Source of the DNA: Desulfoferula mesophila | GTDB lineage: Bacteria > Desulfobacterota > Desulfarculia > Desulfarculales > Desulfarculaceae | NCBI RefSeq assembly: GCF_037076455.1 | Contig: NZ_AP028679.1 | Location: 1,813,501-1,877,500 of the forward strand | Direction: 5' to 3' | DNA length: 64,000 nt | Shown: positions 1 to 64,000 of the stretch, piece by piece | Numbering within the stretch: position 1 is the first letter of the stretch | Layout of the letters: every line of letters starts with the position of its first letter | Notes under the pieces: model-generated | Databases searched by the model: none | The model's input: only the letters and a program-made list of their open reading frames with translations | Told to the model about the DNA's origin: nothing | Made by a program: the position numbers and the translations under genes

Positions 1-5
1 AGCTT

Positions 6-1550
6 TTGCTTAAGGCCGAAAACATCACCAAGACCTTTCCCGGCGTGAAGGCCCTGGATAAAGTCAACTTTGATCTGCGCCCCGGCGAGGTGCATGTGTT
101 GTTCGGGGAAAACGGCGCGGGCAAGTCCACCCTCACCAAGGTGCTGGCCGGCTCCTATCTGCCCGAAGAAGGCGCCATCTATTTGCGCGGCCAAAAGATG
201 GATTTCAAAAACCCCTATGACGCGCGCAGCCGGGGGGTGTCGGCGGTGTACCAGGAATTCAGCCTGGTGCCCAAGCTCACGGTGCTGGAAAACCTTTTCC
301 TGGGCCGCGAGATGACCAAGCGGGGCCTGTTGAACAAGGAGGCCATGCTCAGGCAGGCTCAGGCCTCCCTCGAGGATCTGGGATTTGACCTGGACCCCAT
401 GGCCAAGGTGGGCGGGCTCAAGCGGGCCGAACGGCAGATGGTGGAGATCACCAAGGCCTTTCAGGGAAAGATGTCGGTGTTGATCCTGGACGAGCCTACC
501 GCGTCCCTGAGCGACAAGGAGGTTATTCGCCTTTTTGAGCTCATCGATCGCCTAAAGGGCGAGGGGGTGGGAATCATCTACATCTCCCACCGCATCGATG
601 AATTGAAAAAGGTGGGCGACCGCATCAGCGTGCTGCGCGACGGCCGCAACGTGGCCACCCTGGACATGGCCGATGCCGACGAGGAGAAGCTAATCTCCCT
701 CATGACCGGCCGCGATTACGAAGAGATCTTCCCGGAAATCAACACCACGCCGGGCAAGGTGGTGTTGGAGGTGCAGAACCTGGCCACCATCTCGGGACTG
801 CACGACATCAGCTTCCAGGTGCATGAAGGCGAAATCCTGGGCATCGCCGGACTGGTGGGCGCGGGCAAGTCCCGGGTGGGGCGGGCCCTATACGGCCTGG
901 AGAAGATCACCGGCGGCACGGTGATCATGGAAGGCTACGCCGTGGAAGATCCCTCGCCCATCAAGTCCCTCAAGAGCGGGGTGATGTATTTCCCGGCCGA
1001 CCGCCACAAGGAAGGCCTGGTGCTGTGCCGCAACGTGCGCGAGAACCAGACACTGGCCTCCATCCCCCTGTTCGAGAAGAAGGGCTTCATCGACATGCGG
1101 CGCGAGGAGGGCGCGGTGCGCGGCATCGTCAAGAAGATGAACGTGCGTCCCGGCCGCATCCACAACCAGATAAACAACCTGAGCGGCGGCAATCAACAGA
1201 AGGTCATGCTGAGCCGCGGCCTGACCCGCGACGTCAAGCTGTTCGTCTTCGACGAGGCCTCCTGCGGCATCGACGTGGGGGCCAAGCACGACGTTTACAT
1301 GTTCCTCAAGGAGCAGGCCGAGCGCGGCGCGGCGGTTATCTTCATCTCCTCGGAGCTGCCCGAGGTGCTGCACCTGAGCCACAACATCCTGGTCATGCAC
1401 GCCGGCACCGTGGCTAAAACCATGCCCGGCAAGGGGGCCAGCGAGGAAGACGTGCTCAGCGCCTGTTTCGGCTATGAGTACGATGAAATCTGCCACAACG
1501 GTCACGGCGCCCCTGCTCACGGCTCCGGGCCCAACGCCATCGAGAGGTAA
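6..1550 (+). CDS. Sugar-type ABC transporter ATP-binding protein (RbsA/MglA-like)
   Basis: Cytoplasmic ATPase of a ribose/galactose-type ABC importer. Two ATP-binding domains lie in tandem. The first has Walker A GENGAGKST at about residues 34-42, a divergent signature near GLKRAERQMVE and Walker B VLILDEPTA. The second has GLVGAGKSR near 280, signature LSGGNQQKV near 395 and FVFDEASCG. The 514-residue length fits the RbsA family. A TTG at position 6 is used as start, but the window begins five bases upstream, so a few residues may be missing. The permease follows at once. No periplasmic binding protein is visible, so it probably lies before the window. Substrate cannot be told from the ATPase; the operon context suggests a lactam-like compound rather than a sugar. 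Confidence 0.9.
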   Translation: MLKAENITKTFPGVKALDKVNFDLRPGEVHVLFGENGAGKSTLTKVLAGSYLPEEGAIYLRGQKMDFKNPYDARSRGVSAVYQEFSLVPKLTVLENLFLGREMTKRGLLNKEAMLRQAQASLEDLGFDLDPMAKVGGLKRAERQMVEITKAFQGKMSVLILDEPTASLSDKEVIRLFELIDRLKGEGVGIIYISHRIDELKKVGDRISVLRDGRNVATLDMADADEEKLISLMTGRDYEEIFPEINTTPGKVVLEVQNLATISGLHDISFQVHEGEILGIAGLVGAGKSRVGRALYGLEKITGGTVIMEGYAVEDPSPIKSLKSGVMYFPADRHKEGLVLCRNVRENQTLASIPLFEKKGFIDMRREEGAVRGIVKKMNVRPGRIHNQINNLSGGNQQKVMLSRGLTRDVKLFVFDEASCGIDVGAKHDVYMFLKEQAERGAAVIFISSELPEVLHLSHNILVMHAGTVAKTMPGKGASEEDVLSACFGYEYDEICHNGHGAPAHGSGPNAIER

Positions 1551-1554
1551 TGTC

Positions 1555-2517
1555 TTGGACTGGCTAAAACGCATATTCATCAAGGTGGGGGTGCTCCCCT
1601 TCCTTCTGGTGGCTTTGGTCATCTTGTTCAGTTTGGCCGAGCATCGCTTCATGTCCCTGTCCAACCTGCTCAACGTGGGCCGCCAGACCACCTATCTGGC
1701 CATCGTCACGGCCGGTCAGATGCTGACCATCCTGTGCGCGGGCTTCGACCTCTCGGTGGGCTCGTCGGTGGCGCTCACCAGCATCATCACCGCCATGGTC
1801 GTGGTGTCGGTGGCCGACCCCACCACCGCCCTGATCCTGGGCATCCTGGCCGGCGTGGGCACCGCCACCCTGGTGGGCCTGGCCAACGGCATCACCATCG
1901 CCGTGTTCAGGGTCTCGCCTTTCGTGGTGACTCTGGGTATGCTTTCGGTGGCCCACGGCCTGGCCCTGCTGATCAGCAGCGGCGTGCCCATCTTCAACCT
2001 GCCGCCGGAGCTCAACGACATCTTCGGCATGGGCATGCTGTGGGGCATTCCGGTGCCGGTCATCGTGGCCGCGGCCATAGTGGGGCTCATCTGGCTGTTG
2101 CTCAGCCGCACCAGGGTGGGCCGCTATTTTTACGCCTTGGGCGGCAACCGCGAGGCGGCCCGCCTGTCGGGCATCGCGGTGCGCAAGTACACCGCGTTGG
2201 CCTATGTGCTTTGCGGCACCCTCACCGGCATCACCGGGGTGATGCTCACCGCCCGGGTGGCCTCGGGAGAGCCCAACCTGGGGGCCAACCTGCCCTTGGA
2301 ATCCATCGCCGCGGCGGTCATCGGAGGGGTGAGCCTGCGCGGCGGCGAGGGTAGCATAATCGGCGCCATCTTTGGGGCCATACTCATCGTGACCATCCGC
2401 AACGGCATGGACCTGATGAACATCAGCTCGTATCTGCAGATGGTGGTCATGGGCTGCCTGCTTATCTTCGCGGTGGTCATGGACCAGTTCCGGCTCTCCA
2501 TGCGGGGCCGGCAATAG
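1555..2517 (+). CDS. Sugar-type ABC transporter permease (RbsC-like)
   Basis: Integral membrane subunit of the same importer. It has about eight to ten hydrophobic segments and the family's C-terminal glycine-rich block (AAAVIGGVSLRGGEGS, then GAIFGAILIV). I prefer the TTG at 1555 because GAGAGG at 1542-1547 is a good ribosome site seven bases before it; this gives 320 residues. The same frame stays open to an ATG at 1474, but that start would overlap the ATPase end by 77 bases and add a non-membrane tail unlike the family. Transcribed with the ATPase and the downstream enzymes. Confidence 0.88.
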   Translation: MDWLKRIFIKVGVLPFLLVALVILFSLAEHRFMSLSNLLNVGRQTTYLAIVTAGQMLTILCAGFDLSVGSSVALTSIITAMVVVSVADPTTALILGILAGVGTATLVGLANGITIAVFRVSPFVVTLGMLSVAHGLALLISSGVPIFNLPPELNDIFGMGMLWGIPVPVIVAAAIVGLIWLLLSRTRVGRYFYALGGNREAARLSGIAVRKYTALAYVLCGTLTGITGVMLTARVASGEPNLGANLPLESIAAAVIGGVSLRGGEGSIIGAIFGAILIVTIRNGMDLMNISSYLQMVVMGCLLIFAVVMDQFRLSMRGRQ

Positions 2518-2535
2518 AGGAGCGGAGGAAAAATC

Positions 2536-3288
2536 GTGAACATTGACCTCAACGCCGACATGGGAGAATCCTTCGGCATGTACAAGCTCGGCAACGACGC
2601 CGAGTTCATGAAATACATAACCAGCGCCAACGTGGCCTGCGGTTTCCACGCCGGGGACCCCTCGGTGATGAAGGCCACCGTGGCCCTGGCCAAAGAGTTC
2701 GGGGTGGCGGTGGGGGCCCATCCGGGCCTGCCCGACCTGCAGGGTTTCGGCCGCCGGGAGATGAAGCTCACCCCGGCCGAGGTCTACGACATCATCGTGT
2801 ACCAGGCCGGAGCCCTCAAGGGCTTCTGCGAGGCGGCGGGCCTCAGGCTGCACCACGTGAAGCCCCACGGCAGCCTCTACGGCATGGTGCACCGCGACCC
2901 GGAGATGGCCGCCGCCGTGTGCCAGGCGGCCAAGGACCTGGACCCGGACCTGTACCTGTACGTGATGAAAAAGGGCGTCATCGCCGAGGAGGCGGCCAAG
3001 CTGGGGGTGCGCACCGTGTTCGAGCTCTACTCGGACCTTAGCTACGACCCCGAGGGCAACCTGGTGATCACCCGGGCCCACGACGCCCACGACCCCGCGC
3101 AGGTGGCCCAGCGGGTGGGCAAGATGGTCACCCAGGGCAAGGTGGCCGCCACCGACGGCAGCGAGATAGCCATCGCCGGCTCCTCGGTGTGCGTGCACGG
3201 CGACACCCCCGGCGCGGATCAGATAGTCATGGCGGTGCGCCAGGCCCTGGAGGGGGCCGGGTGCGCCTTGGCCTCTCCGGAGTTGTAA
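2536..3288 (+). CDS. pxpA: LamB/YcsF family protein, 5-oxoprolinase subunit A-like
   Basis: PxpA acts with PxpB and PxpC in ATP-dependent opening of 5-oxoproline; the fungal relative lamB belongs to lactam utilisation. Family blocks are all present: DLNADMGESFG at 4-14, ANVACGFHAGDP near 36, GAHPGLPDLQGFGRR near 60, VKPHGSLYG near 110 and CVHGDTPGA near 220. Length (250) is normal. Start is GTG at 2536 behind GGAGG (2524-2528). It sits between the importer and the aminotransferase, in an operon that also carries AHS1, AHS2, a biotin carrier and a biotin carboxylase. The true substrate could be oxoproline, another lactam or a related cyclic amide. Confidence 0.88.
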   Translation: MNIDLNADMGESFGMYKLGNDAEFMKYITSANVACGFHAGDPSVMKATVALAKEFGVAVGAHPGLPDLQGFGRREMKLTPAEVYDIIVYQAGALKGFCEAAGLRLHHVKPHGSLYGMVHRDPEMAAAVCQAAKDLDPDLYLYVMKKGVIAEEAAKLGVRTVFELYSDLSYDPEGNLVITRAHDAHDPAQVAQRVGKMVTQGKVAATDGSEIAIAGSSVCVHGDTPGADQIVMAVRQALEGAGCALASPEL

Positions 3289-3337
3289 AGCGCTGGCGTG
3301 CCTGGAGGGAGGCGCGCCGAGGTGAGGAGGTGACCAG

Positions 3338-4651
3338 TTGACGGCCAAAACCAGCAACCAGTCCCTGGGGGCGCTGCGCGAGCAGGCGGTTCCTCAGGGG
3401 CCTTTCAACAGCACGCCCTATTTCACGGACCGGGCCCTGGGGGCCGAGATATGGGACGTGGAAGGCAACCGTTTCATCGACTTCGCCGGGGGCATCGGCG
3501 TGGTCAACGTGGGCCACTGCAACCCCAAGGTGGTGGAGGCGGTAAAGGCCCAGGCCGAGCGTTTTCTGCACACCTGCTTCCACATCGTCATGTACGAGCC
3601 CTATGTGGAACTGGCCGACCGGCTCAACCGGCTCACTCCCGGTGATTTCGCCAAAAAGACCGTGCTGGTCAACAGCGGGGCCGAGTCGGTGGAAAACGCG
3701 GTCAAGGCGGCGCGCTACTACACTAAGCGCCCGGCGGTGATCGTGGCCGAGGGGGCCTTCCACGGCCGCACGCTGCTGGCCATGAGCATGACCAGCAAGG
3801 TCAAGCCCTACAAGTTCGGCTACGGGCCCTTCGCGCCCGAGATCTACCGCATGCCCTATGCCTATTGCTACCGCTGCCCCTACCACCTGAGCTACCCCTC
3901 CTGCGGGGTGGCCTGCGCCCACGGCCTGGAGGATTTCTTCATCGAGCACGTGGCCGCCGAAAACACCGCGGCGGTGGTGCTGGAGCCGGTGCTGGGCGAG
4001 GGCGGCTTCGTGGTGCCCCCGCCGGAGTACTTCAAGATCATCTCCGAAATATGCCATAAGTACGGCATACTGCTGGTGGCCGACGAGGTGCAGACCGGGG
4101 TGTGCCGCACCGGGCGCATGTTCGCCATGGAGCATTTCGGGGTGGCCGCCGACCTGACCACCGTGGCCAAGTCCATCGCCGGGGGCCTGCCCCTGGCCGG
4201 GGTGGTGGGCCGGGCCGAGATCATGGAGGCCTCCCACGTGGGCGGCCTGGGCGGCACCTACGGCGGCAACCCCGTGGCCTGCGCCGCGGCCCTGGCCGTG
4301 CTGGACTTCATCGACGAGGTGGATCTGGCCGCCCGGGCAGAGGCCATTGGCCAGCGCATCCGCGAGCGATTCGAGGAAATGGCCGGGCACTACGAGCTCA
4401 TCGGCGAGGTGCGCGGCCTGGGGGCCATGATGGCCCTGGAGCTGGTGAGCGACCGCAAGGCCAAGACCCCGGCCGGCGAGGAGGCCAAGAAGCTCACCGC
4501 CTGGTGTCACCAGCACGGCTTGGTGCTGCTGTCCTGCGGCAAATACGGTAACGTCATCAGAACCCTCATGCCGCTGGTCATCAGCGACGACTTGCTGGAA
4601 GAGGGCCTGGATATATTGGAAAAGGGATTGGCCGCCGTCAGCCAAGGCTAG
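3338..4651 (+). CDS. Class III omega-aminotransferase (4-aminobutyrate aminotransferase-like)
   Basis: PLP enzyme expected to move the terminal amino group of an omega-amino acid to an oxo acid. It shows the class III fold markers: VNSGAESVENAVKAAR near 110, GAFHGRT near 140, LLVADEVQTGVCRTG near 245 and the PLP lysine in TTVAKSIAGGLPLAG near 280. An insertion near 170-195 carries four cysteines (CYRCPYHLSYPSCGVAC), like the cysteine-bearing insertion in some GABA transaminases. Start is TTG at 3338 behind GAGGAGGTGA. Next to a lactam-opening set, its natural job would be deamination of the ring-opened product, such as 4-aminobutyrate from 2-pyrrolidinone. The exact chain length is unknown. 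Confidence 0.85.
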   Translation: MTAKTSNQSLGALREQAVPQGPFNSTPYFTDRALGAEIWDVEGNRFIDFAGGIGVVNVGHCNPKVVEAVKAQAERFLHTCFHIVMYEPYVELADRLNRLTPGDFAKKTVLVNSGAESVENAVKAARYYTKRPAVIVAEGAFHGRTLLAMSMTSKVKPYKFGYGPFAPEIYRMPYAYCYRCPYHLSYPSCGVACAHGLEDFFIEHVAAENTAAVVLEPVLGEGGFVVPPPEYFKIISEICHKYGILLVADEVQTGVCRTGRMFAMEHFGVAADLTTVAKSIAGGLPLAGVVGRAEIMEASHVGGLGGTYGGNPVACAAALAVLDFIDEVDLAARAEAIGQRIRERFEEMAGHYELIGEVRGLGAMMALELVSDRKAKTPAGEEAKKLTAWCHQHGLVLLSCGKYGNVIRTLMPLVISDDLLEEGLDILEKGLAAVSQG

Positions 4652-4686
4652 GGCGGCCGCAAGCGACCCGAAAGGGGGCAAAACCT

Positions 4687-5673
4687 ATGAGCAAAGACAA
4701 ATACGACGTGATTTTGGACACCATGCCGGAGACTGAATCCCGCTTGGAGATTCTGTTCCGCCAGGCGGGTGATGGCTTCATTCAGGTGGAGTACGGCCGC
4801 GAGCAGCGGGCCATGCTGCAGGACTCCTTCCGCATGCTGGCGGTGAACGACATAATCCTGGGCAAGGGCCTCCAGGGCCTCATCGAGACGGTTCCCGGCA
4901 TCCGCACCAACATGCTGCACTTCGACCCCTCGGTGCTGGCGGCGGACAAGCTCATCGGCGCGGTGAAGGAAGCCGAGGACTCCATGCCCACGGTGGACGA
5001 CGTGGTGCTGCCGTCGCGCTTGATCCACCTGCCTCTGGCCTTTGAGGACAGCGAGACCAAGAAGGCGGTGGCCAAGTACCTGAAGGAGGTGCGCCCCGAC
5101 GCGCCCAACTGCGCCGACGGCTACAACCTGGAGTACATGGCCATGTGCAACGGGGTCACCGTGGACGAGTGCAAGAAGATGCTCTTGGGCACCGACTGGT
5201 TCAACAGCGGCGGCGGTTTCTGGCCGGGCGGCGCCTTCCTGTGGCCCACCGACCCCCGCTGCGCCGTGGTGGTGCCCAAGTACAACCCGCCGCGCACCTG
5301 GACCCCCGAGGGGGCGGCGGGCATCGGCGGCCCCTGCGTGTTCACCTACACCACTCCCACCGGCGGCGGCTACCAGCTCTTCGGCCGCACCATCCCGGTG
5401 TTCCAGTTCGCCTGCAAGCACCCCATGTTCAAGGACGGCCCCTTCCTGTATCGCAACGCCGACCGGGTGCGCTTCCACGAGGTCAGCGAAAAGGAAGTGG
5501 TGGAGATCTACGGCCACGTCCACGACAAGACCGACTACGTCTACGAGATCGAGGAAGGCGAGATCAAGGCCAAGGAATACATCGAGTGGTTCAACTCCGA
5601 CGAGGTGCAACAGGGCGCGGCCCAGCTCAAGGCCAAGCAGGCCGAGGGCACCAAGAAGGCCCCCAGGCTGTAG
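4687..5673 (+). CDS. pxpB: AHS1/KipI family subunit (PxpB-like) with extra N-terminal region
   Basis: Homolog of the first half of the carboxyltransferase-like unit of urea carboxylase and of 5-oxoprolinase subunit B. The conserved parts are GGGFWPGGAFLWP near 178-190, GGPCVFTYTTPTGGGYQL near 218-235 and FGRTIPVF. At 328 residues it is clearly longer than KipI/PxpB (about 240), with added sequence at the N-terminus and a charged tail after about 280. ATG at 4687 follows AAAGGGGG. It lies 18 bases before its usual partner AHS2. With the biotin carboxylase and carrier downstream, it is likely to be part of a biotin-dependent enzyme rather than a simple ATP-dependent PxpABC. Confidence 0.82.
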   Translation: MSKDKYDVILDTMPETESRLEILFRQAGDGFIQVEYGREQRAMLQDSFRMLAVNDIILGKGLQGLIETVPGIRTNMLHFDPSVLAADKLIGAVKEAEDSMPTVDDVVLPSRLIHLPLAFEDSETKKAVAKYLKEVRPDAPNCADGYNLEYMAMCNGVTVDECKKMLLGTDWFNSGGGFWPGGAFLWPTDPRCAVVVPKYNPPRTWTPEGAAGIGGPCVFTYTTPTGGGYQLFGRTIPVFQFACKHPMFKDGPFLYRNADRVRFHEVSEKEVVEIYGHVHDKTDYVYEIEEGEIKAKEYIEWFNSDEVQQGAAQLKAKQAEGTKKAPRL

Positions 5674-5691
5674 GGAAAGGGAGCAAGGCTT

Positions 5692-6675
5692 ATGCTGAAA
5701 ATAATCAATGGCGGAATCGAGACTCTGGTGGAAGACTGGCCGGGACGGCTGGGCTACCTGGGCAAGGGCATGAGCGCCTCGGGGTCCTTTGACAACGTGG
5801 GCCTGGGCCTGGCCAACGTGCTGGTGGGCAACCCCTCCGGCGAGGCGGGCCTGGAGATCACCGGCGGCTTTTTCGAGGCCGAATTCACCGACGACCACGT
5901 AATCGCCATCACCGGCACCGACATGCAGCCCACCATCAACGGGCAGCCCGTGCCCATGTACACCTCGCTCAAGGTGAGCGCCGGCGACAAGATCAAGTTC
6001 CTGCACATCGGCACCACCGGCTTCCGCAGCTATTTGGCCGTGGCCGGCGGCGTGGACGTGCCCGCCTATCTGGGCAGCAAGTCCACCTGCATCTTCGGGG
6101 CCTACGGCGGCTTTGACGGCCGCCCCCTGACGCCCGGCGACGAGGTGAAGTTCGGGGCGCCCAGCGCGGACCTGGGCTCCCTGGAGGGCCGCAAGCTAAA
6201 GCCCGAGGCCATGCCCGAGCTGGTCAACCAGTGGGTGCTCCGGGCCATCCCCGGCCCCAACACCTGCCCGGACTACGCCACCGAGGAAGGCATGGACCTG
6301 CTGTTCAGCCGGGTCTCCAAGATCCAGCACACCTCCAACCGCTCGGCCTATCGCCTGGAAGAGCTGCCCATGAGCTTCTTCGCCCGGACCGACGGCGGGG
6401 TGGGCGGCAGCCATCCCTCCAACATCATCGACCACGCCTACGCCATTCGCGGGGCGCTCAACATCTGCGGCAACACCCCCATCCTGCTGGTGGCCGACGG
6501 CCCCACCCTGGGCGGCTACATGTGCGCCCTCAACGTCATCAACGCCGACCTGTGGAAAGTGGGCCAGGGCGCGCCGGGCCGGGACTTCATGAAGTTCCAG
6601 CTTTGCACCCAGGAAGAGGCCGTCCAGGCTCGTAAAGACCAGAAGAAATGGCTCAGCGAAGACTCGCTGGCCTAG
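5692..6675 (+). CDS. pxpC: AHS2/KipA family biotin-dependent carboxyltransferase-like subunit (PxpC-like)
   Basis: Second half of the AHS1/AHS2 unit. The N-terminus INGGIETLVEDWPGRLGYL and the following LANVLVGNPSGEAGLEIT match the family, as do YLAVAGGVDVPAYLGS near 115 and GPTLGGYMCALNVI near 268. Length 327 is normal. The family's usual GAMD is replaced by GSFDN here. Start is ATG at 5692 after GGGAGCAAGG. It should form a heteromer with the AHS1 protein and take carboxy-biotin from the small carrier encoded 24 bases downstream. The substrate is inferred from context only. Confidence 0.85.
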   Translation: MLKIINGGIETLVEDWPGRLGYLGKGMSASGSFDNVGLGLANVLVGNPSGEAGLEITGGFFEAEFTDDHVIAITGTDMQPTINGQPVPMYTSLKVSAGDKIKFLHIGTTGFRSYLAVAGGVDVPAYLGSKSTCIFGAYGGFDGRPLTPGDEVKFGAPSADLGSLEGRKLKPEAMPELVNQWVLRAIPGPNTCPDYATEEGMDLLFSRVSKIQHTSNRSAYRLEELPMSFFARTDGGVGGSHPSNIIDHAYAIRGALNICGNTPILLVADGPTLGGYMCALNVINADLWKVGQGAPGRDFMKFQLCTQEEAVQARKDQKKWLSEDSLA

Positions 6676-6699
6676 TTTAGAGAGGAAAAGGATACAAAC

Positions 6700-6924
6700 A
6701 TGGAAAAAAGCGTAAACGCCATCATGCCCGGTCTGTGCGCCCGAGTGGTTGTCAACGAGGGCGACAAGGTCTCCGCGGGTCAGGAAGTCGCGGTTATCAA
6801 CTGCATGAAGACCGAGATTTCGGTAAAGAGCGAGTTCGACGGCACGGTCAGCAAGGTGATCTCCAAGGAATGGGACGAGATGCAGGTGGGGGATCCCATG
6901 GTCATGCTGGAGGTCGAGGAGTAA
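6700..6924 (+). CDS. Small biotin carboxyl carrier protein
   Basis: A 74-residue free biotinyl domain. The biotin-accepting lysine is expected at K37 in INCMKTEI, which replaces the common EAMKM; the paired hairpin VKSEFDGTVSKVI follows as in all biotinyl domains. Start is ATG at 6700 behind AGAGGAAAAGG. It lacks the N-terminal extension of acetyl-CoA carboxylase AccB, so it is a domain-only carrier like those of decarboxylase and urea-carboxylase-like systems. It lies between AHS2 and biotin carboxylase, which makes it the swinging arm between them. The cysteine before the Met-Lys and the threonine after it are unusual. Confidence 0.88.
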   Translation: MEKSVNAIMPGLCARVVVNEGDKVSAGQEVAVINCMKTEISVKSEFDGTVSKVISKEWDEMQVGDPMVMLEVEE

Positions 6925-6933
6925 CCAGACCTC

Positions 6934-8280
6934 ATGATTAATAAACTGCTTATAGCCAACCGGGGCGAGATCGTCCCGCGCATCATCCGGACCTGCCGGG
7001 AAATGGGTATCGCCACCGTGGCGGTGCACTCCGAGGCCGACAAGGGCGCGCCCTTTACGGCCCAGGCCGACGAGGCGGTGAACATCGGGCCGGCCAACCC
7101 GGCTCAGAGTTATCTGAGCATCGAGGCCATCATCGACGCCGCCAAGCAAACCGGCGCGGACGCGGTGCATCCGGGCTATGGCTTTCTCTCCGAGCGTGGC
7201 GCCTTTGCCCAGGCCGTGACCGACGCCGGTCTAACCTGGGTGGGGCCGCCCCCCTCGGTGCTCAAGGCCATCAGCTCCAAGGTGTACGCCCGCAAGCTGG
7301 CCGTGGAGGTGGGGGCCTCGGTCACCCCCGGCACCCTGGACCCTGTCTCTGGCCCCGAGGAAGTGGTGGCCTTTGGCGAACAGCACGGCTATCCCCTGTT
7401 CCTCAAGCTGGACAAGGGCGGCGGCGGCAAGGGCATCGAAAAGGTGTCCGAGCCTTCCCAGGCGGCCGAGGTGTTCAAGCGGGCCTGTTCCATCGGCGCG
7501 ATGGCCTTCGGTTCGCCCGCCTGCTACATCGAGACCGTGGTGGAGCGGCCCCGGCACATCGAGGTGCAGTTCATCGCCGACCAGGCGGGCCACGTGGTCT
7601 GCCTGGGCGAGCGCGAATGCTCCATCCAGCGCCGTCACCAGAAGATCATCGAGGAAGCCCTTTCCCCGGTGGTGGACGAGGCCACCCGGGCCAAGCTCTA
7701 CGCCGACACCGCGGCCATCGTAAAAAAGATGGGCTACGTGGGCGCGGGCACCCTGGAGGGGCTACGCACCAAAAACGGCGACCACTACTTCATGGAGGTC
7801 AACGCCCGTTTGCAGGTGGAGCATCCGGTGAGCGAGTTCCTCACCGGCGAGGACATCGTGCGCCGCCAGTTGGAGGTGGCCATGGGCCGGGAACTGCCCT
7901 GGACCCAAAGCGACATCCTCACCCAGGGCCACGCCATCGAGGCGCGGGTGTATGCCGAGGACCCGGAGACCTTCTACCCCTCCCCCGGCGTGATCAGCCG
8001 GGTGGTGCTGCCCCCGGTGGGCGACAACCTGCGGGTGGACCACGCCCTGGCCGACGGCTGCACGGTGCCGCCTTATTACGACCCCATGCTGGCCAAGGTC
8101 ATCGCCTACGACCAGGACCGCCCCAAGGCCATCGCCCGGCTCATCGAAGCCCTCAAGGCCTTTGAGGTGGAAGGGGTCAAGACCACCATTCCCGTCAACC
8201 TCAAGATATTGGAGCATCTCCAATTCCAGGCCGGGGAGATGGACACCAGCTTCATCGCCGAGCAACTGGGCCTGGAATAG
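6934..8280 (+). CDS. Biotin carboxylase (AccC-like)
   Basis: ATP-grasp enzyme that carboxylates the biotin on the carrier. Features in order: N-terminal KLLIANRGEIVPRIIRTCRE, HPGYGFLSERGAFAQA near 70-85, the glycine-rich ATP loop KLDKGGGGKGIEKV near 155-168, ERECSIQRRHQKIIEE near 228-243 and the catalytic MEVNARLQVEHPVSEF near 285-300. Length 448 is normal. The gene starts nine bases after the carrier gene. The operon has no acetyl-CoA type carboxyltransferase, and its only carboxyltransferase-like subunits are AHS1/AHS2. A separate accC for fatty acid synthesis presumably exists elsewhere in the genome. Confidence 0.92.
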   Translation: MINKLLIANRGEIVPRIIRTCREMGIATVAVHSEADKGAPFTAQADEAVNIGPANPAQSYLSIEAIIDAAKQTGADAVHPGYGFLSERGAFAQAVTDAGLTWVGPPPSVLKAISSKVYARKLAVEVGASVTPGTLDPVSGPEEVVAFGEQHGYPLFLKLDKGGGGKGIEKVSEPSQAAEVFKRACSIGAMAFGSPACYIETVVERPRHIEVQFIADQAGHVVCLGERECSIQRRHQKIIEEALSPVVDEATRAKLYADTAAIVKKMGYVGAGTLEGLRTKNGDHYFMEVNARLQVEHPVSEFLTGEDIVRRQLEVAMGRELPWTQSDILTQGHAIEARVYAEDPETFYPSPGVISRVVLPPVGDNLRVDHALADGCTVPPYYDPMLAKVIAYDQDRPKAIARLIEALKAFEVEGVKTTIPVNLKILEHLQFQAGEMDTSFIAEQLGLE

Positions 8281-8291
8281 GAGCGGACAAC

Positions 8292-9386
8292 ATGGGTCAA
8301 CTGGGCCTGCCTCTCGCCCTGGGAGGCATGGAAGTAAGCAACCGCTTTTTGCGCTCCGCCACCATGGAGAACATGGCCGGGGCCATGGGCCAGGTGCGCC
8401 GCGACCTTTTGCGGCTTTACCACGACCTGGCCGTGGGCGGCTGCGGGCTCATCATCACCGGGGCCACGGCGGTGAGCGCCGAGGGACGGGCCTGGGCCCA
8501 ACAATTGGGGGCCTGGGACGATGCCCAGGTGGAGGGCCTGTCCCGCCTGGCCCGGTTGATCCATCGCTCCAACCCGGCGGCCCGCTGCGCGGTGCAGCTG
8601 CACCACGCCGGGTCGGCCGGGGGCGGCTATTCCTACGGCTCCCTGGCCCAGGGATTCAGCCTCAACCAGGCAAGCGAGGGGCAGATCTCCGAGCTGGCCC
8701 GCGCCTTTGGCCGGGCCGCCGCCCGGGTGCGTCGGGCCGGGTTCGACGCGGTGGCGGTGCACGGGGCCCACGGCTATCTGGTGAGCCAGTTCTTCTCGCC
8801 CGCCTTTAACCAACGCGGCGACGACTGGGGCGGCGCGCGGGAAAACCGGGGCCGCTTTCCCCTGCTGGTGCAGGAGGCCATCCGCCGCGAAGTGGGGCCG
8901 GATTTCCCGGTGCTGTGGAAGATGAACACCGACGACTTCCTGCCCGAGGGAGCGGATCGGCAAGACTACCTCTGGCTCGCCGGCGAGCTGGCCTCGGCCG
9001 GGGCCGCGCTCATCGAGCTCAGCGGCGGGGTCAAGGAGCAGGTCAAGCTGCGCAACCGCCTGCGCCGCGAGACCGGGGAGCGGGAGGCCTATTTCCTGCC
9101 CGCCCTAAAGGATTTTCGCGCGGCGGTGGGGGACACGCCCCTGGCCCTGACCGGCGGCCTGCGCTCCCGTGGGGCCATGGAGCAGGTGTTGGAGGACGGG
9201 GCCAACCTGGTAGGCCTGTGCCGCCCCCTGATCAGCGAACCGGGCCTGCCCAACCGTTTGTTACACGGGCCCGACCGGCGGCGCTCCCGCTGCACCTCTT
9301 GCAACAAGTGCCTGCTGAGCATCGCCGCCGAGCCGTTATGCTGCCTGGAGTTCGATCCCTTTGAAAAGGTGATCCGCGATCTTTAG
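8292..9386 (+). CDS. NADH:flavin oxidoreductase, old yellow enzyme family
   Basis: FMN-binding TIM barrel of the OYE / 2,4-dienoyl-CoA reductase family, without the C-terminal FAD/NAD domains. Markers: NRFLRSATMEN at 16-26, AVQLHHAGSAGGG near 100, FDAVAVHGAHGYLVSQFFSPAFN near 150-172 (split by normal spacing) and LCRPLISEPGLP near 312-323. It ends in a cysteine cluster CTSCNKC near 336. AGGAGCGG lies just upstream of the ATG. As last gene of the lactam-like operon it could reduce an unsaturated ring or product, but this is inference. A paralog with the same cysteine tail is encoded at 57102-58220. Confidence 0.85.
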   Translation: MGQLGLPLALGGMEVSNRFLRSATMENMAGAMGQVRRDLLRLYHDLAVGGCGLIITGATAVSAEGRAWAQQLGAWDDAQVEGLSRLARLIHRSNPAARCAVQLHHAGSAGGGYSYGSLAQGFSLNQASEGQISELARAFGRAAARVRRAGFDAVAVHGAHGYLVSQFFSPAFNQRGDDWGGARENRGRFPLLVQEAIRREVGPDFPVLWKMNTDDFLPEGADRQDYLWLAGELASAGAALIELSGGVKEQVKLRNRLRRETGEREAYFLPALKDFRAAVGDTPLALTGGLRSRGAMEQVLEDGANLVGLCRPLISEPGLPNRLLHGPDRRRSRCTSCNKCLLSIAAEPLCCLEFDPFEKVIRDL

Positions 9387-9642
9387 GCCGCAAATTTCAT
9401 GAGGGCTGGGTGCTGATAAATAGCTAACCTGCATTTGCGGGGCTGTTTTTAGAAAAGCACCCGCATCATCAAGGTACGGGCAGTATTCTGGCCTGGCACA
9501 GCCATACATCGGCAGGCAAGGCGACCGGCAAGCAAGGGCCGCTGGCGTAGCCAAAGCTACGTCGAGGCCCGAGCGCAGCCGGCAACACAGTATGCCGGTG
9601 TATGGCGAAGCCAGACGCACGGCCCTCATGAGATATGCGGAC
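9386..9642. repeat. 257-bp imperfect palindrome / MITE-like intergenic element
   Basis: The gap between two convergent genes is bounded by a 21-base inverted repeat (9386-9406 against 9622-9642, 18 of 21 matching; the inner CATGAGGGC is exact). Inside lie a second inverted pair (GCCATACATCGGCA at 9501-9514 and TGCCGGTGTATGGC at 9593-9606, 13 of 14) and a central hairpin GGCGTAGC-CAAA-GCTACGTC around 9544-9563. No open reading frame is evident inside. It may be a non-autonomous mobile repeat, a REP-like element or a large bidirectional terminator. Only one copy is visible in this window. Confidence 0.55.
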
Positions 9643-10670
9643 TAAAAACTCCAGCCCCAGCTCAGGCTGAGGGTGAAGTCGGGGCTGGTGTAGTAGATCA
9701 GGTCCTCGGCAAAGGCCAGGCTGATAAGCTGGCCATGGCAGGGCGCCCACTGCGCTCCCAGCAAAAGCTGCAAGATGGCGTTGTCCAGCCCCTCCACCCC
9801 GGTGCCCTCCACCAGGGCGGTAGCTCCGTTGAGCTGCCCCCGAAGGGTGAGGCTATCGGTCCAGGCCCAGCCCAAGGACAGGCTGCCCGCCCACACGTTG
9901 TCCGCTTGCAAAGGCTCCAGCAGACTGGTGTCGCCCAGATAGAAATACATGACATTGGCGTTTAGGGCCCAGCGGCCCAGAGGCAGGTCGCCGCTCAGGC
10001 CCAGGGCCGGGATGGTACCGCCCGCGCCCAGGCCCTTGTCCGGGTCGCCGGTGGGCAGGCTTACCTGGCCCAGCAGGCTGAGCGCCGGGCCGCCGCCCTG
10101 CCAGAGCAGCCAGGCCCCCTTGAGGCGCAGGTCGCCCACCGCCTGGGTGGAGCCGTCCTGGCTCACGATGCGTTTGCCCCGGCTGCTCAGGTCGTAACGC
10201 ACCTGGTTTTGGGGGGCGTTTTCCCGGCCCCCGTTGGGCAGGCCCAGGGCCTGGTGATAGCTCTCGATGAAGCCGTCCATAAAGCCGCCCCAGTAAAAGG
10301 CGGCGGGCAGCTCCAGGCCCAGGCGCACCCGGGGATGCAGGGTATAGGCGTAGCCCAGGGACAGGTAGCCCAGTTCCATGTCCAAATCCAGATTGGCCGC
10401 GCGGGAGCTTTGTTGCACGAAAATGCTGGAATAGGCGCTTACCAGGGTGAAACGGTTAGCGCCCTGGGGACCCAGGGCGGCGGCGGTGGGGGTAAAGGGT
10501 ACCAGGGACAGGGCCAAGGGAGATTGATTTGGCACCATGAAGGGTTGGCCGGCGGGAACGGGCTGCCCCGCCAAGGCCGCAACGGCCGAGGCCAGGCAGC
10601 ACAAGACCAGGGCGATGACCAATACCGCCCCCCGCGAAGCAACATATTTACCCCCGGCAACACCGCGCAT
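9642..10670 (-). CDS. Predicted outer-membrane beta-barrel protein, DUF3187-like
   Basis: A 342-residue exported protein of unknown role. The N-terminus has a hydrophobic signal segment (AVLVIALVLCCLASAVAALA at about 15-34). The mature part begins with a VPNQSPLALSL block, as in the DUF3187 family, and continues with alternating short strands, many aromatic residues and a terminal SLSWGWSF, typical of outer-membrane barrels ending in Phe. The start is ATG at 10670; no strong ribosome site precedes it. A TATAAT is seen at 10679-10684 on the same strand, so close to the start that a leaderless message is possible. Function is not known. Confidence 0.62.
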   Translation of the reverse strand: MRGVAGGKYVASRGAVLVIALVLCCLASAVAALAGQPVPAGQPFMVPNQSPLALSLVPFTPTAAALGPQGANRFTLVSAYSSIFVQQSSRAANLDLDMELGYLSLGYAYTLHPRVRLGLELPAAFYWGGFMDGFIESYHQALGLPNGGRENAPQNQVRYDLSSRGKRIVSQDGSTQAVGDLRLKGAWLLWQGGGPALSLLGQVSLPTGDPDKGLGAGGTIPALGLSGDLPLGRWALNANVMYFYLGDTSLLEPLQADNVWAGSLSLGWAWTDSLTLRGQLNGATALVEGTGVEGLDNAILQLLLGAQWAPCHGQLISLAFAEDLIYYTSPDFTLSLSWGWSF

Positions 10671-10779
10671 GGCCAGGCATTATAGCCCAGGCAAGCGATA
10701 AAGCACACCCATGCGCAAAGCTGTTGCGTAATGAAGTTTTCCTTGGCAATATTAGGAGATCGCAAGCCGGGAGAAGTTA

Positions 10780-10935
10780 ATGTTTACGACAAGATTTATC
10801 GCGATTGCTTTGCTGCTAGGCGCCTTTGGTCTCATGGCCGCGGCATGCTCCACCATAGCCCCTCCGGGTTACGATGCCGTCTCCGAGCAAAGGGCGGCCG
10901 ACCAGATAGAGTGGCAGAACGACCCCTGGATGTAG
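10780..10935 (+). CDS. Small lipoprotein, 51 residues, unknown function
   Basis: A short gene with clear expression signals: ribosome site GGGAGAAG at 10769-10776 and ATG at 10780. The protein begins MFTTRFIAIALLLGAFGLMA, a signal peptide, followed by AACSTIAPPGYD, so C23 is a likely lipidation site although the -3 residue is Ala rather than Leu. The rest is short and polar and ends QNDPWM. A strong hairpin terminator follows 26 bases after the stop. It is transcribed divergently from the predicted barrel protein, so the two could share an envelope role; this is inference only. Confidence 0.7.
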   Translation: MFTTRFIAIALLLGAFGLMAAACSTIAPPGYDAVSEQRAADQIEWQNDPWM

Positions 10936-10961
10936 GACCACGCCTGGTCACATGGCGCAGG

Positions 10962-10993
10962 AAAGGCTGGTGGGTTAGGGCCACCGGCCTTTT
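10962..10993 (+). terminator. Intrinsic terminator after the small lipoprotein gene
   Basis: A 12-bp stem (AAAGGCTGGTGG at 10962-10973 with CCACCGGCCTTT at 10981-10992, one G-T pair) closes a seven-base loop and runs into TTTTGCTTT. It also lies just beyond the stop of the convergent aldo/keto reductase, so it may act in both directions. Confidence 0.7.
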
Positions 10994-11012
10994 GCTTTGC
11001 CTTTAGCCCGGG

Positions 11013-11858
11013 CTAGGACCAACCCCGATAAAAGGCCAAGCGCCGGGCATGGGGGCGATAAAGCTCCTTGAGGCGCTCCTGTTCCGCCAGGGGCAGGGGG
11101 CCCATCTCTCCGGCCAGGGCCAGATTGCGCACTTGGTCCGGGCTAGCGCAGCCCACGATCACCGTGGTTACCTCTTGGGCCAGGGCGAACCGGATCAGGG
11201 TAAGGGCGTCCACGCCCGCCTGGGGGGCCAGGTAATGCCCCCCTCCCAAGACCTTCATGGCGATAACGGCCAGGCCCTTTTCCCGGGCGGCGGGCATGGT
11301 CTCATCCCAGAAGCCCTCCAAACAGGCCTCCACCGGGTTGACCGGCAAAAGCACGGCGTCCACCGGCCAGGAAAGCACCACCCTGGTAAGCAGGTGAGGG
11401 TCGTGGTGGCCGGTTACTCCGATGTGGCGCGCCAGGCCTTGCTCCCTGGCCCGCACGAAGGCCTCCAGGGCTCCCCCCGAGCCGGCGATTTCCTCGAACT
11501 CGCTCTCTTCGCGCAAGTCGTGGATCTGCCACAGGTCCAGGTGATCCACCCCCATGGTGGCCAGGGTTTGCTGCAGCTCGGCCCAGGCCCCCTCACCGGT
11601 GCGTTGGGCCGACTTGCTGGTCTGGAATATCCCGTCGCGTTCCCGGGGCCTGTCCCGCCACACCTGGCCGTAATAGCCCTGGCTGCCGGCGTAGGCCACG
11701 GCGGAATCGTAGTAGCCTATGCCCTGGCTCAGGGCTTCTTCGATCACCGCCCTGGCCTCGGTTTCGCGGCCCATGGTGCGCAGCACCCCTTCACCACCCA
11801 AGCCAACCGGGGTCACCCGGACGTCGCTGGAGCCGAAAACCACTTTACGCAAACCCAT
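11013..11858 (-). CDS. Aldo/keto reductase
   Basis: NAD(P)H-dependent oxidoreductase with the TIM-barrel aldo/keto reductase fold. Visible blocks are RVTPVGLGGEG near 13-23, GIGYYDSAVAYAGSQGYYG near 45-63 with the family Asp and Tyr, GVDHLDLWQIHDL near 105-117 and a C-terminal TTVIVGCASPDQVRNLAL near 235-252, the usual cofactor-binding end. I use ATG at 11858 because GGAAGGGG stands eight bases before it; an in-frame GTG at 11879 would add seven residues. Physiological substrate unknown. It is monocistronic and convergent with the small lipoprotein gene. Confidence 0.85.
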   Translation of the reverse strand: MGLRKVVFGSSDVRVTPVGLGGEGVLRTMGRETEARAVIEEALSQGIGYYDSAVAYAGSQGYYGQVWRDRPRERDGIFQTSKSAQRTGEGAWAELQQTLATMGVDHLDLWQIHDLREESEFEEIAGSGGALEAFVRAREQGLARHIGVTGHHDPHLLTRVVLSWPVDAVLLPVNPVEACLEGFWDETMPAAREKGLAVIAMKVLGGGHYLAPQAGVDALTLIRFALAQEVTTVIVGCASPDQVRNLALAGEMGPLPLAEQERLKELYRPHARRLAFYRGWS

Positions 11859-12028
11859 GGCCGCCCCTTCCCGGCGCACCGCGCCGCTGCGCGAATTTCC
11901 TTTAGTTCAACATACCCTGAATGACCATGGAATTGCGAGGGCTTGCGCGCAGCGCCGTTGGGGATTAACTTTACCCCACTACACTGCCGCCGGCGGCATG
12001 GTTCAACCTCTTGGAAACAGGCATCCTC

Positions 12029-12682
12029 GTGGATTTTCGCGCACTGATTTGCGATCTTGACGGCACCCTTTTGGACAGCATCGCCGACCTAGGCGAAAGC
12101 ATGAACATCGTGCTGGCCGCCGACGGCCTGCCCCGTCACCCCATCGCCGCCTATCGCCAGTTGGTGGGCGACGGGGTGGAAAAGCTGGCCGAGCGGGCCC
12201 TGCCGCCCCGTTTGCGCACGCCCGAAACGGTGCGGGAGATGGCCCGGCGCATGCGCGAGGTCTATTCCGGCCGCTGGGGTGTGCACACCCGGCCTTACGA
12301 CGGCATCGAGCAGATGCTGCAAGGAGCCCATGAGGCCGGCCTGACCCTAGCGGTGCTCTCCAACAAGGTGGATCGCTTCACCAAGGAAATGGTGGCTCAT
12401 TTCTTTCCCCGGGTTGCCTTTGCCCAGGTGGCGGGAGCCAAGGACGGCGTGCCCAACAAGCCCAACCCGCAATCTGCCCTGCAACTGGCCAAGGAGCTGG
12501 GCGTAGATCCCGCCCAATGCGTTTTCCTGGGAGACACCAAGGTGGACATGGACACCGCGACGGCGGCGGGCATGTTCCCGGTGGGGGTGTTGTGGGGTTT
12601 CCGCGACCAAGAGGAGTTGCTGGCCCACGGGGCCAAGCGCCTGCTGGCCCATCCCTCGGAACTGGCCGAACTGCTTTCCTAG
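12029..12682 (+). CDS. HAD-family phosphoglycolate phosphatase-like hydrolase
   Basis: HAD phosphatase of the Gph type. Motif I is DLDGTLLDS near residues 8-16, motif II the AVLSNKVDR region near 112-120, the lysine of motif III in NKPNPQSAL near 144, and motif IV GDTKVDMDTA near 168-177. Start is either GTG at 12029, which places motif I at the usual distance, or TTG at 12011, which adds six residues; I favour GTG. The stop codon shares the palindrome CTAG with the stop of the convergent efflux permease gene. Likely role is clearing 2-phosphoglycolate or a similar phosphate ester; specificity is not provable here. Confidence 0.82.
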   Translation: MDFRALICDLDGTLLDSIADLGESMNIVLAADGLPRHPIAAYRQLVGDGVEKLAERALPPRLRTPETVREMARRMREVYSGRWGVHTRPYDGIEQMLQGAHEAGLTLAVLSNKVDRFTKEMVAHFFPRVAFAQVAGAKDGVPNKPNPQSALQLAKELGVDPAQCVFLGDTKVDMDTATAAGMFPVGVLWGFRDQEELLAHGAKRLLAHPSELAELLS

Positions 12683-13794
12683 TACAACCGGTTGCGGAAC
12701 AACCAGCCGGCGATGATCATGGTGACCGTTCCGATCACGGCCATGGGCCAGTACAACGGCCACAACAGGGAGATGTCCGCCCCCTCCAGGAACACCGAGC
12801 GCACGATCACCAGGAAATAGCGCAGGGGATTGATCAAGGTGAACTTCTGCACCACCTCCGGCATGTTGGCGATGGGCGTGGCGAAACCCGAAAGGATAAC
12901 CGCGGGCACCAGGAACAGGAAAGCGCCGAGCAGGGCCTGCTGCTGGGTTACTGCTATGGATGAAATCATCAGGCCCAGGCCCACCGCCGAAATGATGAAC
13001 AGGGCCATGCCCAGATAAAGGGCTCCCAGGCCGCCCAACAGGGGCACCCCGAACAAATTAACGCTTAAGAACACGATCACGCTGCCCTCGGCAAGGCCGA
13101 TGAAGATGCCGGGCAGGGCCTTGCCCAGAAGTATCTCCGCCGGGTGCAAAGGCGTGACCAGCAACTGGTCAAAGGTGCCCGCTTCACGCTCCCGGGCCAC
13201 CGACAGGGAGGTGACCACCAGCGACACCACCAGGGTTAGAAGCCCCACGATGCCGGGCACGATGAACCAGCGGCTTTCCAGGTTGGGGTTGAACCAGGTG
13301 CGCACCTTTAGCTCGGCGGGCGGGGAGGGCCAACCGTGGTCCTGGGCCCACTGGGCGCTGAAGCTGTTGACGATGGTGTTTACGTAACTAAGTAGCACCA
13401 TGGCGGTGTTGGAGTTGCGCCCGTCGATGATCACCTGCACCTGGCCGGAGCGGCCCTGCAGCATGTTGCGGGTGAAATCCTGGGGAATGTGTAGCACCAT
13501 CATCACTTTTTGATCATTGATGTCCGGAGCCACCTGGCCCAGGTGGTCCAGGGTGGCGGCCAGCTTGAAGGCGGAGGAGCCCTGAAAATATCCCAGGAGC
13601 TCGCGGGAGGCCTGTCCCTGGTCCTGGTTGTAGACCGCGTAGTTCACCTGGTTAAGGTCAAAGGTGGCCGCGTAGCTGAAGATAAGCAGCTGGACCAAGG
13701 GGGGGACGACCAGGGTGAGGCGGCTGCGCTTGTCCTTGAGCAGGGCCAGGAACTCCTTGACCACCAGGGCCCATATTCGCCTGAGCACCTCCAT
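12679..13794 (-). CDS. ABC-2 type efflux permease (YbhR-like)
   Basis: Membrane subunit of a drug-type exporter. It has one N-terminal transmembrane segment (LTLVVPPLVQLLIFSYAA, about 25-42), a large extracytoplasmic loop to about 170, and five further segments to the end, the usual ABC-2 plan. FDQLLVTPLHPAEILLGK near 225-242 is the conserved cytoplasmic coupling block. Start is ATG at 13794; the frame is open further upstream but only with non-homologous sequence inside the next gene. It begins two bases from the stop of its paralog partner. Last gene of the efflux operon. Confidence 0.87.
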   Translation of the reverse strand: MEVLRRIWALVVKEFLALLKDKRSRLTLVVPPLVQLLIFSYAATFDLNQVNYAVYNQDQGQASRELLGYFQGSSAFKLAATLDHLGQVAPDINDQKVMMVLHIPQDFTRNMLQGRSGQVQVIIDGRNSNTAMVLLSYVNTIVNSFSAQWAQDHGWPSPPAELKVRTWFNPNLESRWFIVPGIVGLLTLVVSLVVTSLSVAREREAGTFDQLLVTPLHPAEILLGKALPGIFIGLAEGSVIVFLSVNLFGVPLLGGLGALYLGMALFIISAVGLGLMISSIAVTQQQALLGAFLFLVPAVILSGFATPIANMPEVVQKFTLINPLRYFLVIVRSVFLEGADISLLWPLYWPMAVIGTVTMIIAGWLFRNRLY

Positions 13795-13796
13795 AC

Positions 13797-14927
13797 TCAC
13801 TCCAACCGCTTGCGGCTGCGCAGGCGTACCAGACCCATGAACATGGCGGCCATGATTACCAGGGCCACGGAGTTGACCAGGATAACCGGCCACACGTCGC
13901 CCGCCAGAAACACGCTTTGCAGCACCGACACGAAATAGCGGGCCGCGATAACGTGGGTGATGGCTTGCACCCATCCGGGCATGCTGCCGATATCAAAAAT
14001 GAAGCCGGAGAGGATGAAGGCGGGCAGGAAGGTGGTCAAGATGGCCAACTGGCCCGCCACGAACTGGTTGTGGGATACGGTGGAGATGAGCAGGCCCATG
14101 CCCAGGGCGGCCAGCAGGAAAAGGGCCGACACTCCCATGAGCACCGCCAGGCTGCCCCTGAGCGGCACCTCGAAGAGCCACACCGCCATGGCCACCGAGA
14201 GAATCTGCCCTCCCATGCCCAACACGAAGTAGGGTACCAGCTTGCCCAGGAGGATCTCCCGCAGGCGCACCGGGGTGACCAGCAGGGCCTCCATGGTGCC
14301 GCGCTCCCATTCCCGGGCCACCACCATGGAGGTGAGTAGGGCCCCGATGAGGGTCATGATCACCGCGATGAGCCCGGGCACCAGGAAATTGGTGGAGCGC
14401 ACCTCCGGGTTGAACCAGATGCGCTGCTGAACGTCCACCGGCAGGCTCAGGGCCTGGCCCTGCTCCTGGGCGTAGCGCACCAGCCACTTGGCCCACACTC
14501 CTTGCACGTAACCGGCCACGATGCGCGCGGTGTTGCCGTCCACTCCGTTGAGGAACAGCCCGATGGGCGCCGGGCCTCCGCTGAAAAGCTCCCGGGTGAA
14601 ATTGCTCCGAAGCCAGAGAATGCCCATCACCTCCCGGTGGCGCAGGGCCTCCTGGGCCGTGTGGATGTCGCTGAAGTGCCTGGGCTCAAACCACGCGGAG
14701 TCTTGGAAATCACCGGTAAGGCTGGCCGTGGCCGGGCTGGGCTGTTCCACCACCAGGGCCAGGGGCACGTTTTTGGCGTCCAGGGATACGCCGTAGCCGA
14801 AGATGAAAAGCAGCACCGCCGGCAACACGAAAGCGATGGCGATGCTGGAGGGATCGCGGATGATCTGATAGGTCTCTTTGCGGATCAGCCCCCTGAGGCG
14901 CCGCCAGCCTGGCAGGCCCCAGCTCAT
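13797..14927 (-). CDS. ABC-2 type efflux permease (YbhS-like)
   Basis: Paralog of the next permease and its expected partner in the membrane. It has an N-terminal transmembrane segment (IAIAFVLPAVLLFIFGYGVS near 28-47), a large periplasmic loop, MEALLVTPVRLREILLGK near 233-250 as coupling block, and five C-terminal segments ending in MAAMFMGLVRLRSRKRLE. The start ATG overlaps the stop of the ATPase gene by four bases (ATGA), showing translational coupling. Length 376 fits YbhS/YbhR proteins. Confidence 0.87.
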   Translation of the reverse strand: MSWGLPGWRRLRGLIRKETYQIIRDPSSIAIAFVLPAVLLFIFGYGVSLDAKNVPLALVVEQPSPATASLTGDFQDSAWFEPRHFSDIHTAQEALRHREVMGILWLRSNFTRELFSGGPAPIGLFLNGVDGNTARIVAGYVQGVWAKWLVRYAQEQGQALSLPVDVQQRIWFNPEVRSTNFLVPGLIAVIMTLIGALLTSMVVAREWERGTMEALLVTPVRLREILLGKLVPYFVLGMGGQILSVAMAVWLFEVPLRGSLAVLMGVSALFLLAALGMGLLISTVSHNQFVAGQLAILTTFLPAFILSGFIFDIGSMPGWVQAITHVIAARYFVSVLQSVFLAGDVWPVILVNSVALVIMAAMFMGLVRLRSRKRLE

Positions 14928-16699
14928 GCCGCCTGCTCCTTGGCCAGAACCTCCTGGTTGTGCTCGATGAGGGCGATGAAGGCCTCTTCCAGAGTGGGCG
15001 AAGGATCTTCCGGGGTTTGGCGGGCCTTTTTGATCTGCTCGGGGGTTCCCTCGGCCAGCACCTTGCCCCTATCCATGATCACCACCCGGTCGCAATACTC
15101 CGCCTCTTCCATGAAGTGGGTGGTCACCAACACGGTCACTTTTTGCTCGGCCAGCGTGTTGATGCGCCGCCAAAACTCGCGCCGGGCCAAGGGGTCCACG
15201 CCGGAGGTGGGCTCGTCCAGAAAGAGGATCTCCGGCTCGTGCATAAGGGCCGCGGCCAAAGCCAACCGTTGCTTATAGCCCAGGGGAAGTTGGCCGCTAT
15301 TGGCGTTGGCCAAATCGGCCAGCTCAAACTCTTCCAGGGCCCAGCGCACCCTTTCGCGGCGCTTTTTGATATTCAGGCCATACACCCGGGCGAAAAAGCG
15401 CAGGTTGTCGGCCACCGAAAGGCTGGCATAGAGGCTGAAGCGCTGGGCCATATAACCGATTCGCTGCCGGGCCTGGGCCGCGGCCTTGCGCAGATTGTGT
15501 CCGGCCACCAGCAGGCGCCCCTCGCTGGGCGGCAGCAAACCGCAGAGCATGCGGAAGGTGGTGGACTTGCCCGCGCCGTTGGCCCCCAACAGGCCCAGCA
15601 CCTCCCCGTGCTCCACCACGAAGCTGATGCCGTCCACGGCCATGAAGTCTCCGAAGCGCCGTTTGAGGTTTTCCACCTCGATCACCGGGCCGTCGCAGGC
15701 CTCGCTGCAGGGCTGCTGTACGCTCTGGGAGGGCATGGCCGCCTCCTGGCCCTGCTCGCGCAGCATGGCCACGAAGCTGTCTTCAAAACGCGGCGGAACC
15801 TCCTGGACCTGCAACTCGCCCGGTGCACCGCCCAACTGTTCGGGGGTGGGCTCTTGGGCCTGCTTGGTCACCACCCGCACGCCTTCGCCCAGGATAAGGG
15901 CGTCCAGCACGGGTTCGGCCTGGTTGAGCTTGCGTTGGAGTTGGCGTTTGCTGATGTCCGGCGCGGTGACCATGAAGCTGCGCCCGGCCATGGTCTGGGT
16001 GAATTTTTGGGGCGGTCCTTGATCCAGGAGCTTGCCCAGGTGCATGAGGATCACGTCCTGGCAGCGCTCGGCCTCGTCCAGGTAGGCGGTGGACAGCAGC
16101 ACGGTCATGCCCTGGTTTTGCACCAGGTCGTAGACGATCTCCCATAGCTCCCGGCGCGACAAGGGGTCCACGCCCACCGTGGGCTCGTCCAGGAGCAGCA
16201 GATCCTTGGGTTGCACCAGCGAGCAGGCCAGACCCAGCTTTTGTTTCATGCCCCCCGACAGGGCCCCGGCCAGGCGCCCGGTGAAAGGGGCCAGGCCGGT
16301 GAGCTTCATGAGCTGGGCGTAGCGATCGCCTCGCTCCTGCATGGGCAAGTTTTGCAGGTCCGCATACAGGTCCAGGTTTTCCTGCACCGTGAGGTCTTCG
16401 TACAAGCCGAAGCGCTGGGGCATGTAGCCCAGGGAAGACTGCACTGCCAGGGGAGCGCGGCGTACGTCCAGGCCTAGGGCCGTGATTTGCCCCTCATCGG
16501 GCAGAAGCAGCCCGGCCACCAGGCGCATGAGGGTGGTCTTGCCCGCCGCGTCCGGTCCGACCAGGCCGGTGACGATGCCCCGTTGCACCGAAGCGGAGAC
16601 GTTGTCCAGGGCCATGACGTCCCGGCCGCCGCTATGGAAGCCCTTGCTGACTCCCTGCAGCACCAGGGCCGGGTCTTGCTTGTCGCTCGCCGGGTTCAT
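14924..16699 (-). CDS. Fused double ABC ATPase of drug exporter (YbhF-like)
   Basis: Two ATP-binding domains in one 591-residue chain drive the paired permeases. Domain 1 has Walker A GPDAAGKTT at 48-56, signature LSGGMKQKL near 150 and Walker B LLLLDEPTVGVDP. A glutamine-rich linker spans about 290-345. Domain 2 has GANGAGKST near 375 and LFLDEPTSGVDP near 500, but its signature is LPLGYKQRL instead of LSGGxxQRL, a degenerate motif that suggests asymmetric ATP sites. The GPDAAGKTT Walker A, with Asp-Ala in place of Asn-Gly, is also atypical. The operon order HlyD-ATPase-permease-permease matches ybhGFSR. Confidence 0.9.
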   Translation of the reverse strand: MNPASDKQDPALVLQGVSKGFHSGGRDVMALDNVSASVQRGIVTGLVGPDAAGKTTLMRLVAGLLLPDEGQITALGLDVRRAPLAVQSSLGYMPQRFGLYEDLTVQENLDLYADLQNLPMQERGDRYAQLMKLTGLAPFTGRLAGALSGGMKQKLGLACSLVQPKDLLLLDEPTVGVDPLSRRELWEIVYDLVQNQGMTVLLSTAYLDEAERCQDVILMHLGKLLDQGPPQKFTQTMAGRSFMVTAPDISKRQLQRKLNQAEPVLDALILGEGVRVVTKQAQEPTPEQLGGAPGELQVQEVPPRFEDSFVAMLREQGQEAAMPSQSVQQPCSEACDGPVIEVENLKRRFGDFMAVDGISFVVEHGEVLGLLGANGAGKSTTFRMLCGLLPPSEGRLLVAGHNLRKAAAQARQRIGYMAQRFSLYASLSVADNLRFFARVYGLNIKKRRERVRWALEEFELADLANANSGQLPLGYKQRLALAAALMHEPEILFLDEPTSGVDPLARREFWRRINTLAEQKVTVLVTTHFMEEAEYCDRVVIMDRGKVLAEGTPEQIKKARQTPEDPSPTLEEAFIALIEHNQEVLAKEQAA

Positions 16700-16705
16700 G
16701 CCGAA

Positions 16706-17749
16706 TCAGGAGCCGGAGCAGGGGTCGCTCTGCCCCCGGTGGGCGTCGGCTTTTTGCTTCAAAGGAATGTTCACGGTCACCGGCATGCCCAGGCGAAGCT
16801 CATTGCGGGGGTTGCACACGTAAACCCTCACCCGGTAGACCAGCTTGGTTCTCAGGTCGGTGGTCTCCACCGTCTTGGGGGTGAACTCTGCGGTGGGAGA
16901 GATGTAGCCGACCCAGCCTTTGTAGGTCTTGCCGGGAAAGCTGTCGGTGCTTACATCGGCGCTCATGCCCGGAGCCACCTTGCCCAACTCGGTCTCGGGC
17001 AGGTAGGCCCGCACCCAGACGGGATTGTTCAGGGCCACGGTAAAGGCGGGCACCGAGGGCGAGGCCATGTCGCCGGGCTGCAGGATGCGCTGCTGGATCA
17101 CCCCGTTTTCCGGGGCGTAGAGCTTGGTGTCTACCAACTCGCGCTGGGCCAGGGCTTGGGCCGCCTTGAGAGCCTCCAACTGGGCCCGCGCCGCGGCGAT
17201 GTCTTCCTGGCGTGGTCCTTCCAGGGCCAGGTCCAGAGACTGCTGGGCCTGGTTTACCGCTTGCTGGGCGTTTTCATACTGGGCCTGGATGGTGTCCATG
17301 GTCTGCGAGGAAATGGCCTTGCGCTGATAGAGACCCTGGTTGCGCCGGTGCAAGTTGGCCTGGTCGCGCAGGGTGGCCTGGGCCGCGGCCAGGCGGGCCC
17401 TGGCCTCGGCGATCTCCTGGTGCCTGGTGCCGGCCAACATGCGGGCCAAGACCTGATCCTGGGCGGCTACCTCGGCCTTGGCCCGGGCCAGGTTGGCCTC
17501 GTAGCGCACCGGGTCCAACTCGGCCACCAGTTGTCCCTTTTTGACGGTATCGCCTTCTTCCACCAGAATGTGCAAGATGCGTCCGTTGGCGTGGAACGCC
17601 AGGTGAACCTGGCGGATGTCCACGTTGCCATAAAGGGCCAATCGGTCGCTGGGTTTGCGTTCCTGCTCATAATAGAAGTGGTAGTAAGCGCCCGCTGCCG
17701 CCCCCGCCACCAGAACCAGCACAATGAGAACTTTGATCAACTTGGGCAT
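16706..17749 (-). CDS. HlyD-family periplasmic adaptor (YbhG-like)
   Basis: Membrane-fusion protein linking the exporter to an outer-membrane channel. It has one N-terminal membrane anchor (LIKVLIVLVLVAGAAAGAYY, 4-23), then a biotinyl-lipoyl half domain (GNVDIRQVHLAFHANGRI near 42-59), a long alpha-helical hairpin rich in Ala, Gln and Arg from about 90 to 195, the second lipoyl half (LYAPENGVIQQRI near 206-218) and a beta-barrel part (NPVWVRAYLPETELGKV near 235-251). No signal peptidase site is clear. Start is ATG at 17749 with TTTAGGAGG upstream. First of the four transport genes. Confidence 0.88.
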   Translation of the reverse strand: MPKLIKVLIVLVLVAGAAAGAYYHFYYEQERKPSDRLALYGNVDIRQVHLAFHANGRILHILVEEGDTVKKGQLVAELDPVRYEANLARAKAEVAAQDQVLARMLAGTRHQEIAEARARLAAAQATLRDQANLHRRNQGLYQRKAISSQTMDTIQAQYENAQQAVNQAQQSLDLALEGPRQEDIAAARAQLEALKAAQALAQRELVDTKLYAPENGVIQQRILQPGDMASPSVPAFTVALNNPVWVRAYLPETELGKVAPGMSADVSTDSFPGKTYKGWVGYISPTAEFTPKTVETTDLRTKLVYRVRVYVCNPRNELRLGMPVTVNIPLKQKADAHRGQSDPCSGS

Positions 17750-17854
17750 GGAACCTCCTAAAGACCTGCGAGGTAATCCCTTTATATATACTCCAGGCCA
17801 TGCCCAAATTAAATCCAGGCCTTCTTTTTATGGCGCAAAAGCTTCCTTACACGC

Positions 17855-18085
17855 TTACCTCTCGGTTTCATCGAAACCGCTTAGGACGGACCGCATATCC
17901 CTGTGGGTCAGCCAAAGGTTGAGGCGTTCGTATAAATTGCCCTTGCGATAACGCTCCATGATGTCCTCCGGTCCCGTTCCCCCGAAGGTGTCGACCAACC
18001 TAAGCCGCGCGGACGTATCGGGCTCATGGGACGGGAGCTCCTGATTCTTTTGATAGGCTGCTTGTCTCATAACGTGTATATACAC
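17855..18085 (-). CDS. Small hypothetical protein at head of the efflux operon
   Basis: I do not recognise this protein of 71-76 residues. It is highly charged and soluble (LRLVDTFGGTGPEDIMERYR, then YERLNLWLTHRDMRSVLSGF) with no signal peptide or membrane segment. Two starts are possible: GTG at 18085, four bases after AGGAG and inside the operator palindrome GTGTATATACAC, or ATG at 18070, which lacks a well-placed ribosome site. It lies between marR and the exporter genes on the same strand, so it is probably co-regulated with them. Its reality rests on context and start signals. Confidence 0.5.
   Translation of the reverse strand: MYIHVMRQAAYQKNQELPSHEPDTSARLRLVDTFGGTGPEDIMERYRKGNLYERLNLWLTHRDMRSVLSGFDETER
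18074..18085. promoter_or_regulatory. Putative MarR operator, palindrome GTGTATATACAC
   Basis: A perfect 12-bp palindrome lies in the 32-base gap between marR and the small gene that leads the efflux operon. Its core TGTATATACA also occurs at 18604-18613, on top of the marR promoter. Shared palindromes at a MarR-family gene and its neighbour are the usual sign of a common operator. Confidence 0.65.
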
Positions 18086-18102
18086 CTTTCTCCTGAAAAA
18101 AA

Positions 18103-18597
18103 TTATTTCAAGCCGGCCACCAGGGACCGGAGTTCCTTGGCCAGAGAGGACCAGCTATCCTGACCTATGTTGCCCACCACTTCTTTTTGGGCCCGGGCCC
18201 AGTAGGGCAGGGCCTTCTTGAAAGTACGCATGCCTTCTTCGGTGATACGCACGTTTACCTCGCGCCGGTCTTGGCCCTGGGTCAGCTCGATCAGCCCCCG
18301 TTTTTCCAGCACCCGCAGGTTGCGGCTCAAGGTGGTGCGATCCATGCCCAACCAATCGGCCAGTTCGGATATCTTGCTGTCCGGGGCCATGGCAAAGGAA
18401 GCCAGCAGGCTGAATTGGGTGACCTTCAAGCCGATGGGCTTCAGGGCCTGGTCATAGGCTTGGGAAACCAAACGAGCGGCGCGGCGCAGGTTGTAGGCCA
18501 CGCAGTTGCGTGCCAGGTTAACTCCGTTTTCCAGATCAAATGCCGTGGGTAGGCCCGGAATGGAATCCTTGCTCTTTATGTCGGATGACTTTGCCAT
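18103..18597 (-). CDS. MarR-family transcriptional regulator
   Basis: Winged-helix repressor of 164 residues. The DNA-binding part is visible: LKVTQFSLLASFAMAPDSKI near 60-80, the recognition helix ISELADWLGMDRTTLSRNLR near 79-98 and the wing LIELTQGQDRREVNVRITEEG near 104-124 (quoted in parts). I use ATG at 18597. An upstream TTG at 18633 overlaps the promoter and has no ribosome site. The gene directly precedes the small protein and the efflux operon, so it most likely represses itself and them and is released by a small toxic ligand. Confidence 0.88.
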   Translation of the reverse strand: MAKSSDIKSKDSIPGLPTAFDLENGVNLARNCVAYNLRRAARLVSQAYDQALKPIGLKVTQFSLLASFAMAPDSKISELADWLGMDRTTLSRNLRVLEKRGLIELTQGQDRREVNVRITEEGMRTFKKALPYWARAQKEVVGNIGQDSWSSLAKELRSLVAGLK

Positions 18598-18602
18598 ATT
18601 TG

Positions 18603-18633
18603 ATGTATATACACGTAACTCGTAATTTGGCAA
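18603..18633 (-). promoter_or_regulatory. marR promoter with overlapping operator
   Basis: On the minus strand TTGCCA (18628-18633) and TATATA (18606-18611) are 16 bases apart, a good sigma-70 promoter. The -10 box lies inside the palindrome core TGTATATACA (18604-18613). The start point would fall close to ATG 18597, which has no ribosome site, so the marR message may be nearly leaderless. Confidence 0.6.
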
Positions 18634-18747
18634 GAAAAATTTTCAGCGCAGGGCAAGGCTGGAAGCGCCTGATGTTTTATATTAGAATCATCGGCCAGCG
18701 GCTGTAGCGTAAATTTGACCTTAACCAATGGCTATGAGGTGAAAGAC

Positions 18748-19134
18748 GTGCCCAGCAACGGCAACATCAGCGATCCCCAAACCCTGGCGCAACTGTTTCC
18801 GGCCCACAAGGCGAACGATTTCTTTGAGGCGCTCTACGGCGACGCCGCCGAGGGAGCCTATGATTTCGAGCTGGTATTCCGGGACGAGGAGCCGGGACGG
18901 GTGGAGTTGGAATTGCTGCTGCACCAGCGGCCCGGAAAGTGTCTGGCCTGCAACCTCACCTACGGCCTGCCCCAGGTGCTGGGTCGCCATCCGGTGCTCA
19001 ACCTGAAAGAGGTGGTCGCTCGCGTCTGTGAAATGAACGGGGCCGATCCGGCCAAGGCCACCTGGAGTCTGGGCCACACCAGGGTCATCAGCGACGAAAT
19101 TCATGCCATCCCCCTGACCATTGAAATGGGATAG
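18748..19134 (+). CDS. Conserved deltaproteobacterial small protein, unknown function
   Basis: A 128-residue soluble protein with the conserved middle LHQRPGKCLACNLTYGLPQV (near 66-85) followed by HPVLNLKEVV. I recall similar sequences in Desulfovibrio-like genomes under the meaningless label pancreas/duodenum homeobox protein; there is no homeodomain here. CLAC could bind a metal, but only two cysteines occur there. I use GTG at 18748 because GAGGTG at 18735-18740 is well spaced; a TTG at 18715 would add 11 residues. It is divergent from marR and followed by a strong terminator, so it is a single-gene unit. Confidence 0.65.
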   Translation: MPSNGNISDPQTLAQLFPAHKANDFFEALYGDAAEGAYDFELVFRDEEPGRVELELLLHQRPGKCLACNLTYGLPQVLGRHPVLNLKEVVARVCEMNGADPAKATWSLGHTRVISDEIHAIPLTIEMG

Positions 19135-19169
19135 TGAGCGGCCCACCTCAAAATTGACCGAGCCCAATA

Positions 19170-19201
19170 AAAAGGGACGCCCGCATTTGGGCGTCCCTTT
19201 T
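19170..19201. terminator. Bidirectional intrinsic terminator
   Basis: A perfect 13-bp stem (AAAAGGGACGCCC at 19170-19182, GGGCGTCCCTTTT at 19189-19201) with a six-base loop and T runs on both strands lies between convergent genes. It can end transcripts of the upstream small gene and of formate dehydrogenase. Confidence 0.92.
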
Positions 19202-19221
19202 GCTTGGCTAGTCGCCGCTCG

Positions 19222-21981
19222 CTACAGAGGCTCCACCTTGACGGCGCAGGCCTTGTACTCGGCGGTCTGGGAGACGGGGTCGTACACCGGGTTGGTCAGC
19301 CAGTTGGCGCAGCCCTCGCGGAAGTGGAAGGCCATCCACACCATGCCCGGCGGCACCTGGGGAGTCACCTTGGCTCTCACCTCCACCCTCCCGCGCCGCG
19401 AGGAAACCGCCACCTTTTGGCCCTGGGCGATGCCCAGGCGCTCGGCGTCGTCCAGCGAGATGTCGGCCGTCTCCTCGCCCAGCAGGTCGTTGAGCCCGCC
19501 GGAGCGCCCGGTCTGGGTGCGGGTGTGATAGTGGTACAAACGCCGCCCGGTGCTGAGCACCAGGGGGAACTCCGCGTCCGGCTGCTCGGCCGGGGGAGTC
19601 CACTCCACGGGCTTCAGATTGCCCAGGCCGCAAGTAAAACAGCCGTCCTTGTGCAGGAAGGGCGTGCCCAGGTGGTTGAGGTCCGGCACCGGCCACTGCA
19701 GGCCATCGTTTTCGATGCGGCTGAACTTGATGCCCGCCATCTGGGGAGTCAGCACGGAAACTTCGTTGTCCCAGATCTCCTGGCCGCTGTCGGAGGCCCA
19801 CTCCTGGCCCATGCGCTTGGCGATTTGTTTGAAGATCCACCAATTGGGCTTGGCTTGGCCGGGCGGGTCCACCGCCTTGCGCACCCGGCTGACCCGGCGC
19901 TCGCTGTTGGTGAAGGTGCCGTCGTCCTCGCTCCAGGCCGCCGCGGGGAAGATCACGTCCGCGAAGCGGGTGGTCTCGGTGGGGAAGATGTCGTTGCACA
20001 CCACGAACTCGGCCGATTCCAGGCAGTGCTCCACGTGAGCAATATCCGGCTCGGTGTTGGCCACGTTCTCGCCGAAGATGTACATGCCCTTGACCGTGCC
20101 GTCGATGAGGCCGTCGAACATGGCGGGCATCATCAGGCCCACCTTGTCGTCGACCTCCACTCCCCAGGCCTGGGCGAACTTGGCCTGGGCCGCCTCGTCG
20201 TTCACCTTCTGGTAGCCGGGGTAGACGTTGGGCAGGGCCCCCATGTCGCAGGCCCCCTGCACGTTGTTCTGGCCCCTGAGCGGGTTGACCCCGCCGCACT
20301 CGAAGCCCACGTTGCCCAGCAGCATCTGTAGGTTGGCGCAGGAGAGCACGTTGTTCACACCGCAGGTGTGCTCGGTGATGCCCAGGGTGTACATGAGCAT
20401 GGCCGGCTTGTTGGCGGCCAAGAGCCGGGCCACCTCCACGATCTGCTCGGCCGGCACCCCGCTGATCTCGGCCGCCCGCTCGGGCGGGTAGTTCATCACC
20501 GTGGCCTTGAGCTCCTCGAAGCCCACGGTGCACGACTGCACGTATTCCTTGTCATAAAGGTCTTCGGTGATCAAGACGTGCATCAGGCCGTTCAACAGCG
20601 CGATGTCGCTGCCCACCTTGAGCCGCATGTGGGTAAGGGCGAAGTCGGCCAAGCCGGTGCGCCGGGGGTCCACCAAGACCAGCTTGGCCCCGTTATTCAC
20701 CGCGTTTTTCACGAACGTGGCGGCCACGGGATGGGCCTCGGTCATGTTGGAGCCGATGATGAAGAACATCTTGGCCTTGTCGAAATCGGCAAAGCTGTTG
20801 GTCATGGCCCCGGAGCCGAAGGAAGTCGCCAGACCGGCGACAGTGGGAGCGTGTCAGGTTCGTGCGCAGTGATCGATGTTATTCGTACCGATCACCGCGC
20901 GGAAGAGCTTCTGCATGTTGAAGGAGTCTTCGTTGATGCTGCGGGCGCAGCTGACGCCCGCCAGGGCGTCGGGGCCGTGCTTCTGCTTGATCTCCGAGAA
21001 ACGCTCGGCCACCAGGTCCAGGGCCTCGTCCCAGGAGGCCTCTCGGAATTCGCCATCTTCCTTGATCAGAGGGGTGGTCAGCCGCTCGGGACTGTGGATG
21101 AAGTCGTAGCCAAAGCGGCCCTTGACGCACAAGCGGCCCTGGTTGGGCTGGGCCCTTTCCACGCCGGTGACCTTGATGACTTTGCCGTCCTTGACGTGCA
21201 GCCAAAGCTGGCAGCCCACTCCGCAATAGGGGCAGGTGGTGCGCACCTTGCGGGCCTCGTGACCGTTTATCCGGCCATAGGCCTTGCGCTCGAACAGGGC
21301 CCCCACGGGGCAGGCCTGCACGCATTCGCCGCAATGGGTGCAGTGGTCATAGTCCGCCAGGGGCAGCCACCCACCCGCCTTGCCGGGCGCTAGGTGCTCT
21401 ATCTCGGGCAAGGCTCGGTTAACCTGGACCTGGTTGCAGGCCTGCACGCAGCGGCCGCATTGGATGCAGCGGCTGAAGTCGCGGATGATCACGGGGTGGC
21501 TGTCATCCAGGGGGCGCTCCACCGAGAGATCGGGCATCTCCCGCAAACTGACGCCGTATTCCACCACCAGGTCCTGCAGACGACAATCGCCGTGGGCCGG
21601 ACATACCTGATCGTGCCAGGGCTTGAGCATGACCTCGAACTGGCGCTCGCTCCATTTGTCCGGCGGCAGGTCCATGACAAAGCAGTTGTGATCTCCCGAG
21701 GCCACCAACTTGGCCAAGGTCTCACGCCGCGCGGAGCGGACCCGCTCGCTGTCGGTCTTTATGTCCATTTCCGCCTGGGCCGGGGTGGAACAGGCGAGCG
21801 TCAGTTGTTCGCTACCTGCCACCTCCACCACGCAGATGCCGCAGGCTCCGGTGGGGCTGCACCCCTTCAGATAACACAGGGTGGGAATGCGTACGCCTTG
21901 GGCTTGCGCCGCTTCCAGGATGGTTTGCCCTGGAGTGAACTCCACGGTCTTGCCGTTGAGTATTAAGGTGGAATCGACCAT
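19222..21981 (-). CDS. fdhA: Formate dehydrogenase alpha subunit, selenoprotein (NuoG-type N-terminus)
   Basis: Molybdo/tungsto-bis-MGD enzyme that oxidises formate or reduces CO2. The frame is interrupted only by TGA at 20854-20856, read as Sec376 in NIDHCARTUHAPTVAGL, where FDH enzymes carry Sec or Cys followed by the catalytic His. Domains in order: 2Fe-2S ferredoxin (1-80; CYLKGCSPTGACGIC), NqoG-type Cys/His cluster (80-120; HNCFVMDL), two 4Fe-4S motifs (CIQCGRCVQACNQV, CTHCGECVQACPVGA; 140-215), the Mo-enzyme 4Fe-4S domain (CPYCGVGCQLWL, near 225) and the MGD-binding body with a C-terminal dinucleotide domain. Total 919 residues. ATG 21981 follows GGGGAG. No partner subunits are adjacent, so the electron partner (NAD-linked subunits or ferredoxin) is unknown. 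Confidence 0.93.
20825..20856 (-). other. Selenocysteine codon TGA with bacterial SECIS hairpin
   Basis: On the minus strand the TGA (20854-20856) is followed after 12 bases by a perfect hairpin GTCGCC-GGTCT-GGCGAC (20841 to 20825). The GGTCT apical loop resembles the SelB-binding loop of Escherichia coli fdhF. The reading frame continues unbroken for 544 codons on the other side with FDH homology, so this is recoding, not a nonsense mutation. Confidence 0.92.
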
Positions 21982-22013
21982 TTATGGCTCCCCGACTATT
22001 GCTTACCTAGGGA

Positions 22014-22054
22014 TCGGTCCAAAGTACTCGGGGCAGCGAGTACAAATGCGACCG
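22014..22054 (-). promoter_or_regulatory. Nested hairpin in the fdhA leader
   Basis: Two concentric perfect inverted repeats lie 33 bases before the fdhA start: outer CGGTC (22014-22018) with GACCG (22050-22054), inner GTACTCG (22024-22030) with CGAGTAC (22037-22043). Such a structure could affect translation or message stability; it matches no riboswitch class I know. Confidence 0.5.
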
Positions 22055-22058
22055 TATA

Positions 22059-22114
22059 TGTCAGAAATGACATTATGTCATAAATGGCATACTATCTCTG
22101 GGCAGAAGTGTCAA
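22059..22114 (-). promoter_or_regulatory. fdhA promoter region with four TGTCA half-sites
   Basis: Half-sites TGTCA (22059), TGACA (22068), TGTCA (22076) and TGGCA (22085) are spaced 9, 8 and 9 bases apart. The middle two form a perfect 15-bp palindrome ATGACATTATGTCAT (22067-22081). A TTGACA -35 box on the minus strand lies at 22109-22114; the -10 is weak (TATGCC at 22086-22091) and overlaps the outer half-site. This looks like the operator of a dimeric regulator of fdhA. The regulator cannot be named. Confidence 0.55.
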
Positions 22115-22350
22115 TCCATGTTTTCATCTGGAAAAGCAAAATATTAGCCGCAAGCGACAGGGGAGCCCACCCGGCTAAGGAACCAGGCGATTTCTATCGG
22201 ATAGTCATACCCCAGGCGCTGAGAGGTGACGGCAGGCAAGGCGGATCACCACAAAAATAAGCTACACCTAAAAAACTATTGACAGCCTAATATGGAGGTG
22301 TTAACTAATTACGCCATAGTCACGGCTGTTCAGGGGACAAACTGACCATC
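22115..22350. other. Intergenic region between fdhA and the feo operon
   Basis: No credible gene is seen in this A/T-richer gap between divergent units. A TTGACA at 22279-22284 on the plus strand could be a -35 box for the feo operon with a poor -10 near 22302. CGGCAGGCAAGGCG at 22230-22243 repeats 14 bases found inside the palindromic element at 9510-9523. Confidence 0.35.
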
Positions 22351-22371
22351 GCCCAAAAGGGCAATTTTTTT
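22351..22371 (+). terminator. Short terminator-like hairpin before the feo operon
   Basis: GCCC-AAAA-GGGC (22351-22362) is followed by AATTTTTTT. If transcription starts upstream, it would act as an attenuator for the feo operon; otherwise it is a weak stop signal. The four-bp stem is short, so support is modest. Confidence 0.4.
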
Positions 22372-22381
22372 GGCCGATAAG

Positions 22382-22414
22382 TTAGGATAACCTAATTAAT
22401 TAGAGGTGGCCTAA
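22382..22414 (+). promoter_or_regulatory. Metalloregulator-like boxes before the feo operon
   Basis: TTAGGATAACCTAA (22382-22395) is an inverted repeat TTAGG-N4-CCTAA, and TTAG-N6-CCTAA follows at 22400-22414 over the ribosome site. The half-sites resemble those of DtxR/IdeR-type iron repressors. Position directly before iron-uptake genes supports iron control, but the spacing is not the classical 19-bp box. Confidence 0.45.
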
Positions 22415-22415
22415 A

Positions 22416-22847
22416 GTGAAAGACGCGGCATCACCGTTCAAAGGCAGCATGAGTTCACCCTGCAACGCCATTCATCGTCAAAAACCATGCGGAAAAAAGG
22501 TCTGCGCATCCTGCCCGTTACAGGGCCGCAAGGTGATGATTATCGGCGGGCTGGATCGTCTGGAACCCAGTTATCGCGAAACGGTGAGCCGTTTAGGCGG
22601 CAAATGCGAGTTTCACACCGGCAAGCTGCGTAGCGGTCACCGCCGCCTCAGACAAAGGGTCGCCAAGGCCGACTTGGTGGTTTTCATCACCTCAATCAAC
22701 TCCCATGCCGCCCTCAACGCCGTCAAAACGGAATGTAAACGTTGCGGCAAACCGTTCTGCGCCCTGCGCCAGACCGGCTGCTGTTCTCTGGAAAAGACCC
22801 TTAGAAGCCTGCCCGAAGAGCCCTTCATCAACTTGCAAACCAAATGA
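22416..22847 (+). CDS. DUF2325 domain protein, first gene of feo operon
   Basis: Small protein (143 residues) with a Cys-rich N-terminal part (CNAIHRQKPCGKKVCASCPL near 16-35) and a C-terminal DUF2325 domain: KVMIIGGLDRLEPSYRETV near 39-57, ADLVVFITSINSHAA near 85-99, and CKRCGKPFCALRQTGC near 107-122. DUF2325 proteins have no firm biochemical role. Eight or more cysteines suggest metal or Fe-S binding. Start is GTG at 22416 with GAGGTG seven bases before. Its stop overlaps the feoA start (ATGA), so it is coupled to ferrous iron uptake and may sense iron. Confidence 0.72.
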   Translation: MKDAASPFKGSMSSPCNAIHRQKPCGKKVCASCPLQGRKVMIIGGLDRLEPSYRETVSRLGGKCEFHTGKLRSGHRRLRQRVAKADLVVFITSINSHAALNAVKTECKRCGKPFCALRQTGCCSLEKTLRSLPEEPFINLQTK

Positions 22848-23125
22848 ATAACCACAACCGAGCCAAGCGGGAGAGACGAGCAGTGGAAAATTTTGAAACC
22901 CTACGCATGCTGCCCAAAGGTGGGCGCGCGGTGGTCAAGAGGATATCCGTGGGCGGCGAGATGGGCCGGCGCATCCGGGACATGGGCATTGTGCCGGGAA
23001 CCGAGTTCATGGTCATGGGCCGGGCGCCGCTCAAGGACCCGGTGGAGATCAAGCTAAAGGGCTACAACCTGACCCTGCGCAACAACGAAGCGGACCACAT
23101 TTTGGTCCAGGCGGTGGAAGGCTAG
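22844..23125 (+). CDS. feoA: Ferrous iron transport protein A
   Basis: SH3-like cytoplasmic partner of FeoB. The FeoA fold is seen after a basic 17-residue extension: LPKGGRAVVKRISVGGEMGR near 23-42, MGIVPGTEFMVMGRAPLKDP near 47-66, VEIKLKGYNLTLRNNEADHI near 67-86. Length 93 is slightly above the usual 75-85. It overlaps the preceding gene by four bases and is followed two bases later by feoB. Confidence 0.9.
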   Translation: MNNHNRAKRERRAVENFETLRMLPKGGRAVVKRISVGGEMGRRIRDMGIVPGTEFMVMGRAPLKDPVEIKLKGYNLTLRNNEADHILVQAVEG

Positions 23126-23127
23126 GC

Positions 23128-25266
23128 ATGGCTTCGGAAAAGATAACCGTCGCCCTGGCCGGCAACCCCAACGCGGGCAAGACCTCCCTGTTCAACGCGC
23201 TCACCGGTGCCCGGCAACACGTGGGCAACTATCCCGGAGTGACGGTGGAGAAAAAATGGGGTCACGTTTCCCTGGGGGGCCAAGAGGTGGAAATAGTCGA
23301 CCTGCCCGGCGTCTACAGCCTCACCGCCTACTCCCTGGAGGAGCTGGTGGCCAGGGATTACCTGGTCCAGGAAAAGCCCGACGTGGTGGTGGACGTGGTG
23401 GACGCGGCCAACCTGGAGCGCAACCTCTACCTGGCGGTGCAGTTGCTGGAGTTGGGCGTGCCGCTGGTGATTGCCTTGAACATGGTGGATGTGGCTGATG
23501 GCCGGGGCCTGAAAATCGACCCCGACAAGCTTGGCCGCCTTTTGGGCGTGCCGGTGGTGCCCACCGTGGCCCGCCGGGGCAAGGGTGTAGAGCGCCTCTT
23601 GGACGAGGCGGTGGAAAAAGCCCGCCGCCAAAAAACCTGGCGTCCCCTGGAGCTTTCCTATGGGTCGGACGTGGACCAGGCCCTGGGGGAGCTTACCGCC
23701 AAGTTGGGCGGCGTCGGCCCGGCCTTGTCCCCCCTAAGCCCCCGCTGGGTCTCGATCAAGCTTCTGGAAAACGACGCTGAGGTCCAGAAACAAATCTCCC
23801 GGGAACTCCAGCTGGACGGGCAGCTGGACCCTATGCGCCATAAGCTTGCCGAGCATCTGCGGCTCACCATGGACGACGACCCGGAAGGGGTGATCGCCGA
23901 CTACCGCTACGGCTTCATCGGCGGCATCTACCGCCAGGCGGTGCAGGAGACCAGGGCCCATCGCCTGGAGCTTAGCGACCGAATCGACAAGGTGCTCACC
24001 AACCGGCTGGTGGGGCCCCTGATCCTGCTGGCCATACTTTACGGCATCTACCAGTTCGTCTTCTGGGCCAGCGAGGCGCCCGTGGGCTGGTTGGAAGGCC
24101 TGTTCGGCTGGCTGGGCGGTATGGCCGAGGCGTCTCTACCCGATGGCTTCGTCAAATCCTTGATCATCAGCGGGATCATCGATGGCGTGGGCGGCGTGCT
24201 GGGTTTCGTGCCCCTGATCATGTTCATGTTCTTCGTCATCGCCGTTTTGGAGGACACCGGCTACCTGGCTCGGGTGGCCTATCTGCTGGACCGGGTGCTG
24301 CGGCTCTTCGGCCTGCACGGCAACAGCGTCATGGCCATGATCGTCAGCGGCGGCATCAGCGGCGGGTGCGCGGTGCCCGGGGTGATGGCCGCCCGCACCC
24401 TTAAGGATCCCAAGGCCCGTTTGGCCACCATTCTCACCGTGCCCATGATGAACTGCGGCGCCAAGCTGCCGGTGTACGCCCTGCTGATCGGGGCCTTTTT
24501 CGCCGCCCAGCAGGCCCAGATGCTCTTCGCCCTCACGCTGGTTTCATGGGGCCTGGCTCTCGTCGCCGCCCGCGTTCTGCGCTGGACGGTGCTCAAGGGC
24601 GACACCGCGCCCTTTGTCATGGAACTGCCGCCTTACCGCCTGCCCACCCTGCGCGGCCTGCTCATTCACACCTGGGAGCGCACCTGGCAGTACATCAAAA
24701 AGGCGGGCACCGTGATCCTGGGCATCAGCATCCTGATGTGGGCCCTGATGAGCTTCCCCGCGCTGCCCGAGGAGCGGGCCGCGGCCTGGGAGGCCAAGGC
24801 CGAGGCGGCCGTGACCGAAGAAGCCCGCCAGGAGATCGAGTACCAGCAGGGGCAGGATGAATTGGCCTATTCCGTGGCCGGCCGCCTGGGGCGAGCCCTG
24901 AACTATGTCACCGCCCCCCTGGGTTTCGACTGGCGCACCAACGTGGCCCTGGTGGGAGGCTTCGCGGCCAAGGAGGTGGTGGTCTCCACCCTGGGCACCG
25001 CCTACAGCCTGGGCGAGTTGGACCCCGAAGACACCGGCGGTCTAAGTGAGCGGCTGGCCAAGGAACCGGGATGGAATCCCCTCAAGGCCTTTGCCCTCAT
25101 GCTCTTCGTCATGATCTACGCGCCCTGCTTTGTCACCGTGGCGGTAATCCGCAACGAAACCGGCGGTTGGAAGTGGGCCCTGTTCGCCATGGCCTACAGC
25201 ACCGGCGCGGCTTATGTGATCGCTCTGCTGGTCTACCAGGGCGGCAAGCTCTTGGGATTGGGGTAG
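23128..25266 (+). CDS. feoB: Ferrous iron transport protein B
   Basis: GTP-dependent inner-membrane Fe(II) importer. The N-terminal G domain has G1 GNPNAGKTSLFN at 12-23, G2 and switch I VGNYPGVTVEKK near 32-43, G3 DLPGVYSL near 59-66 and G4 NMVD near 118. A helical spacer runs to about 285, followed by the membrane part with the two gate repeats (GGISGGCAVPGVMAARTL near 408-425 and the VVSTLGTAYSLGE region near 620-632). Length 712 is normal. Start ATG at 23128 is two bases after feoA. Confidence 0.96.
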   Translation: MASEKITVALAGNPNAGKTSLFNALTGARQHVGNYPGVTVEKKWGHVSLGGQEVEIVDLPGVYSLTAYSLEELVARDYLVQEKPDVVVDVVDAANLERNLYLAVQLLELGVPLVIALNMVDVADGRGLKIDPDKLGRLLGVPVVPTVARRGKGVERLLDEAVEKARRQKTWRPLELSYGSDVDQALGELTAKLGGVGPALSPLSPRWVSIKLLENDAEVQKQISRELQLDGQLDPMRHKLAEHLRLTMDDDPEGVIADYRYGFIGGIYRQAVQETRAHRLELSDRIDKVLTNRLVGPLILLAILYGIYQFVFWASEAPVGWLEGLFGWLGGMAEASLPDGFVKSLIISGIIDGVGGVLGFVPLIMFMFFVIAVLEDTGYLARVAYLLDRVLRLFGLHGNSVMAMIVSGGISGGCAVPGVMAARTLKDPKARLATILTVPMMNCGAKLPVYALLIGAFFAAQQAQMLFALTLVSWGLALVAARVLRWTVLKGDTAPFVMELPPYRLPTLRGLLIHTWERTWQYIKKAGTVILGISILMWALMSFPALPEERAAAWEAKAEAAVTEEARQEIEYQQGQDELAYSVAGRLGRALNYVTAPLGFDWRTNVALVGGFAAKEVVVSTLGTAYSLGELDPEDTGGLSERLAKEPGWNPLKAFALMLFVMIYAPCFVTVAVIRNETGGWKWALFAMAYSTGAAYVIALLVYQGGKLLGLG

Positions 25267-25270
25267 CGCT

Positions 25271-25465
25271 ATGTTCGATTTGCTGCTGGTGATCCTGGCC
25301 GTGTCGGGAGCCGCATTTTTCCTGGTGCGTCGCTGGCGGCGCACGGTGCGTAACCAAGGGGCGGGGTGCGGTTGCGGGGCGTTCTGCAGTGGCGCACGGC
25401 ACGCTTCCCAGGATTTTCCACTTTATGGTTGCCCTGGTTGCGGCTCCCAGAAAAAGGATTGCTAG
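25271..25465 (+). CDS. FeoB-associated Cys-rich membrane protein
   Basis: A 64-residue protein with one N-terminal membrane segment (LLLVILAVSGAAFFLV, 4-19), basic residues RRWRRTVR marking the inside, and a Cys-rich tail GCGCGAFC ... GCPGCGSQKKDC. This pattern, four bases after feoB, is that of the FeoB-associated Cys-rich family (Pfam 12669-like). The tail likely contacts iron or FeoB at the membrane; its function is unproven in the family. It also supports the feoB stop position. Confidence 0.82.
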   Translation: MFDLLLVILAVSGAAFFLVRRWRRTVRNQGAGCGCGAFCSGARHASQDFPLYGCPGCGSQKKDC

Positions 25466-25600
25466 CCATGCTCTCGGCTCTAGGGCCTTAGGGAGGCCAA
25501 CTGCGAAGCGCCCGGCTGCCTCTCGCCACGGGCAATCTGACAACCAGCTTAACAATCGAGGAATTTTTAGCCGAACCCAGCTTTCGGACAGGAGAAGCTT

Positions 25601-25720
25601 GTGCCTGAAAAACCCAAAACCCAGCCTTTGAAGCCTGTTGAGCGCCCCCAAGAGAACGGTGCGTGCACCTGCGGGGGCAATTGCACCTGCTGCGATTGCC
25701 GGCGCGAATCCAAGGATTAA
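25601..25720 (+). CDS. 39-residue metallothionein-like Cys-rich peptide
   Basis: A very short gene with a good ribosome site (AGGAGA at 25590-25595) before GTG 25601. The peptide has a proline- and lysine-rich first half and the cluster ACTCGGNCTCCDCRR, six cysteines in 12 residues with C-x-C and C-C spacing like metallothioneins. It lies between the FeoB-associated peptide and the LbtU-like porin, so a metal-binding role fits. I know no named family for it. The codon pattern and compact spacing support it, but without a homolog search it remains a candidate. Confidence 0.55.
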   Translation: MPEKPKTQPLKPVERPQENGACTCGGNCTCCDCRRESKD

Positions 25721-25767
25721 ACGAAACAAGCCTGCCCTTTGAGCGAATTGAAAGGAGACCGGGAAAG

Positions 25768-27006
25768 GTGAAGGGTTTATCAACCAAGATTTTGCTTCTG
25801 GCCATGGGCCTGTTATTGGCGGCGCCCTTTGCGGCCCACGCCGCCGACCCGACCCAAGAGGCCATTTTGCAGCAACTCAAAGCCCTGCAGCAGCGGGTTA
25901 ACGAGCTGGAGGGCAAGCTGGCCGCGGCCCATAAAACCGCCCAGGACGCCCAAAAGGCGGCGGCCGAGGCCTACACCACCTCGGGACGCTCCATGAAGAT
26001 GTCCCAGGAAGTGGCCAAGGCCAAGGACGAGCAGCCCAGCGGCCTGTTGAGCGAAGCGGGCAAGCGGCTCAAGATCTACGGCGCCGTGGAGCTGGAAGGC
26101 TCGTATATGAAAACCAAGCCCAGCCAGGGCCCGAGCTTCAGCGACAGCGATTTTAGCCTGGCCACCGCAGAGATCTTCTTCGAAGCCGCCATCAACAAGT
26201 ACACCAGGGGCCTATTGCACCTGCTCTATGAGCAGGGTGGCACCGACCCCATCAACGTGGACGAGGCCTTCATTCTCATCGGCCAGACCGACGACGTGCC
26301 CTTCTATTTCCTCGGCGGCCTCATGTATCCGGCCATCGGCCTGTTCGAGACGTATATGGTCTCCGACCCCATTACCCAAAACGTGTTCGAGACCCAGGCC
26401 GCGGCGGCCGAGGTCGGCTGGGCCCAGAATTGGTTCAACGTGGGCCTCGGGGTGTACAACTCCGCGGTGCACACCACCGGCGACGAGCCTGACAGCAACC
26501 TGAACACCTTTTACGTTAGGGCCCAGTTCGACGCGCCCGAGGGAGCCCTGGGCGAACAAGTCGACTTGAACTTCGGGATGGCCTACACCAACAACATCGC
26601 CGGCGGCAACCTTGGCGACGAGGTGGTGGATGAGCGGGTGCAAGACCTGGTGGGCGGCCTGTCCTTCATGCTCAACGCCCAGTACAAGTGGCTGGTGTTC
26701 AACGCGGAGTACATCACCGCCCTGTCCGAGTTCGAGGCCGGGGAGCTTGCCTTTACCGACAGCGCGGCCCAGCCCTACGCCTACAACCTGGAGCTGGCCT
26801 TTTTACCCATCGAGGATTGGACCTTCGCGGTGCGTTACGCGGGCAGCGGAGATTTGGGCGACTGGGAGCCTGAGCAGCAATACGGCTTGGGAGTGTCTTG
26901 GGACTTGTTGCCGGACACCACTCTGAGCCTGGAGTACCTGCGGGGTGATTTTGTCAACGACGACCAACAGGACTTGGTTACCACCAAATTGGCGATCGCC
27001 TTCTAG
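25768..27006 (+). CDS. LbtU-family siderophore porin-like outer-membrane protein
   Basis: A 412-residue exported barrel. Signal peptide at 1-26 (KILLLAMGLLLAAPFAAHAA), then a coiled coil to about 90 (AILQQLKALQQRVNELEGKL), then the barrel starting at KIYGAVELEGSYMKTKPS, with many alternating strands and a terminal TTKLAIAF ending in Phe. It resembles the LbtU porin group, implicated in legiobactin uptake in Legionella. Start is GTG at 25768 with AGGAG upstream; the frame is open further upstream but the signal peptide fixes this start. Its place after the Feo genes agrees with iron acquisition. Confidence 0.72.
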   Translation: MKGLSTKILLLAMGLLLAAPFAAHAADPTQEAILQQLKALQQRVNELEGKLAAAHKTAQDAQKAAAEAYTTSGRSMKMSQEVAKAKDEQPSGLLSEAGKRLKIYGAVELEGSYMKTKPSQGPSFSDSDFSLATAEIFFEAAINKYTRGLLHLLYEQGGTDPINVDEAFILIGQTDDVPFYFLGGLMYPAIGLFETYMVSDPITQNVFETQAAAAEVGWAQNWFNVGLGVYNSAVHTTGDEPDSNLNTFYVRAQFDAPEGALGEQVDLNFGMAYTNNIAGGNLGDEVVDERVQDLVGGLSFMLNAQYKWLVFNAEYITALSEFEAGELAFTDSAAQPYAYNLELAFLPIEDWTFAVRYAGSGDLGDWEPEQQYGLGVSWDLLPDTTLSLEYLRGDFVNDDQQDLVTTKLAIAF

Positions 27007-27016
27007 GTGGAGAGCG

Positions 27017-27048
27017 ATGCCCGGAGCCCGCTCAATGGCTCCGGGCAT
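27017..27048 (+). terminator. Hairpin after the porin gene
   Basis: A perfect 12-bp stem (ATGCCCGGAGCC at 27017-27028, GGCTCCGGGCAT at 27037-27048) with an eight-base loop follows the stop by ten bases. The T tract after it is poor (TGCATACTCTTT), so it may be a weak terminator or a protective 3' end. Confidence 0.6.
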
Positions 27049-27125
27049 TGCATACTCTTTAGATTTGTGGGAGATTGCATGCGAAGCGAGGCCAAAAAAA
27101 ACGCCACTGCCCAAAGGACTGATCA

Positions 27126-27461
27126 ATGCAACACAAGGCTCTCACGATTTGGGGTTTGGCCGCCTGCCTGGCGATTGTGGGCGGCTGCTCCCAGGGTGCC
27201 GCGCAAAAGCTAGTCAGCACCGAGGTGCCCGCCCCGGCCCGGCTGGCCGAGGCCGGCGAGGTGCAAGGCTGCCGCTTTGTGGGTGATGTGACCGGCTACG
27301 CCAAATCCACCCGGTCCGGCACCGCCTCCCTGGCCCGCCTGAGCGCCCGCGACGACCTGCGCCAGCGGGCCGGGGCCATGGGGGCCACGGACGTGGTGGT
27401 GCAAAGCTATAAAGGCAACCGCAGGGCCGTCGCCACGGGTAAGGCCTACCAGTGTCCCTAG
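27126..27461 (+). CDS. DUF4156-like small lipoprotein
   Basis: A 111-residue lipoprotein. The signal peptide ends in the lipobox IVGGC (17-21). The mature part has EVQGCRFVGDVTGYAKS near 45-61 and LRQRAGAMGATDVVVQS near 78-94, the pattern of the DUF4156 family (short envelope proteins with a conserved Cys pair, here the second at the end, YQCP). Function unknown. AAAGGA stands seven bases before ATG 27126. Convergent with the DUF3786 gene. Confidence 0.72.
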   Translation: MQHKALTIWGLAACLAIVGGCSQGAAQKLVSTEVPAPARLAEAGEVQGCRFVGDVTGYAKSTRSGTASLARLSARDDLRQRAGAMGATDVVVQSYKGNRRAVATGKAYQCP

Positions 27462-27479
27462 TGAGCGGCCCGCTGAGAA

Positions 27480-28136
27480 TCAGCCCAGCAGGTTTTGCTC
27501 CGCGCTTCCTTTGAGCCCGGCCACCAGCCGGTGGGCCAGGACCATGCCCAGAATGGCCATGCACTCCATGTCCAGGTAGCGCGAGGCATCCTGCTGGAAC
27601 AACACCGAGCACTGGGCCGGGAAAGGCTCTTCCTCGTCGTTGTAAAGCAGTAACAGGGGCACCCGGGGCAGGGCAGGCAGGCGCAGCACCAAGTCGTAGG
27701 ACACCCCGGCATCAAAATCCCGACCGCCCCAACTGGCGCATTGTGTGGCCAGCTTGTCGCCATGGCCCGCGAACTCCCGGGAAATCAGACGCTCCACCGT
27801 ATTGGCATATCCCTCCACAAAAGGCGCGGCGTCGGGGAACTGCTTGTAGGCCACCCACTCTTGGCCCGCGCCGGGGCCTCCGGCGTTTTGCAGTAGATAC
27901 TTGGCCAGCACCACGCTGGCGGCGTGGGAGGGCTTGTCGCCCTGGGGATCGGCGAAGCCCTCGGACAGGCTCACCCGGTGGGGCTGGCCGAAAAAGGGAA
28001 TTACCGCAGTCTCGCCATCCAGTTCCACCCCCAGGACGGCGAAGTCGATGCCCTCCCAGGCCTCGCCCAATTGGGCCAGGTAATCAACCAATATCTCGCC
28101 GAAAACGGCCCGGGGTTGCGGTTGCTCGTTGCTCAT
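27480..28136 (-). CDS. DUF3786 domain protein
   Basis: A 218-residue soluble protein matching the DUF3786 pattern: DFAVLGVELDGETAVIPFFG near 31-50, SHAASVVLAKYLLQNAG near 69-85, FEGYANTVERL-type helix near 110, and YDLVLRLPALPRVPLLLLYN near 147-166 followed by an Asp/Glu-rich DEEEPFPAQCSVLF block. The family occurs in anaerobes and has no proven function. Start is ATG at 28136 (MSNEQPQP); upstream in-frame sequence is low-complexity and overlaps the next gene. Last gene of the TonB/FmdE operon. Confidence 0.75.
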   Translation of the reverse strand: MSNEQPQPRAVFGEILVDYLAQLGEAWEGIDFAVLGVELDGETAVIPFFGQPHRVSLSEGFADPQGDKPSHAASVVLAKYLLQNAGGPGAGQEWVAYKQFPDAAPFVEGYANTVERLISREFAGHGDKLATQCASWGGRDFDAGVSYDLVLRLPALPRVPLLLLYNDEEEPFPAQCSVLFQQDASRYLDMECMAILGMVLAHRLVAGLKGSAEQNLLG

Positions 28137-28156
28137 GGCGCTTCTACCCATACCTG

Positions 28157-28423
28157 CTACTGTTCTTCGACCAGCTCGAGGGCCAGCGACCGGGCGCTGC
28201 CCGCGCGCACGCACATGGCCACGGCCGCCACCGCGCCCATCTTTTCCTCGCTAATACCCTGGTCTTTGGCTTGTTTGATAAAGCGCTCGGCGCAGTGGCG
28301 GCAGCGGATGGCCAGGGAGGCGCACAGGAAGGCCAAGGTGGTGGTCTCCTCGTCCAACACGCCGTTGTCCTTGACCGTGGCCAAGAATTTCTCGAAAGCC
28401 TCGTTTTGTTCGGGGGAGATCAT
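28157..28423 (-). CDS. Carboxymuconolactone decarboxylase/AhpD-like small protein
   Basis: An 88-residue single-domain CMD-family protein. The redox motif is CRHCAERFI near 40-48, followed by GISEEKMGAVAAVAMCVRAG near 56-75 as in AhpD-type helices. Such proteins act as disulfide reductases or as decarboxylases; the CxxC supports a redox role. It sits between the tetrapyrrole-methylase-like gene and the DUF3786 gene, 20 bases from the latter. Substrate unknown. Confidence 0.8.
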   Translation of the reverse strand: MISPEQNEAFEKFLATVKDNGVLDEETTTLAFLCASLAIRCRHCAERFIKQAKDQGISEEKMGAVAAVAMCVRAGSARSLALELVEEQ

Positions 28424-28518
28424 CGCATCACTCCACTGGGGTTTTGATCAACACCCTAAGTCAAGCACGAACCGCCCGGACGCGAATCACCCGACCGGGC
28501 CATGCGCGGCCCTAGGAG

Positions 28519-29463
28519 TCAATTTTGCTCCCCCGCCGACTGGGACATGGCCGGGGAACGCTGATGGGCCGCGCTGAAAGGTTTGCCCTCCAGAAAACGG
28601 CCGACGAGCAGCAGGCCCATGAAGCGCTCGGGATCATCGGCCAACTGGCCGGGCATGCTGTCCAGGGTGCCCCGCAGCACCCGCTGCCGCTCCAAATCGC
28701 CGGCCCAGAAAACCACCGCGCAAGGCAGGTCTCCGGGCAGGTGGCCCCGCAATATCTCGAACAGGCGGGGGGCGTCGGTCAGGGCCATGTAGAAAATGGC
28801 GCTGTGCTCCTGCTTGCCCAGCAGGGTCAACAACTCCTGGGCCTCGGGGCTGGGCTCGTCCAGGGACATGTCGGGCTTGAGCCCTTGGCCGGTGAGCACG
28901 AAAGGCGCGGCTTGCAGCAAAAAGCGGGCATCGTGGGCTGGCAGGATGCTGGCCTGCAATGCGGCCATGGCTGCGGCGTCGGCCCCCATGCCCGGTATCA
29001 CGATCACTTCCTGGGGCTTGAGCAACTCGGCATAGCTTTGCCCCGGCCCGAAAAGGCAGGGATTGCCGAACTCCAGCAAGCCCACGTCCATGCCCCGCTC
29101 CAGCAAGTCCCGTATCTGTCCCAAGCGTTTTTCTACCAGCCGATCCCGTTCCTGGCGAAACAGCGCCGCCTCCTCGGGGCTCAGGCTATTCACCTGGCGG
29201 CCTTGGTAATCCCAAAATCCCGCCCAGGGGTCGAACGCTATGGGGATGTCGCCGATGAACTCCGCGAACATCCGAGCCTGGCGAGCCGGGGCCAGGATCG
29301 CGTCCATGCGCTGGATGGTCTCCAGGGCCTGGAGGGTGGCGGTCTGGGGCCCGCCGGGGCCGCAGCCGATCAAATAGAAAAAGCCGTGGTTGAAGTTGGG
29401 CGAGCCAGCCGGCGCGTCTGCCTCGCCTTTGGGCCTCCGCCGGTTTCCAAGGAGAGTTGACAA
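28519..29463 (-). CDS. Tetrapyrrole-methylase-family protein (SAM-dependent)
   Basis: A 314-residue protein with the tetrapyrrole (corrin/porphyrin) methylase fold. The nucleotide loop FFYLIGCGPGGPQTATLQAL is near 28-47, VGLLEFGNPCLFGPGQSY near 127-144 (the conserved GDP is GNP here), VIVIPGMGADAAAMAAL near 155-171 and LPCAVVFWAGDLERQRVLRG near 253-272. True cobalt-precorrin methylases are about 250 residues, so this is a divergent member with a longer N-terminus. Start is TTG at 29463 with GAGGAG seven bases before. The neighbouring TonB/FecCD uptake genes suggest a tetrapyrrole or metal-chelate substrate. Confidence 0.75.
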   Translation of the reverse strand: MSTLLGNRRRPKGEADAPAGSPNFNHGFFYLIGCGPGGPQTATLQALETIQRMDAILAPARQARMFAEFIGDIPIAFDPWAGFWDYQGRQVNSLSPEEAALFRQERDRLVEKRLGQIRDLLERGMDVGLLEFGNPCLFGPGQSYAELLKPQEVIVIPGMGADAAAMAALQASILPAHDARFLLQAAPFVLTGQGLKPDMSLDEPSPEAQELLTLLGKQEHSAIFYMALTDAPRLFEILRGHLPGDLPCAVVFWAGDLERQRVLRGTLDSMPGQLADDPERFMGLLLVGRFLEGKPFSAAHQRSPAMSQSAGEQN

Positions 29464-29476
29464 GATGAATCTCCTC

Positions 29477-29498
29477 GCCCCGCCCGGTTGGGCGGGGC
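29477..29498 (-). promoter_or_regulatory. GC-rich hairpin directly before a ribosome site
   Basis: A perfect nine-bp stem GCCCCGCCC-AACC-GGGCGGGGC ends at the base before GAGGAG, the ribosome site of the tetrapyrrole-methylase-like gene. It could protect the downstream message after cleavage or tune translation. There is no T tract, so a terminator role is unlikely. Confidence 0.5.
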
Positions 29499-29547
29499 CT
29501 TGCAACTTTGGAGGCAGGCGATAGGGAGAGGGGTATCGTCGGGCCGT

Positions 29548-30153
29548 CTATCCCTGCTTGGCGAAGCAGGGGATGCACAGCGTGTGCCCTTCCAGGCGGC
29601 GCGTGCGCGACTCCATCACCGATTCGCCGCACTGTTCGCACACCAGGCTGGTGAGGATGCGGGCCGAACGGGGCATGGGCTCGTCGGGCTCCTTTATCTC
29701 GAAGACCTCGGTGATCTCCGAGTTCATGATGTCATCGGTGCGCTCCTGGCGCATCTGCATCAGGCGTTCTTTCTGTTCCGGTTCAATATCACCCTTGAGC
29801 CATTTGCGGTTGAGCTCGGTGAATTCGGAATTCGGGCTGCCCAAGCGGCCTGCGTCCATCACCAGGCGCACCCCTTTGCCGTCGCTGCGGCGGTAGAAGG
29901 TAAAGGCCAGCTTGCCGTGGTCCCGGTAGAGCAGGTTGCCCTTGCCGAAAGTGCAGTTGGTCAGCGACTGGATGCCGTCCACCGCGCACATGTCGGTCTC
30001 CACAATGGCCACGATCTCCTCGTCATCGGACTTGCCCATGTGGTTGAGCACGTACTCGCCGGCCCTCAGGCCGATGGCCAGACCGGGGCACCAGTGGCCG
30101 TGGAAGTCCACCGCTTTTTCAATTTGCTCAGGGGTCAGTTGGCATCCAGCCAT
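29548..30153 (-). CDS. FmdE-family protein with C-terminal zinc finger
   Basis: 201 residues. The FmdE domain (1-130) shows DFHGHWCPGLAIGLRAGEY near 16-34 and IVETDMCAVDGIQSLTNCTF near 50-69, which holds the conserved Cys residues; the C-terminus is a TraR/DksA-like finger CEQCGESVMESRTRRLEGHT with the closing CIPC near 193-196. FmdE proteins were named from the methanogen formylmethanofuran dehydrogenase cluster, but in bacteria they often sit near metal or cofactor uptake genes and have no proven role. Start ATG 30153 follows AGGAGG. No formylmethanofuran genes are present here. Confidence 0.85.
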   Translation of the reverse strand: MAGCQLTPEQIEKAVDFHGHWCPGLAIGLRAGEYVLNHMGKSDDEEIVAIVETDMCAVDGIQSLTNCTFGKGNLLYRDHGKLAFTFYRRSDGKGVRLVMDAGRLGSPNSEFTELNRKWLKGDIEPEQKERLMQMRQERTDDIMNSEITEVFEIKEPDEPMPRSARILTSLVCEQCGESVMESRTRRLEGHTLCIPCFAKQG

Positions 30154-30206
30154 GGTCACAGCCTCCTGTGAAAATCCCGTAGGGAAAAGTTGTTCCGTAA
30201 AATCGT

Positions 30207-30821
30207 TCAGGCCAAGGACAGACGCGCCTTGAGCAGATAGCCCAAACCATCGTCCACCAGGACTTCCGTATCCAGCCCCGCCTTTTCTATCATACGCCGC
30301 ATTTCCCGGGGAGGGGGCAGCATGTCCTTTTCCACCACCGTGCCCGCCTTGCGGTGGGTGTCGTTGATCACCGCGCTGGGCATGAAATGCACCACCGTGA
30401 GCACCCCTCCCGGCTTTAAAAGCCTTACCAAGTGGGCCAGGGCCGCAGGCTGATCATCGAAATGGGGGAAGACCTGGTGGCACACCACCCGGTCGAAGCT
30501 GTTGGCCGGGGCCTGGAATTCCTCCAGCGCCATGCGCTCCACCCGCACCCAGGACAGGCCGGCCACTCGCCGGTGGCAGGCTGCCACCATGGCCGCGCTT
30601 ATATCCATGGCCACCAGGTGCCCGGCGGGGCCCACCACCTGGGCCAGCACCTGGCTGAGCCGCCCCGTGCCGCAGCCCGGCTCCAGCACCCTCTGCCCAG
30701 GCCCCAGCTCGCTTTGTTTGAGCAGGCGCTCCAGCTTGGGACGCTCCACTTCGCCGTATTCATCGGCCGCCCAATCGGCTCCCGCCTGGGCGTCGAAAAA
30801 TTTGGCCTTGTCTCGGTTCAT
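30207..30821 (-). CDS. Class I SAM-dependent methyltransferase
   Basis: 204 residues with Rossmann methyltransferase motifs: VLEPGCGTGRLSQVLAQ near 45-61 (SAM-binding), LVAMDISAAMVAACHRR near 71-87, FDRVVCHQVFPHFDDQPAAL near 113-132 and LKPGGVLTVVHFMP near 139-152. Substrate is not predictable from sequence. Its ATG overlaps the stop of the binding-protein gene by four bases, so it is made together with the importer. A role in modifying the imported ligand, or in releasing its metal, is inference. Confidence 0.82.
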   Translation of the reverse strand: MNRDKAKFFDAQAGADWAADEYGEVERPKLERLLKQSELGPGQRVLEPGCGTGRLSQVLAQVVGPAGHLVAMDISAAMVAACHRRVAGLSWVRVERMALEEFQAPANSFDRVVCHQVFPHFDDQPAALAHLVRLLKPGGVLTVVHFMPSAVINDTHRKAGTVVEKDMLPPPREMRRMIEKAGLDTEVLVDDGLGYLLKARLSLA

Positions 30822-31927
30822 TTGGCCGCTTTCTTCAAAAAAGACGGCGTGCTGCCCAATGGACCGTAGCGCTTGGCCATGGTGGCGTAAACCGGCTTGC
30901 CTACCAGGAACACGTAAATCTCGTCGGCCTTGGCCGCAGGATTTACGTCTTGGAAGGCCTCGGGCTCGAGAATCTTGCCGATGGCGTAGGAGTCGGCCAA
31001 GGCAGTGCCCAGGTTGGTGGTGTACCAGTTGAAGGGATGCAGCAGGTACACCTTGCCCTCCTGAAAGGCGCGCAGGTTCTTGTAAAACTCGGGCTTCTTG
31101 TCGTAATCCGCCGCCACCAGGGCCAGCCCTCCGCCGTCCACGAAGACATACTCCGGGTTCAGGCCCAGAAGCTGTTCCTTGTCCAGCATGAGGTGGCCGG
31201 TCTTGCCTTGGGTGGCGGCCAGGTTCTTGGCTCCCACCCAGCGCAAGGGAAGATAGTTGGGGTCGGTGCTTTCCAGGCCGTGGGTCCCCTTGAAGCCGAT
31301 GCCGCCCACATAGGCGCCGGCATGCCGTTTGGCTTCTTGGCCCCGCCGTCCCAGGTCTGCTTGCCAGCCTTCCAGGCGCTTGACCACCTCTTGGGCCCGC
31401 TGGTCCTTGCCCAAGATGCGCCCAGCCAGGAGGATGGAGTCTAGAACCACCTTGTCAAAGGAGGCGAAGGGGCCATAGGAGAGCACCACCACCGGGATGT
31501 TGAGCAGCGATTGCAACTGGTCGGCCTTGGCCTTTTGCAGGTAGGTGGCGAACACCACCTGGGGCCGCACCTTGAGCACCCCTTCCAAGTCGGGCAGGTT
31601 GTTGATGGCCGGGACGCCGCCGGGGGTGATGGCCGGCAGCTTGCCCAGTGCGGGCGTGGCGTAGTAGTAGGGCCGCCCTCCGGGGAAGCGCTTTTCAAAG
31701 GCCTCGATGCCCACCACCTTGTCCTGGGCTTTCAGATATACGATCAGACGCAGGCAGCCCGGCCCCAGGCACACGATGCGCGAGGGATTCAGCGGCACGC
31801 TTACTTTGCGGCCGGTCATATCGGTTATCTGGAGGGTGTCCGCCGCCCTTGCCAGAGAGGGAAGGGTGAGGAGCATGAGACCCGCTAGAATGCAGATAAA
31901 CAGACGTTTGCTGGTTGCCGGATACAT
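30818..31927 (-). CDS. Periplasmic binding protein of FecB/BtuF type
   Basis: Substrate-binding protein of the FecCD importer, 369 residues. Signal peptide at 1-28 (RLFICILAGLMLLTLPSLARAA) without lipobox cysteine. The two lobes show DMTGRKVSVPLNPSRIVCLG near 35-54 and VFATYLQKAKADQLQSLLNI near 134-153 with the long linking helix that marks this class, then NLAATQGKTGHLMLDKEQL near 236-254 and VYLLHPFNWYTTNLGTALA near 300-318. Ligands of the class are ferric siderophores, haem, cobalamin and other chelates. Start is ATG at 31927 behind AGGAGA. Confidence 0.88.
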   Translation of the reverse strand: MYPATSKRLFICILAGLMLLTLPSLARAADTLQITDMTGRKVSVPLNPSRIVCLGPGCLRLIVYLKAQDKVVGIEAFEKRFPGGRPYYYATPALGKLPAITPGGVPAINNLPDLEGVLKVRPQVVFATYLQKAKADQLQSLLNIPVVVLSYGPFASFDKVVLDSILLAGRILGKDQRAQEVVKRLEGWQADLGRRGQEAKRHAGAYVGGIGFKGTHGLESTDPNYLPLRWVGAKNLAATQGKTGHLMLDKEQLLGLNPEYVFVDGGGLALVAADYDKKPEFYKNLRAFQEGKVYLLHPFNWYTTNLGTALADSYAIGKILEPEAFQDVNPAAKADEIYVFLVGKPVYATMAKRYGPLGSTPSFLKKAAK

Positions 31928-31938
31928 CTTGTCTTCTC

Positions 31939-32739
31939 CTAGGAGGAAGCCTGGGTTGCGGGGCTGGCTTGCTTGCGGGGAGTCGCCGCGCGGGGCACCA
32001 CCACCCGGTAGCCCTCCACTTCGGCCAGCAACGCCTCCACGCCGTAAACTTGCCGAATTATTTCGGCGGTCAATTCTTCGGGGGTTATCACGGAGTGCAC
32101 CTTTCCCTGCTTCATGAGCACCATGCGGTCCAGGTAGCGCAGGGCCAGGTTGATGTCGTGCAGACACACCGCCGCGCCCAGCCCCTGGCTACGCACCGCC
32201 CGCATGAGCAACTCCATCACCTCCAACTGGTTACGCAGGTCCAGGTTGCTGGTGGGTTCGTCCAACAGCAGCAGGTGGGGCTCCTGGGCCAGGGCCCGGG
32301 CGATGACCACCTTTTGGGCCTCCCCGCCGCTCAGGCTCGATACCGGGCGCAGGGCCAGGGGCTCCAGGCCCATGTGCCCGAGCACCCTGGTGACCACCTC
32401 CAAATCATGCGAAGTGGCTTGCCACTTGATGTGGGGCTTGCGTCCCAGAAGCACCGCGTCGAACACGCTCAGGGGCTCGCGCTCCTGGCTCTGGGCCACG
32501 TAGCCGATGAGCCGGGCGATCTGCTCGCCGCCCAGCTTGCTCAGGTCGTGGTCCTCCACCATGACCACGCCCTTTTGGGGGCGCAGGATGCGGTTGAGGC
32601 ATCTGAGCAGGGTGGACTTGCCCGCTCCGTTCACCCCCAGGATGCCGGTGATCTCGCCGTGCTCCAGGGACAGGCTGAGCCCGTCCAGCACCGGCCGGCC
32701 GTTATAGGTGAAGAATAGGTCTCGGGCTTCCAGGGTCAT
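31939..32739 (-). CDS. FecE/BtuD-type ABC transporter ATP-binding protein
   Basis: ATPase of the importer, 266 residues. Walker A GVNGAGKST near 36-44, signature LSGGEAQKV near 139-147, Walker B LLLLDEPTSNLD near 160-171 and the switch His in CLHDINLA near 194. The C-terminal tail carries an AEVEGYRVVVPRAA extension. Start is ATG at 32739, overlapping the permease stop by four bases and behind GGGGAGA; the frame runs on upstream but only as read-through of the permease gene. Confidence 0.92.
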   Translation of the reverse strand: MTLEARDLFFTYNGRPVLDGLSLSLEHGEITGILGVNGAGKSTLLRCLNRILRPQKGVVMVEDHDLSKLGGEQIARLIGYVAQSQEREPLSVFDAVLLGRKPHIKWQATSHDLEVVTRVLGHMGLEPLALRPVSSLSGGEAQKVVIARALAQEPHLLLLDEPTSNLDLRNQLEVMELLMRAVRSQGLGAAVCLHDINLALRYLDRMVLMKQGKVHSVITPEELTAEIIRQVYGVEALLAEVEGYRVVVPRAATPRKQASPATQASS

Positions 32740-33875
32740 AGCCGTCTCCCCTTGAGCAGCAGGTAGAGGAACAGGGGCGCGCCCATGAAGGAGGTGAGCA
32801 CCCCCACCGGCATGCTGCCCGAACCCAGCAACATGCGGCCCACCGTGTCGGCGGCCAACAGCAGCACCGAGCCCACCAGGCCCGAACAGGGCACCAGAAA
32901 GCGGTGGTCGCCGCCCACCAGGCGGCGGCTGATGTGAGGGGCCAGCAGGCCCAGGAAGGCGATAATGCCGTGGAAGGCGGTGGCCAGGGCCACCAGCAAG
33001 GAGGCCAGGAACATGCCCAGCAGACGCAGGCGGGTGACGTGCACCCCCAGGGCCTGGGCGGTTTCCTCGCCGGCCAGCAAAGCGTTGAGATCCCAACGGC
33101 GGCGCAGGAAGTACAGGCTGACCCCCAACGTAGCCACAAAAAGCAATGTAATCTCGCGCCAGTTGGAACGGGCCACGTCGCCGAAGGTCCAAAAGACCAC
33201 GGTGGCGATCTCCACCTCGGTGGCGAAGTATTGGATAAGGATGGTGCCGGACATGAACAACGAGGACATGGCTACCCCGGCCAGGATGACCGCCGAGGCG
33301 CTCATGTGGCGCAGGCGGGCCAAAAGCAAAATCACCGCGGTGGCGGCCATGGCCCCGGCAAAGGCCAGCAGGGTTACCGCGTAGAGGCTGGAAAACATGA
33401 AGTCGCCGGAACCGGCGCTGTACAGGGCGCTGGTGCTCACCGCCCCGGCCCCCAGGAACACGATGGCGAAAGCCGCGCCAAAGGCCGCGCCGTGGCTCAT
33501 GCCCAGGGTGAAGGGCGAGGCCAGGGGGTTGCGCAACAGGCTCTGGGTGACCAGGCCCGAGAGGCCCAGGCCCCAGCCGGTGACGATGGCGGCCACGATG
33601 CGCGGCAGACGGATGTTGAACACCACCACCGACTGGGCTCCATCGCCTTGGCCCAGCAGGATCAGCAGCACCTTGTAGGCCGATAGGTCGTAGGCCCCCA
33701 CGGCCACCGCCTGCAAGGCCAGCAGGATGGTCAGCGCCACAAGGGCGGCCAGGATCAGGTAGTGCCTGCGTAGACCCGCCCCGTAGCGGGAGATCAGCTC
33801 GGCCTCCAGGTCGCCGGGCAGGGCGGCGGGCAATGGGGCGTGATGGTGTTTCATAAATTGATGGTCCGTCTCCAT
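32736..33875 (-). CDS. FecCD/BtuC-type ABC transporter permease
   Basis: A 379-residue permease with about ten transmembrane segments. Family blocks: NIRLPRIVAAIVTGWGLGLS near 106-125, LASPFTLGMSHGAAFGAAFA near 137-156, and FLGLLAPHISRRLVGGDHR near 304-322. A longer, His-rich N-terminus (MKHHHAP) precedes the first segment; ATG 33875 is taken as start, with ATG 33854 an alternative. It shares four bases with the ATPase gene. The ligand class matches the TonB receptor encoded just upstream. Confidence 0.9.
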   Translation of the reverse strand: METDHQFMKHHHAPLPAALPGDLEAELISRYGAGLRRHYLILAALVALTILLALQAVAVGAYDLSAYKVLLILLGQGDGAQSVVVFNIRLPRIVAAIVTGWGLGLSGLVTQSLLRNPLASPFTLGMSHGAAFGAAFAIVFLGAGAVSTSALYSAGSGDFMFSSLYAVTLLAFAGAMAATAVILLLARLRHMSASAVILAGVAMSSLFMSGTILIQYFATEVEIATVVFWTFGDVARSNWREITLLFVATLGVSLYFLRRRWDLNALLAGEETAQALGVHVTRLRLLGMFLASLLVALATAFHGIIAFLGLLAPHISRRLVGGDHRFLVPCSGLVGSVLLLAADTVGRMLLGSGSMPVGVLTSFMGAPLFLYLLLKGRRL

Positions 33876-33924
33876 CCAGCGGTCAACAGGGCGGGGCCGC
33901 CGACCAACGGCTCCGCCGCTTGGT

Positions 33925-35841
33925 TTAAAAAGTGATCTCCAGGCCCAGCATGCCGCTGATGCCGGGCATGGGATAGCCCGGCTTGTATTCGTAGTCCTGG
34001 TTGGTGAGGTTTTCGCCCGCGACGAAAACCTTCATGTCCACCTGGTCGATGGGGAAGCTGTAGCTCACCTTGGCGTTGAACAACAGGTAACCGTCCACCG
34101 TGTTGCGCGCGCCTTGGTAACGAGTGTCGCTAACGTAGTAGTCATCCACGTACAGGCCGTCCACGCTGGCCAACCAGCCGGGCCAGAAGCGCCAGTTGAC
34201 TCCGGCCGAGCCGCTCCACTCCGGGGCGTAGGGGGTGTCCTCGGGGCTGCGGTCCAGGTAGGTGGCGCCCACGAACAGGGCCAACTCATCCACCGGGTAA
34301 AGGGTAATGGTGCCCTCCAAGCCGCGGTTGTCGAACTCGCCGAGGTTTTCCCAGTGGGGCGGGCCGTACACCAGCACCAGGCGGTCGTTGCCCTTGTCGT
34401 GGAAGAAGGTGAGGTCGGCTTTTATCCACGAGGCGAACTTTTGGCTGACCCCCACTTCAAAGTGGTTGAGTTCCTCGGGCGTCAGGTTTTCCCACAATTC
34501 GTTGTGCCAAAAGAGCTTGGACTGCTGCACCACGTACACCCCGGGGTAGTTGTAGGTGTGGGCGTAGTTGGCGTGCACCTCCGTGTCCTGGTAGCGCACG
34601 ATGGCCCCGAACTGGTAACCCAGCTCGGACTCGAATTCGCTGTGGCCAAAGTAGCGGGCGCCCGCCGAGGGAATGATGGTGAAGTCCCCCAGCTTGAACT
34701 CCTGGCTCAGGGCCATGTAGGGCTGCGACAGGCTGAAGGTCTCCTTTTGGCCGCCGTTTTGAGCCCCCGTGGCGCTGATGACCAGCACCTTGCCGGACAC
34801 GTAGTCCTGGTCGAAGCCCAAGGTAAGGGCGCCGCCTTCCCACATGGTCAGAGTCTGGCTGATGCGCACTCCGTAGTTGCCGTAGTCGGTGCGGGTGTCG
34901 CTGCCGTCGCTCTGTTCCTGCCAATCCAGGTGTCCGTCGTCCCAATAGGCCTTCACAAAGCCGTAGCCCCAGTCGTACTTGTTCTCCAGCTTGAGGATGC
35001 TGATAGCGTCCCTGGTGTTGAAGTTACCGTCGCTCAGTTCGGGATGATCGATGGGGCCGGGGTCTTCGGACCAGTTTTGGGTGTAGTTGAGCAACAGGCT
35101 CAGGCGCAGGTGGGAGTCGAAACTATAGCCCACGTTGCCGTAGTAGTTTTGCAGCGAGCCTCCCGCGTTTTCCCGCTGGCCGTCGCTGTAGCGGTAGCTC
35201 TGCACCAGGTAGTAGTCAAAGCCGCCGATCTTGCCGCCGGTTTCGGCCACCTCCGTCAGCGTGTCAAAGGAGCCGCCCGCCAGCTTGCCGTGGGTGTAAA
35301 AGCCTTCGTCGCGCATGTATTTGGGCAAGATGTTCACCGCCGCAAAGGCGTTGTTGCCAAAAAGCACCGGCTGGGCTCCCTTGTACACCTCGATGGCGTG
35401 CACGTTGTCGATGCTCAGCATGTCCATCACCGAGTGGTTCCACACCCCCACCACCATGGGGATGCCGTCGATCATGGTGACGATGTCCTGCCCCGGACGC
35501 CCGGTGCCCATGCCCCGGATAAAGATGGCTCCGCCCGCGCCGCCGCCGAAAGAGCCCACCGGGTTGTGGCGGCTGATCACCACGCCCGGGGTGCGGCGCA
35601 AAGCCGAGGGCAGGTCGCCCGCGTTCATGTCGTCAATTTGTTGCTCGCTCACCACAGTCACTTGGCTGCCCAGGCGGTTGACCTGGTCGCCTTCGATTAC
35701 CGGCGAGGACACCACCACCACGTCCGATGTCTTTTGCGCCTTTGCTTCGCTGCTATCCTCGGCTTCGGCGATTGCCGCCGGCAGACACAGGCTTATCCCC
35801 AGCGCGGTCATCGCGCACAACCTCGCGATACGGCTAACCAT
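33925..35841 (-). CDS. TonB-dependent outer-membrane receptor
   Basis: A 638-residue gated barrel. Signal peptide at 1-26; a TonB-box-like stretch SDVVVVSSPVIEG near 38-50; the plug domain (55-165) with DLPSALRRTPGVVISR, GAIFIRGMGTGRPGQDIV and AIEVYKGAQPVLFGNNAFA; then a 22-strand barrel ending in GMLGLEITF with terminal Phe. Size resembles BtuB/CirA-type receptors. It is the first gene of the importer operon, 49 bases before the permease. Ligand is unknown: ferric siderophore, corrinoid, haem or another chelate. Confidence 0.92.
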   Translation of the reverse strand: MVSRIARLCAMTALGISLCLPAAIAEAEDSSEAKAQKTSDVVVVSSPVIEGDQVNRLGSQVTVVSEQQIDDMNAGDLPSALRRTPGVVISRHNPVGSFGGGAGGAIFIRGMGTGRPGQDIVTMIDGIPMVVGVWNHSVMDMLSIDNVHAIEVYKGAQPVLFGNNAFAAVNILPKYMRDEGFYTHGKLAGGSFDTLTEVAETGGKIGGFDYYLVQSYRYSDGQRENAGGSLQNYYGNVGYSFDSHLRLSLLLNYTQNWSEDPGPIDHPELSDGNFNTRDAISILKLENKYDWGYGFVKAYWDDGHLDWQEQSDGSDTRTDYGNYGVRISQTLTMWEGGALTLGFDQDYVSGKVLVISATGAQNGGQKETFSLSQPYMALSQEFKLGDFTIIPSAGARYFGHSEFESELGYQFGAIVRYQDTEVHANYAHTYNYPGVYVVQQSKLFWHNELWENLTPEELNHFEVGVSQKFASWIKADLTFFHDKGNDRLVLVYGPPHWENLGEFDNRGLEGTITLYPVDELALFVGATYLDRSPEDTPYAPEWSGSAGVNWRFWPGWLASVDGLYVDDYYVSDTRYQGARNTVDGYLLFNAKVSYSFPIDQVDMKVFVAGENLTNQDYEYKPGYPMPGISGMLGLEITF

Positions 35842-35903
35842 TCTCTCTCCTCCATGAAAAACCAGCGTGCTGTCTTCATGGTCAGCCCTTTATCGCCTGG
35901 TAT

Positions 35904-35948
35904 AAAAAAAGCCAAAAGGCACCCCGGAGAGCAAATGCCCTCCATGCC
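35904..35948 (-). promoter_or_regulatory. Terminator-like hairpin in the TonB receptor leader
   Basis: On the minus strand a two-part stem (GGCA 35948-35945 with TGCC 35921-35918; GGAG 35943-35940 with CTCC 35929-35926) is followed by TTTTGGCTTTTTTTAT, 62 bases before the receptor start. This has the form of an attenuator or riboswitch expression platform. No B12 box or other known aptamer motif was found upstream of it. Confidence 0.5.
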
Positions 35949-36006
35949 TTCTGGCAATGACTGCTTCGACCCTTGTTTTATCGAGTAACCGACGCCTTCA
36001 AGCGTC

Positions 36007-36047
36007 TACTAATAATAATGAGTAACACTGGCCTGGGTAAGTGTCAA
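36007..36047 (-). promoter_or_regulatory. Possible promoter and Fur-like site for the TonB operon
   Basis: TTGACA lies at 36042-36047 on the minus strand with TACTCA 17 bases on (36019-36024) as a weak -10. The A/T-rich TACTCATTATTATTAGTA (36024-36007) overlaps it, has palindromic ends and loosely resembles Fur sites. A hairpin GACGC-TTGAAG-GCGTC follows at 36005-35990. The rest of the gap 35842-36145 holds no gene. Confidence 0.38.
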
Positions 36048-36145
36048 GGTGAGCATGACCGATCTTGCTCAATGCCAACCTTACTATATCACTAGGCATA
36101 ATAGCCCAGTTTACCCCGCCGGAGGGGCAGGGGAACGCGGTGGCG

Positions 36146-37789
36146 TTAGTCCAGCACCGCACCCTGGGCCGCCGAGGACACCAGCTTGACGTAACGCCGC
36201 ATGTATCCCGGCGGAATCTCTTGGCTCCTCGGCTTCCAGGCGGCCAGGCGACGGCCCATTTCCTCGGGGCTGAGTTGCACCTCCAGGCGGCGTTCGGCGA
36301 TGTCGATGGTTATACGGTCTCCGTCGCGCAGCGCGGCGATGGGCCCGCCCATTGCCGCCTCGGGGGAAACGTGGCCCACGCAAGGCCCCTGGCTGGCCCC
36401 GCTGAAGCGCCCGTCGGTGACCAGGGCCACCCGCTGGAGACCCGACTGGTTCAGCCCCACGGTAACCGCCAGGGTTTCGGGCATGCCGGGGCCGCCCTTG
36501 GGCCCCTCGTTACGGATCACCACCACCTCGCCCTCTACGATGACCCCTTGGCGCAGGCCGGCCAGGCAATCCTCCTCCGACTCGAACACCCGGGCCGGCC
36601 CGCTGAAATGATGCAGCTCCGGGTTAGCCGCCGATTGCTTGATCACCGCGCCTTCCGGGGCCAGGTTGCCGAACAGGGCCACGGTGCCGCCCTGGGCAAA
36701 GTGGGGACGCTCCAGGGGCGGGATCACGGCAGGGTCGCGCACCTGGGCTTCGGCGGTCACTTCCGCCCAGGTGGGGCCCGCCACCGTGAGCGCCTCCAGG
36801 TTAAGTTGATCGGCGATGCGCCGCATCACCGCCGGCACCCCGCCCGCCCGGTGCAGGTCCAGAACCCCGTGGGGACCGTTGGGACTGATGGCGCACAGGG
36901 TGGGCACCCGGAGGCTGGCCTGGTTGAAGCGCTCCAGGGGCATCTCCAGGCCCAACTCGTGGGCCAGGGCGGGCAGGTGCAGGGCCGCGTTGGTGGAGCC
37001 GCCCAGGGCCTGGCACAGCAGCAGGGCGTTTTCCAGGGCCTCGGCGGTGAGGTAACGGCGGGCCCCCAGGCCCTCCTCCACCAGCCCCACCACCCGGCGG
37101 CCGCAGGCGCGGGCCAGGCGCAGCTTGTCGGCGGCGTAGGCCGGCACCGTGGCCGAGCCGGGCAGGGCCAGGCCCAGGGCCTCGCCCAGGCACTGGAAGG
37201 TGTTGGCCGTGCCCATGACCTCGCAGGCCCCGCAGGAGCCGCTGGTCACGCAAGCCAGGCGGTCCTCGGGGTCCTGGTAGTCGGACAGGCGCACGCTTTC
37301 CACCTGGTTGCGCCGCTGGCGGATGGCCTTTTCGCTGGGCCCGCCGGGCAGCAGCACGGTGGGCAGGTCCAGGCGGGCGGCGGCCATGAGCATGCCGGGG
37401 ATGATCTTGTCGCAGGAGGCCACCAGCACCAACCCGTCGAAGCGCATGCTGCGCACGTAGGTTTCCACCGCGTCGGCGATCAGCTCCCGTTGGGGCAGCA
37501 CGTAGCGCATGCCGTGGTGCCCCTCGGCCAGGCCGTCGCAGGGGGCGGGCACGTTGAACTCGAAAGCCAGGCCCCCGGCAGCCAGCACCCCTTCGCGCAC
37601 CCGCTGGGCCAGCCCGCGCAGATGCATGTGGCCGGGGTTGAACTCGGTGTGGGAGTTGGCGATGGCGATCAGGGGCTTTTGGGCCGCCTCCTCCACCTCC
37701 ACCCCGGTGCCCGCCAAGATGCCCAAACGGATGGCGCTGATGGCCCGGTCGCTGCGGTCGAAGATTACTTGGCTACGCGGTTTTTTCAT
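36146..37789 (-). CDS. IlvD/Edd-family dehydratase (dihydroxy-acid dehydratase-like)
   Basis: Fe-S dehydratase that turns 2,3-dihydroxy acids, or aldonic acids, into 2-oxo acids. Cluster-binding blocks are visible: LIAIANSHTEFNPGH near 41-55, LVASCDKIIPGMLMA near 115-129 (CDK) and TSGSCGACEVMGTANTFQ near 184-201; GRFSGASQGPCVGHVSPEA near 466-484 and ITIDIAERRLEVQL near 503-516 close the C-terminal domain. Length 547 is normal. Start is ATG at 37789 with GGAGG upstream. It ends a catabolic operon rather than standing among ilv genes, so a degradative role on a sugar acid or hydroxy acid is as likely as Ile/Val synthesis. Confidence 0.87.
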   Translation of the reverse strand: MKKPRSQVIFDRSDRAISAIRLGILAGTGVEVEEAAQKPLIAIANSHTEFNPGHMHLRGLAQRVREGVLAAGGLAFEFNVPAPCDGLAEGHHGMRYVLPQRELIADAVETYVRSMRFDGLVLVASCDKIIPGMLMAAARLDLPTVLLPGGPSEKAIRQRRNQVESVRLSDYQDPEDRLACVTSGSCGACEVMGTANTFQCLGEALGLALPGSATVPAYAADKLRLARACGRRVVGLVEEGLGARRYLTAEALENALLLCQALGGSTNAALHLPALAHELGLEMPLERFNQASLRVPTLCAISPNGPHGVLDLHRAGGVPAVMRRIADQLNLEALTVAGPTWAEVTAEAQVRDPAVIPPLERPHFAQGGTVALFGNLAPEGAVIKQSAANPELHHFSGPARVFESEEDCLAGLRQGVIVEGEVVVIRNEGPKGGPGMPETLAVTVGLNQSGLQRVALVTDGRFSGASQGPCVGHVSPEAAMGGPIAALRDGDRITIDIAERRLEVQLSPEEMGRRLAAWKPRSQEIPPGYMRRYVKLVSSAAQGAVLD

Positions 37790-37842
37790 GGCGGGACCTC
37801 CGGAATAGCTGGGCGCGGCGTCGTTTGCGACGGGGCGCGGGT

Positions 37843-39120
37843 CTAGTTGCCCGCGCCGTCCAGAGACCAGGCCGAGGGCTTCACGGTGACAATTACGGCG
37901 GCGGCGGCCAGGTCCACGAAGATGAATACCAGGTAGGCGGCGTCGTAGGAGCCGGTGAACTTGAAGGAACCGCCCATCAGCAGGTAGCCCACCGCCTGCA
38001 GGCCCAGAAACATGCCCAACAGGCGGTACACCGAAGCGAAGGCGGCTCGCCCGAAGCACCAGGCGCTGATGATGGGGAAGGTGGACATGATGCCCCCCAT
38101 GCCGAAACCGAAGATCACGATGAAAAAACCCACCGTGACCGGCCCCTGGGCCACCAGCCCAAATATCTGGCCCAGGCCCACCGTGCAGAACATGAAAGCG
38201 GTCAGGCGGTTGGGCGGGATGCGGTCGCACAGGGTGCCCCAGGTGAACTTGCCGCAGGTGCCGGCCAACGAGGCCAGGGCCACCAGAAGCATGGCCGTGT
38301 CGCCGTCCATGCCCAGGTCTTGGAAGCGCGGGCCCAATTGGAACACCACCGCGAAGACCCCGGCGCTGGCCAGGCCGTAGGCCAGGCCCACCTTCCAGAA
38401 GGAGGCGATTCGGAGCAACTGGGCCGGCGGCACCTGGGACTGGGGCATGATCTTGGGGCAGCCATTTTCCTGGGGCAAGGGCCTCTGGCCGTCGGGCAGC
38501 AGGCCGCAGGACTCGGGGGAATCACGCATCACCAGCCAGACCAAGGGGGCCAGGCAGGCTATGCCCATTCCGATAACGGCAAAGGCCCAGCTGAGGCCCA
38601 CGCTGTGCAGGAGATGATAGGCCGCGAAGGGCAGGATCACCCCGGCCATGGTCAGGCCGCTGGTGGCCATGCCCATGGCCCGGCCTCGCAGGCGCACGAA
38701 CCAGTTGGAAACAGCGGTGTTGGCCACCAGGGAAGACATGGCCGCGTTGCCCATGATGAGCAGGATATAGGCCAGGTAAAAAAGCCAAAGCTCCTGGGTT
38801 TGGCCCAGGGTGATGAAGGCGGCGGCCGAGACCAGGGCGCCCAGGGCCATGAGGCGGCGTGGCCCGGTGATGGAGATGATGCTGCCGTAGGAGTATTGCC
38901 CCAACAGGCCGCAGGCGAAGCCGATGATGGGGGCCATGTTGATGTCCGCCCTGGTCCAGCCGCGCAACTCGCACAGGGGCAGCATGAAGGCGTTGAAGGC
39001 GTAGAACTGGCTGCCGGCCGAGGCGAAGTTGGCCAAAAAGGCCACCCCCACCACGTACCAGCCGTAGTAAACGCCCGCCACAGGCGCGGCGGCGCTGACT
39101 GGCGGGCCGCTTTGCTTCAT
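37843..39120 (-). CDS. MFS transporter (monocarboxylate / OFA-like)
   Basis: A 425-residue secondary carrier with 12 predicted segments. The N-terminal YYGWYVVGVAFLANF and the loop GPRRLMALGALVSAAAF match MFS members of the monocarboxylate and oxalate/formate type; the second half has LASLAGTCGKFTWGTLCDRI near 282-301. Start ATG 39120 overlaps the hydratase stop by four bases. In this operon it could import or export an organic acid; the TRAP system at the other end is a second transporter for the same unit. Confidence 0.83.
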   Translation of the reverse strand: MKQSGPPVSAAAPVAGVYYGWYVVGVAFLANFASAGSQFYAFNAFMLPLCELRGWTRADINMAPIIGFACGLLGQYSYGSIISITGPRRLMALGALVSAAAFITLGQTQELWLFYLAYILLIMGNAAMSSLVANTAVSNWFVRLRGRAMGMATSGLTMAGVILPFAAYHLLHSVGLSWAFAVIGMGIACLAPLVWLVMRDSPESCGLLPDGQRPLPQENGCPKIMPQSQVPPAQLLRIASFWKVGLAYGLASAGVFAVVFQLGPRFQDLGMDGDTAMLLVALASLAGTCGKFTWGTLCDRIPPNRLTAFMFCTVGLGQIFGLVAQGPVTVGFFIVIFGFGMGGIMSTFPIISAWCFGRAAFASVYRLLGMFLGLQAVGYLLMGGSFKFTGSYDAAYLVFIFVDLAAAAVIVTVKPSAWSLDGAGN

Positions 39121-39899
39121 CTACAGCGATAGACGGGCTTGCGCTTTTCCACGAAAGCCCTGGCTCCCTCCTTCATGTCCTCGGTGGCGGCCAGCTGCGA
39201 CCAATTACGCGATTCCACGGCCAGGGCCTCGCTCACGGCCAGGTCGCGGGTCTGGTTGATCACCTTCTTGGCCCCGGCCACGCCCAGGGGCCCCCGCTTG
39301 GCTATGCTCTTGGCCAGGCCCAGGGCCTCTTCCATGAGCGCCTCGGTCGGCACCACCTTTTCCACCAGGCCGTATTCATAGGCCTCGGCCGCGCTGATGC
39401 GCCGGCCGGTGTAGACCAACTCCTTGAAGCGGCCCAGACCCAGGAAGTGCAGACCCCTGGCCATGCCCCCGTTGCCCGGGAAGATGGACAGGTTCACCTC
39501 GGGGAAACCCAGCACCGCGTCCTCGGCAGCGTAGCGTATATCGCAGCAAAGGGCCAGTTCCAAACCGCCCCCCAGGCAGAAGCCCCGGATGGCCGCGATC
39601 ACCGGCCAGCGATAGTTCTCCACCAGCGAAAAAATCTCATGGCTTCTCTCCAGGCGGGGCAGGGCGGTCTCCGGGGTCAGCTCCAAAAAGGCCTTGATGT
39701 CCGCCCCGGCGGCAAAGGCCTTTTCGCCCCCACCGGCCAGCACCACCGCCCGCACCTGGTCGCTCTTTTCGTCCAGTTCCTTAAACACCCGGCCCAGGTC
39801 CTGCTTGGCCTCGGCGGTCAGGGGGTTCATGGGAGGATTGTTCAGGGTCACCTGGGCTATGAAGTCGTTTATTTCGTATTGCACCAATGCTGGGGACAT
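39117..39899 (-). CDS. Enoyl-CoA hydratase/isomerase family protein
   Basis: Crotonase-fold enzyme of 260 residues. The oxyanion-hole region is LAGGGEKAFAAGADIKAFLE near 54-73 and the second AIRGFCLGGGLELALCCDI near 102-120. The two hydratase glutamates appear to be present, in FPEVNLSIFPGNGG near 132 and FKELVYTGRR near 153, so hydration of an enoyl-CoA is plausible. Start ATG 39899. It is the only CoA-ester enzyme besides IorAB in this operon, and would act after the 2-oxo acid has become an acyl-CoA. Confidence 0.85.
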   Translation of the reverse strand: MSPALVQYEINDFIAQVTLNNPPMNPLTAEAKQDLGRVFKELDEKSDQVRAVVLAGGGEKAFAAGADIKAFLELTPETALPRLERSHEIFSLVENYRWPVIAAIRGFCLGGGLELALCCDIRYAAEDAVLGFPEVNLSIFPGNGGMARGLHFLGLGRFKELVYTGRRISAAEAYEYGLVEKVVPTEALMEEALGLAKSIAKRGPLGVAGAKKVINQTRDLAVSEALAVESRNWSQLAATEDMKEGARAFVEKRKPVYRCR

Positions 39900-39914
39900 G
39901 ACGCGCTCCCGTTA

Positions 39915-41141
39915 TTAATCGGCAAAGTATTGCATGGTGGCGTTGGGCAGCACCGCCGCCCGGGTGCCGGGGCCGTGGTTTTCGCGCAGCAGCTCCAGGG
40001 TTTGTTCCCAGGTCTTGCTGAAGGTGATGACCTCTGGGTTGGCGAACCAGTCGCCAAAGCCGCGATCAAAGGAGGGGGCCAGGATGATGAGTCGCAGGTT
40101 GTCCGGCAGTTGACGCACCGGGTGCATGCGCCCCCCGTGGGCCCGTCCGAAGCGGCCCAGCAGGTAGTGCACCACCTGGCCCTCGGGCGAGTCGGCGATG
40201 ACCACGACCGTGCCGCCCTGGGGCTTGAGGCAGCCCCGGGCCAGGGCCACGGCGATGGGCATTTCGTTGGCCTTGACAAAGGCGTTGGAAATGACCACAT
40301 CCACGTTCCTGGGGCGGGGGGCGGTGGCGTACCATTCCCCGGCCAGTTCCACCGCCCGGGCGTGGGAGCGGCCGAGCTCCCCGGCGACCACCGCGGCGGC
40401 CTCGCCCCTTTGGTTCACCAGCACGTTCACCGAGAAACTGAGGCCCGCCAGCTCGGCGGCCTCGTCGATGTCCTGGCGCACCAGGTTGCCCGCGAACTTG
40501 CCCAAACCCACCCGCTCGGGCTTCAGGGCCATGACCCGGGTGTGGTGGTCGGCAATGGTGTCGATGTGGGCCAGGCCGGGCATGAGTATCTTGCCGCCCC
40601 CGGAAAATCCGGCATAGGGATGGGCGGTGACGCAGCTGACGGCCACCTTGAGCTCGGCGGCCAGCAGCTCACGGTTGAGGCGCACCTGGGTGCCCAGGCT
40701 GGTGGTTCCTACCGGCTCGCAGTTTTCGTAGCAGTTGTGGTTGAACACCCGGAAGCGCTCCACCACCTCGCGGCCCAGCTTTTTGCGCAGCTCGTGCATG
40801 CTCAGGGCGCCGTGGGTGCCCAGGGCGCACAGGAAAGTCACCGCCTCTTCGGGCACACCAGCGGCGGCCATTTCCGCCAGCAGGAAAGGGGCGAACTGGG
40901 CGACGCGGGTGGGGCGGGTCATGTCGTCGAAGACGATCACCGCCGAGCGCTTGCCCTGGGCCAGCTCCCGCAGGCTAGGCGAGCCCAGCGGAGCGGCTAG
41001 GGCCGCCTCGATCTCGGCCTGGCTCAGGGCCGGGCGCTGGGCTCCGGCCATGGAGCATACCTCCACCCGCCAATCATCGGGCAGGGCGATCTCCAGGGAG
41101 TCGTTTTCGTACCACAGGCGGCGGGGCAGGGAGATACGCAT
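39915..41141 (-). CDS. LarA-like nickel-pincer racemase family protein (DUF2088)
   Basis: 408 residues. The family's substrate loop VIVFDDMTRPTRVAQFAP near 69-86, LCALGTHGALS near 104-114 with a histidine at the LarA His108 position, FNHNCYEN near 133-140 and HPYAGFSGGGKILMPGLAHI near 175-194 with the lysine that carries the nickel-pincer cofactor in LarA. LarA racemises lactate; relatives act on other 2-hydroxy acids. Here it neighbours a GlcDF oxidase and a 2-oxo-acid oxidoreductase, so it probably sets the stereochemistry of the imported hydroxy acid. larB/larC/larE genes for the cofactor are not in the window. Confidence 0.82.
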   Translation of the reverse strand: MRISLPRRLWYENDSLEIALPDDWRVEVCSMAGAQRPALSQAEIEAALAAPLGSPSLRELAQGKRSAVIVFDDMTRPTRVAQFAPFLLAEMAAAGVPEEAVTFLCALGTHGALSMHELRKKLGREVVERFRVFNHNCYENCEPVGTTSLGTQVRLNRELLAAELKVAVSCVTAHPYAGFSGGGKILMPGLAHIDTIADHHTRVMALKPERVGLGKFAGNLVRQDIDEAAELAGLSFSVNVLVNQRGEAAAVVAGELGRSHARAVELAGEWYATAPRPRNVDVVISNAFVKANEMPIAVALARGCLKPQGGTVVVIADSPEGQVVHYLLGRFGRAHGGRMHPVRQLPDNLRLIILAPSFDRGFGDWFANPEVITFSKTWEQTLELLRENHGPGTRAAVLPNATMQYFAD

Positions 41142-41147
41142 GTCCGG

Positions 41148-41768
41148 CTATCCCCGCACCATGGCCAGGCCCAGGTCAAAGGCCTCCAGGTTGGTGGCCA
41201 CCTTGGCCGGGCCCAAAGCCCGCTCCAACTCGTCCTGGAAGCCTTGGCGCGAAACCGGCAGGTCGCCGGTGGCGGACAGGGCCCCGATCATGATGATGTT
41301 AGCGTAGATGCTGGCCCCCAGCTCCATGGCCCGGTCGGTGGCCGGAATGCTCCAGCTCTGGGCGGTGAGCTGGGCCAGCATGTCTCGCAGCTGCTGGCCT
41401 TCGGGGTACTGGCTCTTGCCCGCGATGGCCGCCATGGGCAGGATGGGCCGGTTGTTGACAATGGCCTTGGTCTCGGGATTGCCGTAGGTAACCAAGACCC
41501 GCAGCGCCTCCAAAGGCTCCAGGGCCAACACCATATGGGCCCGGCCCGCCGGTATCTGGGGCGACCAGGAGCCCTGGGCCGACACCCGCAGGTGGCTCAT
41601 CACCGAGCCGCCCCGCTGGGAGGCCCCGAAGGTCTCTCCGATGGTAACCCACAGCCCCTGGCTGGTGAGCACGTTGCCCAGCATGCGCGAGGCCAGCACG
41701 TTGCCCTGGCCGCCCACCCCGGTGATGATGAGGTTGTAGGGGTCCTGCCGCAGTTTTGCTTCCGCCAT
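41148..41768 (-). CDS. iorB: Indolepyruvate:ferredoxin oxidoreductase beta subunit
   Basis: 206-residue gamma-type subunit of the 2-oxoacid oxidoreductase family. The N-terminal loop NLIITGVGGQGNVLASRMLG at 12-31, then GETFGASQRGGSVMSHLRV near 43-61 and AHMVLALEPLEALRV near 77-91 match IorB. It pairs with the alpha subunit encoded three bases upstream. The pair decarboxylates aryl or branched 2-oxo acids to acyl-CoA with ferredoxin reduction. Confidence 0.9.
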   Translation of the reverse strand: MAEAKLRQDPYNLIITGVGGQGNVLASRMLGNVLTSQGLWVTIGETFGASQRGGSVMSHLRVSAQGSWSPQIPAGRAHMVLALEPLEALRVLVTYGNPETKAIVNNRPILPMAAIAGKSQYPEGQQLRDMLAQLTAQSWSIPATDRAMELGASIYANIIMIGALSATGDLPVSRQGFQDELERALGPAKVATNLEAFDLGLAMVRG

Positions 41769-41771
41769 GGC

Positions 41772-43688
41772 TCAGGCCCTTTCGCTCTTGAGGATGGCCC
41801 CTTGGGGGCAGATCGAGGCGCAGACCCCGCATCCGGCGCAGATCACCTCGTCGATGCGCGCCTTGCCGCTCTCTTTTTCCCAGGCCAGGCCGGGGCAGCC
41901 GAAGACCCTGGTGCACAGGCGGTTGCAGCCGCATTGGTCGCCCAGACATTTATCCTGATCCACCCACACGTCGTAGGGCTTGTAGCCCTTGCGCTGGGGG
42001 CTGAGGGCGCAGAGCTGGCGCAGGATGAGCACCTTGGCCGTGGACTGGTCGGCCAACAGCTCCACCGCCGCCCGGCGGGTGGCCTCCAGGTCAAAGGGGT
42101 CGCACACCGTGACCTCGGCCCCCAGGGAGCGGCACACCGCCTCTATGTCCACCGGCGGCACCGGCTGGCCCATGGCGTTGGCCTGGGTGCCGGGGTGGGG
42201 CTGGAAACCGGTCATGGCCGTGCCGCTGTTGTCCAGCACCACCAGGCTCATGGGCGATTTCTGGTGCACCGCGTTGATCAAGGCCGGGATCACCGCGTGG
42301 TAGAAGGTGGAGTCGCCCGACACCGCCATCACCGGTTGGTCCATGCCGAAGCGGCCCAACTGGCCGAAGCCGCTGGCCATGCCCGCGCCGGAGCCCATGG
42401 CGTGCAGGGTCTTGAGCATGCCGTAGCCGGTGGGGCGCATGGCCAGGGAGTAGCAGCCGATGTCTCCGCAGATGAAGCCGTCGCGGGCGTCCAGGGCCAG
42501 GGCCTCCTTGAGGGACCAGAAGGAGGCGCGGTGGGGGCAGCCGGGGCAAAAAGCCAGCTCACGCTCCTGGGTGGCCTGGGGAGCCAACTCACCGGCCAGG
42601 CGGTCATAGGCGGCCGGGCGGGCCTGGTAGGGAACCTCCAGGAGGCCGGCCAGGGCCTTAATGACGATGTCCGGGTTGAGCTCGCCGCTGGCGGGGATGG
42701 TGCCGTCGCGCTTGCCGTGGAAACGCTTGGCCCCTATCTCCCCGGCCATCTCCGCCGCCGCGATCTTGACGTTCTCTTCCAGGAAGGGGATCACCTCCTC
42801 CACGATGAGGACGCGCTCGCAGCGCTCTAAATTGCGTTGCAGAAGCTTGGGCGGCAGAGGCCAGGTGGTGCCCAGCTTGAGCACCCCCACCCGCTCCGCG
42901 AGCCCCAGCAGGGCCAGGGCCTCCTTGACGTAGAGGTTGCAGATGCTGGAGGTGATGACCAGCAGTTCCGGCGCTTCCGGCCCGGCGTAGGTGTTGAAAG
43001 GCGATGTCTCGAAAAGCTCCACCGCCTTCTTGAGCTTCTCCTGTTGCCGGCGGTGCTTTAGGCCCACCGGAGAGGAGGATACCGGGCCGTGTCCTTGGTC
43101 CAGCAGGGTGCCGTGGTGGTCGAAGCGGGCCCTGCCCTGGGGCGCGGGTATCGTTCCGGGCACCACCCCGCCGCTGGCGTGGGAGAGCCGGGTCACGCTA
43201 CGCAGCATCACCAGGTTGCCGATGGCCTCGGAAAGTTCGAAGGCCCACTTGGTCATGTCCTTGGCTTCCTGGAAATCACCGGGCTCCAGCTGGGGCAGCT
43301 CCAGCATGCGGGCGAAATGGCGCGACTCGCCCTCGTTCACGCTGGAAAGGGCGCCGGGGTCGTCGCAGTGCACCAGCACCATGCCCGCCCGCACCCCGGA
43401 CCCGGCCAGGTGCAACAGGAAGTCCGAGGCCACGTTGACCCCGTTTTGTTTCATGGCGCACAGCGAGCGCAGCCCGGCCAGGGAGGCGGCGGCGGCCACC
43501 TCCAGGGAGACTTTCTCGTTGATCGACCACTCCACGTACAGGTCGTGTTCCGCCGCCGCGTCGGCCAGGTTCTGGATGATCTCCGATGAGGGGGTGCCGG
43601 GATAGCCGGCGGCCACCCGCACCCCGGCCTCCAGGGCCCCCTGGGTGATGGCCTGGTTGCCCATCATGGTTCGGCGTTGTTCAGCCAT
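41772..43688 (-). CDS. iorA: Indolepyruvate:ferredoxin oxidoreductase alpha subunit
   Basis: 638-residue TPP and Fe-S subunit. The pyrimidine-binding domain begins MMGNQAITQGALEAGVRVAA at 8-27 and GYPGTPSSEI; the TPP domain has CPGCPHRASFWSLKEALAL near 385 and GDIGCYSLAMRPTGYGML near 412-429, with MAVSGDSTFYHAVIPALINA near 459-478. The C-terminus holds two 4Fe-4S sites (CLGDQCGCNRLCTRVFGC and CAGCGVCASICPQGA). Length fits IorA. ATG overlaps the FrhB stop (ATGA). Confidence 0.92.
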   Translation of the reverse strand: MAEQRRTMMGNQAITQGALEAGVRVAAGYPGTPSSEIIQNLADAAAEHDLYVEWSINEKVSLEVAAAASLAGLRSLCAMKQNGVNVASDFLLHLAGSGVRAGMVLVHCDDPGALSSVNEGESRHFARMLELPQLEPGDFQEAKDMTKWAFELSEAIGNLVMLRSVTRLSHASGGVVPGTIPAPQGRARFDHHGTLLDQGHGPVSSSPVGLKHRRQQEKLKKAVELFETSPFNTYAGPEAPELLVITSSICNLYVKEALALLGLAERVGVLKLGTTWPLPPKLLQRNLERCERVLIVEEVIPFLEENVKIAAAEMAGEIGAKRFHGKRDGTIPASGELNPDIVIKALAGLLEVPYQARPAAYDRLAGELAPQATQERELAFCPGCPHRASFWSLKEALALDARDGFICGDIGCYSLAMRPTGYGMLKTLHAMGSGAGMASGFGQLGRFGMDQPVMAVSGDSTFYHAVIPALINAVHQKSPMSLVVLDNSGTAMTGFQPHPGTQANAMGQPVPPVDIEAVCRSLGAEVTVCDPFDLEATRRAAVELLADQSTAKVLILRQLCALSPQRKGYKPYDVWVDQDKCLGDQCGCNRLCTRVFGCPGLAWEKESGKARIDEVICAGCGVCASICPQGAILKSERA

Positions 43689-44821
43689 CAGGCCACCTCC
43701 CCGTCAGTTACCGCTTGCCATAGCTGCGGCCCAACTCTGAGAGCCGCCTCGCCTTCCTCGCCGGAGAGGCCCAACAGGCCTTGCTCCCGGGCGGCGCGCA
43801 GACCGCGCAGACGCTTGCCCTGGGCCGCTCCCGTCAGGTGCTCCAGGTTGGCCGCCGGGAATTTATCCAGCTTCAGCCAACCCTCTTCCACCGCCCCCTC
43901 CACCAGGGCCCGCGCCTTTTCGTTGCGCACCACCAGGGTGTTCCAGCCGGGGCGCCCCTCGTACATGCCCGCGGACAGGTCGGCCCACTCCGAGGTCATG
44001 TCCGGGCAGATGGCGCAGGCCGGGGGGATGAGTCCGCGTATGTCGTCCAGCGGTATTTCCAGGGTCTCGCCGTCGGTGCGCACTTGCAGCACCCCGGCGG
44101 GCGGCGGGGGTATGTCCATGGAGCGGATGTGCTCCAGGTCCACCCTCTGGGCCAGGAAGCTGGCCAGGCCTTGCGGGTCCAGGGACCAGTTGCAGAACAG
44201 GCCCAGTACCAATTCCGGCGCTCCGGCGTTGCCCCGGCCGGGCCAGGGCTTGGCCCGGCGCTGGGCCAGGGCGGCGGTCTGGCAGGGAGTGGCCACCACG
44301 GCCAGGGGGCCCGGCCCCTGCTCCTGGGCCCGGTTCAGGGCGGCCAGGGTGGGCGCGGCGGTGAACTTGCTGCCCGCGCAGGCCGTGACCTCCTCGGGGG
44401 TGCGGGCCAGGGTGGGCGCGGGGTCCAGGCCTTGGCCGCCGGTGAGCACCGCGCCCTGCACCAGGCCTTGCTCCAGGGCCGCGCAGACCAGAGCGGACAC
44501 CACCCCGCCCGCCTGAAAGCCTTCGCCGCTCAGACGGCTACCGGCCTGGGCCGCCACCACGGACAGGTAAGGCCCCAGGCCCTGGGCGGTATAGGGGGCC
44601 TCCCACAGGCTCTGGGCCATGGCCTCCAAATCCAACTCGGTCTTGGGGCACCAGGCGTGGCAACGGCCCTCGGGCAGGTCGCAGTCGTGCAGCATCACCG
44701 TCTTGCCGCCTTGGTGGCGGAAGTAGGGACACAGCTCCACGCAGGAGCCGCAGCCTATGCACAGCCCCGCTTGTTGCACCTGGGTCAGTAATTCTCGCGG
44801 TCCTCGGTTGATCATCGCCAT
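43688..44821 (-). CDS. FrhB-like protein (F420 hydrogenase/dehydrogenase beta family)
   Basis: 377-residue flavin/Fe-S protein. The N-terminal ferredoxin motif CIGCGSCVELCPYF near 17-30 is followed by further cysteines CDLPEGRCHAWCP near 47-59, then the FrhB N and C domains: GGVVSALVCAALEQGLVQGA near 104-123 and ACAICPDMTSEWADLSAGM near 271-289 with a closing Cys motif. Relatives oxidise or reduce F420, ferredoxin or NAD(P). F420 genes are not seen, so a ferredoxin-linked role beside IorAB is more likely. It sits between the GlcF-like gene and iorA. Confidence 0.83.
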   Translation of the reverse strand: MAMINRGPRELLTQVQQAGLCIGCGSCVELCPYFRHQGGKTVMLHDCDLPEGRCHAWCPKTELDLEAMAQSLWEAPYTAQGLGPYLSVVAAQAGSRLSGEGFQAGGVVSALVCAALEQGLVQGAVLTGGQGLDPAPTLARTPEEVTACAGSKFTAAPTLAALNRAQEQGPGPLAVVATPCQTAALAQRRAKPWPGRGNAGAPELVLGLFCNWSLDPQGLASFLAQRVDLEHIRSMDIPPPPAGVLQVRTDGETLEIPLDDIRGLIPPACAICPDMTSEWADLSAGMYEGRPGWNTLVVRNEKARALVEGAVEEGWLKLDKFPAANLEHLTGAAQGKRLRGLRAAREQGLLGLSGEEGEAALRVGPQLWQAVTDGEVA

Positions 44822-44840
44822 AGACCTCGCTTGGAATCAG

Positions 44841-46037
44841 CTATTCGTAAGCCTCGGCCAAAACGGCCAGGGGGTGCTTCACCTTGCCCGGCCCCAGGGC
44901 CAGGCCCAGGTAGTGACGGCAGGCGGGGCAGGGGGTAACCACCACCTCGGCTCCGCTGGCCGCTATCTGCTCCAGCTTGCCCCGGCGCACGCCTTGGGAC
45001 AAGTCCGGGTTGCGTAAAAAGAAGTCACCCCCCGCGCCGCAACAAGAGGCCGGATGGTCCAGGGGACGGTAGTCGGAGCCGGGCGTTTGTTCCAGCAGGG
45101 CAGCGCCCTCCTGTACCTGCGCGCTGAAAGACGCGGCGTGGCAGGGCTGGTGCAAGGTGTAGGAAGGGGCGCGGCCCCGGGGCGCTTGGATCAGGCCCAG
45201 CCCGGCCAAGAAGGCCGTGGCCTCCACCACCTTGGGGGCCAGGGTCTGGGCCGCCCGGGCCTCGGCGCTTTCCGGCGCGAACAGGCGGGGCATCTTGTGC
45301 CCCAGCATGAGCACGCAAGAGGTGCACTCGGTCACCACCGCGTCCACCTCCAGTTCGGCCAGGGCGCGCAGGTTGCGCCCGGCCATATCGCGCGCCAGGT
45401 CCAGCTCCCCCTGGGCCAGGGCGGGCAGGCCGCAGCAGGCCAGGCCTTGGGGCAGCACCACCTCCACTCCGTTGGCCAACAGAACCTTGCGCACCGCTTG
45501 GGCGGTGTCCAAGTGTAAGCTGTTGGCCGCGCAGCCCACGAACCAGGCCACCCGAGCCCGCACCGGAACCTGGGGCTGGAGCACTCCGGGCTGGTCGGCC
45601 AAAAAGGGTCGCGCCGCCGGTTGGGGCAAATCGCCAGGAGCCAGGCCCAGGGTGCGGGCCAGGGGGCCCAGCTTGCCCACCGCGCCGGGGTGTCCCCGCT
45701 GCTCCATGAGCTTGCGGTGCAGGCCGCGCTTGAGCGAGGCGGCCGGGCCGCTCGGTTTGAGCAAAGCGCGGGCCGCAGTGAAGATGTCGTCCAGGGGCAG
45801 GCCACCGGGACAGGTGTGGGCGCAGGTGCCGCAGAGCAGGCAATTGTCCATGATCTCTTTGGTGCGTTTGCCCACCGGCAAGCTCTGGTCCAAAAGCGTC
45901 GCTTGAATGAGCAGGGTCCGCCCCCTGGCGGTGTAGGATTCCAGCAACTCCTGGCTGAACACCGGACAGGAAGCCTGGCAATAGCCGCACTGGGAGCAGC
46001 GCTGCAAAATTTCCCGGTATTGCTCCAACTCCTGCAT
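44841..46037 (-). CDS. GlcF/HdrD-like Fe-S oxidoreductase subunit
   Basis: 398 residues. Two 4Fe-4S motifs lie at the N-terminus (CSQCGYCQASCPVF near 15-28, CLLCGTCAHTCPGG near 66-79), followed by two CCG domains: FVGCAANSLHLDTAQA and GLACCGLPALAQGE near 165-210, then HQPCHAASF and HPASCCGAGGDFFLRN near 294-352. This is the arrangement of glycolate oxidase GlcF and of heterodisulfide-reductase-type electron carriers. It shares one base with the FAD subunit gene and carries electrons from it. Confidence 0.9.
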   Translation of the reverse strand: MQELEQYREILQRCSQCGYCQASCPVFSQELLESYTARGRTLLIQATLLDQSLPVGKRTKEIMDNCLLCGTCAHTCPGGLPLDDIFTAARALLKPSGPAASLKRGLHRKLMEQRGHPGAVGKLGPLARTLGLAPGDLPQPAARPFLADQPGVLQPQVPVRARVAWFVGCAANSLHLDTAQAVRKVLLANGVEVVLPQGLACCGLPALAQGELDLARDMAGRNLRALAELEVDAVVTECTSCVLMLGHKMPRLFAPESAEARAAQTLAPKVVEATAFLAGLGLIQAPRGRAPSYTLHQPCHAASFSAQVQEGAALLEQTPGSDYRPLDHPASCCGAGGDFFLRNPDLSQGVRRGKLEQIAASGAEVVVTPCPACRHYLGLALGPGKVKHPLAVLAEAYE

Positions 46038-47428
46038 CAGCTTGCCGTCTCCGAGGGCCAGATCTTGCCGGGATTCATGATGCCCGTTGGGTCAAAGGCC
46101 CGCTTTATCCGCCGCATCAACTCCACTTGCTCCCGCCCCAGTTCCAGCTCCAAGAACTCGGCCTTGTGCAGGCCCACCCCGTGCTCTCCGCTGATCACCC
46201 CGCCCAGGGCCAACCCGGCCTGGATCACCCGGCGCATGGCCTGGTCGGCCCGTTGCTGCAACTCGTCGTTCACCTCGTCCATACGGATGGTGGGATGCAT
46301 GTTGCCGTCACCGGCGTGGCCGGTGAGGCCCATGGAGAGGCCCATCTCCTGGGCGATGGCCATCACCCGCTCCACGAAATCCGGTATGCGGTCACGGGGC
46401 ACGGTGACGTCTTCGGTGACCAGCCTCTTGAAACGGCTGACAACGAGAGGATAGAGCTGCGAACGCACCTTCCAGTACAGCGCCGCCTCCTGGGGATCGG
46501 GCACCACCCGCACCTCCAGGGCGCCCAGGTCCTGGCAGGCCGCGGCCATGTCTTGGGCCTGGCGCTGGGCCTCCTGGGCGGTGCCGTCGAACTCCATGAG
46601 CAGGCAAGCCTCTCCCTCCTCGGGCAGAGGCGGTTTCACCACGCGGTTGAAAACGGCAAAGGAGGCGGTGGTCAACAGCTCCAGCATGGAAGGCACCACC
46701 CCGCCGGCGATGGCCTCGGATACCATGCGTGCCGCCGCCTCCATGTTGGCGCACACCGCCAGGGCGGTGCAGGTGGCCGGAGGCTTGGGCAGCAGGCGCA
46801 AGGTGGCCTGGGTTATCAGGGCCAAGGTGCCCTCGGAGCCGGTGAGCAGATGGGTGAGGTCATAGCCGGCCGAGTGCTTCACGCAGGAACTGCCCGTGTG
46901 GATGATTTCGCCGTCCGGCAGCACCGCCTCCAGTCCCAGGACGTAGCTGCCGGTGGTGCCGTACTTGACGGCCCGAGGCCCGCCCGCCCGGGTGGCCACG
47001 TTGCCGCCCAGGGTGCATACGCTCTTGCTCTGGGGGTCCGGGGGATAAAAGAAACCCTGCGCCTCCACCGCCCGCTGGAAGGCGGCCAGCACCACTCCGG
47101 CTTGCACCTTGGCGGTGAGGTTGCCACGGTTGATCTCCTGGATGGCGTTCAGCCGCTTGGTATCCAGGACGATGCCGCCCTTGACCGGGGTGCAGCCACC
47201 GCTCAGGCCGCTGCCCGCGCCCCTGGGAGTCAGGGGAATGTCGTGGTGGGAAGCATAGGCCAGCACCGCGGCGGCCTGGGCGGCGTCGCCCGGCAACGCC
47301 ACCGCCATTGGGTCGCCCTGAGCGTAATAAGCAAGGGCGTCGTGGCGGTAGGCCAGCAGATCTTCGGGGTCCATGCTGTAGCCCCGCGGGCCCAGCATGC
47401 GGGCCAGGTCTTTGGCCATGCCCTTCAT
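46037..47428 (-). CDS. FAD-binding 2-hydroxyacid dehydrogenase subunit (GlcD-like)
   Basis: 463 residues. The FAD domain shows PLTPRGAGSGLSGGCTPVKG near 70-89, KSVCTLGGNVATRAGGPRAV near 135-154 and GYDLTHLLTGSEGTLALIT near 190-208; the C-terminal cap has MGLTGHAGDGNMHPTIRM near 365-382 and VISGEHGVGLHKAEFL near 413-428. It oxidises D-lactate, glycolate or a related 2-hydroxy acid and passes electrons to the GlcF-like protein. Together with TRAP uptake and a LarA homolog, a 2-hydroxy acid other than or including lactate is expected. Confidence 0.92.
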   Translation of the reverse strand: MKGMAKDLARMLGPRGYSMDPEDLLAYRHDALAYYAQGDPMAVALPGDAAQAAAVLAYASHHDIPLTPRGAGSGLSGGCTPVKGGIVLDTKRLNAIQEINRGNLTAKVQAGVVLAAFQRAVEAQGFFYPPDPQSKSVCTLGGNVATRAGGPRAVKYGTTGSYVLGLEAVLPDGEIIHTGSSCVKHSAGYDLTHLLTGSEGTLALITQATLRLLPKPPATCTALAVCANMEAAARMVSEAIAGGVVPSMLELLTTASFAVFNRVVKPPLPEEGEACLLMEFDGTAQEAQRQAQDMAAACQDLGALEVRVVPDPQEAALYWKVRSQLYPLVVSRFKRLVTEDVTVPRDRIPDFVERVMAIAQEMGLSMGLTGHAGDGNMHPTIRMDEVNDELQQRADQAMRRVIQAGLALGGVISGEHGVGLHKAEFLELELGREQVELMRRIKRAFDPTGIMNPGKIWPSETAS

Positions 47429-47435
47429 GGGCGCC

Positions 47436-48746
47436 TCACTTGGTGACCATGATCGAGGGCAGCCAAGTGGCTATCTCCGGCCAGATCATGACCATGGCCA
47501 GGCAGATGGCCTGCAAGAGCACGAAGGGGCCCACCGACCGGTAAATGTCGGCCATGCTGATCTGCGGCGGCACCACGCTCTTGAGGATGAACAGGTTGAA
47601 GCCGAAGGGCGGCGTGATGTAGGCCATCTCCATGTTGATGATGAACAAGATTCCGAACCACAGGGGATCGAAACCCAGTTGATTGATGATGGGCACGAAG
47701 ATGGGGGTGGTCAGCAGGATGATGCCCGCCGGGTCCAGGAACATGCCCAGCACGAAGAAAATGAGCTGGATGGCGATGAGGATGATCCAGCGGTTTATCT
47801 CCATAGCCATGATGGCCTCTTGTAGCATGTCCTGAATGCCGGCGTAGGCCAAAAAGGTGGTAAAGCTCACCGCGCCGATGATGATCCAGAACACCATTAC
47901 CGTTAGGCGCAGAGTGTCTTTGAGGGCCTGCCACATGCGGGCCCAGGTGAGCTGGCGATGGATCAGCGCGGTGAGCACCGCGCCGCCGGCGCCCACTCCC
48001 GCCGCCTCGGTCGGCGTGGCCACGCCGGTGTAGATGACCCCCAGCACCAGCACCACCAGGCCGATGGGGAAAACCACGCCCTTTAGGGAGCGGAACTTAT
48101 CGCGCCAGTTGTATTTTTCGGTGATGGCCGGGCCCAGGTTCTTCTGGAAAAAGCAGCGCACCCCGATGTAGACCACGAAGATGATGGCCAGCAAGATGCC
48201 GGGCAACATGCCTCCGGCAAAGAGGCGGCCGATGCTCACCTCGGCCATGTTGCCGTAGAGGATCATCAGGATGGAGGGCGGGATCAAAATACCCAAGGCG
48301 CCGCCCGCGTTGATGCAACCCACGGCCATCACCTTGTTGTAGTTGCGCTGCAACATGGAGGGCAGGGCGATGAGGCCCATGGAGATGGTGGCCACGCTGG
48401 AGATGCCGGCCATGGCCGCGAAGATGGCGCAGATCACCACCGTGCCCATGGCCAGGCCGCCCCTGAGGCCGCCCATCCAGCGATAGACCACCTCGTAGAG
48501 CTTATCGGCCAGGCCGGAGAACTTGAGGATGTTGGCCATGAAAATGAACAGCGGAACCGCCAGCAGCAGATAACTGGTGCCCTCGGCGTAGGCGGTGTTG
48601 AAAAGCACCAGCAGGCCCTGGGGCCCCCAGGTGAAGTAGATGCCTACCGCCGCGATGGCCAGCATGGCAAAGGCGATGGGAATGCCGATGGCCAGCAAAA
48701 CCACCAGGGCAGAAAAGACGATGAGCGTGAGGAGCCAGGTTTCCAT
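47436..48746 (-). CDS. TRAP transporter large permease (DctM-like)
   Basis: 436-residue membrane subunit with about 12 segments. Conserved blocks: VPLFIFMANILKFSGLADKL near 63-82, GISSVATISMGLIALPSML near 114-132, GGALGILIPPSILMILYGNM near 147-166 and LDPAGIILLTTPIFVPIINQ near 357-376. It forms the ion-coupled channel of the transporter. It is seven bases from the FAD subunit gene and ten from the small permease gene. Confidence 0.93.
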   Translation of the reverse strand: METWLLTLIVFSALVVLLAIGIPIAFAMLAIAAVGIYFTWGPQGLLVLFNTAYAEGTSYLLLAVPLFIFMANILKFSGLADKLYEVVYRWMGGLRGGLAMGTVVICAIFAAMAGISSVATISMGLIALPSMLQRNYNKVMAVGCINAGGALGILIPPSILMILYGNMAEVSIGRLFAGGMLPGILLAIIFVVYIGVRCFFQKNLGPAITEKYNWRDKFRSLKGVVFPIGLVVLVLGVIYTGVATPTEAAGVGAGGAVLTALIHRQLTWARMWQALKDTLRLTVMVFWIIIGAVSFTTFLAYAGIQDMLQEAIMAMEINRWIILIAIQLIFFVLGMFLDPAGIILLTTPIFVPIINQLGFDPLWFGILFIINMEMAYITPPFGFNLFILKSVVPPQISMADIYRSVGPFVLLQAICLAMVMIWPEIATWLPSIMVTK

Positions 48747-48756
48747 GAATGACCTC

Positions 48757-49266
48757 TTAGCCCTGGTGTGGTTCGCGTCCGGTGATTAGAAAATCGAGGT
48801 TCTCGACGGCGTTGGACAGGCCCTGCAGCAGCAGGAAGATGGCCCCCAGGGGCACGGTGGCCTTGGCCGGGCCCAAGGGCAGGGCCGCCGCCGAGCTGGA
48901 GGTGTCGCCCACCACGAAGGCCTCGATGGCCACCTTGGAGCCCAGCCAGATGATGGGCGAGGTGGCCAGAATCAACAGAAGCCCCACCAAGATCTCCACC
49001 TTGGCCCGGGTGCGATCGCTCATGTGGGAATAGAGGATGTCCACCCTGGTGTGCCCATAGTGGCTGAGGGTGTAGCCGCTACCGAACATCACCAAGGCGC
49101 AAAGCAGGTATTCGCACACCTCCTGGGCCCAGGAGGTGGGGGCGTGGAAGAAGTAGCGGACGATGACCTCATAAAGCACGATGGCGGCCACCACCCCGAT
49201 GAGTGGGGCCGCTATAAAGCCCATTACCTGGTTCAGGGAACGGATGACCCGAGCGAAGCCTTGCAT
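48757..49266 (-). CDS. TRAP transporter small permease (DctQ-like)
   Basis: 169 residues with four membrane segments, the first FIAAPLIGVVAAIVLYEVIV near 17-36, then the family motif FFHAPTSWAQEVCEYLL near 39-55. It stabilises the large permease. A gap of 125 bases with two GC-rich hairpins separates it from the binding-protein gene, which is usual where the binding protein is made in excess. Confidence 0.9.
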   Translation of the reverse strand: MQGFARVIRSLNQVMGFIAAPLIGVVAAIVLYEVIVRYFFHAPTSWAQEVCEYLLCALVMFGSGYTLSHYGHTRVDILYSHMSDRTRAKVEILVGLLLILATSPIIWLGSKVAIEAFVVGDTSSSAAALPLGPAKATVPLGAIFLLLQGLSNAVENLDFLITGREPHQG

Positions 49267-49320
49267 ATGCTCTCTCCAGAGGCGCGGGGTGCCGGTGGCC
49301 TGGGGCGTGGGTTGGGCGGC

Positions 49321-49376
49321 CCGGCGGCGGGGGCAGGCAAGTGCCGCCGGGCCGGGAGCGGCGCGAACCGCTCCCG
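49321..49376 (-). promoter_or_regulatory. Two tandem hairpins after the TRAP binding-protein gene
   Basis: CGGGAGCGG/CCGCTCCCG (49353-49361 with 49368-49376) and CCGGCGGC/GCCGCCGG (49321-49328 with 49343-49350) form two perfect stems in the gap between dctP-like and dctQ-like genes. Neither has a T tract. They probably stabilise the upstream message or cut read-through, giving more binding protein than permease. Confidence 0.5.
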
Positions 49377-49391
49377 ACCGGACGGAGGTTT

Positions 49392-50396
49392 CTAGAACTT
49401 GACGCCCTTGGCCTTAAGGTTGGCCTTGATGATGTCCACCAGCTTGCGGCAGTAGGGTGACTTGCTGGCGGTCTGCTCATACAGGGGCATGAGCTTCTGA
49501 ATCCAGATGCCCAACTCTTCCTTGGACAGCTTGATGATCTTCACGTCTTTAGTGGCCGCGAAGTCGATGGCTTCCTGGTCCCACTTGGGGCTCATGTCGA
49601 AGCTGCGGTCCTGGGCCATAACGGCGGCCTTGCGCACGGCTTCCTGCTGGTCCTTGGGCAAGGACTCGAACACCTTGGTGTTGATGGCCAGTTCCACCAC
49701 GCCGGGGGTGTGGAAGGCGGGGTCGCTCACGTAGTTGAGCACCTCGTAGAGCTTGTACTTCTTCAGGGTGTACCAAGGATAGTCGGTGCCGTCCACGGTG
49801 CCCCGCTGCAGGGCCATGTACTGCTCGGCGCCGGGAATGGCCGCGGCGGCAGCGCCCAGGGCCTCGACGATCAGGGCCTCCAGACCGAAAGCGCGGATCT
49901 TCTTGCCCTGGAGGTCAGCCAGTTTGTGCACCGGGAACTTGGTCATCAGGCCCATGGTGGCCACGGAGATGGAACCCAGGAAGGTCACCCCGTGCTTGGA
50001 CATGGCCTCGGCGAAGACCTTGTGATAGCCCTTGTTCACCAGGATGTCCTTGGCCTCGGCCGGGCTGGACCAGTTGAAAGGCAGCCACTGCACGTTGACC
50101 TCGGGGAATACGCCGGTGAAGTAGAGGAAGGAACCGGAGTAGCCGTCGATCATGCCGCTCTTGAGCGACTCCAGGGCCTCGCGGGATTTGACCAGCTGGC
50201 CGGGCCAGAACACCTTGATCTTGAGTTTGCCGTTGGTCATTTTGCTGACCTGCTCGGCGAAGAAGGTGGTGGTCTGTCCCACGTAAGCGGTTTCCGGATA
50301 CACACACTGGAACTTCAGCGTCTTGGCCTGGGCCAGACCGCTCAAACCCAGCACCATCAACGCTCCGATGAACAGTGCCAAAAATCTACGGGCCAT
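49392..50396 (-). CDS. TRAP transporter substrate-binding protein (DctP-like)
   Basis: Periplasmic receptor of 334 residues. Signal peptide at 1-24 (FLALFIGALMVLGLSGLAQA). Mature sequence starts KTLKFQCVYPETAYVGQT; ALESLKSGMIDGYSGSFLYF near 78-97 and KIRAFGLEALIVEALGAA near 168-185 precede GAEQYMALQRGTVDGTDYPW near 192-211, the typical DctP ligand region with the buried Arg likely at R167 or R170. Ligand is an organic acid; the operon points to a 2-hydroxy acid. ATG 50396 follows AAAGGGAG. Confidence 0.92.
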   Translation of the reverse strand: MARRFLALFIGALMVLGLSGLAQAKTLKFQCVYPETAYVGQTTTFFAEQVSKMTNGKLKIKVFWPGQLVKSREALESLKSGMIDGYSGSFLYFTGVFPEVNVQWLPFNWSSPAEAKDILVNKGYHKVFAEAMSKHGVTFLGSISVATMGLMTKFPVHKLADLQGKKIRAFGLEALIVEALGAAAAAIPGAEQYMALQRGTVDGTDYPWYTLKKYKLYEVLNYVSDPAFHTPGVVELAINTKVFESLPKDQQEAVRKAAVMAQDRSFDMSPKWDQEAIDFAATKDVKIIKLSKEELGIWIQKLMPLYEQTASKSPYCRKLVDIIKANLKAKGVKF

Positions 50397-50504
50397 GTTC
50401 TAACTCCCTTTCCGCCGGGGACGGTCAGCGCCCTGCCGGTCTCTCCTGTTAAGCACTCTCTCCTCATATGCTTAGGCGCGAACCCCTTGGCTCTCGCCGG
50501 AAAA

Positions 50505-52004
50505 TCAGTCGAGCCTGATGGAACGCTTGAGCACCTTGCCGGTGTGGGTCTTGGGCAGCTCGTCGGTGATGCGCACGATGCGGGGGTATTTGTAGGGCGC
50601 TACCCGCTCCTTCACAAAGGCCCGAATATCATCGGGGGTGGCCGCCGCTCCCTCGCGCAGCACCACCATGGCCGCCACCTCCTCGCCTAGGTCCGGGTGG
50701 GCCTGACCCACCACCGCCGCCTCCAACACCGCCGGGTGCTGGTAGAGCACCTCTTCGATCTCCCGGGGGTACACGTTGTAGCCGCCCCGGATTATCATCT
50801 CCTTTTTGCGGTCCACGATGTAGATGTAATCGTCGGCGTCCTTGCGGGCCAGATCACCGGTGTGCAGCCAGCCGCCGCGCAGGGTGTCCGCCGTGGCCTG
50901 GGGCTGGTTGAGGTAGCCCTTCATCACGCCCGGCCCCTTGACGATCAGCTCGCCCACCTGGCCCTGGGGGACCTCCTGGTCCATCTCGCCCACCACCTTG
51001 GCCTGGAAGCCGGGGATGGGTAGGCCGATGGAGCCGGGCTTGGTGGCCTTGCCATAGGGATTCTCCACGCACACCGGCGAGCATTCGGTGAGGCCGTAGC
51101 CCTCGTAGATGGTGGTGCTGTAGCCCGCCTCGAAACGCTTGATCACCTCCACGGGCAACGAGGCTCCGCCACTGATGCAATAGTGCAGGGAGGAGCGCTT
51201 GAGGGGCCGCTTGACGGCCATCTCGGCCAGGCGGTTGAAGATGGTGGGCACCGCGATGAGGATGGTGTCGTCCATCTCCTCTATGGCCGCGTAGGTCTCA
51301 TCCGGCTCGAAGTGCTCCCACAGGCGCAGGGTGATGCCCAAATACACCGAGGCATTGAGGCTGGAGGTCTGGCCATAGATGTGGAAAAGGGGCAGCATGC
51401 CCAGGCTGGTCACCTTGGGATCGGTTTGGCGCATGTCCGCGATGGTGGTGGCGTTGCTGGACAGGTTGCGGTGGGTGAGCATGGCCCCCTTGGCCAGGCC
51501 GGTGGTGCCCGAGGTGTAGATGATGGCCCAGGTGTCGTCGTCCTGGGCCGGGTGCACGGGGTAGGGGCCTTGCTCCCGGGGCACCTCATTCAGGGGCGTA
51601 TAGCCCTGGGCGGCCGGTCCGGTGGCGCAGCGGATGTCTATCTGGGGCATCCCCGCCAGCACCGCTCCGGCGTACTCCAGATATTGGCCGTGGCCGATAA
51701 AGGCCCGAGCCCCGGAGTCGCTGAATATGTGCTTGAGTTCCTGGGTGCGGTAGAGGAAATTCACCGGCAAAACCACGGCGCCCAATTTGGCCAGGGCGTA
51801 GTAGCAGATAACCCAGTCCAAAGAGTTGGGCATCATGAGCACGCAGACCTGGCCCGGCTCCAGCCCCTTTTGCTTCAGGCCCCAGGCCAGGGCGTCGGTT
51901 TTTTGGTCGAATTCCCCGTAGGTCATGGTTTGGCCGTTGAAGTCCACGGCGACGTGGCCGGGGACTCGTGCGGCGGTGTCGGTCAGCAGCTTGGCTATAT
52001 TCAA
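50505..52004 (-). CDS. Acyl-CoA ligase (long-chain-fatty-acid-CoA ligase type)
   Basis: AMP-forming ligase of 499 residues. The P-loop TWAIIYTSGTTGLAKGAML is near 154-172, then YEGYGLTECSPV near 300-311, GWLHTGDLARKDADDYIYI near 373-391 and the C-terminal PKTHTGKVLKRSIRL with the catalytic lysine (GKVLKR). TTG at 52004 is my start, seven bases after GTGGGG; the frame is open to 52103 but crosses a terminator. Chain-length or aromatic preference cannot be read from sequence. It neighbours the beta-oxidation genes. Confidence 0.88.
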   Translation of the reverse strand: MNIAKLLTDTAARVPGHVAVDFNGQTMTYGEFDQKTDALAWGLKQKGLEPGQVCVLMMPNSLDWVICYYALAKLGAVVLPVNFLYRTQELKHIFSDSGARAFIGHGQYLEYAGAVLAGMPQIDIRCATGPAAQGYTPLNEVPREQGPYPVHPAQDDDTWAIIYTSGTTGLAKGAMLTHRNLSSNATTIADMRQTDPKVTSLGMLPLFHIYGQTSSLNASVYLGITLRLWEHFEPDETYAAIEEMDDTILIAVPTIFNRLAEMAVKRPLKRSSLHYCISGGASLPVEVIKRFEAGYSTTIYEGYGLTECSPVCVENPYGKATKPGSIGLPIPGFQAKVVGEMDQEVPQGQVGELIVKGPGVMKGYLNQPQATADTLRGGWLHTGDLARKDADDYIYIVDRKKEMIIRGGYNVYPREIEEVLYQHPAVLEAAVVGQAHPDLGEEVAAMVVLREGAAATPDDIRAFVKERVAPYKYPRIVRITDELPKTHTGKVLKRSIRLD

Positions 52005-52017
52005 GGCATACCCCACG

Positions 52018-52042
52018 AAAAACCCCGGGCCGAAGCCCGGGG
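52018..52042 (-). terminator. Intrinsic terminator after the thiolase gene
   Basis: On the minus strand CCCCGGGC-TTCG-GCCCGGGG is followed by TTTTTCG. It lies ten bases after the thiolase stop, and the next gene starts only 14 bases further on. Read-through must occur if the ligase belongs to the same transcript; otherwise the ligase has its own start signal inside the thiolase gene. Confidence 0.85.
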
Positions 52043-52051
52043 TCGTTATGT

Positions 52052-53230
52052 TCAGGCCAGATTTTTCACCAACAAAGCCACCCCCATGCCTCCACCCACG
52101 CACATGGTGGCCAGACCCAGTTCCTTGCCGGAGCGTTTCATTTCGTAGATGAGCTTGGTCAGGATCACCCCGCCGGTGGCGCTGATGGGGTGGCCCAGGG
52201 CGATGGCCCCGCCGTTGACGTTGACCTTGTCCGGGTCCAGGCCCAGCTCGCGGATGCAGGCCAGCGACTGGCTGGCAAAAGCCTCGTTCAACTCGACAAT
52301 GTCGATGTCGCTCAGGGCCAGGCCGGTTTTCTTGAGCACCTGGCGGGTGGCGTCGATGGGGCCGATGCCCATGATGGAAGGATCGACCCCCACCGTGGCG
52401 TAGCCCAGGATGGCCACCAGGGGTTTCAAGCCCAACTCTTGGGCTCGCTCTCGCGAGGCCACCACCACGGCGGAGGCGCCGTCGTTCATGCCGCTGGAGT
52501 TGCCGGCCGTGACCGAGCCGTCCTTTTTGAACACCGGCCTGAGCTTGGCCAGGTCATCGGCCGTGGTCTGGGGCCGGGGGTGTTCGTCAATGGCGAACAT
52601 GACGGGATCGCCCTTGCGTTGAGGTATGGGCACCGGCACGATCTCGTCGGTGAACACGCCCGCTTCTAAAGCGCGCTTGGTCTTCTGCTGGCTGGACAGG
52701 GCGAAGGCGTCCTGGTCTTCGCGGTTGATCCGGTATTGCTCGGCCACGTTTTCGGCGGTCTCGCCCATGGTGTTGTTGCTCAGGGGATCGTAGAGCACCA
52801 ACTGGTCGATCATCTTGGCGTGACCCAGGCGCGAGCCCCAGCGGTTGCTGGGCACCAGGTAGGCCGCGTTGGACATGTGTTCCACCCCTCCGGCCACCAT
52901 GAGGCCCGCGTCGCCGGCCTTGATGGCCTGGGCGGCCAAAAACACCGTCTTGAGCGAGCCGCCGCAGGCGTGGGACACCGTGTACTCGGGCACCGGTATG
53001 GGGATGCCGGCGTGCACCGCGATGGGCCGGGCGACGTTGGGGGGCAGGGCTCCGGTGCGGTACTGCTGAGCCAGGCAGACTTCTTCCACCTGGCCGGGCT
53101 CAACGCCCGCCCGCTTGACCGCCTCCTTGACGACCAGGGCGCCCAGGTCGTCGTCGGTGACCGCCTTCAGGGTGCCGCCGAAGCGCCCCACCGGGGTGCG
53201 GGCGGCGGAAATGATAACAGGTTCCGGCAT
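52052..53230 (-). CDS. Acetyl-CoA C-acyltransferase (thiolase)
   Basis: 392-residue thiolase. Catalytic Cys89 in TVSHACGGSLKTVF, the family NGGAIALGHPISATGGVIL near 341-359 with the catalytic His, and the second cysteine in ATMCVGGGMGVALL near 375-388. Length is normal. Start is ATG at 53230 with GGAG upstream; an in-frame ATG at 53287 would add a low-complexity extension. It cleaves 3-oxoacyl-CoA, or condenses acetyl-CoA, after the dehydrogenase encoded upstream. Confidence 0.93.
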   Translation of the reverse strand: MPEPVIISAARTPVGRFGGTLKAVTDDDLGALVVKEAVKRAGVEPGQVEEVCLAQQYRTGALPPNVARPIAVHAGIPIPVPEYTVSHACGGSLKTVFLAAQAIKAGDAGLMVAGGVEHMSNAAYLVPSNRWGSRLGHAKMIDQLVLYDPLSNNTMGETAENVAEQYRINREDQDAFALSSQQKTKRALEAGVFTDEIVPVPIPQRKGDPVMFAIDEHPRPQTTADDLAKLRPVFKKDGSVTAGNSSGMNDGASAVVVASRERAQELGLKPLVAILGYATVGVDPSIMGIGPIDATRQVLKKTGLALSDIDIVELNEAFASQSLACIRELGLDPDKVNVNGGAIALGHPISATGGVILTKLIYEMKRSGKELGLATMCVGGGMGVALLVKNLA

Positions 53231-53249
53231 GGTCTTATGCTCCAGCTGG

Positions 53250-54131
53250 TTAGTCGGTGGGGCCCAGGCGGTTGCCCTTGTCGTCATAGCGGTACCAGCC
53301 CACGCCGGTCTTGCGGCCCAACTGGCCGGCCTTCACCTTGCGGCGCAGCAAAAAGGGCGGGTACCATTTTTCCTCGCGGGTTTCCTGGTACATGGCCATG
53401 AGCGCCCCGTAGGTGACGTCCAGGCCCACCATGTCGCCGGTCTCGAAGATGCCCATCTTGCGGCCCGAGGCCAGGCGCAGGCCCTTGTCGATGTCCTCCA
53501 CCGAGGCCACCCCCTGCTCCACCAGGCGCATGGCCTCCATGGTGGAGGGGAAGTTGATGCGGTTGATGACGAACCCGGCCACGTCGCGGTTGACCATGAT
53601 GGGCTCTTTTTTGATCGACAGCACGAACTCGCGGCCCGCGGCAAAGGCGGCATCGCTGGTCATGGTGCCCCGGATCACCTCAACCGCCTGCATCATGGGC
53701 ACCGGGGAGAAGAAGTGGATGCCCAGGAAGCGCTCGGGGTTGTCCACGTGGGAGGCCAGCTCGCTGATGGGAATGGCGCTGGTGTTGCTGGCCACCAAAC
53801 TATCCGGGCTCAGCACCGGGTTGAGCTTGGCGTAGACCTCTCTTTTCACCTCTAGGTTCTCGAACACCACCTCCATGACCAGGTCGGCCTCGGCGGCCGG
53901 GGCCAGGTCCACCGAGGTGGAGATGCGGCCCATGACCTCGTCCAGGGTGCCCGGCACCTTGCCCTTTTCGATGAGCTTGCCCGCCGACCAGGCGATGTTC
54001 TTGACGGCCTTGTCCAGCTGCTCCTGGCTCACGTCGCTCAAGGTGGCCTGCAGGCCGGCCTGGGCGCACACCTGGGCGATGCCGCTGCCCATGAGGCCCG
54101 AGCCCACGATGAAGATCTTTTGCACCGCCAT
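53250..54131 (-). CDS. 3-hydroxyacyl-CoA dehydrogenase (3-hydroxybutyryl-CoA type)
   Basis: 293-residue NAD-dependent dehydrogenase. Rossmann loop IVGSGLMGSGIAQVCAQAGL near 8-27, NTSAIPISELASHVDNPERF near 115-134, LGIHFFSPVPMMQAVEVIRG near 136-155 with the catalytic His, and the C-terminal domain GYxx-type end (KTGVGWYRYDDKGN near 276-289). Size fits single-function HBD rather than the fused FadB. It lies 19 bases from thiolase and two bases from the acyl-CoA dehydrogenase gene. Confidence 0.93.
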   Translation of the reverse strand: MAVQKIFIVGSGLMGSGIAQVCAQAGLQATLSDVSQEQLDKAVKNIAWSAGKLIEKGKVPGTLDEVMGRISTSVDLAPAAEADLVMEVVFENLEVKREVYAKLNPVLSPDSLVASNTSAIPISELASHVDNPERFLGIHFFSPVPMMQAVEVIRGTMTSDAAFAAGREFVLSIKKEPIMVNRDVAGFVINRINFPSTMEAMRLVEQGVASVEDIDKGLRLASGRKMGIFETGDMVGLDVTYGALMAMYQETREEKWYPPFLLRRKVKAGQLGRKTGVGWYRYDDKGNRLGPTD

Positions 54132-54133
54132 GG

Positions 54134-55297
54134 CTACTTGCCCCCCTTGAGCAGGTTGCGGGCGATGACCACCTTTTGGATTTCGTCGGTGCCCTCGTAG
54201 ATGCGGGTCAGCCTGAGGTCGCGGTAGAAGCGCTCCACCGGGAAGTCCTTCATGTAGCCCATGCCGCCGTGGATCTGCACGGCCATGTCGGCCACCCGGT
54301 TGGCCATCTGGGTGCAGAACAGCTTGACCATGGAGGCTTCTTTGATCACCGAGGTGCCCCGGGTGTCGCGCAGCCAGGCGGCGTGATAGAGCATCTGGCG
54401 GGCGGCGTAGATCTGGGTGGCCATCTCGGCCAGCATGAACTGGATGGCCTGGAACTCGGCGATGGGCTTGCCGAACTGCACCCGCTGCTGGGCGTAGTCT
54501 ACTGATAGGTCAAGCAGCTTCTGGGCCGAGCCCAGGGCCGAGGCGCCCATGGTCAGGCGGCCCTTGTCCAGGGTTTTCATGGCGGTCTTGAAGCCCTGAC
54601 CGATCATGGCATCGCCGCCGATGACCCGGTCCTTGGGGATGCGGCAGTTATCGAAGATCAATTCGCAGGTGTGGGAGCCGCGCATGCCCATCTTGCGCTC
54701 GATGGTGCCCACGAAGAAGCCGGGGTCGGTCTTTTCCACCACGAAAGCGGTGATGCCGCCCCGGGCCTTTTTGGCGCGGTCGGTTAGGGCGAAGACCGTG
54801 GAGCAGTCGGCGATGTCGCCGTTGGTGATGAAGTGCTTGCGGCCGTTGAGCACCCAGGTGTCGCCTTCCAACACGGCGGTGGTCTGCACGTTGGAGGCGT
54901 CGGAGCCGGCCTCGGGCTCGGTAAGCGCGAAGCAGCCGATCCACTCGCCCGAGGCCATCTTGGGCAGGTATTTCTCCCGCTGCTCCTCGGTGCCGTCGAT
55001 GGCGATGCCCTGGGAGCCGATGCCGTTGTTGGTGCCGATGCGGGTGCGGAAGCAGGCGTTGACCTGGGAGAGCTCCTCATAGACCAGGCACTCGCCCAGG
55101 CAGCCGACCTCCAAGCCGCCGTACTTTTCGGAGGTGGCCAGGCCGAACAGACCCAGCTCGCGCATGGTTTGCACTATTTCCTCGGGGATGCGGTCCTCGT
55201 CATCCACCTGCTGGCTGATGGGCTCCAAGTCTTTTTTGACGAACCGGTGCACGGTGTCGACCATGAGGCGTAGGTTTTCAGGTATTTCAAAGTCCAC
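54134..55297 (-). CDS. Acyl-CoA dehydrogenase
   Basis: 387 residues, FAD flavoprotein. GCFALTEPEAGSDASNVQT near 124-142 and WVLNGRKHFITNGDIAD near 151-167 bind FAD; MGMRGSHTCELIFDNCRIP near 205-223 and IQFGKPIAEFQAIQFMLAEM-type helix near 275 follow; the catalytic base is the Glu of TRIYEGTDEIQ near 365. Length and motifs fit glutaryl- or butyryl-type enzymes; an Arg-rich active site is not decidable. Its first codon lies 70 bases downstream of a predicted sigma-54 start point. Electrons go to ETF, encoded at 61264-63038. Confidence 0.93.
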   Translation of the reverse strand: MDFEIPENLRLMVDTVHRFVKKDLEPISQQVDDEDRIPEEIVQTMRELGLFGLATSEKYGGLEVGCLGECLVYEELSQVNACFRTRIGTNNGIGSQGIAIDGTEEQREKYLPKMASGEWIGCFALTEPEAGSDASNVQTTAVLEGDTWVLNGRKHFITNGDIADCSTVFALTDRAKKARGGITAFVVEKTDPGFFVGTIERKMGMRGSHTCELIFDNCRIPKDRVIGGDAMIGQGFKTAMKTLDKGRLTMGASALGSAQKLLDLSVDYAQQRVQFGKPIAEFQAIQFMLAEMATQIYAARQMLYHAAWLRDTRGTSVIKEASMVKLFCTQMANRVADMAVQIHGGMGYMKDFPVERFYRDLRLTRIYEGTDEIQKVVIARNLLKGGK

Positions 55298-55378
55298 TGC
55301 ATGACTCCTATTGAGAGGGAGGCTCAGGGGGCGGCCTCGGTTGATTGTTGCGTGACGGGCAATTCCATGCCCTTATAG

Positions 55379-55394
55379 AGCAACCACCATGCCA
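55379..55394 (-). promoter_or_regulatory. Sigma-54 (-24/-12) promoter
   Basis: On the minus strand TGGCAT-GGTGG-TTGCT matches the sigma-54 consensus TGGCAY-N5-TTGCW in both essential GG and GC pairs with correct spacing. Transcription would start near 55368 and run into the acyl-CoA dehydrogenase, hydroxyacyl-CoA dehydrogenase and thiolase genes. A sigma-54 activator gene lies about 240 bases upstream. Confidence 0.82.
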
Positions 55395-55499
55395 GCTTGC
55401 CTTGACCTGCAATAAATTGTCTAACTAGCTGTAATTAAATGCTTAAGGAAGAAATAGTTTTGGCGGGCCAGGCCGGGGAAAATGAGCCGGAATTAGTCA

Positions 55500-55611
55500 G
55501 TGTATAAAAAACAATACAATCGATTAAAAGCGTAAGGAGGAAATTAAGGTGTTAATTAATTGCTTTAGGTCGTGTGGCAGAGGAATAAACCAGTTTGTGT
55601 ATAAAAAACAC
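55500..55611 (-). promoter_or_regulatory. Repeated upstream sites, possible enhancer for the sigma-54 activator
   Basis: The 14-mer GTGTATAAAAAACA occurs at 55500-55513 and 55597-55610, 97 bases apart. The first copy forms TGTAT-N8-ATACA, the second GTGT-N7-ACAC, so both are inverted-repeat-like. They lie 106-231 bases upstream of the -24/-12 promoter, where enhancer sites are expected, and between it and the activator gene. The remainder of the gap 55298-55634 shows no gene. Confidence 0.6.
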
Positions 55612-55634
55612 TACTAGTATAAAAATTGCTACAG

Positions 55635-57020
55635 TTATTCCAGGCCGTATTTTTTCATCTTTTGGTGCACCCCGGTGCGGTGGATGCCTAAGAGCTCGGC
55701 GGCCTGGGTGCGATTGCCGCCGGTATACTCCAGGGCCTGCTTGATGGCCTCTTTTTCGGCCAGCTCCCGGGCTCGCTTGAGGTTGGGCGGTGCACCGCTG
55801 CCTCGGAAAGCATGACTCAGGTTTTCCAGGAAGTCGGGAGGCAGGTGTTCCTCTTGCAGGGCTTCTCCGCCGGCCACCGCCGCGGCCCGCTCCAGGATGT
55901 TGCGCAGCTCGCGCACGTTGCCAGGCCAGTCGTAGGACATGAGCAGTTGCATGACCTCCGGAGATATCTTGGCGGGCAGTACCCGCTTGCCGGTGCGCAG
56001 GCTGGAGAGAATCTGATAGGCCATGCGGGGGATATCCCGACGGATTTCACGAAGCGGCGGCGTGTGCAGATGGAATATGTTGAGCCGGTAGTACAGGTCT
56101 TGGCGAAAGGTACCGCCCTTTAGCATGACCTTGAGGTTACGGTTGGTGGCCGCGATCACCCGGAAATCCAGCTTCAGCGGCTTGGTTGCCCCCAGGCGCT
56201 CCACCTCCTGCTCCTGGATGACCCTGAGCAGCTTGACCTGCATGGCCAGGGGCATCTCGCCGATTTCATCCAGAAAGATGGTGCCCCCGTCGGCCAGCTC
56301 GAACTTGCCTGGCTTGCCTTTTTGGCTGGCCCCGGTGAAGGCCCCGGCCTCATAGCCGAAAAGCTCCGATTCGAATAGCTCCTGGGGGATGGCCCCGCAG
56401 TTCACCTTGACGAAAGGCTTGTCGTGGCGGGAACTCATGCGGTGAACCGAGTGGGCGAAAAGGTCCTTGCCCGTGCCGGTCTCCCCGGTGATGAGCAGAC
56501 TCAGGTCCGATTGGGCCGCTTGGGTGGCCACCCGCCGGGCGTCCTGAATGGGCGGCGACTCGCCCACCACCAGTTGCAGGTCGTAGCGGCTGGAATAGAG
56601 GTTTTGCAACTCCTTTTCGTAGTAGGTGAGGCGCTCTTCCAACACTTCGGTCTGGCGCACCAATTCCTTGGCCCGCTTCATGTGCCAAAACACCAGCTTG
56701 GCAAAGGCGCCCACCACGTTGCCCTCGGCGTCGCGCAGAGGGATGCGGGCGATGATGCGCTCCTTGCCCTTCATGCGCAACACCGAACCCGCCTCGGCCC
56801 GGCCGGTTTTTATGACTTCGGGCAGCCTGCTCTGGGGGTTGAGCTTGTGGATGTGGCTGCCCACTATGTCCTGGTCGTCCACCTGATAGAACTTGGCGGC
56901 GGCGTGGCTGATGTAGCGCACGATGCCTTCCTTGTCCACCAGGATGATGGACTCGTGGGGCGACTCCAGCAGGGCGCAGAGGAGTTCATGGGGAATGGGG
57001 TTTTTGGCCAGCTTGACCAT
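55635..57020 (-). CDS. Sigma-54-dependent transcriptional activator with PAS domain
   Basis: 461 residues: N-terminal PAS sensor (15-125; IVRYISHAAAKFYQVDDQDI), coiled linker, AAA+ domain from about 150 with Walker A GETGTGKDLFAHS near 181-193, the sigma-54 contact loop GAFTGA near 229-234, Walker B GGTIFLDEIGEM near 248-259 and R-finger region, then a Fis-type helix-turn-helix GNRTQAAELLGIHRTGVHQK near 435-454. It has no response-regulator receiver, so it senses a ligand or redox state through PAS. It likely activates the neighbouring acyl-CoA dehydrogenase operon. Confidence 0.92.
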   Translation of the reverse strand: MVKLAKNPIPHELLCALLESPHESIILVDKEGIVRYISHAAAKFYQVDDQDIVGSHIHKLNPQSRLPEVIKTGRAEAGSVLRMKGKERIIARIPLRDAEGNVVGAFAKLVFWHMKRAKELVRQTEVLEERLTYYEKELQNLYSSRYDLQLVVGESPPIQDARRVATQAAQSDLSLLITGETGTGKDLFAHSVHRMSSRHDKPFVKVNCGAIPQELFESELFGYEAGAFTGASQKGKPGKFELADGGTIFLDEIGEMPLAMQVKLLRVIQEQEVERLGATKPLKLDFRVIAATNRNLKVMLKGGTFRQDLYYRLNIFHLHTPPLREIRRDIPRMAYQILSSLRTGKRVLPAKISPEVMQLLMSYDWPGNVRELRNILERAAAVAGGEALQEEHLPPDFLENLSHAFRGSGAPPNLKRARELAEKEAIKQALEYTGGNRTQAAELLGIHRTGVHQKMKKYGLE

Positions 57021-57101
57021 GCCTATGGCTCGGTTCTCACAGGGTTTGGTGCCTAGATTTTAGCAAACCGGCCCTTCGGCGGCATCAGGCAAACCAGCTT
57101 T

Positions 57102-58220
57102 CTATGAATTGGTGTCCTTGCGGTCCAGGACGCAGGCGATGTAGCGGCCCTGCATGATCTGCTCGAAGCACTTGTTGCAGGAGACGCAGCGGGCCCTCCG
57201 GCGGTCTCCCTTTTGCCAGCGGGCGGGCAGGCCGGGCTCGCTGATAAGGGGACGGCTGAGGGCCACCAAGTCGGCATCGCCACGGGCCAAAATCTCCTCG
57301 GCCATCTCCGGGGTGCGCACCCCGCCCACCGCGGCCACCGGCACGGCCACCCGTTTTTTGACCTCCGCGGCCCAGGCACGGAAATAGGCCTCATTACCCG
57401 GTCGGTCCACCTTGGTGCGGAACTCGCTCTGGGCGTAGCTCTCGCCCCGCAGGCCCTGGCTAATCTCCAGGCAGTCGCAGCCCGCGAGGGCCAAAAGCTG
57501 CGCCGCCCGCAGGCCGTCCTCCAAGGATAGGCCGCCCGGAAAACCGTCGGCCACGCCCAGCTTGAACATCACCGGGAATTCCGGCCCCACCTGGGTCCGG
57601 ATGGCGGACAGCACCTCCAAGTGCAGGCGCAGCCGGTTTTCCAGGCTACCGCCCCAGCGGTCTTCTCGGCGGTTGGCGTGGGGAGAGAGGAACTGGGCCA
57701 GCAGATAGGCGTGGGCCGCATGCACCTGCACCGCGTCGAAACCGGCCTCCCGGGCCCGCCCCGCCGCCGTGGCGAAGTCTTGCGCCACTTGCAGGATTTC
57801 TTCCTCGCGCAGGGCCCGGTTGGGATAGGGGAAATGACCTTCGCCCTCCGAGGCCGAGGGCCCCACCGCCGGGCCGCCGCCTTGCCAGGCGTGGCGGCGC
57901 GCCGCCTCGCGCCCGGCGTGAAAAAGCTGCACCGCCACCTTGCCGCCCTGCTCGTGCACCTCGCGGGCTAGGCCGGCCATGCCGGGGATGTCTTCGTCGC
58001 GGCTCAGGGAGTTCTGTCTAGGCGAGATGCGCCCCGCCTCGCAGACGTTAACGATGCCGCTGACGATCAGGCCCACCCCGCCCAGGGCCAAATCGCGGTA
58101 AATGGCCAGCTCACGCGGAGAGACCTCGCCGTCCTTTTGCGCTGCCTGCTCAAAGGTGGCCGAGCGCATCAGGCGGTTGGGCAGGGTCAGGCCCTTGATG
58201 GTGAATGGACTGAACAGCAT
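57102..58220 (-). CDS. NADH:flavin oxidoreductase, old yellow enzyme family
   Basis: 372 residues, paralog of the protein at 8292-9386. FMN barrel blocks: PNRLMRSATFEQAAQKDG near 14-31, AVQLFHAGREAARRH near 98-112, FDAVQVHAAHAYLLAQFLSP near 155-174 and ALSRPLISEPGLPARW near 320-335; it ends with RCVSCNKCFEQIM near 345-357, a cysteine cluster. The FAD/NAD domains of 2,4-dienoyl-CoA reductase are absent. Start is ATG at 58220; the longer in-frame alternative reads into the synthetase gene. Between beta-oxidation genes it could reduce an enoyl or dienoyl intermediate. Confidence 0.86.
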   Translation of the reverse strand: MLFSPFTIKGLTLPNRLMRSATFEQAAQKDGEVSPRELAIYRDLALGGVGLIVSGIVNVCEAGRISPRQNSLSRDEDIPGMAGLAREVHEQGGKVAVQLFHAGREAARRHAWQGGGPAVGPSASEGEGHFPYPNRALREEEILQVAQDFATAAGRAREAGFDAVQVHAAHAYLLAQFLSPHANRREDRWGGSLENRLRLHLEVLSAIRTQVGPEFPVMFKLGVADGFPGGLSLEDGLRAAQLLALAGCDCLEISQGLRGESYAQSEFRTKVDRPGNEAYFRAWAAEVKKRVAVPVAAVGGVRTPEMAEEILARGDADLVALSRPLISEPGLPARWQKGDRRRARCVSCNKCFEQIMQGRYIACVLDRKDTNS

Positions 58221-58228
58221 GCCCAAAT

Positions 58229-60289
58229 CTAGGTCTCCCAAACGATGTTGGCGTCCAGGGCCAGGGGCTCGCCCTGGCACACGGCCACCGGGTTGATGTC
58301 CACCTGGGAGATGGCCGGATGGGAGGCGCCCAGGTCGCCCAGGCGGCAGATCAGCTCGGCCAAGGCCCGGCGGTTCAAGGGTGCTTCGCCCCGGAAACCG
58401 GCGAAGCGCTTGGCCAGGCGCAGGCGCTCCAGCATGGCCAGGGCCCGGGGCGGGTCCAGCGGGGCCATTTCAAAGGCCACGTCCGGCTCCAGCTCGGCGG
58501 TGACTCCGCCCGCCCCCAGCATGACGCAGGGGCCGAACTGGGCGTCCTTGACATAACCCACGATCAGCTCGTAGTCCGGCTTGCGCTGGGCCTGCAAGAG
58601 CAGGGCGCCTTGCCCGCCCATGGCCTCGCTCAGGCGGGCAAACTCCTGCTCCAGCCTGGCCGGGCCGTCCAGGTTCAAGCGCACCAGGCCCAGCTCGCTC
58701 TTGTGCACCTCGCCGGGCATCAGGCCCTTGAGCACCACCGGCCAGCCCAGCTTCTCGGCAGCCGCCAGGGCCTGATCCTGCTCGCTTACCACCTCCTCGG
58801 CCACGGCAGGCAGGCCCCAGGCCCTGAGCAGGCGCTTGGACTGATACTCGTCCCACACTCCCCGAATGGGCGGCAGGTCCGAGGGCAGGGGGTTGCCGGA
58901 AGCCTCCGGGCGAGGAGCCGAGAGGTGATCGGCCCGGCCTTGGCAAACCGCGGCCAGGCAATCCACGGCGCGGGCCAGTTCGCCGAACGCCGGAACCCCT
59001 TGGGCCTGGGCCTGGGCCTCGAATTGCTTCACCGGTTGGTCCAGTCCCAACCCCCAAATGAACATGCTCTTGCCTTGGTAGGCGAGGATTTGCCGGTACT
59101 GGGCCAGATTGACCTCACCTTGGGTCCCGCCCAAAAAGGCGTGGATCAAGACCATATCCACGTTGGGGTCGCGGGACACGGCTTGCACCGCGTGGTCCAG
59201 GGTGGGGCCCGGCCCGTGCAGTTCCATGGCCGGCCACAGGTCCACGGGGTTGCCCGGCGGCATCCAGGCGGGGAACACCTGGCCCAGATCGCGCAGAGTT
59301 TCAGGAGACAGCTCAGCCATGGACAGGCCCTTGTCCTCCAGCAGGTCGCAAGAGAGGATGCCCGCCCCGCCGCTGAAGGTGAGCACCGCCACCTGTTTGC
59401 CCTGGGGCGCCTCGGGCACCATGGACAAGGCCCGGCCCAGATCAACCAGCTGGTGGAAATCCCGCGCCGTGCCCACTCCCATTGCCTGCAACAGGCCCTG
59501 GGTGAGCCGGGCGTTGCCGGCCAGGCTGGCGGTGTGGCTCAGGGCGGCCTTGGCCCCGGAGGCGCTACGTCCCGACTTGAGCACCACCAGGGGCTTGCTC
59601 GCCCCCTCGGCCAACTCCATGAAGCGCCGCCCCCGAGGCATGGACTCCAGGTACAGGGCCACGCCCTTGGTGCTGGGGTCGGCCAGCAGATATTCCAGCA
59701 CGTCGCATTCGTCCACGTCGCACTTGTTGCCTATGGAGCAGGCCTTGTTCACCGCGATGCCTCGCCGGGTGGCCAGGTCGGCCAGGAACCCGGCCGAGAG
59801 CATGCCGCTCTGCACCACCAGGGACAACGTGCCGTTGGGGGGCAGGACCTGGGTGATGCTGGGGGTCATGAAGGTGAAGAACTTGTGGCCCGGCACGTCC
59901 ACCAGGCCCATGCAGTTGGGCCCCCACAGGCGCATGCCCGCGCGGCGGGCGATGGCCACGCATTGCTCCTGCAGCCCGCGGCCCTCATCGCCGGTTTCGG
60001 CGAAGCCGGCGCTCTGGATCATCACCCCGCGCACCCCCTTGGCCGCGCATTCCTCCAGGATCCGGGGGGTGAACCGGGCCGGCACCAGCAGGATGGCCAT
60101 CTCCACCGGGTGGGGAATGTCCGATACGCTGGGGTAGCAGGGCAGGCCGGCAAGTTCCGCGTGTTTGGGGTTGACCGGATATATGGCCACGTCCTGGTTG
60201 AGCGTAGCGTTGAACAGCAGGCTGTTGCCGGTGCGCTCGGGGCTGGCGCCCACCACGGCTATGGATGAGGGGTCGAAAAAAAATTCCAT
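58229..60289 (-). CDS. ADP-forming acyl-CoA synthetase, fused alpha-beta
   Basis: 686 residues joining both subunits of the NDP-forming acetate-CoA ligase family. The CoA-binding domain starts SSIAVVGASPERTGNSLL near 8-25; GPNCMGLVDVPGHKFF near 118-133; the ligase domain holds VLTFSGGAGILSCDLLEDKG near 296-315; the ATP-grasp part from about 470 has WPVVLKGLMPGEVHKSELGL near 516-535 and CVMLGAGGVTAELEPDVAF near 587-605. It makes an acyl-CoA from acid, CoA and ATP, or the reverse with energy gain. Start is ATG at 60289. Substrate is likely a carboxylic acid of this catabolic cluster. Confidence 0.9.
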   Translation of the reverse strand: MEFFFDPSSIAVVGASPERTGNSLLFNATLNQDVAIYPVNPKHAELAGLPCYPSVSDIPHPVEMAILLVPARFTPRILEECAAKGVRGVMIQSAGFAETGDEGRGLQEQCVAIARRAGMRLWGPNCMGLVDVPGHKFFTFMTPSITQVLPPNGTLSLVVQSGMLSAGFLADLATRRGIAVNKACSIGNKCDVDECDVLEYLLADPSTKGVALYLESMPRGRRFMELAEGASKPLVVLKSGRSASGAKAALSHTASLAGNARLTQGLLQAMGVGTARDFHQLVDLGRALSMVPEAPQGKQVAVLTFSGGAGILSCDLLEDKGLSMAELSPETLRDLGQVFPAWMPPGNPVDLWPAMELHGPGPTLDHAVQAVSRDPNVDMVLIHAFLGGTQGEVNLAQYRQILAYQGKSMFIWGLGLDQPVKQFEAQAQAQGVPAFGELARAVDCLAAVCQGRADHLSAPRPEASGNPLPSDLPPIRGVWDEYQSKRLLRAWGLPAVAEEVVSEQDQALAAAEKLGWPVVLKGLMPGEVHKSELGLVRLNLDGPARLEQEFARLSEAMGGQGALLLQAQRKPDYELIVGYVKDAQFGPCVMLGAGGVTAELEPDVAFEMAPLDPPRALAMLERLRLAKRFAGFRGEAPLNRRALAELICRLGDLGASHPAISQVDINPVAVCQGEPLALDANIVWET

Positions 60290-60348
60290 GGTCGGGCTTT
60301 CTTTCGCTTGGGGACGGGTGGGGCGCCGTTGGTCACCCTGCCTGGAAG

Positions 60349-61119
60349 TTACTTGGCCTGGAAGTTGGCCGGCCGTTTTTCCATGAACGCCTTGCGCCCT
60401 TCTTCGTAATCCTCGGTGTCGTAAAGAGGCATGCCCAGCGCGTTTTCGCACCACAGGGCCTCGTCGATGGACATGCCCACGCTGCGCTGCATGCTCTTCT
60501 TGATGGCCTGCACCGCCAGGGGAGCGCACTGGCAGATTTCTCCGGCCAGGGCCAGGGCCGTGTCCAGGACCTCCTCGGGCGGCACCACCCGGTTGACCAG
60601 GCCCATGGTCAAGGCCTTCTGGGCATCGATGGGTTTGCCGGTAAACATCATTTCCGCCGCCCAGGCGCTGCCTACCAGCCGGGGCAGACGCACCGTGCCG
60701 CCCAGGCGGGGCAGGATGCCCAGGCGCGCCTCGGGGAATGCGAAGCGGGCCTTTTCCGATGCCACCCGCAGATCGCAGGCCAGGCACATCTCCAAGCCGC
60801 CGCCCAAAGCCACCCCGTTGATGGCCGCGATGAGGGGCTTGTCCAGTTGCATGCCCCGCAAGGGGGTGGTGGGCATGAGCCACGGTTTTTCGCGGCACTG
60901 TTTAACGAACGGCAGCCAGGTCTTTACGTCCGCTCCCGCGCAAAAGGCCTTTTCGCCCGCGCCGGTGATTACCCCCACCCGCAGCTCCGGGTCTTGGGCA
61001 AAGTCCTCAAAGGCCTCGTGCAGCCGCCGGAACAAATCCGGACTGAGGGCGTTGAATACCTCCGGGCGGTTCAAAGTGAAAAGCGCGATATGTTCTTTCT
61101 TTTCGTAAATAAGTTCCAT
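60349..61119 (-). CDS. Enoyl-CoA hydratase/isomerase family protein
   Basis: 256-residue crotonase-fold enzyme. Blocks: FCAGADVKTWLPFVKQC near 60-76, AAINGVALGGGLEMCLACDL near 97-116, FPEARLGILPRLGGTVRLPR near 127-146 and AAEMMFTGKPIDAQKAL near 153-169; both glutamates needed for hydration (FPE and AAE) are present. Length normal. ATG 61119. Lies between the ETF genes and the ADP-forming synthetase, on the same strand, so it serves the same pathway. Confidence 0.88.
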   Translation of the reverse strand: MELIYEKKEHIALFTLNRPEVFNALSPDLFRRLHEAFEDFAQDPELRVGVITGAGEKAFCAGADVKTWLPFVKQCREKPWLMPTTPLRGMQLDKPLIAAINGVALGGGLEMCLACDLRVASEKARFAFPEARLGILPRLGGTVRLPRLVGSAWAAEMMFTGKPIDAQKALTMGLVNRVVPPEEVLDTALALAGEICQCAPLAVQAIKKSMQRSVGMSIDEALWCENALGMPLYDTEDYEEGRKAFMEKRPANFQAK

Positions 61120-61263
61120 GCTCGTTTCATCCTTATGCGGGTCCCGGAGTCAAACTGGTTGGACCGGTCAAGGCCGCGACCGACTCCATGGCTACTAAAA
61201 TTCCAAAGTTACAAACCCAAGCGCCTTGGTTGATATAAGTCATTTTGCTCCGCAAGGCAACGG

Positions 61264-62277
61264 TCAACCATTTTGGCCGGGATCGTGGTTTGCGGCGGTG
61301 GCGGGCTCGGCCAGTTCCAGCAGCGCGGGCAGGAAAACGCTCAGATCCTCCACCACGCACACGTCGGCCAGGTTGCAGATGGCCGCCTGGGGATCGCTGT
61401 TGATGGACACGATGAAGCCCGAGCCTTGCATGCCCACCGCGTGTTGCCGGGCTCCTGATATGCCGCAGGCGATGTAAAGGCGGGGGGTGATCGTGGCGCC
61501 GGTCTGGCCCACTTGTTGGCCGTAGCCCAGCCAGCCCAGGTCGCACACCGGCCGGGAGCCGGCCAGGGAGGCCGAGGAGAACAGGCCCGCCAAACGGCGC
61601 AGCAGGCCCAGGTTTTCCTCCTTACCCACGCCCCGCCCGGCAGCCACCACCACCTGGGCCCGTCCCAGGCCCGCGTCGGCCCCTGCGCCTTCCTTTAGGG
61701 CCAGCACTTCGGTGCGACAGGGGAGGGCCTCCAGGCGCAGCACTTCAACCGCGCCGGGCGAGGCCTCTTCCGGCGGGTCGGCGGCAAAGGCCCCGGCCTG
61801 CACGGTGAGCACCAGGGGCCAGGTGGCGGGAGCCAGGGCCTCGCGCAGCTTGCCGAAGTGGGCGCTCCGCCAAAAGCCCAGACGCTCGCCGCCCTCCCGC
61901 AGCCCCTCCACGCCGGGTATGTAGGCCGCCTCCATCTCGGCGGCCAGGGCCGGGGCCCAGTCCAGGCCCGAGGTGGAATGGGCGCCCAGCACCACCCGGG
62001 CCTCCAGCCGGGGCAGCGCCTGGGCCAGGGCTCGGCGCTGGGCCTCGCCGTGGAAGCCGTGCAGGCCCGCCACCTCCACCGCCCAGGCGGGGAGCCCGGA
62101 GCGACAGGCCATTTCCTGCGCCAAGGATTCTACGTCTTGCCCTACCACCAGAGCCGCCGCATCCAGGCCCAGGGCCGCGGCCACCCGGCGGGTGCAGGCC
62201 AGCACCTCCCAAGTAACCGGGGCCAGGCCCTCGGGTCCCAGCTCGGCTATTGCCACCACCCGGCCCGGCGCGCTCAC
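61264..62277 (-). CDS. etfA: Electron transfer flavoprotein alpha subunit
   Basis: 337 residues. The FAD-binding C-terminal domain is clear: VVAAGRGVGKEENLGLLRRL near 209-228, GWLGYGQQVGQTGATITPRL near 248-267, IACGISGARQHAVGMQGSGF near 269-288 and the closing SINSDPQAAICNLADVCVVED near 290-310 (in parts). GTG 62277 overlaps the beta-subunit stop by four bases. It accepts electrons from acyl-CoA dehydrogenases. The oxidoreductase that receives them is not encoded here. Confidence 0.93.
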   Translation of the reverse strand: MSAPGRVVAIAELGPEGLAPVTWEVLACTRRVAAALGLDAAALVVGQDVESLAQEMACRSGLPAWAVEVAGLHGFHGEAQRRALAQALPRLEARVVLGAHSTSGLDWAPALAAEMEAAYIPGVEGLREGGERLGFWRSAHFGKLREALAPATWPLVLTVQAGAFAADPPEEASPGAVEVLRLEALPCRTEVLALKEGAGADAGLGRAQVVVAAGRGVGKEENLGLLRRLAGLFSSASLAGSRPVCDLGWLGYGQQVGQTGATITPRLYIACGISGARQHAVGMQGSGFIVSINSDPQAAICNLADVCVVEDLSVFLPALLELAEPATAANHDPGQNG

Positions 62278-63038
62278 AGCAGGCTCCTTTCGCGCAGGAT
62301 GGCCAGCAGGCGTTGGGCTTTTTGGGACGGGTCGCCCTCCAGCACCAGTCCGGCGCGCCGCTTTTCCGGCGGGGCCAGGGCCAGGATATCCTCACGCGTC
62401 ACTGGGTCGGCCAACTCGGCGGCGGTCAGGGTGAGGGGCGTGGTCTTCTTGGCCCGCAGCAGGGCCGACAGGGTAGGGTAGCGGGGCTGGGCGGGACCCG
62501 ACTGAATGGTGAGCAGACCGGGTAGGGGCAGGGCCATGGTTTGCCTGCGTCCGCCCTCCATTTCCCGCTTTACTTTCAGGGCGCCGCCCGCCACTTCCAA
62601 ACTGACCACCGAAGTGACCAAGGGCAGGCCCAGGCGCACGGCCAGCATGGGTCCCACCGCGCCCTGCATGGCGTCCTCGGACATGACCCCGGTGAGGATC
62701 AGGTCAAAGCTTTGCTCGCGCGCATAGGCCGCGATCCAGGCGGCCAAGGAGGCCGGGCGGGGCGGCGGCGTTTCCGGGGCGATCAGGTGCACCGCCTGGT
62801 CCACGCCCATGCCCAGGGCCCGGCGCAGGGCCTCCACCACCGGCTCCGGCCCCACGCTGAGGGCGGTCACCTGGGTGTGGGGCAGGCGGTCCTTGAGACG
62901 CAGGGCCTCCTCCAGGGCAAGTTCGTCATAGGAGCTTATCTTGCGGCGCAGGGGAGGGCGGGGGCGCAGCTCGGCCCCTTGGATGTTGAAAAGGCTTTCC
63001 GGCTCCCACACCTGTTTTATGCACACCAGAACCCGCAC
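62274..63038 (-). CDS. etfB: Electron transfer flavoprotein beta subunit
   Basis: 254 residues. The start VRVLVCIKQVWEPESLF is the usual ETF-beta N-terminus, DELALEEALRLKDR near 36-49, VTALSVGPEPVVEALRRAL near 54-72, and GVMSEDAMQGAVGPMLAVRL near 114-133 as AMP-binding region. I use GTG at 63038 (GGGGAAG upstream); the frame is open to 63212 but the extra sequence is unlike the family. First gene of the minus-strand unit that continues with etfA, the hydratase and the synthetase. Confidence 0.92.
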   Translation of the reverse strand: MRVLVCIKQVWEPESLFNIQGAELRPRPPLRRKISSYDELALEEALRLKDRLPHTQVTALSVGPEPVVEALRRALGMGVDQAVHLIAPETPPPRPASLAAWIAAYAREQSFDLILTGVMSEDAMQGAVGPMLAVRLGLPLVTSVVSLEVAGGALKVKREMEGGRRQTMALPLPGLLTIQSGPAQPRYPTLSALLRAKKTTPLTLTAAELADPVTREDILALAPPEKRRAGLVLEGDPSQKAQRLLAILRERSLL

Positions 63039-63114
63039 GACCAGACGCTTCCCCCGCTTGTGAGCCAAAGATGCCTCCAGTGTAGGCCATCGCGGAGCAC
63101 CTGCCAATAAAAAA

Positions 63115-63128
63115 CGAACGATCGCTCG
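63115..63128. promoter_or_regulatory. TetR-type operator-like palindrome
   Basis: CGAACGATCGCTCG is a 14-bp palindrome with one mismatched pair, in the gap between divergent etfB and histidine phosphatase genes. Palindromes of the GAACGATCGTTC type are typical of TetR-family repressors of acyl-CoA metabolism; no such regulator gene is in the window. Confidence 0.45.
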
Positions 63129-63214
63129 GAAAAAGGTTGCATCGCAAAGTGGAATGAGGCTACATTTAGCCACGACCCAGGCAAACCACAACGGCCGGAG
63201 AGAACCCGACAAAC

Positions 63215-63913
63215 ATGAGCGTCTTGTACCTGATGCGCCACGGCCAGGCCTCCTTTGGCCAGGACAACTACGACCGGCTCTCCGAGTTGGGGCGGCGGCA
63301 AGCTTCCCTCACGGGGGAGCATCTGGCCGCGCTGGGCCTCAGCTTTGATGCCGCCTATTGCGGCACCATGTCCCGGCAGCAAGACACGGCCCAAGCGGCC
63401 CTGGCCGCCTTGCCCGATCCGCCGCCGCTTACCGAATTACCGGGGCTCAACGAATATCAATCCGAGCCCATCATCCAGGCCCTGCTGCCGGCCATGCGGG
63501 CCGAAGACCCCGCCGTGGCCCAGGCCCTGCCGCGCATGTATGAGGACCGCAAGGCCTTCCAGGTGGTCTACGAGCGTGCCATGCGTCTGTGGATATCCGG
63601 GCGCTATCAATTGGACCAAGGGGAGCCCTGGCCGGAGTTTTTGGCCCGCAGCCGGGCGGCCTTGGAGCGGGTGAGGGCGGACAACGGCCGGGGCAAGACC
63701 GTGCTGGCCTTCACCTCCGGCGGCCCTATCTCCGCCGCCGTGCGCCTGGCCCTGGGCCTGGGCGACGAATCCGCCCTGCGCCTGACCTGGGTCATCAAGA
63801 ACGCCTCCTTGAGCAGCTTTTTCTACAACGACCGCGATTTCTCCCTGTCCCTGTTCAACTCAACCGCCCATTTGGAGTTGCGCCGGGAACCGGGGCTGAT
63901 CACTTATCGCTAG
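63215..63913 (+). CDS. Histidine phosphatase family protein
   Basis: 232-residue phosphoglycerate-mutase-like phosphatase. The catalytic motif is LYLMRHGQASFGQDNYDRLS near 4-23 with RHG, then YCGTMSRQQDTAQAALAAL near 48-66 and the second His region VLAFTSGGPISAAVRLALG near 165-183; the usual SHG is SGG here, so the second catalytic His may be missing or displaced. ATG 63215 follows GGAGAG. Adjacent to an acyl-CoA dehydrogenase gene, as is common in acyl-CoA clusters; substrate unknown. Confidence 0.83.
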   Translation: MSVLYLMRHGQASFGQDNYDRLSELGRRQASLTGEHLAALGLSFDAAYCGTMSRQQDTAQAALAALPDPPPLTELPGLNEYQSEPIIQALLPAMRAEDPAVAQALPRMYEDRKAFQVVYERAMRLWISGRYQLDQGEPWPEFLARSRAALERVRADNGRGKTVLAFTSGGPISAAVRLALGLGDESALRLTWVIKNASLSSFFYNDRDFSLSLFNSTAHLELRREPGLITYR

Positions 63914-63929
63914 GCCGAAAGGGCAAGCC

Positions 63930-64000
63930 ATGGATTTTCAGATTTCCGAGGACACCCAGACCATCCTGGAGCTCATCAACGAGTTCGTGGACAAGGAACT
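63930..64000 (+). CDS. Acyl-CoA dehydrogenase, N-terminal fragment cut by the window end
   Basis: Only 23 full codons are visible: MDFQISEDTQTILELINEFV then DKE. This resembles the N-terminal helix of acyl-CoA dehydrogenases. ATG 63930 lies 16 bases after the phosphatase stop with AAAGGGCAAG as ribosome site. The gene runs off the window, so the call rests on this short stretch and the context. Confidence 0.6.
   Translation, partial: MDFQISEDTQTILELINEFVDKE

Follow-up and report, generated by a model that had tools for sequence, protein, structure and literature searches.

A conserved TonB and FecCD importer operon with FmdE in Desulfoferula mesophila, a candidate system for the acquisition of nickel or cobalt chelates

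Gene content and organization of the operon

The stretch of DNA analysed here, referred to as the window, covers 64,000 nucleotides of Desulfoferula mesophila (positions 1813501-1877500 of a one-contig genome of 4.48 Mb, numbered G000 in our set, in which L numbers denote loci), an organism to which Desulfarculaceae MAGs are the closest named relatives. The nine open reading frames that an earlier note had observed between 27480 and 35841 are all present and all on the minus strand, with two 4-nt overlaps and intergenic gaps no longer than about 95 nt. Gene identities were taken from Pfam, each score lying above the curated cut-off. Ordered from the upstream end, the features are:

35858..36047, minus strand: conserved promoter and structured leader, kept in the window and at L001, L002, L004 and L046
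33925..35841, minus strand: TonB-dependent outer-membrane receptor, 638 aa (Plug PF07715, 74.5 bits, cut-off 23.9)
32736..33875, minus strand: FecCD/BtuC-type inner-membrane permease (PF01032, 285 bits)
31939..32739, minus strand: importer ABC ATPase (PF00005, 110 bits; start corrected from sequence, about 32739)
30818..31927, minus strand: periplasmic substrate-binding protein (SBP) of the TM0189 (2etv) clade (PF01497 Peripla_BP_2, 52 bits)
30207..30821, minus strand: class I SAM methyltransferase (MT; PF13649, 77.5 bits)
29548..30159, minus strand: FmdE protein with a C-terminal zinc finger (PF02663, 152 bits; zf-dskA_traR PF01258, 38.2 bits)
28519..29463, minus strand: TP_methylase-fold protein (TPM; PF00590, 80.7 bits)
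28157..28423, minus strand: CMD/AhpD-like protein, 88 aa (PF02627, 37.2 bits)
27480..28136, minus strand: DUF3786 protein (PF12654, 130.8 bits)

Starts were likewise corrected from the sequence for the SBP (about 31927), the DUF3786 protein (about 28136) and FmdE, which begins at 30159 (GTG) or 30153 (ATG), and the probable TPM start is a TTG codon near 29463 that has a GGAG box. The FecCD-type importer is complete, with permease, ATPase and Peripla_BP_2 binding protein all in the operon, and the CxxC motif previously claimed for the CMD protein was found, as CRHC. For the receptor, the barrel model PF00593 was not reported at E 0.01, and TonB subfamily models partially match the C-terminus.

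The region preceding the receptor gene is laid out as a TTGACA promoter, a CGC-NGAA-GCG hairpin, a terminator-like hairpin with a T-run and then GGCTGACCATGAAGACNGCNCGCTGG, a conserved short open reading frame (MKTARW) that overlaps the receptor's ribosome-binding site. Compensatory changes are seen in the 5' leader hairpin across the window, L001, L002, L004 and L046. A comparison of the leader with Rfam matched no family, and a cobalamin, Moco or NiCo riboswitch upstream of the operon was therefore set aside; a search of the host genome for the leader motif gave no convincing second copy. A Fur box in the promoter was also rejected, as the resemblance is loose and is not kept across L002, L004 and L046.

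Two further groups of genes in the window may be recorded here. On the plus strand, feoA/feoB and a DUF2325 gene lie at 22250-23140, and the feo upstream region carries a palindrome, TTAGGATAACCTAA, which is like a DtxR-type box and was not seen upstream of the operon. A LarA-like gene (39915-41141, minus strand) lies 4 kb upstream of the operon; it scores best against the LarAH6 family of nickel-dependent malate racemases, with 221 bits where the cut-off is 500.

Conservation of a seven-gene core

All nine genes recur in the same order at L001, L002 and L003, where TPM identity is 73-77%, and the first seven (TonB, FecCD, ABC, SBP, MT, FmdE, TPM) are kept in two congeners of the host (L004, L046) and on a Desulfarculus contig (L007), so that the arrangement goes beyond chance. 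CMD and DUF3786 were not found at these latter three loci within the DNA fetched around each. More distant relatives reshuffle the seven parts: L047 has FecCD-ABC-SBP-MT-FmdE with TonB-TPM 3.5 kb further along, and the order at L052 is TonB-TPM-FecCD-ABC-SBP-MT, with the SBP assigned by Pfam. Given this reshuffling, and with CMD and DUF3786 present in the nearest loci only, the functional unit appears to be the seven-gene core; CMD and DUF3786 look like accessory, lineage-specific additions in the closest relatives. The earlier proposal is thereby upheld insofar as a full chelate-type importer is joined in an operon to cytoplasmic proteins and kept as a block; its extension to all nine genes as a single functional set is not supported, CMD and DUF3786 being limited to the closest relatives.

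The suggested check of FmdE and DUF3786 co-occurrence was run and is uninformative at the level of genomes, since both are common, and a literature search for FmdE with DUF3786 found no report. The AF2 model of the DUF3786 protein (pLDDT 91.5) gave no match in a fold search of the PDB. A host DUF3786 paralogue (L076:9138-9941) is fused to an Fe-S domain (PF04060) and lies close to a metF-like gene.

Nickel and cobalt genes beside related modules

In a survey of 297 Desulfobacterota genomes, the SBP was detected at E 1e-40 or better in 48, of which 23, from ~13 families, carry FmdE within about 4 kb of it (counted from coordinates). We read the neighbourhoods of 40 such FmdE-SBP loci and of 17 TPM loci. 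NikR adjoins the module at L144, L148 and L149, three loci from a single family that do not count as independent cases, and at L164 in another family (217.9 bits at L144 and 176.6 bits at L164, NCBIfam cut-off 105). At L145 the neighbours are CbiM (203.8 bits, cut-off 173) and NikL (103.8, cut-off 100), and at L155 they are CbiM (above cut-off), CbiQ and a NikL-like gene. DUF4198 genes, from a family of which one protein binds nickel with a Kd of 18 nM (PMC12537917), occur at L145, at L162 and at least 10 TPM loci, and the sole DUF4198 gene of genome G161 and the sole one of G102 are at an FmdE or FecCD module. FeoB was seen at 2 of about 63 module loci. Genes of the NikKMLQO/CbiMNQO ECF systems and the NikR regulon (PMC545781) thus adjoin relatives of the module, and none is found in the window operon itself.

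Cobalt fits several of these contexts as well as nickel does, as seen from CbiM and from the cobalamin riboswitch and CbiK at L145 and L176. The CbiK-like cobaltochelatases at these two loci (L145:11631-12650, L176:10112-11179) are N-terminally extended, with cobalamin riboswitches alongside and FmdE modules adjacent. Outside the window's own family, the nearest FmdE homologues belong to NikA/NikB/NikC-like (NikABC/Opp-type) operons (L157, L158, L170, L174, L176); as both NikA-like proteins tested scored below the NikA equivalog cut-off, these may be Opp-type metal or peptide transporters.

The deltaproteobacterial NikR half-site is GTGTTAC, with a spacing of N13/14 and converging or diverging orientation (PMC545781). 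Directly upstream of FmdE at L144, L148 and L149 we found GTGTTAC-N13-GTGT(T/C)A(C/T), and GTGTTAC-N13-GTGTTAC repeats with 0-1 mismatch occur only there; the half-sites are in tandem, unlike the published orientation (PMC545781). With 2 mismatches allowed, NikR-like dyads are no more frequent than in shuffled sequence (14 against an expected 13.9); the claim for NikR sites is therefore based on the three that have one mismatch or none, all placed as expected. NikR control of the window operon was rejected, with no site upstream and NikR_C absent from the host, and an operon in a host without NikR would be regulated differently from its NikR-linked relatives.

FmdE, the methyltransferase and the binding protein

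The window FmdE passes the domain cut-off with its HGHxC motif and cysteines conserved, and H20, H22, C24 and C58 together with the zinc-finger cysteines C174, C177, C195 and C198 are invariant in 45/45 aligned homologues. In the solved crystal structure of an FmdE, the corresponding His2Cys2 site holds mixed Zn/Ni (PMC2954224). The view that FmdE is without a settled function was right; the position of FmdE near metal-ion transporters had been published in 2010, with the metal not named (PMC2954224). The window system resembles those published sets in the His2Cys2 site, the zinc finger and the metal transporter alongside, and differs in adding a TonB receptor, MT, TPM, CMD and DUF3786, as well as the nickel/cobalt context. 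TrmO-like (UPF0066) genes repeatedly adjoin the module (L050, L145, L154, L156, L177), and FmdE-UPF0066 fusions have been reported (PMC2954224). A second host FmdE (L065, G000:C1:1798493) lies near AOR-, MoeA-, ModE-type HTH- and TupB-like genes, all named by eye, suggesting that FmdE paralogues serve different metals.

In the methyltransferase, Cys114, His120, His145 and His156 are invariant in 18/18 homologues; as His120 falls in a region often conserved in the MT fold, a metal role for these residues is a mere suggestion. The SBP matches TM0189 (2etv) at 335 bits and MolA (3psa) at 46 bits, and a MolA-like, molybdate-binding reading of the SBP was set aside because of the weak match to MolA. 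TM0189 is annotated as a putative iron transporter and carries the PDB name of an iron-binding protein. The window SBP is clearly homologous to the binding protein of this TM0189-TM0191-type FecBCD importer; what distinguishes the window version is its coupling to an outer-membrane receptor and FmdE.

An exported family with the tetrapyrrole-methylase fold

The fold of the TPM is well supported, as its AF2 model (pLDDT 88) finds CysG and CbiF as best Foldseek matches at E about 1e-15, and the protein reaches the cut-off of no curated methylase equivalog (best 53.9 bits, cut-off 198). A clear N-terminal signal peptide, scored as a hydrophobic 12-mer with a mean > 2.1, is present in 23/31 TPM homologues, nearly all of which are encoded immediately downstream of the gene for a TonB receptor. 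The window TPM has no signal peptide, nor does its homologue at L017, and in the TPM tree the window clade lacking the signal branches inside the exported family (15-row clade, support 100/100). As no SAM would be expected in the periplasm, the exported homologues are unlikely to be SAM-dependent methylases. Since the window TPM is nested among such forms, its earlier designation as the second of two methyltransferases is doubtful. The most economical explanation is that a receptor partner from the periplasm was brought into the cytoplasm as the window TPM. This protein would then stem from an exported family of TonB partners and probably bind a ligand or a metal rather than act as a tetrapyrrole methylase; its W-rich DPWxGxWDYxGK segment is a candidate contact region. 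A literature search for the TPM/TonB/DUF4198 set found no report.

An in-frame TGA within LPCP-U-DYYWWARC interrupts the receptor gene at eight loci (L047, L049-L055; for example L053:7142-9256), next to exported TPM-type genes; this PCPU selenoprotein type of receptor corresponds to NCBIfam NF049947. The exported form of the TPM is thus a gene neighbour of NF049947 receptors, whereas the window receptor has neither the Sec nor a Cys motif: its mature part is free of cysteine, and PGVY stands in place of LPCPU. A tRNA-Sec lies near the L051 locus, and the host genome also has one.

Nickel requirement of the host

The host encodes a NiFe hydrogenase (708 bits). Searches for CbiM/NikM, NikR and DUF4198, which gave matches in control genomes, found none of these three in the host. 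With the hydrogenase present and CbiM/NikM, NikR and DUF4198 absent, the window operon is a candidate route for nickel or cobalt into this organism.

Discussion

We lean towards the interpretation that the operon serves to acquire nickel (or cobalt) with high affinity in the form of a chelate, and import of bound nickel (or cobalt) rather than iron is the most likely function of its transporter. Judging from genomic context, the chelate would pass the outer membrane through the TonB receptor, be captured in the periplasm by the TM0189-type binding protein and enter the cytoplasm by way of the FecCD/ABC importer. There FmdE may take the metal at its His2Cys2 site, a chaperone role that we infer from the site itself; in the weakest step of the scheme, the MT and perhaps the TPM could bind or act on the ligand and so release the metal. 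Against a nickel or cobalt substrate stand the lack of any nickel marker in the window operon itself, the proximity of feoAB (3 kb away, opposite strand), the restriction of NikR-linked loci to two families and the annotation of TM0189 as no more than a putative iron transporter.

An ordinary ferric-siderophore importer, to which the other genes merely hitch-hike, would agree with the FecCD/TonB architecture, with feoAB 3 kb off in the window and with the name given to TM0189 in the PDB. We consider it improbable, because the seven-gene core is kept in several genera, the recurring markers are those of nickel and cobalt and not iron, and no siderophore equivalog reached its cut-off. Still less probable is the import of molybdate, tungstate or a thio-oxyanion. 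The name FmdE derives from a molybdenum formylmethanofuran dehydrogenase operon, the host FmdE paralogue at L065 lies near AOR-, MoeA- and TupB-like genes (by eye), and MolA HI1472 is distantly related to the SBP; yet the latter relationship is far weaker than that to TM0189 (46 against 335 bits), and no molybdenum or tungsten genes were recognised beside the module, a MoeA query giving no match in the module loci.

Import of a metal tetrapyrrole (cobamide, cobinamide, haem or a nickel tetrapyrrole such as F430 fragments), with TPM and MT binding or modifying the macrocycle, deserves more weight, and we nevertheless regard it as unlikely. The TPM has the fold of uroporphyrinogen/precorrin methyltransferases, BtuC models are the best-scoring for the permease, and a cobalamin riboswitch, CbiK and cobalamin genes adjoin two of the relatives. 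The importer also shares the two-membrane logic and permease superfamily of BtuB-BtuCDF vitamin B12 uptake, but its proteins miss all B12 equivalog cut-offs (TonB-B12 58.7 against 599.7; BtuC 196.9 against 461 and 192.7 against 334), Rfam finds no B12 riboswitch upstream of the window operon, TPM relatives are exported, and the association with NikR suggests sensing of free metal. The comparisons point to nickel or cobalt as the metal and do not speak directly to a tetrapyrrole; the tetrapyrrole or corrinoid that the earlier note had named as its best guess is not supported as stated, with BtuB- and BtuC-type equivalogs far below cut-off. The nickel/cobalt and tetrapyrrole readings would overlap were the chelate to consist of a nickel or cobalt tetrapyrrole.

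Metallophore systems of the CntO/CntABCDF, pseudopaline and staphylopine type combine TonB and ABC uptake of nickel, zinc or cobalt chelates with SAM-dependent enzymes encoded nearby; they use the SBP_bac_5 class of ABC importer, unlike the FecCD class of the window. The importer class is already known, as is the presence of FmdE near transporters. As far as our literature search shows, three things are new: the link of the FmdE-TM0189 module to nickel and cobalt, an exported family of TP_methylase fold associated with TonB receptors, and an operon uniting the two. We tentatively suggest that Desulfobacterota possess an exported, non-enzymatic family of TPM fold that partners TonB receptors, often with selenocysteine, in the capture of nickel or cobalt chelates, and that the window TPM, having moved to the cytoplasm, may have joined a FecCD importer, FmdE and MT in an undescribed pathway for chelate import and release.

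Seen in this way, FmdE, a structurally known orphan family, the TM0189-type SBP and the PCPU selenoprotein TonB receptors would each gain a testable role. The automatic annotation of a sizeable exported family as SAM-dependent methyltransferases is called into question, and a route for nickel is proposed for a hydrogenase-bearing bacterium of the sulfate-reducer type that has neither NikM nor CbiM.
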